Source of the DNA: Burkholderiaceae bacterium
Lineage (GTDB): Bacteria > Pseudomonadota > Gammaproteobacteria > Burkholderiales > Burkholderiaceae
Length of the DNA stretch: 6,350 nt
Assembly (NCBI GenBank): GCA_030151165.1
Contig: JASLEM010000443.1
Span: 1 to 6,350 of the forward strand
Direction of reading: 5' to 3'
A program made the translations under genes and the position numbers. The notes below the pieces were generated by a model, which did no database searches, had not been told where the DNA came from, and was given only the letters and a program-made list of their open reading frames with translations. Shown here in pieces: positions 1 through 6,350 of this stretch. Position 1 is the first letter of the stretch, and each line of letters opens with the position of its first letter.

Positions 1-1439
1 CCAACGTCGCCGTGCCGACCATCGCCGGCAACCTCGCGGTCAGCCCGAACATGGGCACGTGGGTGATCTCGTCGTACGGGCTCGCCGCGGCGATCGTGGT
101 GCCGCTCACCGGCTGGATCGCGCGCCGCTTCGGCGAGGTGAAGACCTTCGTCGTGTCGGTGCTGCTGTTCACCATCGCGTCGGCACTGTGCGGGCTCGCG
201 ACGAGCCTGCCGATGCTGGTCGGCTTCCGCTTCCTGCAAGGGCTGGTGTCGGGGCCGATGGTGCCGCTGTCGCAGACGCTGCTGCTGCAGAACTACCCGC
301 CCGCCAAGCGCGGGATGGCGATGGCCCTGTGGTCGATGACCGTCGTCGTCGCGCCCATCTTCGGGCCGCTGCTGGGCGGCTACATCACCGACAACGCGAC
401 GTGGCCGTGGATCTTCTACATCAACGCGCCGATCGGGATCTTCGCCGCCTTCACCGCGTGGACGCTGCTGCACAAGCGCGACACGCCGACCGCGCGCCAG
501 CCGATCGACGTCGTCGGGCTCGTCGCGATGGTGATCGGCGTCGGCAGCCTGCAGCTGATGCTGGACAACGGCAACGACCTCGACTGGTTCAACTCGAACG
601 TCATCGCCACGCTGGCGGTCGTCGCGATCGTCGGCATCACGTTCCTGGTCATCTGGGAGCTGACGGACGACCACCCGATCGTCGACCTCTCGCTCTTCAA
701 GACGACCAACTTCCGCTACGGCACGATCGCGATGGCGCTCGGCTACATGGCGTTCTTCGCGATGACGGTGCTGCTGCCGCTGTGGCTGCAGACGGTGATG
801 GGCTACACGCCGACCTGGGCCGGCATCGCGACCGCGCCGGTGGGCATCCTGGCACTGATCGTGTCGCCGATCGTGGGCAGGAACATCCAGCGCTTCGACC
901 TGCGTGCCGGCGCGAGCCTCGCGTTCATCATCTTCGGCGCGACGGCGTACTGGTTCTCGACCTTCAACCTCGACACCTCGATCGGCCACATCTTCGTGCC
1001 GCGCCTGGTGCAGGGCGTCGCGGTCGCGTTCTTCTTCATCCCGATCAACCAGATCCTGCTGTCGGGCGTCACGCCGCAGCGCATGGCGGCGGCGTCAGGG
1101 CTGTCGAACTTCTTCCGCACGCTCTCGGGGAGCATGGGCACGGCGATCGTCACGACGCTGTGGGATCACCGCACGCAGATCCACGACGTGCGGCTGGCGG
1201 AGAACCTCACGCAGAACGGGGTCGCGTCGCAGGCCTACCTCGACGGGCTGGCACAGGCCGGCGTGCCGGGCAACGCCGGCTACGCGCAGTTGCAGAACGT
1301 GATCCAGGCACAGGGCGCGATGATCGCCACCAACGAGGTGTTCTGGGGCATCGCCGTGCTGTTCGCGCTGCTGATCGGCTTCGTATGGCTCACCAAGCCG
1401 CCGTTCGGCGTGGCCGGCGGCGCGGCCGGCGGGCACTGA
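1..1439 (+). CDS. DHA2-family (EmrB/QacA-type) MFS drug efflux permease, 5' partial
   Basis: Proton-driven inner-membrane exporter of the DHA2 (14-TM) drug:H+ antiporter group, which in Gram-negatives usually works with an EmrA-type adaptor and an outer-membrane channel. The frame is open from the first complete codon (position 3) to TGA at 1437-1439. The GTG at 12 is probably internal, because the residues from there (VPTIAGNLAVSPN) match the segment just after TM1 in EmrB proteins, so perhaps 20-45 residues are missing. Counting from codon 12, motif A (GWIARRFGEVKTF) lies at about 34-46, motif C-like APIFGPLLGG at about 114-123, and the family segment DNATWPWIFYINAPIG at about 127-142. Many hydrophobic helices follow, ending in a short Gly/Ala-rich tail. 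The C-terminal half has the FFRTLSGSMGTAI segment typical of this family. The substrate cannot be read from sequence, and the partner adaptor gene would lie upstream of the window. The family call is secure; the name emrB is not. Confidence 0.93.
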   Translation, partial: NVAVPTIAGNLAVSPNMGTWVISSYGLAAAIVVPLTGWIARRFGEVKTFVVSVLLFTIASALCGLATSLPMLVGFRFLQGLVSGPMVPLSQTLLLQNYPPAKRGMAMALWSMTVVVAPIFGPLLGGYITDNATWPWIFYINAPIGIFAAFTAWTLLHKRDTPTARQPIDVVGLVAMVIGVGSLQLMLDNGNDLDWFNSNVIATLAVVAIVGITFLVIWELTDDHPIVDLSLFKTTNFRYGTIAMALGYMAFFAMTVLLPLWLQTVMGYTPTWAGIATAPVGILALIVSPIVGRNIQRFDLRAGASLAFIIFGATAYWFSTFNLDTSIGHIFVPRLVQGVAVAFFFIPINQILLSGVTPQRMAAASGLSNFFRTLSGSMGTAIVTTLWDHRTQIHDVRLAENLTQNGVASQAYLDGLAQAGVPGNAGYAQLQNVIQAQGAMIATNEVFWGIAVLFALLIGFVWLTKPPFGVAGGAAGGH

Positions 1440-1477
1440 TACGGTCTGCCGTATCGCGAGCGGCCCTCGTGCTCGCG
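1438..1477. terminator. Tandem stem-loops at the end of the efflux gene; possible factor-dependent terminator
   Basis: Two perfect inverted repeats lie head to tail. GATACGG-TCTG-CCGTATC (1438-1455, 7-bp arms, 4-nt loop) begins inside the TGA stop codon. CGCGAGC-N9-GCTCGCG (1455-1477, 7-bp arms) follows directly. No T-run follows on either strand, so this is not a classical intrinsic terminator. It could serve as a 3'-end stabilising hairpin or a Rho-assisted end. The repeats are directly visible; the function is inferred. Confidence 0.4.
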
Positions 1478-1654
1478 GGAGCCGAACGTCCTGTCGCGCC
1501 AGCGGCTCGCCACGATTCGCGAGTCCTGCGCGCGAACGCGATCGCGGGCCCGATGGGCTTATCGGGCGCGGATCGCCGGTGCGCATGCGCACGCCCCCCA
1601 ACTCGAAGGGCGCGGGCTGCTCGACCGCGCGGTGCGACCCGCGCCGCGCGCGGC
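1478..1654. other. Convergent intergenic spacer rich in GC palindromes
   Basis: No plausible gene lies here; long open frames reading through are compositional. Three further symmetric elements are visible. GCCCGAT-N6-ATCGGGC (1548-1567) can form a 7-bp stem. GTGCGCATGCGCAC (1579-1592) is a perfect 14-bp palindrome. GCCGCGCGCGGC (1643-1654) abuts the stop codon of the DUF3047 gene on the minus strand. The hairpins may end transcription from both convergent genes, although none has a U-tract. Confidence 0.4.
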
Positions 1655-2440
1655 TCAGGGCGCCAGCGTGACGTCCCCGAAATACGCGAGCGCGTGGCCG
1701 TGCGTGTTGTCCGCGTCGGCCGCGACGGCCACGCCGGTGATCGCGGGCACCTTCCCTTCGGACTCGTCGCCGAACAGGCGCTGGTAGTCGACGACGATGT
1801 CTCGCTTCTCGCTGATCCACTGGCCGAGCTTCGCCGTGCCGCTCTGCAGCACGATCACGCGGATGCGCTTCGTGAACGCGTTCGGCAGGCCGGTGTCGAT
1901 GGGCAGCTTGTTGTCCCAGACGTAGCACAGCGTCTCGGTCGGCACGTCCTGGCCGGTCGTCGAGTGCGCGAGCGACAGCTTGGTGCGCTCGCCGAGCCCG
2001 AGCTTCGCGGCGTCGAACGCGAAGAACACGCAGATCTTCGCGGGGGAGTCGTCGCCGGCGTGGGTCTTCAGGTCGGCGGTGTCGAGCAGCTTGTCGACGC
2101 GCCACCGCCACGCGAGCGAGGCCTGCGGGCCGGGCGTGGCCTGCACCGCGTGCACGAGGTTGCCGTACGAGTCGTCGGCCTCGACCTTCAGCACCTTCGC
2201 GCCGTCGAGCTCGACCACCGTGAACTTCGTGGGCGTCTTGTGCGGCAGCGAGACGAACTTCCAGGCCGCCGGCGCGTCGCCGGGCGCGGCCGACGAGAAC
2301 GGCGTGACGGCCGCGTCGTCGGCCGCCGCCGACGTGCACGCCACGGCGATCGCGGCGGCGGCTAACCAGCGGATCGAGGGGCGCCCGAAGATCGGCAGCG
2401 GCGGGGTCGGCAGGAGCGGCGAGAGCGGCGAGCGAGGCAT
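1655..2440 (-). CDS. Exported DUF3047 family protein
   Basis: A 261-residue protein matching the DUF3047 family, whose biochemical role is unknown to me. After an unusually long Pro-rich N-region there is an Arg followed by a hydrophobic run (RWLAAAAIAVACTSAAADD, about residues 24-42) that looks like a signal peptide. Cleavage probably falls near ASAAA/DD; a Cys at about 35 has an imperfect lipobox (A-V-A-C), so a lipoprotein is less likely. The mature domain begins FSSAAPGDAPAAWKFV. It shows the family segments AWRWRVD (about 115-121), CVFFAFD (about 142-148), ETLCYVWDN (about 171-179), RIRVIVLQSG (about 194-203) and a C-terminal ADADNTHGHALAYFGDV. These suggest a beta-rich, possibly jelly-roll-like fold, which is inference. 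The ATG at 2440 is supported by AAGGGA about 6 nt upstream on the minus strand. It is divergent from the gene at 2571 and convergent with the efflux gene. No catalytic residues can be assigned. Confidence 0.85.
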   Translation of the reverse strand: MPRSPLSPLLPTPPLPIFGRPSIRWLAAAAIAVACTSAAADDAAVTPFSSAAPGDAPAAWKFVSLPHKTPTKFTVVELDGAKVLKVEADDSYGNLVHAVQATPGPQASLAWRWRVDKLLDTADLKTHAGDDSPAKICVFFAFDAAKLGLGERTKLSLAHSTTGQDVPTETLCYVWDNKLPIDTGLPNAFTKRIRVIVLQSGTAKLGQWISEKRDIVVDYQRLFGDESEGKVPAITGVAVAADADNTHGHALAYFGDVTLAP

Positions 2441-2462
2441 GGCGGTTCCCTTTCGTCGGGCG

Positions 2463-2468
2463 ATTGTG
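2463..2468 (-). promoter_or_regulatory. Candidate -10 box (CACAAT) for the DUF3047 gene
   Basis: Reading the minus strand, GATGCACAATCG lies about 23 nt before the ATG at 2440. This would give a leader of about 16 nt containing the AAGGGA ribosome-binding site. CACAAT matches the sigma-70 -10 consensus at four of six positions. No convincing -35 hexamer sits 16-18 bp further upstream, so the call is tentative. Confidence 0.3.
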
Positions 2469-2513
2469 CATCCATCGCCGTCGTCGCCCTCGTCGCGCTA
2501 GCCGGCGACCCTG

Positions 2514-2540
2514 TTGCGCGGCCGCGCCCGTGGGCACAAT
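2514..2540 (+). promoter_or_regulatory. Candidate sigma-70 promoter for the 2571 envelope gene
   Basis: TTGCGC (2514-2519) and CACAAT (2535-2540) are separated by 15 bp, shorter than the usual 17. The -10 hexamer is the same CACAAT found facing the other way at 2463-2468, so the two divergent genes appear to have matching -10 boxes. A start near 2547 would leave about 24 nt of leader before ATG 2571. Assignment rests on position and the hexamers only. Confidence 0.35.
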
Positions 2541-2570
2541 GACACCCACCCCAACGACCTGACCGACGCC

Positions 2571-3185
2571 ATGCACGCCCTCGCCAAGGCCTTGCTCGTT
2601 CTCGCCACGCTCGCCTGCTCCGCGTGCAGCCGCGCCGAGCCGGTCGAGGCGCGCCGCGACCACATCCTCGCCGCCGACCATGGCTGGGTCGACGTCACGC
2701 TGCACGCGGCGCCGGCCGCGGCCGCGAGCGCCGCCGCGGCGGGCACCGCCTGCGCCGTCGCGGTCTCGATCAACGGCGAAGCGTTCGTCCGCGACTCGAT
2801 CGACCTCGCCGCCGCGGACGCCGCCCGGTCGCCGATCGGCTACCGTTTCGCGGTGCCCGCGGGCCGGCTGGACGCGGCGCTGCACGTGACGTGCGGCCAG
2901 GCGGACGTCGCCGCCGACCTGCCGCTGGATGTCGTGAAGAACCAGGTGTCGACGCTCGAGTTCGACGGCGCGAAGCTCGCGCTCGTGCGCTCGGCCTTCC
3001 TCGATCCGGCGTCGATGGACAGCCTGCGCGGCGACCTGCTGAAGATGCAGGACGCGTCGAACAGCTCGTACGCGGTGATGGCGCGCATGACGCAGCTGCT
3101 CGTCGCGAGCATCGTGCTCAACGTGCTGGTGATCGTCGTCGTGTTCGCGACGCGCTGGCGGCGTCGGCGCGGCGCGGCCGGCTGA
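2571..3185 (+). CDS. Hypothetical envelope protein with signal peptide and C-terminal membrane anchor
   Basis: I do not recognise this 204-residue protein. I chose ATG 2571 over the in-frame TTG at 2514. From 2571 the protein begins with a clean signal (MHALAKALLVLATLACSACS), and the extra 19 upstream residues are polar and overlap the likely promoter. No strong Shine-Dalgarno is seen. Cys16 and Cys19 sit at the end of the hydrophobic run, but neither has a good lipobox. Residues about 37-135 look like a soluble, beta-rich, Ala-rich periplasmic domain with two cysteines (61 and 108) that could form a disulfide. A linker (about 140-170) leads to one transmembrane helix (about 175-194, LLVASIVLNVLVIVVVF), followed by RWRRRR. 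That tail predicts a cytoplasmic C-terminus under the positive-inside rule, so a type I membrane protein. The stop is 2 bp from the end of the convergent rtcR. Gene reality is supported by the coherent signal-domain-anchor layout; function is unknown. Confidence 0.72.
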   Translation: MHALAKALLVLATLACSACSRAEPVEARRDHILAADHGWVDVTLHAAPAAAASAAAAGTACAVAVSINGEAFVRDSIDLAAADAARSPIGYRFAVPAGRLDAALHVTCGQADVAADLPLDVVKNQVSTLEFDGAKLALVRSAFLDPASMDSLRGDLLKMQDASNSSYAVMARMTQLLVASIVLNVLVIVVVFATRWRRRRGAAG

Positions 3186-3187
3186 GA

Positions 3188-4798
3188 TCAGGCGACGACG
3201 GCGTCCCAGTTCAGCCCGTTCTTGGCGAGGTACTTGCGCAGGCGGTCGGCGTCGTTGACGACGCTGCGCTGCAGCCGCGACTTGTCGAACAGCACGCGCC
3301 CGGCTTCCGACAGCGTGCGCGCCGCGCGGCACGCGCGCACCACGGCCTCGAGCTGCAGGCGGTCGAACTGGTCCATCGCATCGAGCGCCTCCTCGCCCAG
3401 CAGCGCGGCGAGGTCGACGGCCTCGCCCGCGGATGCGGACGTGCGCGCGGGGCCGCGATCCCACAGCCATTCGAGGCGCTGGATCTCGGCGTCGACCAGC
3501 GCGCTCGAGATGCGCCCGCCGTCGGCCAGCGTCGCGAGCCGCGTGATGCTGGCCGACAGGTCGCGGAAGTTGCCGCGCCACTGCGCGCCGGAGGACTGCG
3601 CGAAACGCAGGTAGTGCGCCCGCGCCTCGGCGTTGAAGCGCACGGCGCGGCCCGTCTCGGCGGCGGCGCGCAAGAGCAGGTGCTCGATGTTGGGCTCGAA
3701 GTCCTCGGGGCGTTGCGCGAGGCCGGGCAGCGTGTACGACCAGAGGTTGATGCGCGCGTAGAGGTCGTCGCGGAAGCGGCCGGCCGCGACGTCGCTGCGC
3801 AGGTCGCGGTTCGTGCCGGCGATCAGCTGGAAGTCGCTCGCGGCCTCGCGGTCGCTGCCCATCGGGAAGAAGCGCCGGTCCTCGATCGCCTTCAGCAGCA
3901 TCGCCTGCTCGTCGAGCCCGAGCTCGCCGATCTCGTCGAGAAACAGCACGCCTTCGTGCGCGGTGCGCAGCAGCCCCGCGCGATCGGTGACGGCGCCGGT
4001 GAACGCGCCTTTGCGATGGCCGAACAGCGTCGACGCCGCGCCGTCGCCGTGCAGCGTCGCGCAGTTGACCTCGACGAACTCGCCGCTGACCTGGTGGCGC
4101 GACTTCTTCAGCTCGAACATGCGCCGCGCGAGGTGCGACTTGCCGGCACCGGTCGGCCCCGTCAGCAGGATCGGCGCCTTCGAGCGCAGCGCGACGCGTT
4201 CGATCTCCTCGATCAGCGCGTTGAAGCGCTTGTTGCGCGTCGCGATGCCGCTCTTGAGGAATTGCAGCGCGTCGCTCTGCTCGGCGTCGAAGCGGCGCGC
4301 GAGCACGTCGTAGCGCGAAAGGTCGAGATCGATCAGCGCGAAACTGCCCGGGTTGCCGCGCGCCTGCTTCTTCGGCGGCGAGGTCTGCAGCAGCACGCCG
4401 GGCACCTGGCGCGACTCGACCAGCAGGAACATGCAGATCTGCGCGACGTGGGTGCCCGTCGTGATGTGCGCCCAGTACTGTTCGCGCGCCGGGTCGAAGC
4501 GGTAGTCGCGCATCCAGTCGTACAGCGTGCCGTAGACCTCGCCGAAGTCCCACGGATCGTCGATCGCCATCTCGACGAGGTTCACCTCGGTCTCGGGCGA
4601 CACCGTGGCGATGTCGCGCTTCAGCTGCTCGGCGAGCGCGAGATGGCGCGGCGTGTAGAGCAGCTCGAGCCGATCCACCACCGCGTCCTCGTGCTGCGCC
4701 AGCGACACCGTCGGCCGCCACTTCTCCCACCGCCCGGCACCGTTGCCGGAGTCGAGCTGGGTGCCGAGGAAGCCGATGACGACGGTTTTCTTGTGCAT
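3188..4798 (-). CDS. rtcR: RtcR, CARF-domain sigma-54-dependent activator of the RNA-repair operon
   Basis: A 536-residue bacterial enhancer-binding protein, close to the E. coli RtcR length (about 530). Residues 1 to about 180 form the CARF-type sensor, including KWRPT (26-30), the PWDFGEVY segment (82-89) and HITTGTHVAQICMFLL (111-126). The Thr-Gly-Thr-His stretch is the likely ligand-pocket motif. The linker SGIATRNKRFN (183-193) leads to the AAA+ domain. This has Walker A GPTGAGKS (214-221), the sigma-54-contacting GAFTGA loop (264-269), Walker B GVLFLDEIGEL (283-293), GTNRDL (328-333), RFRDDLYARI (341-350, putative arginine-finger region) and WRGNFRDLSAS (408-418). The C-terminal AARTLSEAGRVLF...NDADRLRKYLAKNGL (about 492-529) is the DNA-binding helix-turn-helix region. 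In the family, the CARF domain holds the ATPase off until it binds an RNA-damage product. All motor motifs are intact. It is divergent from the operon it should control. ATG 4798 matches the family N-terminus; its Shine-Dalgarno is weak. Confidence 0.97.
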   Translation of the reverse strand: MHKKTVVIGFLGTQLDSGNGAGRWEKWRPTVSLAQHEDAVVDRLELLYTPRHLALAEQLKRDIATVSPETEVNLVEMAIDDPWDFGEVYGTLYDWMRDYRFDPAREQYWAHITTGTHVAQICMFLLVESRQVPGVLLQTSPPKKQARGNPGSFALIDLDLSRYDVLARRFDAEQSDALQFLKSGIATRNKRFNALIEEIERVALRSKAPILLTGPTGAGKSHLARRMFELKKSRHQVSGEFVEVNCATLHGDGAASTLFGHRKGAFTGAVTDRAGLLRTAHEGVLFLDEIGELGLDEQAMLLKAIEDRRFFPMGSDREAASDFQLIAGTNRDLRSDVAAGRFRDDLYARINLWSYTLPGLAQRPEDFEPNIEHLLLRAAAETGRAVRFNAEARAHYLRFAQSSGAQWRGNFRDLSASITRLATLADGGRISSALVDAEIQRLEWLWDRGPARTSASAGEAVDLAALLGEEALDAMDQFDRLQLEAVVRACRAARTLSEAGRVLFDKSRLQRSVVNDADRLRKYLAKNGLNWDAVVA

Positions 4799-4804
4799 GA
4801 TGAC

Positions 4805-4822
4805 TGGCTAGATTGCTAGCCA
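4805..4822. promoter_or_regulatory. Inverted repeat TGGCTAG-ATTG-CTAGCCA, candidate RtcR enhancer/operator
   Basis: Perfect 7-bp arms around a 4-bp centre, immediately upstream of the rtcR start. The centre is about 154 bp upstream of the predicted sigma-54 transcription start, within the usual range for enhancer-binding-protein sites. The site also covers the predicted rtcR transcription start, so one bound dimer could serve both as enhancer and as autoregulatory operator. The repeat is seen directly; RtcR binding is inferred. Confidence 0.5.
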
Positions 4823-4824
4823 AT

Positions 4825-4830
4825 ATTCTA
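4825..4830 (-). promoter_or_regulatory. Candidate -10 box (TAGAAT) for rtcR
   Basis: On the minus strand TAGAAT matches the sigma-70 -10 consensus TATAAT at five of six positions and lies in a small A+T-rich island, which is notable in such G+C-rich DNA. Transcription would start near 4818, inside the 4805-4822 inverted repeat. A protein bound there could repress or autoregulate rtcR. No good -35 hexamer is seen at the expected distance. Confidence 0.4.
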
Positions 4831-4871
4831 GATCCGCAGCCATCTCGTCGAGGCAGCCGCGCCATCGCCCG

Positions 4872-4887
4872 ATCGGAGATCTCCGAT
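4872..4887. promoter_or_regulatory. Perfect 16-bp palindrome ATCGGAGATCTCCGAT, candidate RtcR enhancer
   Basis: Fully self-complementary with no spacer, centred about 88 bp upstream of the predicted sigma-54 start. It lies between the other inverted repeat and the IHF-like site. Its length and position fit an upstream activating sequence for a dimeric activator. Its sequence differs from the 4805-4822 repeat, so the two may bind different proteins, or only one may be the true RtcR site. It overlaps the ATG at 4886, which argues that the ATG is not a start codon. Confidence 0.5.
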
Positions 4888-4899
4888 GTTTCCGTTCTG

Positions 4900-4912
4900 G
4901 ATCAACGACTTG
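4900..4912 (+). promoter_or_regulatory. IHF-like binding site
   Basis: GATCAACGACTTG matches the IHF core consensus WATCAANNNNTTR at eight of nine specified positions, the first W being G. It lies about 56-68 bp upstream of the predicted sigma-54 start, between the palindromes and the -24/-12 element. This is where IHF commonly bends DNA so that an enhancer-bound activator can reach sigma-54 polymerase. The match is visible; occupancy is inferred. Confidence 0.5.
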
Positions 4913-4941
4913 CCGGAGAAGTCACCACCCGGCGGCGTCGT

Positions 4942-4957
4942 TGGCACGGCCGTTGCA
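4942..4957 (+). promoter_or_regulatory. Sigma-54 (RpoN) -24/-12 promoter of the small gene-rtcB operon
   Basis: TGGCACG-GCCG-TTGCA is an exact fit to the sigma-54 consensus TGGCAYR-N4-TTGCW, with the invariant GG (4943-4944) and GC (4955-4956) separated by the required 10 bp. The predicted start is A4968, 12 nt after C4956. The element sits divergently upstream of a sigma-54 activator gene and points at rtcB, exactly the arrangement known for rtcR-rtcBA. The leader to the GTG start would be about 32 nt. Confidence 0.92.
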
Positions 4958-4989
4958 AGCGGCAAGGACATCGAAACAACCGCGACCAC

Positions 4990-4993
4990 GAGG
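4990..4993 (+). promoter_or_regulatory. Ribosome-binding site that fixes the GTG 5000 start
   Basis: GAGG lies 6 nt before GTG at 5000-5002 and downstream of the predicted transcription start (4968). The ATG at 4886 would be upstream of the transcript, and the ATG at 5027 has no comparable site, so this element decides the start. Confidence 0.65.
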
Positions 4994-4999
4994 CAGGCC

Positions 5000-5404
5000 G
5001 TGAAATCCGATCGCATCAAGCGCCAGATGGCCGCGAATGCCGCGACGATCAACAGCCTGCGTGCACGCATCGACGAGACCTGCCGATCGCGCAACGCGAG
5101 TGTGGAGCATCACGCGCGCTGGCTGGCGGCCGCCGCCGACTTCCATCGGCGGTATGACGAACTGTCGTTTCCCGGTGGAGGCGAGAACCTGGCCGAACGG
5201 ATCGCCGAAGGCGAGCGCGAGACCGTGGAAAACGTGCTGTGCTTTCTCGAATGCCGGCCGTATTTCTTTCGCTCGGGATACATGTACCAATGGTTCGTCC
5301 GCAAGATCAGGCGCGCGCCGCTCGAGGCCGCGGAACGCCGACGCCTCGAGGCGGTGCTCGAACGCCTCACGGCGTGGCGGGCCATCCGGGCCGGGCGTCG
5401 ATGA
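5000..5404 (+). CDS. Small basic protein, first gene of the RtcR/sigma-54-controlled rtcB operon; function unknown
   Basis: A 134-residue protein from GTG 5000. The longer frame back to ATG 4886 would include the sigma-54 promoter and is not credible. I do not recognise the family. It has no signal peptide and no membrane helix, so it is probably cytoplasmic. It looks mainly alpha-helical: an N-terminal helix (about 2-26, KSDRIKRQMAANAATINSLRAR), a middle section with HHARWLAAAADFHRRYDELSFPGGG (about 37-61), then ENLAERIAEGERETVENVLCFLE (about 62-84). An aromatic, basic stretch follows (CRPYFFRSGYMYQWFVRKIRR, about 85-105) and looks like the signature of the protein. The end is a charged helix with many Arg. 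Three cysteines (28, 81, 85) are present with no metal-site pattern. The stop is 40 bp before rtcB, with no terminator between, so the two should be co-transcribed. Its place suggests a role with RtcB, such as RNA binding or substrate handling, but this is inference from context. Confidence 0.78.
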   Translation: MKSDRIKRQMAANAATINSLRARIDETCRSRNASVEHHARWLAAAADFHRRYDELSFPGGGENLAERIAEGERETVENVLCFLECRPYFFRSGYMYQWFVRKIRRAPLEAAERRRLEAVLERLTAWRAIRAGRR

Positions 5405-5429
5405 ACGCAAGGCAAGAGAACAACAGGAC

Positions 5430-5436
5430 AGGGAAG
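5430..5436 (+). promoter_or_regulatory. Ribosome-binding site of rtcB
   Basis: AGGGAAG lies 8 nt before ATG 5445 within a purine-rich stretch. It supports ATG 5445 over the in-frame GTG at 5490 and ATG at 5502. Confidence 0.7.
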
Positions 5437-5444
5437 AAGACATC

Positions 5445-6350
5445 ATGGAACACGATCAGCACTACCACCACGAGGACATCCCCGGCGGCGTGCCACTGAA
5501 GATGTGGACGCGCGGCGTGCCCGTCGAGGACGAGGCGCGCCAGCAACTGACGAACGCGGCGCGGCTGCCGATCGTCTTCCGGCACATCGCGGCGATGCCC
5601 GACGTGCACCTGGGCATCGGCGCGACCGTCGGCTCCGTCATCCCGACGCTCAGGGCGATCATCCCGGCCGCCGTGGGCGTGGACATCGGCTGCGGCATGA
5701 TGGCCGCGAAGACCACGCTGCGCGCCGAAGACCTGCCCGACAACCTCGGCCCGCTGCGCTCGGCCATCGAGAAGGCCGTGCCGCACGGCTCGGCGCCCAA
5801 GCACCGCGGCCGTGACCCCGGCAGCTGGGAGAACCCGCCCGAGACGGTGGACCAGGTCTGGGCGACGCTGGTGGACGAGTTCGAGGCGCTGTGCGAGCTG
5901 CACCCGCGCCTGAAGAACACGAACAACCGCAAACACTTGGGAACGCTGGGCACCGGCAACCACTTCATCGAGGTCTGCCTCGACGAGATGGGCTTCGTCT
6001 GGTTCATGCTGCACTCGGGCTCGCGCGGCGTGGGTAACGCCATCGGCACGCACTTCATCGAACTGGCCAAGAAGGACGCGGAACGCAATATGCGCAACCT
6101 GCCGGACAGGGACCTGGCCTACTTCGAGGAGGGTGCCCAGTACTTCGGCGACTATGTGCGCGGCGTGTCCTGGGCCCAGAAGTTCGCGATGAAGAACCGC
6201 GAGGTGATGATGGCCAATCTGATCGCCACGGTGCGCTCAGTCATCACCAAGCCCTTCGAGGCCCATGTCGAGGCGGTGAACTGCCACCACAACTATGTGC
6301 AGCAGGAGCGCCACTTCGGCCAGGACGTGTTCGTCACCCGCAAGGGCGCC
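5445..6350 (+). CDS. rtcB: RtcB, GTP/Mn2+-dependent RNA ligase, 3' partial
   Basis: RtcB joins RNA ends with 2',3'-cyclic or 3'-phosphate to 5'-OH ends, through a GMP-histidine intermediate and 3'-guanylylated RNA, with Mn2+. The frame is open from ATG 5445 to the right edge, giving 302 codons of an expected 400 or so. After a His-rich start (MEHDQHYHHED) it follows the E. coli-type RtcB closely: LKMWTRGVPVEDEARQQL (18-35), MPDVHLGIGATVGSVIPT (51-68), PAAVGVDIGCGM (74-85), HLGTLGTGNHFIEVCLDE (164-181), FMLHSGSRGVGNAIGTHFI (187-205), RDLAYF (222-227) and NCHHNYVQQERHFG (279-292). Metal/GTP-site residues present are Asp80, Cys83, Asn172, His173, His190 and His281. The active-site His that accepts GMP (His337 in E. 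coli) lies beyond the window. It is second in an operon under the 4942-4957 promoter. Confidence 0.97.
   Translation, partial: MEHDQHYHHEDIPGGVPLKMWTRGVPVEDEARQQLTNAARLPIVFRHIAAMPDVHLGIGATVGSVIPTLRAIIPAAVGVDIGCGMMAAKTTLRAEDLPDNLGPLRSAIEKAVPHGSAPKHRGRDPGSWENPPETVDQVWATLVDEFEALCELHPRLKNTNNRKHLGTLGTGNHFIEVCLDEMGFVWFMLHSGSRGVGNAIGTHFIELAKKDAERNMRNLPDRDLAYFEEGAQYFGDYVRGVSWAQKFAMKNREVMMANLIATVRSVITKPFEAHVEAVNCHHNYVQQERHFGQDVFVTRKGA

Follow-up and report, generated by a model that had tools for sequence, protein, structure and literature searches.

A gene for a small protein of an undescribed family stands first in an RtcR-type RNA-repair operon and recurs among rtc genes elsewhere

The operon in the 6,350-bp stretch of DNA analysed here (the window) is of a known kind, an RtcR-controlled RNA-repair operon, and it includes a member of an undescribed protein family. 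This small first gene is real and recurrent and, on present evidence, is not a dedicated partner of the RNA ligase RtcB. We lean towards viewing it as a self-contained mobile accessory gene that RtcR operons would have captured repeatedly, and whose product would have an independent protective job rather than a fixed partnership with RtcB. An independent protective gene is likelier than a fixed ligase partner because most of the relatives examined lie elsewhere. The features of the window are as follows.

3188..4798, minus strand: rtcR, sigma-54 activator of RNA repair (NCBIfam RNA_repair_RtcR NF038308, 819.4 bits against a cut-off of 650; Pfam RtcR, 2.4e-83)
4942..4957, plus strand: sigma-54 (-24/-12) promoter-like site TGGCACGGCCGTTGCA (match to the consensus pattern, 0 mismatches)
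5000..5404, plus strand: small accessory gene, 134 aa, FRSGY family, short branch (ORF from GTG to TGA, family matches, alignment, AlphaFold2 model, GC3)
5168..5179, plus strand: conserved FPGG loop, residues 57-60 (invariant in 38/38 aligned rows)
5249..5284, plus strand: signature ECRPYFFRSGYM, residues 84-95 (no variation in E84, RPYFFRSG or M95 across the 38 short-branch rows)
Residues 84-106 of the window protein, plus strand: aromatic/basic stretch ECRPYFFRSGYMYQWFVRKIRRA (read from the translation)
5445..6350, plus strand: rtcB, 3'-5' RNA ligase (ATG at 5445; Pfam RtcB PF01139, 1.2e-78; cut by the window end)

The window has the features of an RtcR-controlled RNA-repair operon, namely an rtcR gene that scores over the curated cut-off and is divergent from the small gene, a sigma-54 site, and rtcB. 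The site, an exact consensus match, ends 42 bp before the GTG of the small gene, and 40 bp separate the end of this gene from the ATG of the co-directional rtcB; the position that the earlier note had given it, first behind the sigma-54 site and just ahead of rtcB, is thus borne out. A scan for sigma-54 sites gave 2 matches with up to 2 mismatches against 2.25 expected, which is no more than chance, and the argument therefore rests on the perfect match and its location. Of 16 other RtcR-divergent entries, nine have a sigma-54 core with 0-2 mismatches, located 32-54 or 112-153 bp ahead of where the first-gene match begins; no core was found in five, and in the entries L115 and L147, both from one genome, a doubtful site lies at a distance of 593 bp. 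Judging by sequence, the window promoter has a spacing like that of these relatives, so the small gene takes the spot where Ro or rtcB usually begins. In L147 (genome G426), the approximately 760 bp between rtcB and rtcR (5417-6179) contain open pieces of at most 191 residues, with no gene recognised. Elsewhere in the window, a 223-aa ORF (2514-3185, plus strand) has no Pfam match above cut-off.

RtcR-controlled rsr-yrlBA-rtcBA and rtcBA operons are described in PMC7790460, and RtcR activation by RNA ends with a 2',3'-cyclic phosphate in that paper and in PMC9650030. The window shares with these operons the divergent rtcR, the sigma-54 site and the downstream rtcB; however, it differs from them in having a small undescribed gene first and no Ro gene before rtcB. 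The earlier note had called rtcBA the canonical operon, which is correct in part. Across 39 loci centred on RtcR, the first recognised gene on the divergent side was rtcB in nine, but Ro (rsr) in 24 (rtcA in two, Band7 in one, none in three), so plain rtcBA is not the sole common layout. The small gene was found in none of these 39 loci, over stretches of 2.9-4.6 kb. In one genome (G028, L066), the rtcR matches are two pieces in different frames, and this rtcR may be broken.

The open reading frame of 134 residues reported previously is present, with a GTG start and a TGA stop. An alternative in-frame ATG at 4886 would yield 172 aa, but it is unlikely to be the start because most aligned homologues begin at or beside the column of the GTG at 5000. 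The protein contains 24 R and 3 K and has a pI of 10.3. Its previous description as Arg-rich and helical, with an aromatic/basic stretch, is confirmed by the arginine count, an all-helical prediction and the stretch listed above.

At E <= 0.001, 321 proteins among 461 candidates match the window protein; one of them is the window's own protein, which heads the best 120 of the 321. Thirty-eight aligned rows have 22 invariant columns, mostly in W..A...F...L.FPGG and E.RPYFFRSG.M. The small gene encodes a real conserved protein, with conservation far beyond chance. "FRSGY family" is a label coined in this analysis, and it covers a short and a long branch. The window protein carries both marks that define the short branch, the FPGG loop and E-x-R-P-Y-F-F-R-S-G-Y-M. 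The more distant relatives constitute the long branch, whose proteins are about 150-220 aa in length and carry FLExDPxFFRSGYxKE as well as an extra helical tail, and RSGY is invariant across mixed alignments of the two. With a long-branch profile, 193 of 7995 scored candidates matched at E <= 0.001, and the best 120 of these 193 had no Pfam domain; ten long-branch proteins likewise reached no Pfam or NCBIfam cut-off. An hhalign comparison matched 123 columns of the short and long profiles (probability 100, E 1.2e-40), the long-branch set having been recruited with the short profile before this comparison. By these comparisons, FRSGY is an undescribed, well-conserved family in two branches.

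The earlier note had found the protein unrecognised and its role unreadable from motifs, and searches of Pfam, NCBIfam and PADLOC agree with this. Neither the window protein nor any of the 38 family members reached the cut-off of a Pfam family, and NCBIfam gave no match for the window protein. PADLOC returned nothing for the window protein and a best E of 0.014 among the 38 members, so by this search it is not a known anti-phage defence protein; PHROG gave no convincing match (best E 0.0027, one member). The AlphaFold2 model of the short form is all-helical (mean pLDDT 89.8), and that of the long form has nine helices (mean pLDDT 94.9). Foldseek found no PDB match at E <= 0.001 for either form. 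Among the weak matches of the long form are 14-3-3 proteins, designed helical repeats and a HEAT-type enzyme; they may hint at a helical-repeat arrangement but do not demonstrate it.

Over a short region, the family resembles Bpa/PafE (PF10759), a bacterial proteasome activator, as seen in 7/38 members at E <= 0.1 (best E 0.0013) and in a match to PDB chain 5iet_B at E 0.036. It is centred on R.G.M.K.LL..v..APL and covers mainly about 30 residues. However, it is not significant, as the window protein scores 12.9 bits against a cut-off of 29.5 and thus falls outside PF10759, and there is no significant Foldseek match to the PDB. That the protein is a proteostasis adaptor related to Bpa/PafE is highly improbable, and we treat the likeness as a lead only.

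Homologues were collected from several sources. At least 55 loci came from a collection of 84,980 species genomes, this number being a lower bound since the search was pattern-filtered, and one came from viral contigs. In group searches, whose groups are named after the records of their centre loci and whose carrier counts include the centre genomes and some carriers found earlier, there were 25 carriers at E <= 1e-4 among 398 Lysobacterales, two among 399 Burkholderiales, four among 369 genomes of the class of G038, one among 149 genomes of the phylum of G004, and three among 149 of the phylum of G009; no longer stretches were fetched for the weak order matches G063, G220 and G436. Of the 72 homologue loci, four have rtcB, rtcA, rtcR or Ro in the fetched stretch, which extends at least 5 kb on both sides in just 40 of the 72. 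Several carriers are draft MAGs, so missing linkage and missing RtcB are partly a matter of incompleteness.

Three of the four rtc-linked loci contain rtcR and the fourth contains rtcB. In Tahibacter soli (L027), rtcR is followed divergently by Ro, a Y RNA-like stretch (YrlA, 68.4 bits against a cut-off of 69), rtcB, rtcA and the small gene. The Lysobacterales genome G399 (L143) has rtcR, then Ro, rtcB, rtcA and the small gene, with RlaP on the other side of rtcR; its Ro matches vWA_Ro60 at 1e-17 with TROVE just under cut-off, and the Ro calls in other loci rest on similarity to it. In a Gynuella MAG (L038, the same place as L161), a sigma-54-like site with one mismatch is followed by two tRNA genes, an SPFH/Band7 gene, the small gene, a second rtcB and an unnamed 312-aa gene, while rtcR, rtcB and RlaP lie on the opposite side (Pfam is the source of the domain names in L143 and L161). 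The Psychrobacter MAG (L046) has an rtcB end, an unnamed 158-aa gene, the small gene and a 152-aa gene, with its rtcR on another contig. Thus, the small gene comes directly after rtcA in two loci, second, between SPFH/Band7 and the second rtcB, in Gynuella, and downstream of rtcB in Psychrobacter; only in the window is it first, and in the other four rtc loci (L038 and L161 counted as one) it is second or later.

This linkage is not due to chance, since four loci (three with rtcR) lie among rtc genes when about 0.05 would be expected; the expectation is the product of 72 loci, an RtcR carriage of about 20% (9/50 carrier genomes with RtcR over cut-off) and the fraction 16 kb / 4.5 Mb. The tie to RNA-repair operons proposed in the earlier note therefore holds as a recurrent place among rtc genes (L027, L038, L143 and L046), but not as a fixed partnership with RtcB. 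In the order, RtcR co-occurrence is only weakly raised among carriers (6/25 versus 35/373 of the others, one-sided p 0.033), with the two linked genomes contributing to this figure.

The rtc-linked members are scattered in a 79-row tree, in which L027 and L143 each fall in a supported group otherwise made up of unlinked genes, and L046 is a long branch. A 50-row tree, obtained by dropping long-branch rows and near-copies from the 79, rejects a single clade of the five rtc-linked members, window included (p-AU 7.6e-5), but does not reject L027 and L143 as one clade (p-AU 0.204). Because of this difference, the number of separate captures by rtc loci is put at two or more, with four or five possible. 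Broken or partial copies (L040, L042, L044, L049, L054 and L157) were kept out of the trees.

These data bear on the proposal of the earlier note that the protein is a dedicated partner of RtcB: an RNA-binding adaptor, a ligase activator replacing archease, or an end-processing cofactor. The gene is co-directional with rtcB and close ahead of it, homologues occur in four further rtc loci, and the protein is basic with an aromatic/Arg motif, all of which would suit a partner. However, the fetched stretches of 68 of the 72 loci are free of rtc genes, and 39 of 41 RtcR genomes of the order have no homologue close to rtcR (only G027 and G399 carry the small gene within about 5 kb of it). Furthermore, the rtc-linked members do not form one clade, and RtcB at E <= 1e-20 was found in 32/50 and 13/16 carrier genomes, leaving 21 of 66 carriers (18/50 and 3/16) lacking it; the L051-L055 genomes were left out of the 50-genome RtcR and RtcB counts. 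The carriers lacking RtcB include incomplete MAGs, and in a few of the 66 genomes the sole family copy is broken. Other RtcB-less carriers, however, have locus titles that name strains (Dyella lipolytica, Dyella lutea, Stenotrophomonas sp. ATCM1_4 and Pseudomonas chengduensis), a pattern unexpected for an obligate partner of RtcB. As to whether homologues always sit beside rtcB or rtcR, they do not; they lie mostly outside rtc loci, the outcome that had been named in advance as counting against the proposal. With first position confined to the window and a codon composition pointing to recent acquisition (see below), we consider a dedicated partner very unlikely.

Archease is a small RtcB activator whose gene can share an operon with rtcB, according to PMC3973293. 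The window protein resembles it in being small, with a gene possibly in the rtcB operon; in contrast, it has no archease family among its Pfam and NCBIfam matches up to E 1, is predicted to be all-helical, and belongs to a family that occurs in RtcB-less genomes.

The codon composition of the small gene differs from that of its neighbours. Its GC3 is 0.79, whereas MFS, DUF3047, rtcR and rtcB have values of 0.94-0.98; among 1038 stretches of 134 codons from these four genes, the lowest GC3 is 0.91, and the small gene lies below all of them. As the gene is an outlier in the window, it was probably acquired recently by this lineage, from another genome. Such a gene might be a passenger, recently inserted, transcribed by chance and without any role in RNA damage. 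The GC3 value, the lack of constant neighbours of the family elsewhere and the absence of enrichment of sigma-54-like sites upstream of family members (4/71, window and L027 included, against 274/2880 in the control) are consistent with this, but the frame and motif are intact in the window and the recurrent rtc linkage is well above expectation, making a mere passenger quite unlikely.

Four homologues are flanked directly, upstream as well as at the stop codon, by attC-like sites whose ends are fully complementary: L001 (Piscinibacter), L017 (a Pseudoxanthomonas MAG), L166 (G703) and L167 (G838, long branch). L001 and L017 passed strict attC box rules (control 40/2240), with L166 and L167 outside that strict screen. 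In a loose screen, the density of attC-like sites was 17 in 7.9 kb for L001 and 26 in 14 kb for L166, against at most about 1.2 per kb for the other loci printed. Among genome loci, L001 and L166 have the highest identity to the window protein (53%), although by tree path some metagenome proteins are nearer to it. From their flanks, these four homologues look like integron cassettes. Over all loci the loose screen was not enriched (7/72 downstream and 14/72 upstream, versus 205/2160 downstream-type control windows), so cassette life is argued for these four only. The family is like integron cassettes, or orphan genes of accessory islands, in the attC-like flanks of the four relatives, the atypical GC3 and the scattered distribution; unlike a cassette, the window copy has no attC directly after its stop codon in the strict screen and sits behind a sigma-54 site.

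Some neighbourhoods are of an immunity type. On a Sinorhizobium plasmid (L173, NZ_CP016451.1:68416-80835), a long-branch FRSGY gene lies among YcxB, DUF6389, SMI1/KNR4 and DUF1963 genes, a layout that we take to be typical of immunity arrays. Other members have one YcxB and one WapI-like immunity protein as neighbours. Together with the plasmid array, these make an immunity role worth testing, possibly that of an orphan immunity-like protein acting against an RNA-cleaving or translation-blocking toxin and placed under RtcR because such toxins would create the ends that RtcR senses. The attC-like flanks of some relatives would fit this, and RtcR-linked defence cargo has a precedent: PMC11090510 describes RtcR homologues in linkage with type II CoCoNuT systems, ancillary defence genes lying between the two. 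However, one array and two single neighbours stand against a majority of scanned neighbours with no match or with unrelated families (25 of 44 families listed in one neighbour scan; the neighbour list behind the YcxB and WapI-like finds omitted eight near-copy loci and the rtc-linked loci, and 59 of its 223 nearby ORFs were hand-chosen). No cognate toxin was seen among the window genes scanned with Pfam, and PADLOC gave no hit for the window protein, as above. We regard this explanation as unlikely.

Under the preferred reading, that of a captured gene with a protective job of its own, the following picture would apply: FRSGY proteins would be small and helical, encoded mostly by single accessory genes acting alone and in some cases cassette-like; the window lineage would have gained its copy horizontally, between the RtcR-dependent sigma-54 promoter and rtcB; and similar captures, at other positions, would have occurred in several other rtc loci. 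Given rtcR, the sigma-54 site upstream and the published work on RtcR, we infer that RNA ends with a 2',3'-cyclic phosphate would induce the small gene together with RNA repair. The product would likely protect independently when RNA or translation is damaged, with RNA itself, a target associated with the ribosome or a toxin that cleaves RNA as its ligand, instead of carrying out a fixed step in RtcB catalysis. The high pI, the Arg/aromatic motif and the stand-alone life fit such a protector.

These results suggest that mobile accessory genes find a landing place in RtcR operons. Genes that repeatedly land behind an RtcR promoter would be candidate countermeasures to RNA-cleaving toxins or phage-triggered nucleases, offering a way to find RNA-damage genes, and a protective role, if true, would add a new kind of player beside the ligase, cyclase, Ro and SPFH proteins. 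A bolder version, which we offer tentatively, is that the FRSGY family is a new and mobile class of proteins for RNA-damage protection or immunity, which integrons and islands would spread and which RtcR operons would have captured several times because it counters the RNA-cleaving attacks that RtcR senses.

An accessory gene inside an rtc locus is also described for P. aeruginosa, where PMC13086221 reports an SPFH gene (PaFlo8/PA14_60630); the Gynuella locus has both an SPFH gene and the small gene, but the small protein of the window matches no SPFH family in Pfam. Several other genes of the rtc-linked loci are worth recording. RlaP (PF10127), a member of the RNA repair pathway DNA polymerase beta family, is found near rtcR at L143:11755-12549 and L161:10695-11471. 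The 158-aa protein between rtcB and the small gene of the Psychrobacter MAG (L046:932-1408) has no Pfam match, and the start of its gene is overlapped by a weak tmRNA-like match (14.5 bits, cut-off 47). The 312-aa protein after the second rtcB of Gynuella (L161:2905-3840, minus strand) likewise has no Pfam match. Finally, the two tRNA genes of this locus (L161:7260-7420, minus strand), one for Ile (aat) and the other carrying the stop-reading anticodon UUA, head the operon divergent from rtcR behind the sigma-54-like site, and are possibly decoy or suppressor tRNAs under RNA-damage control.
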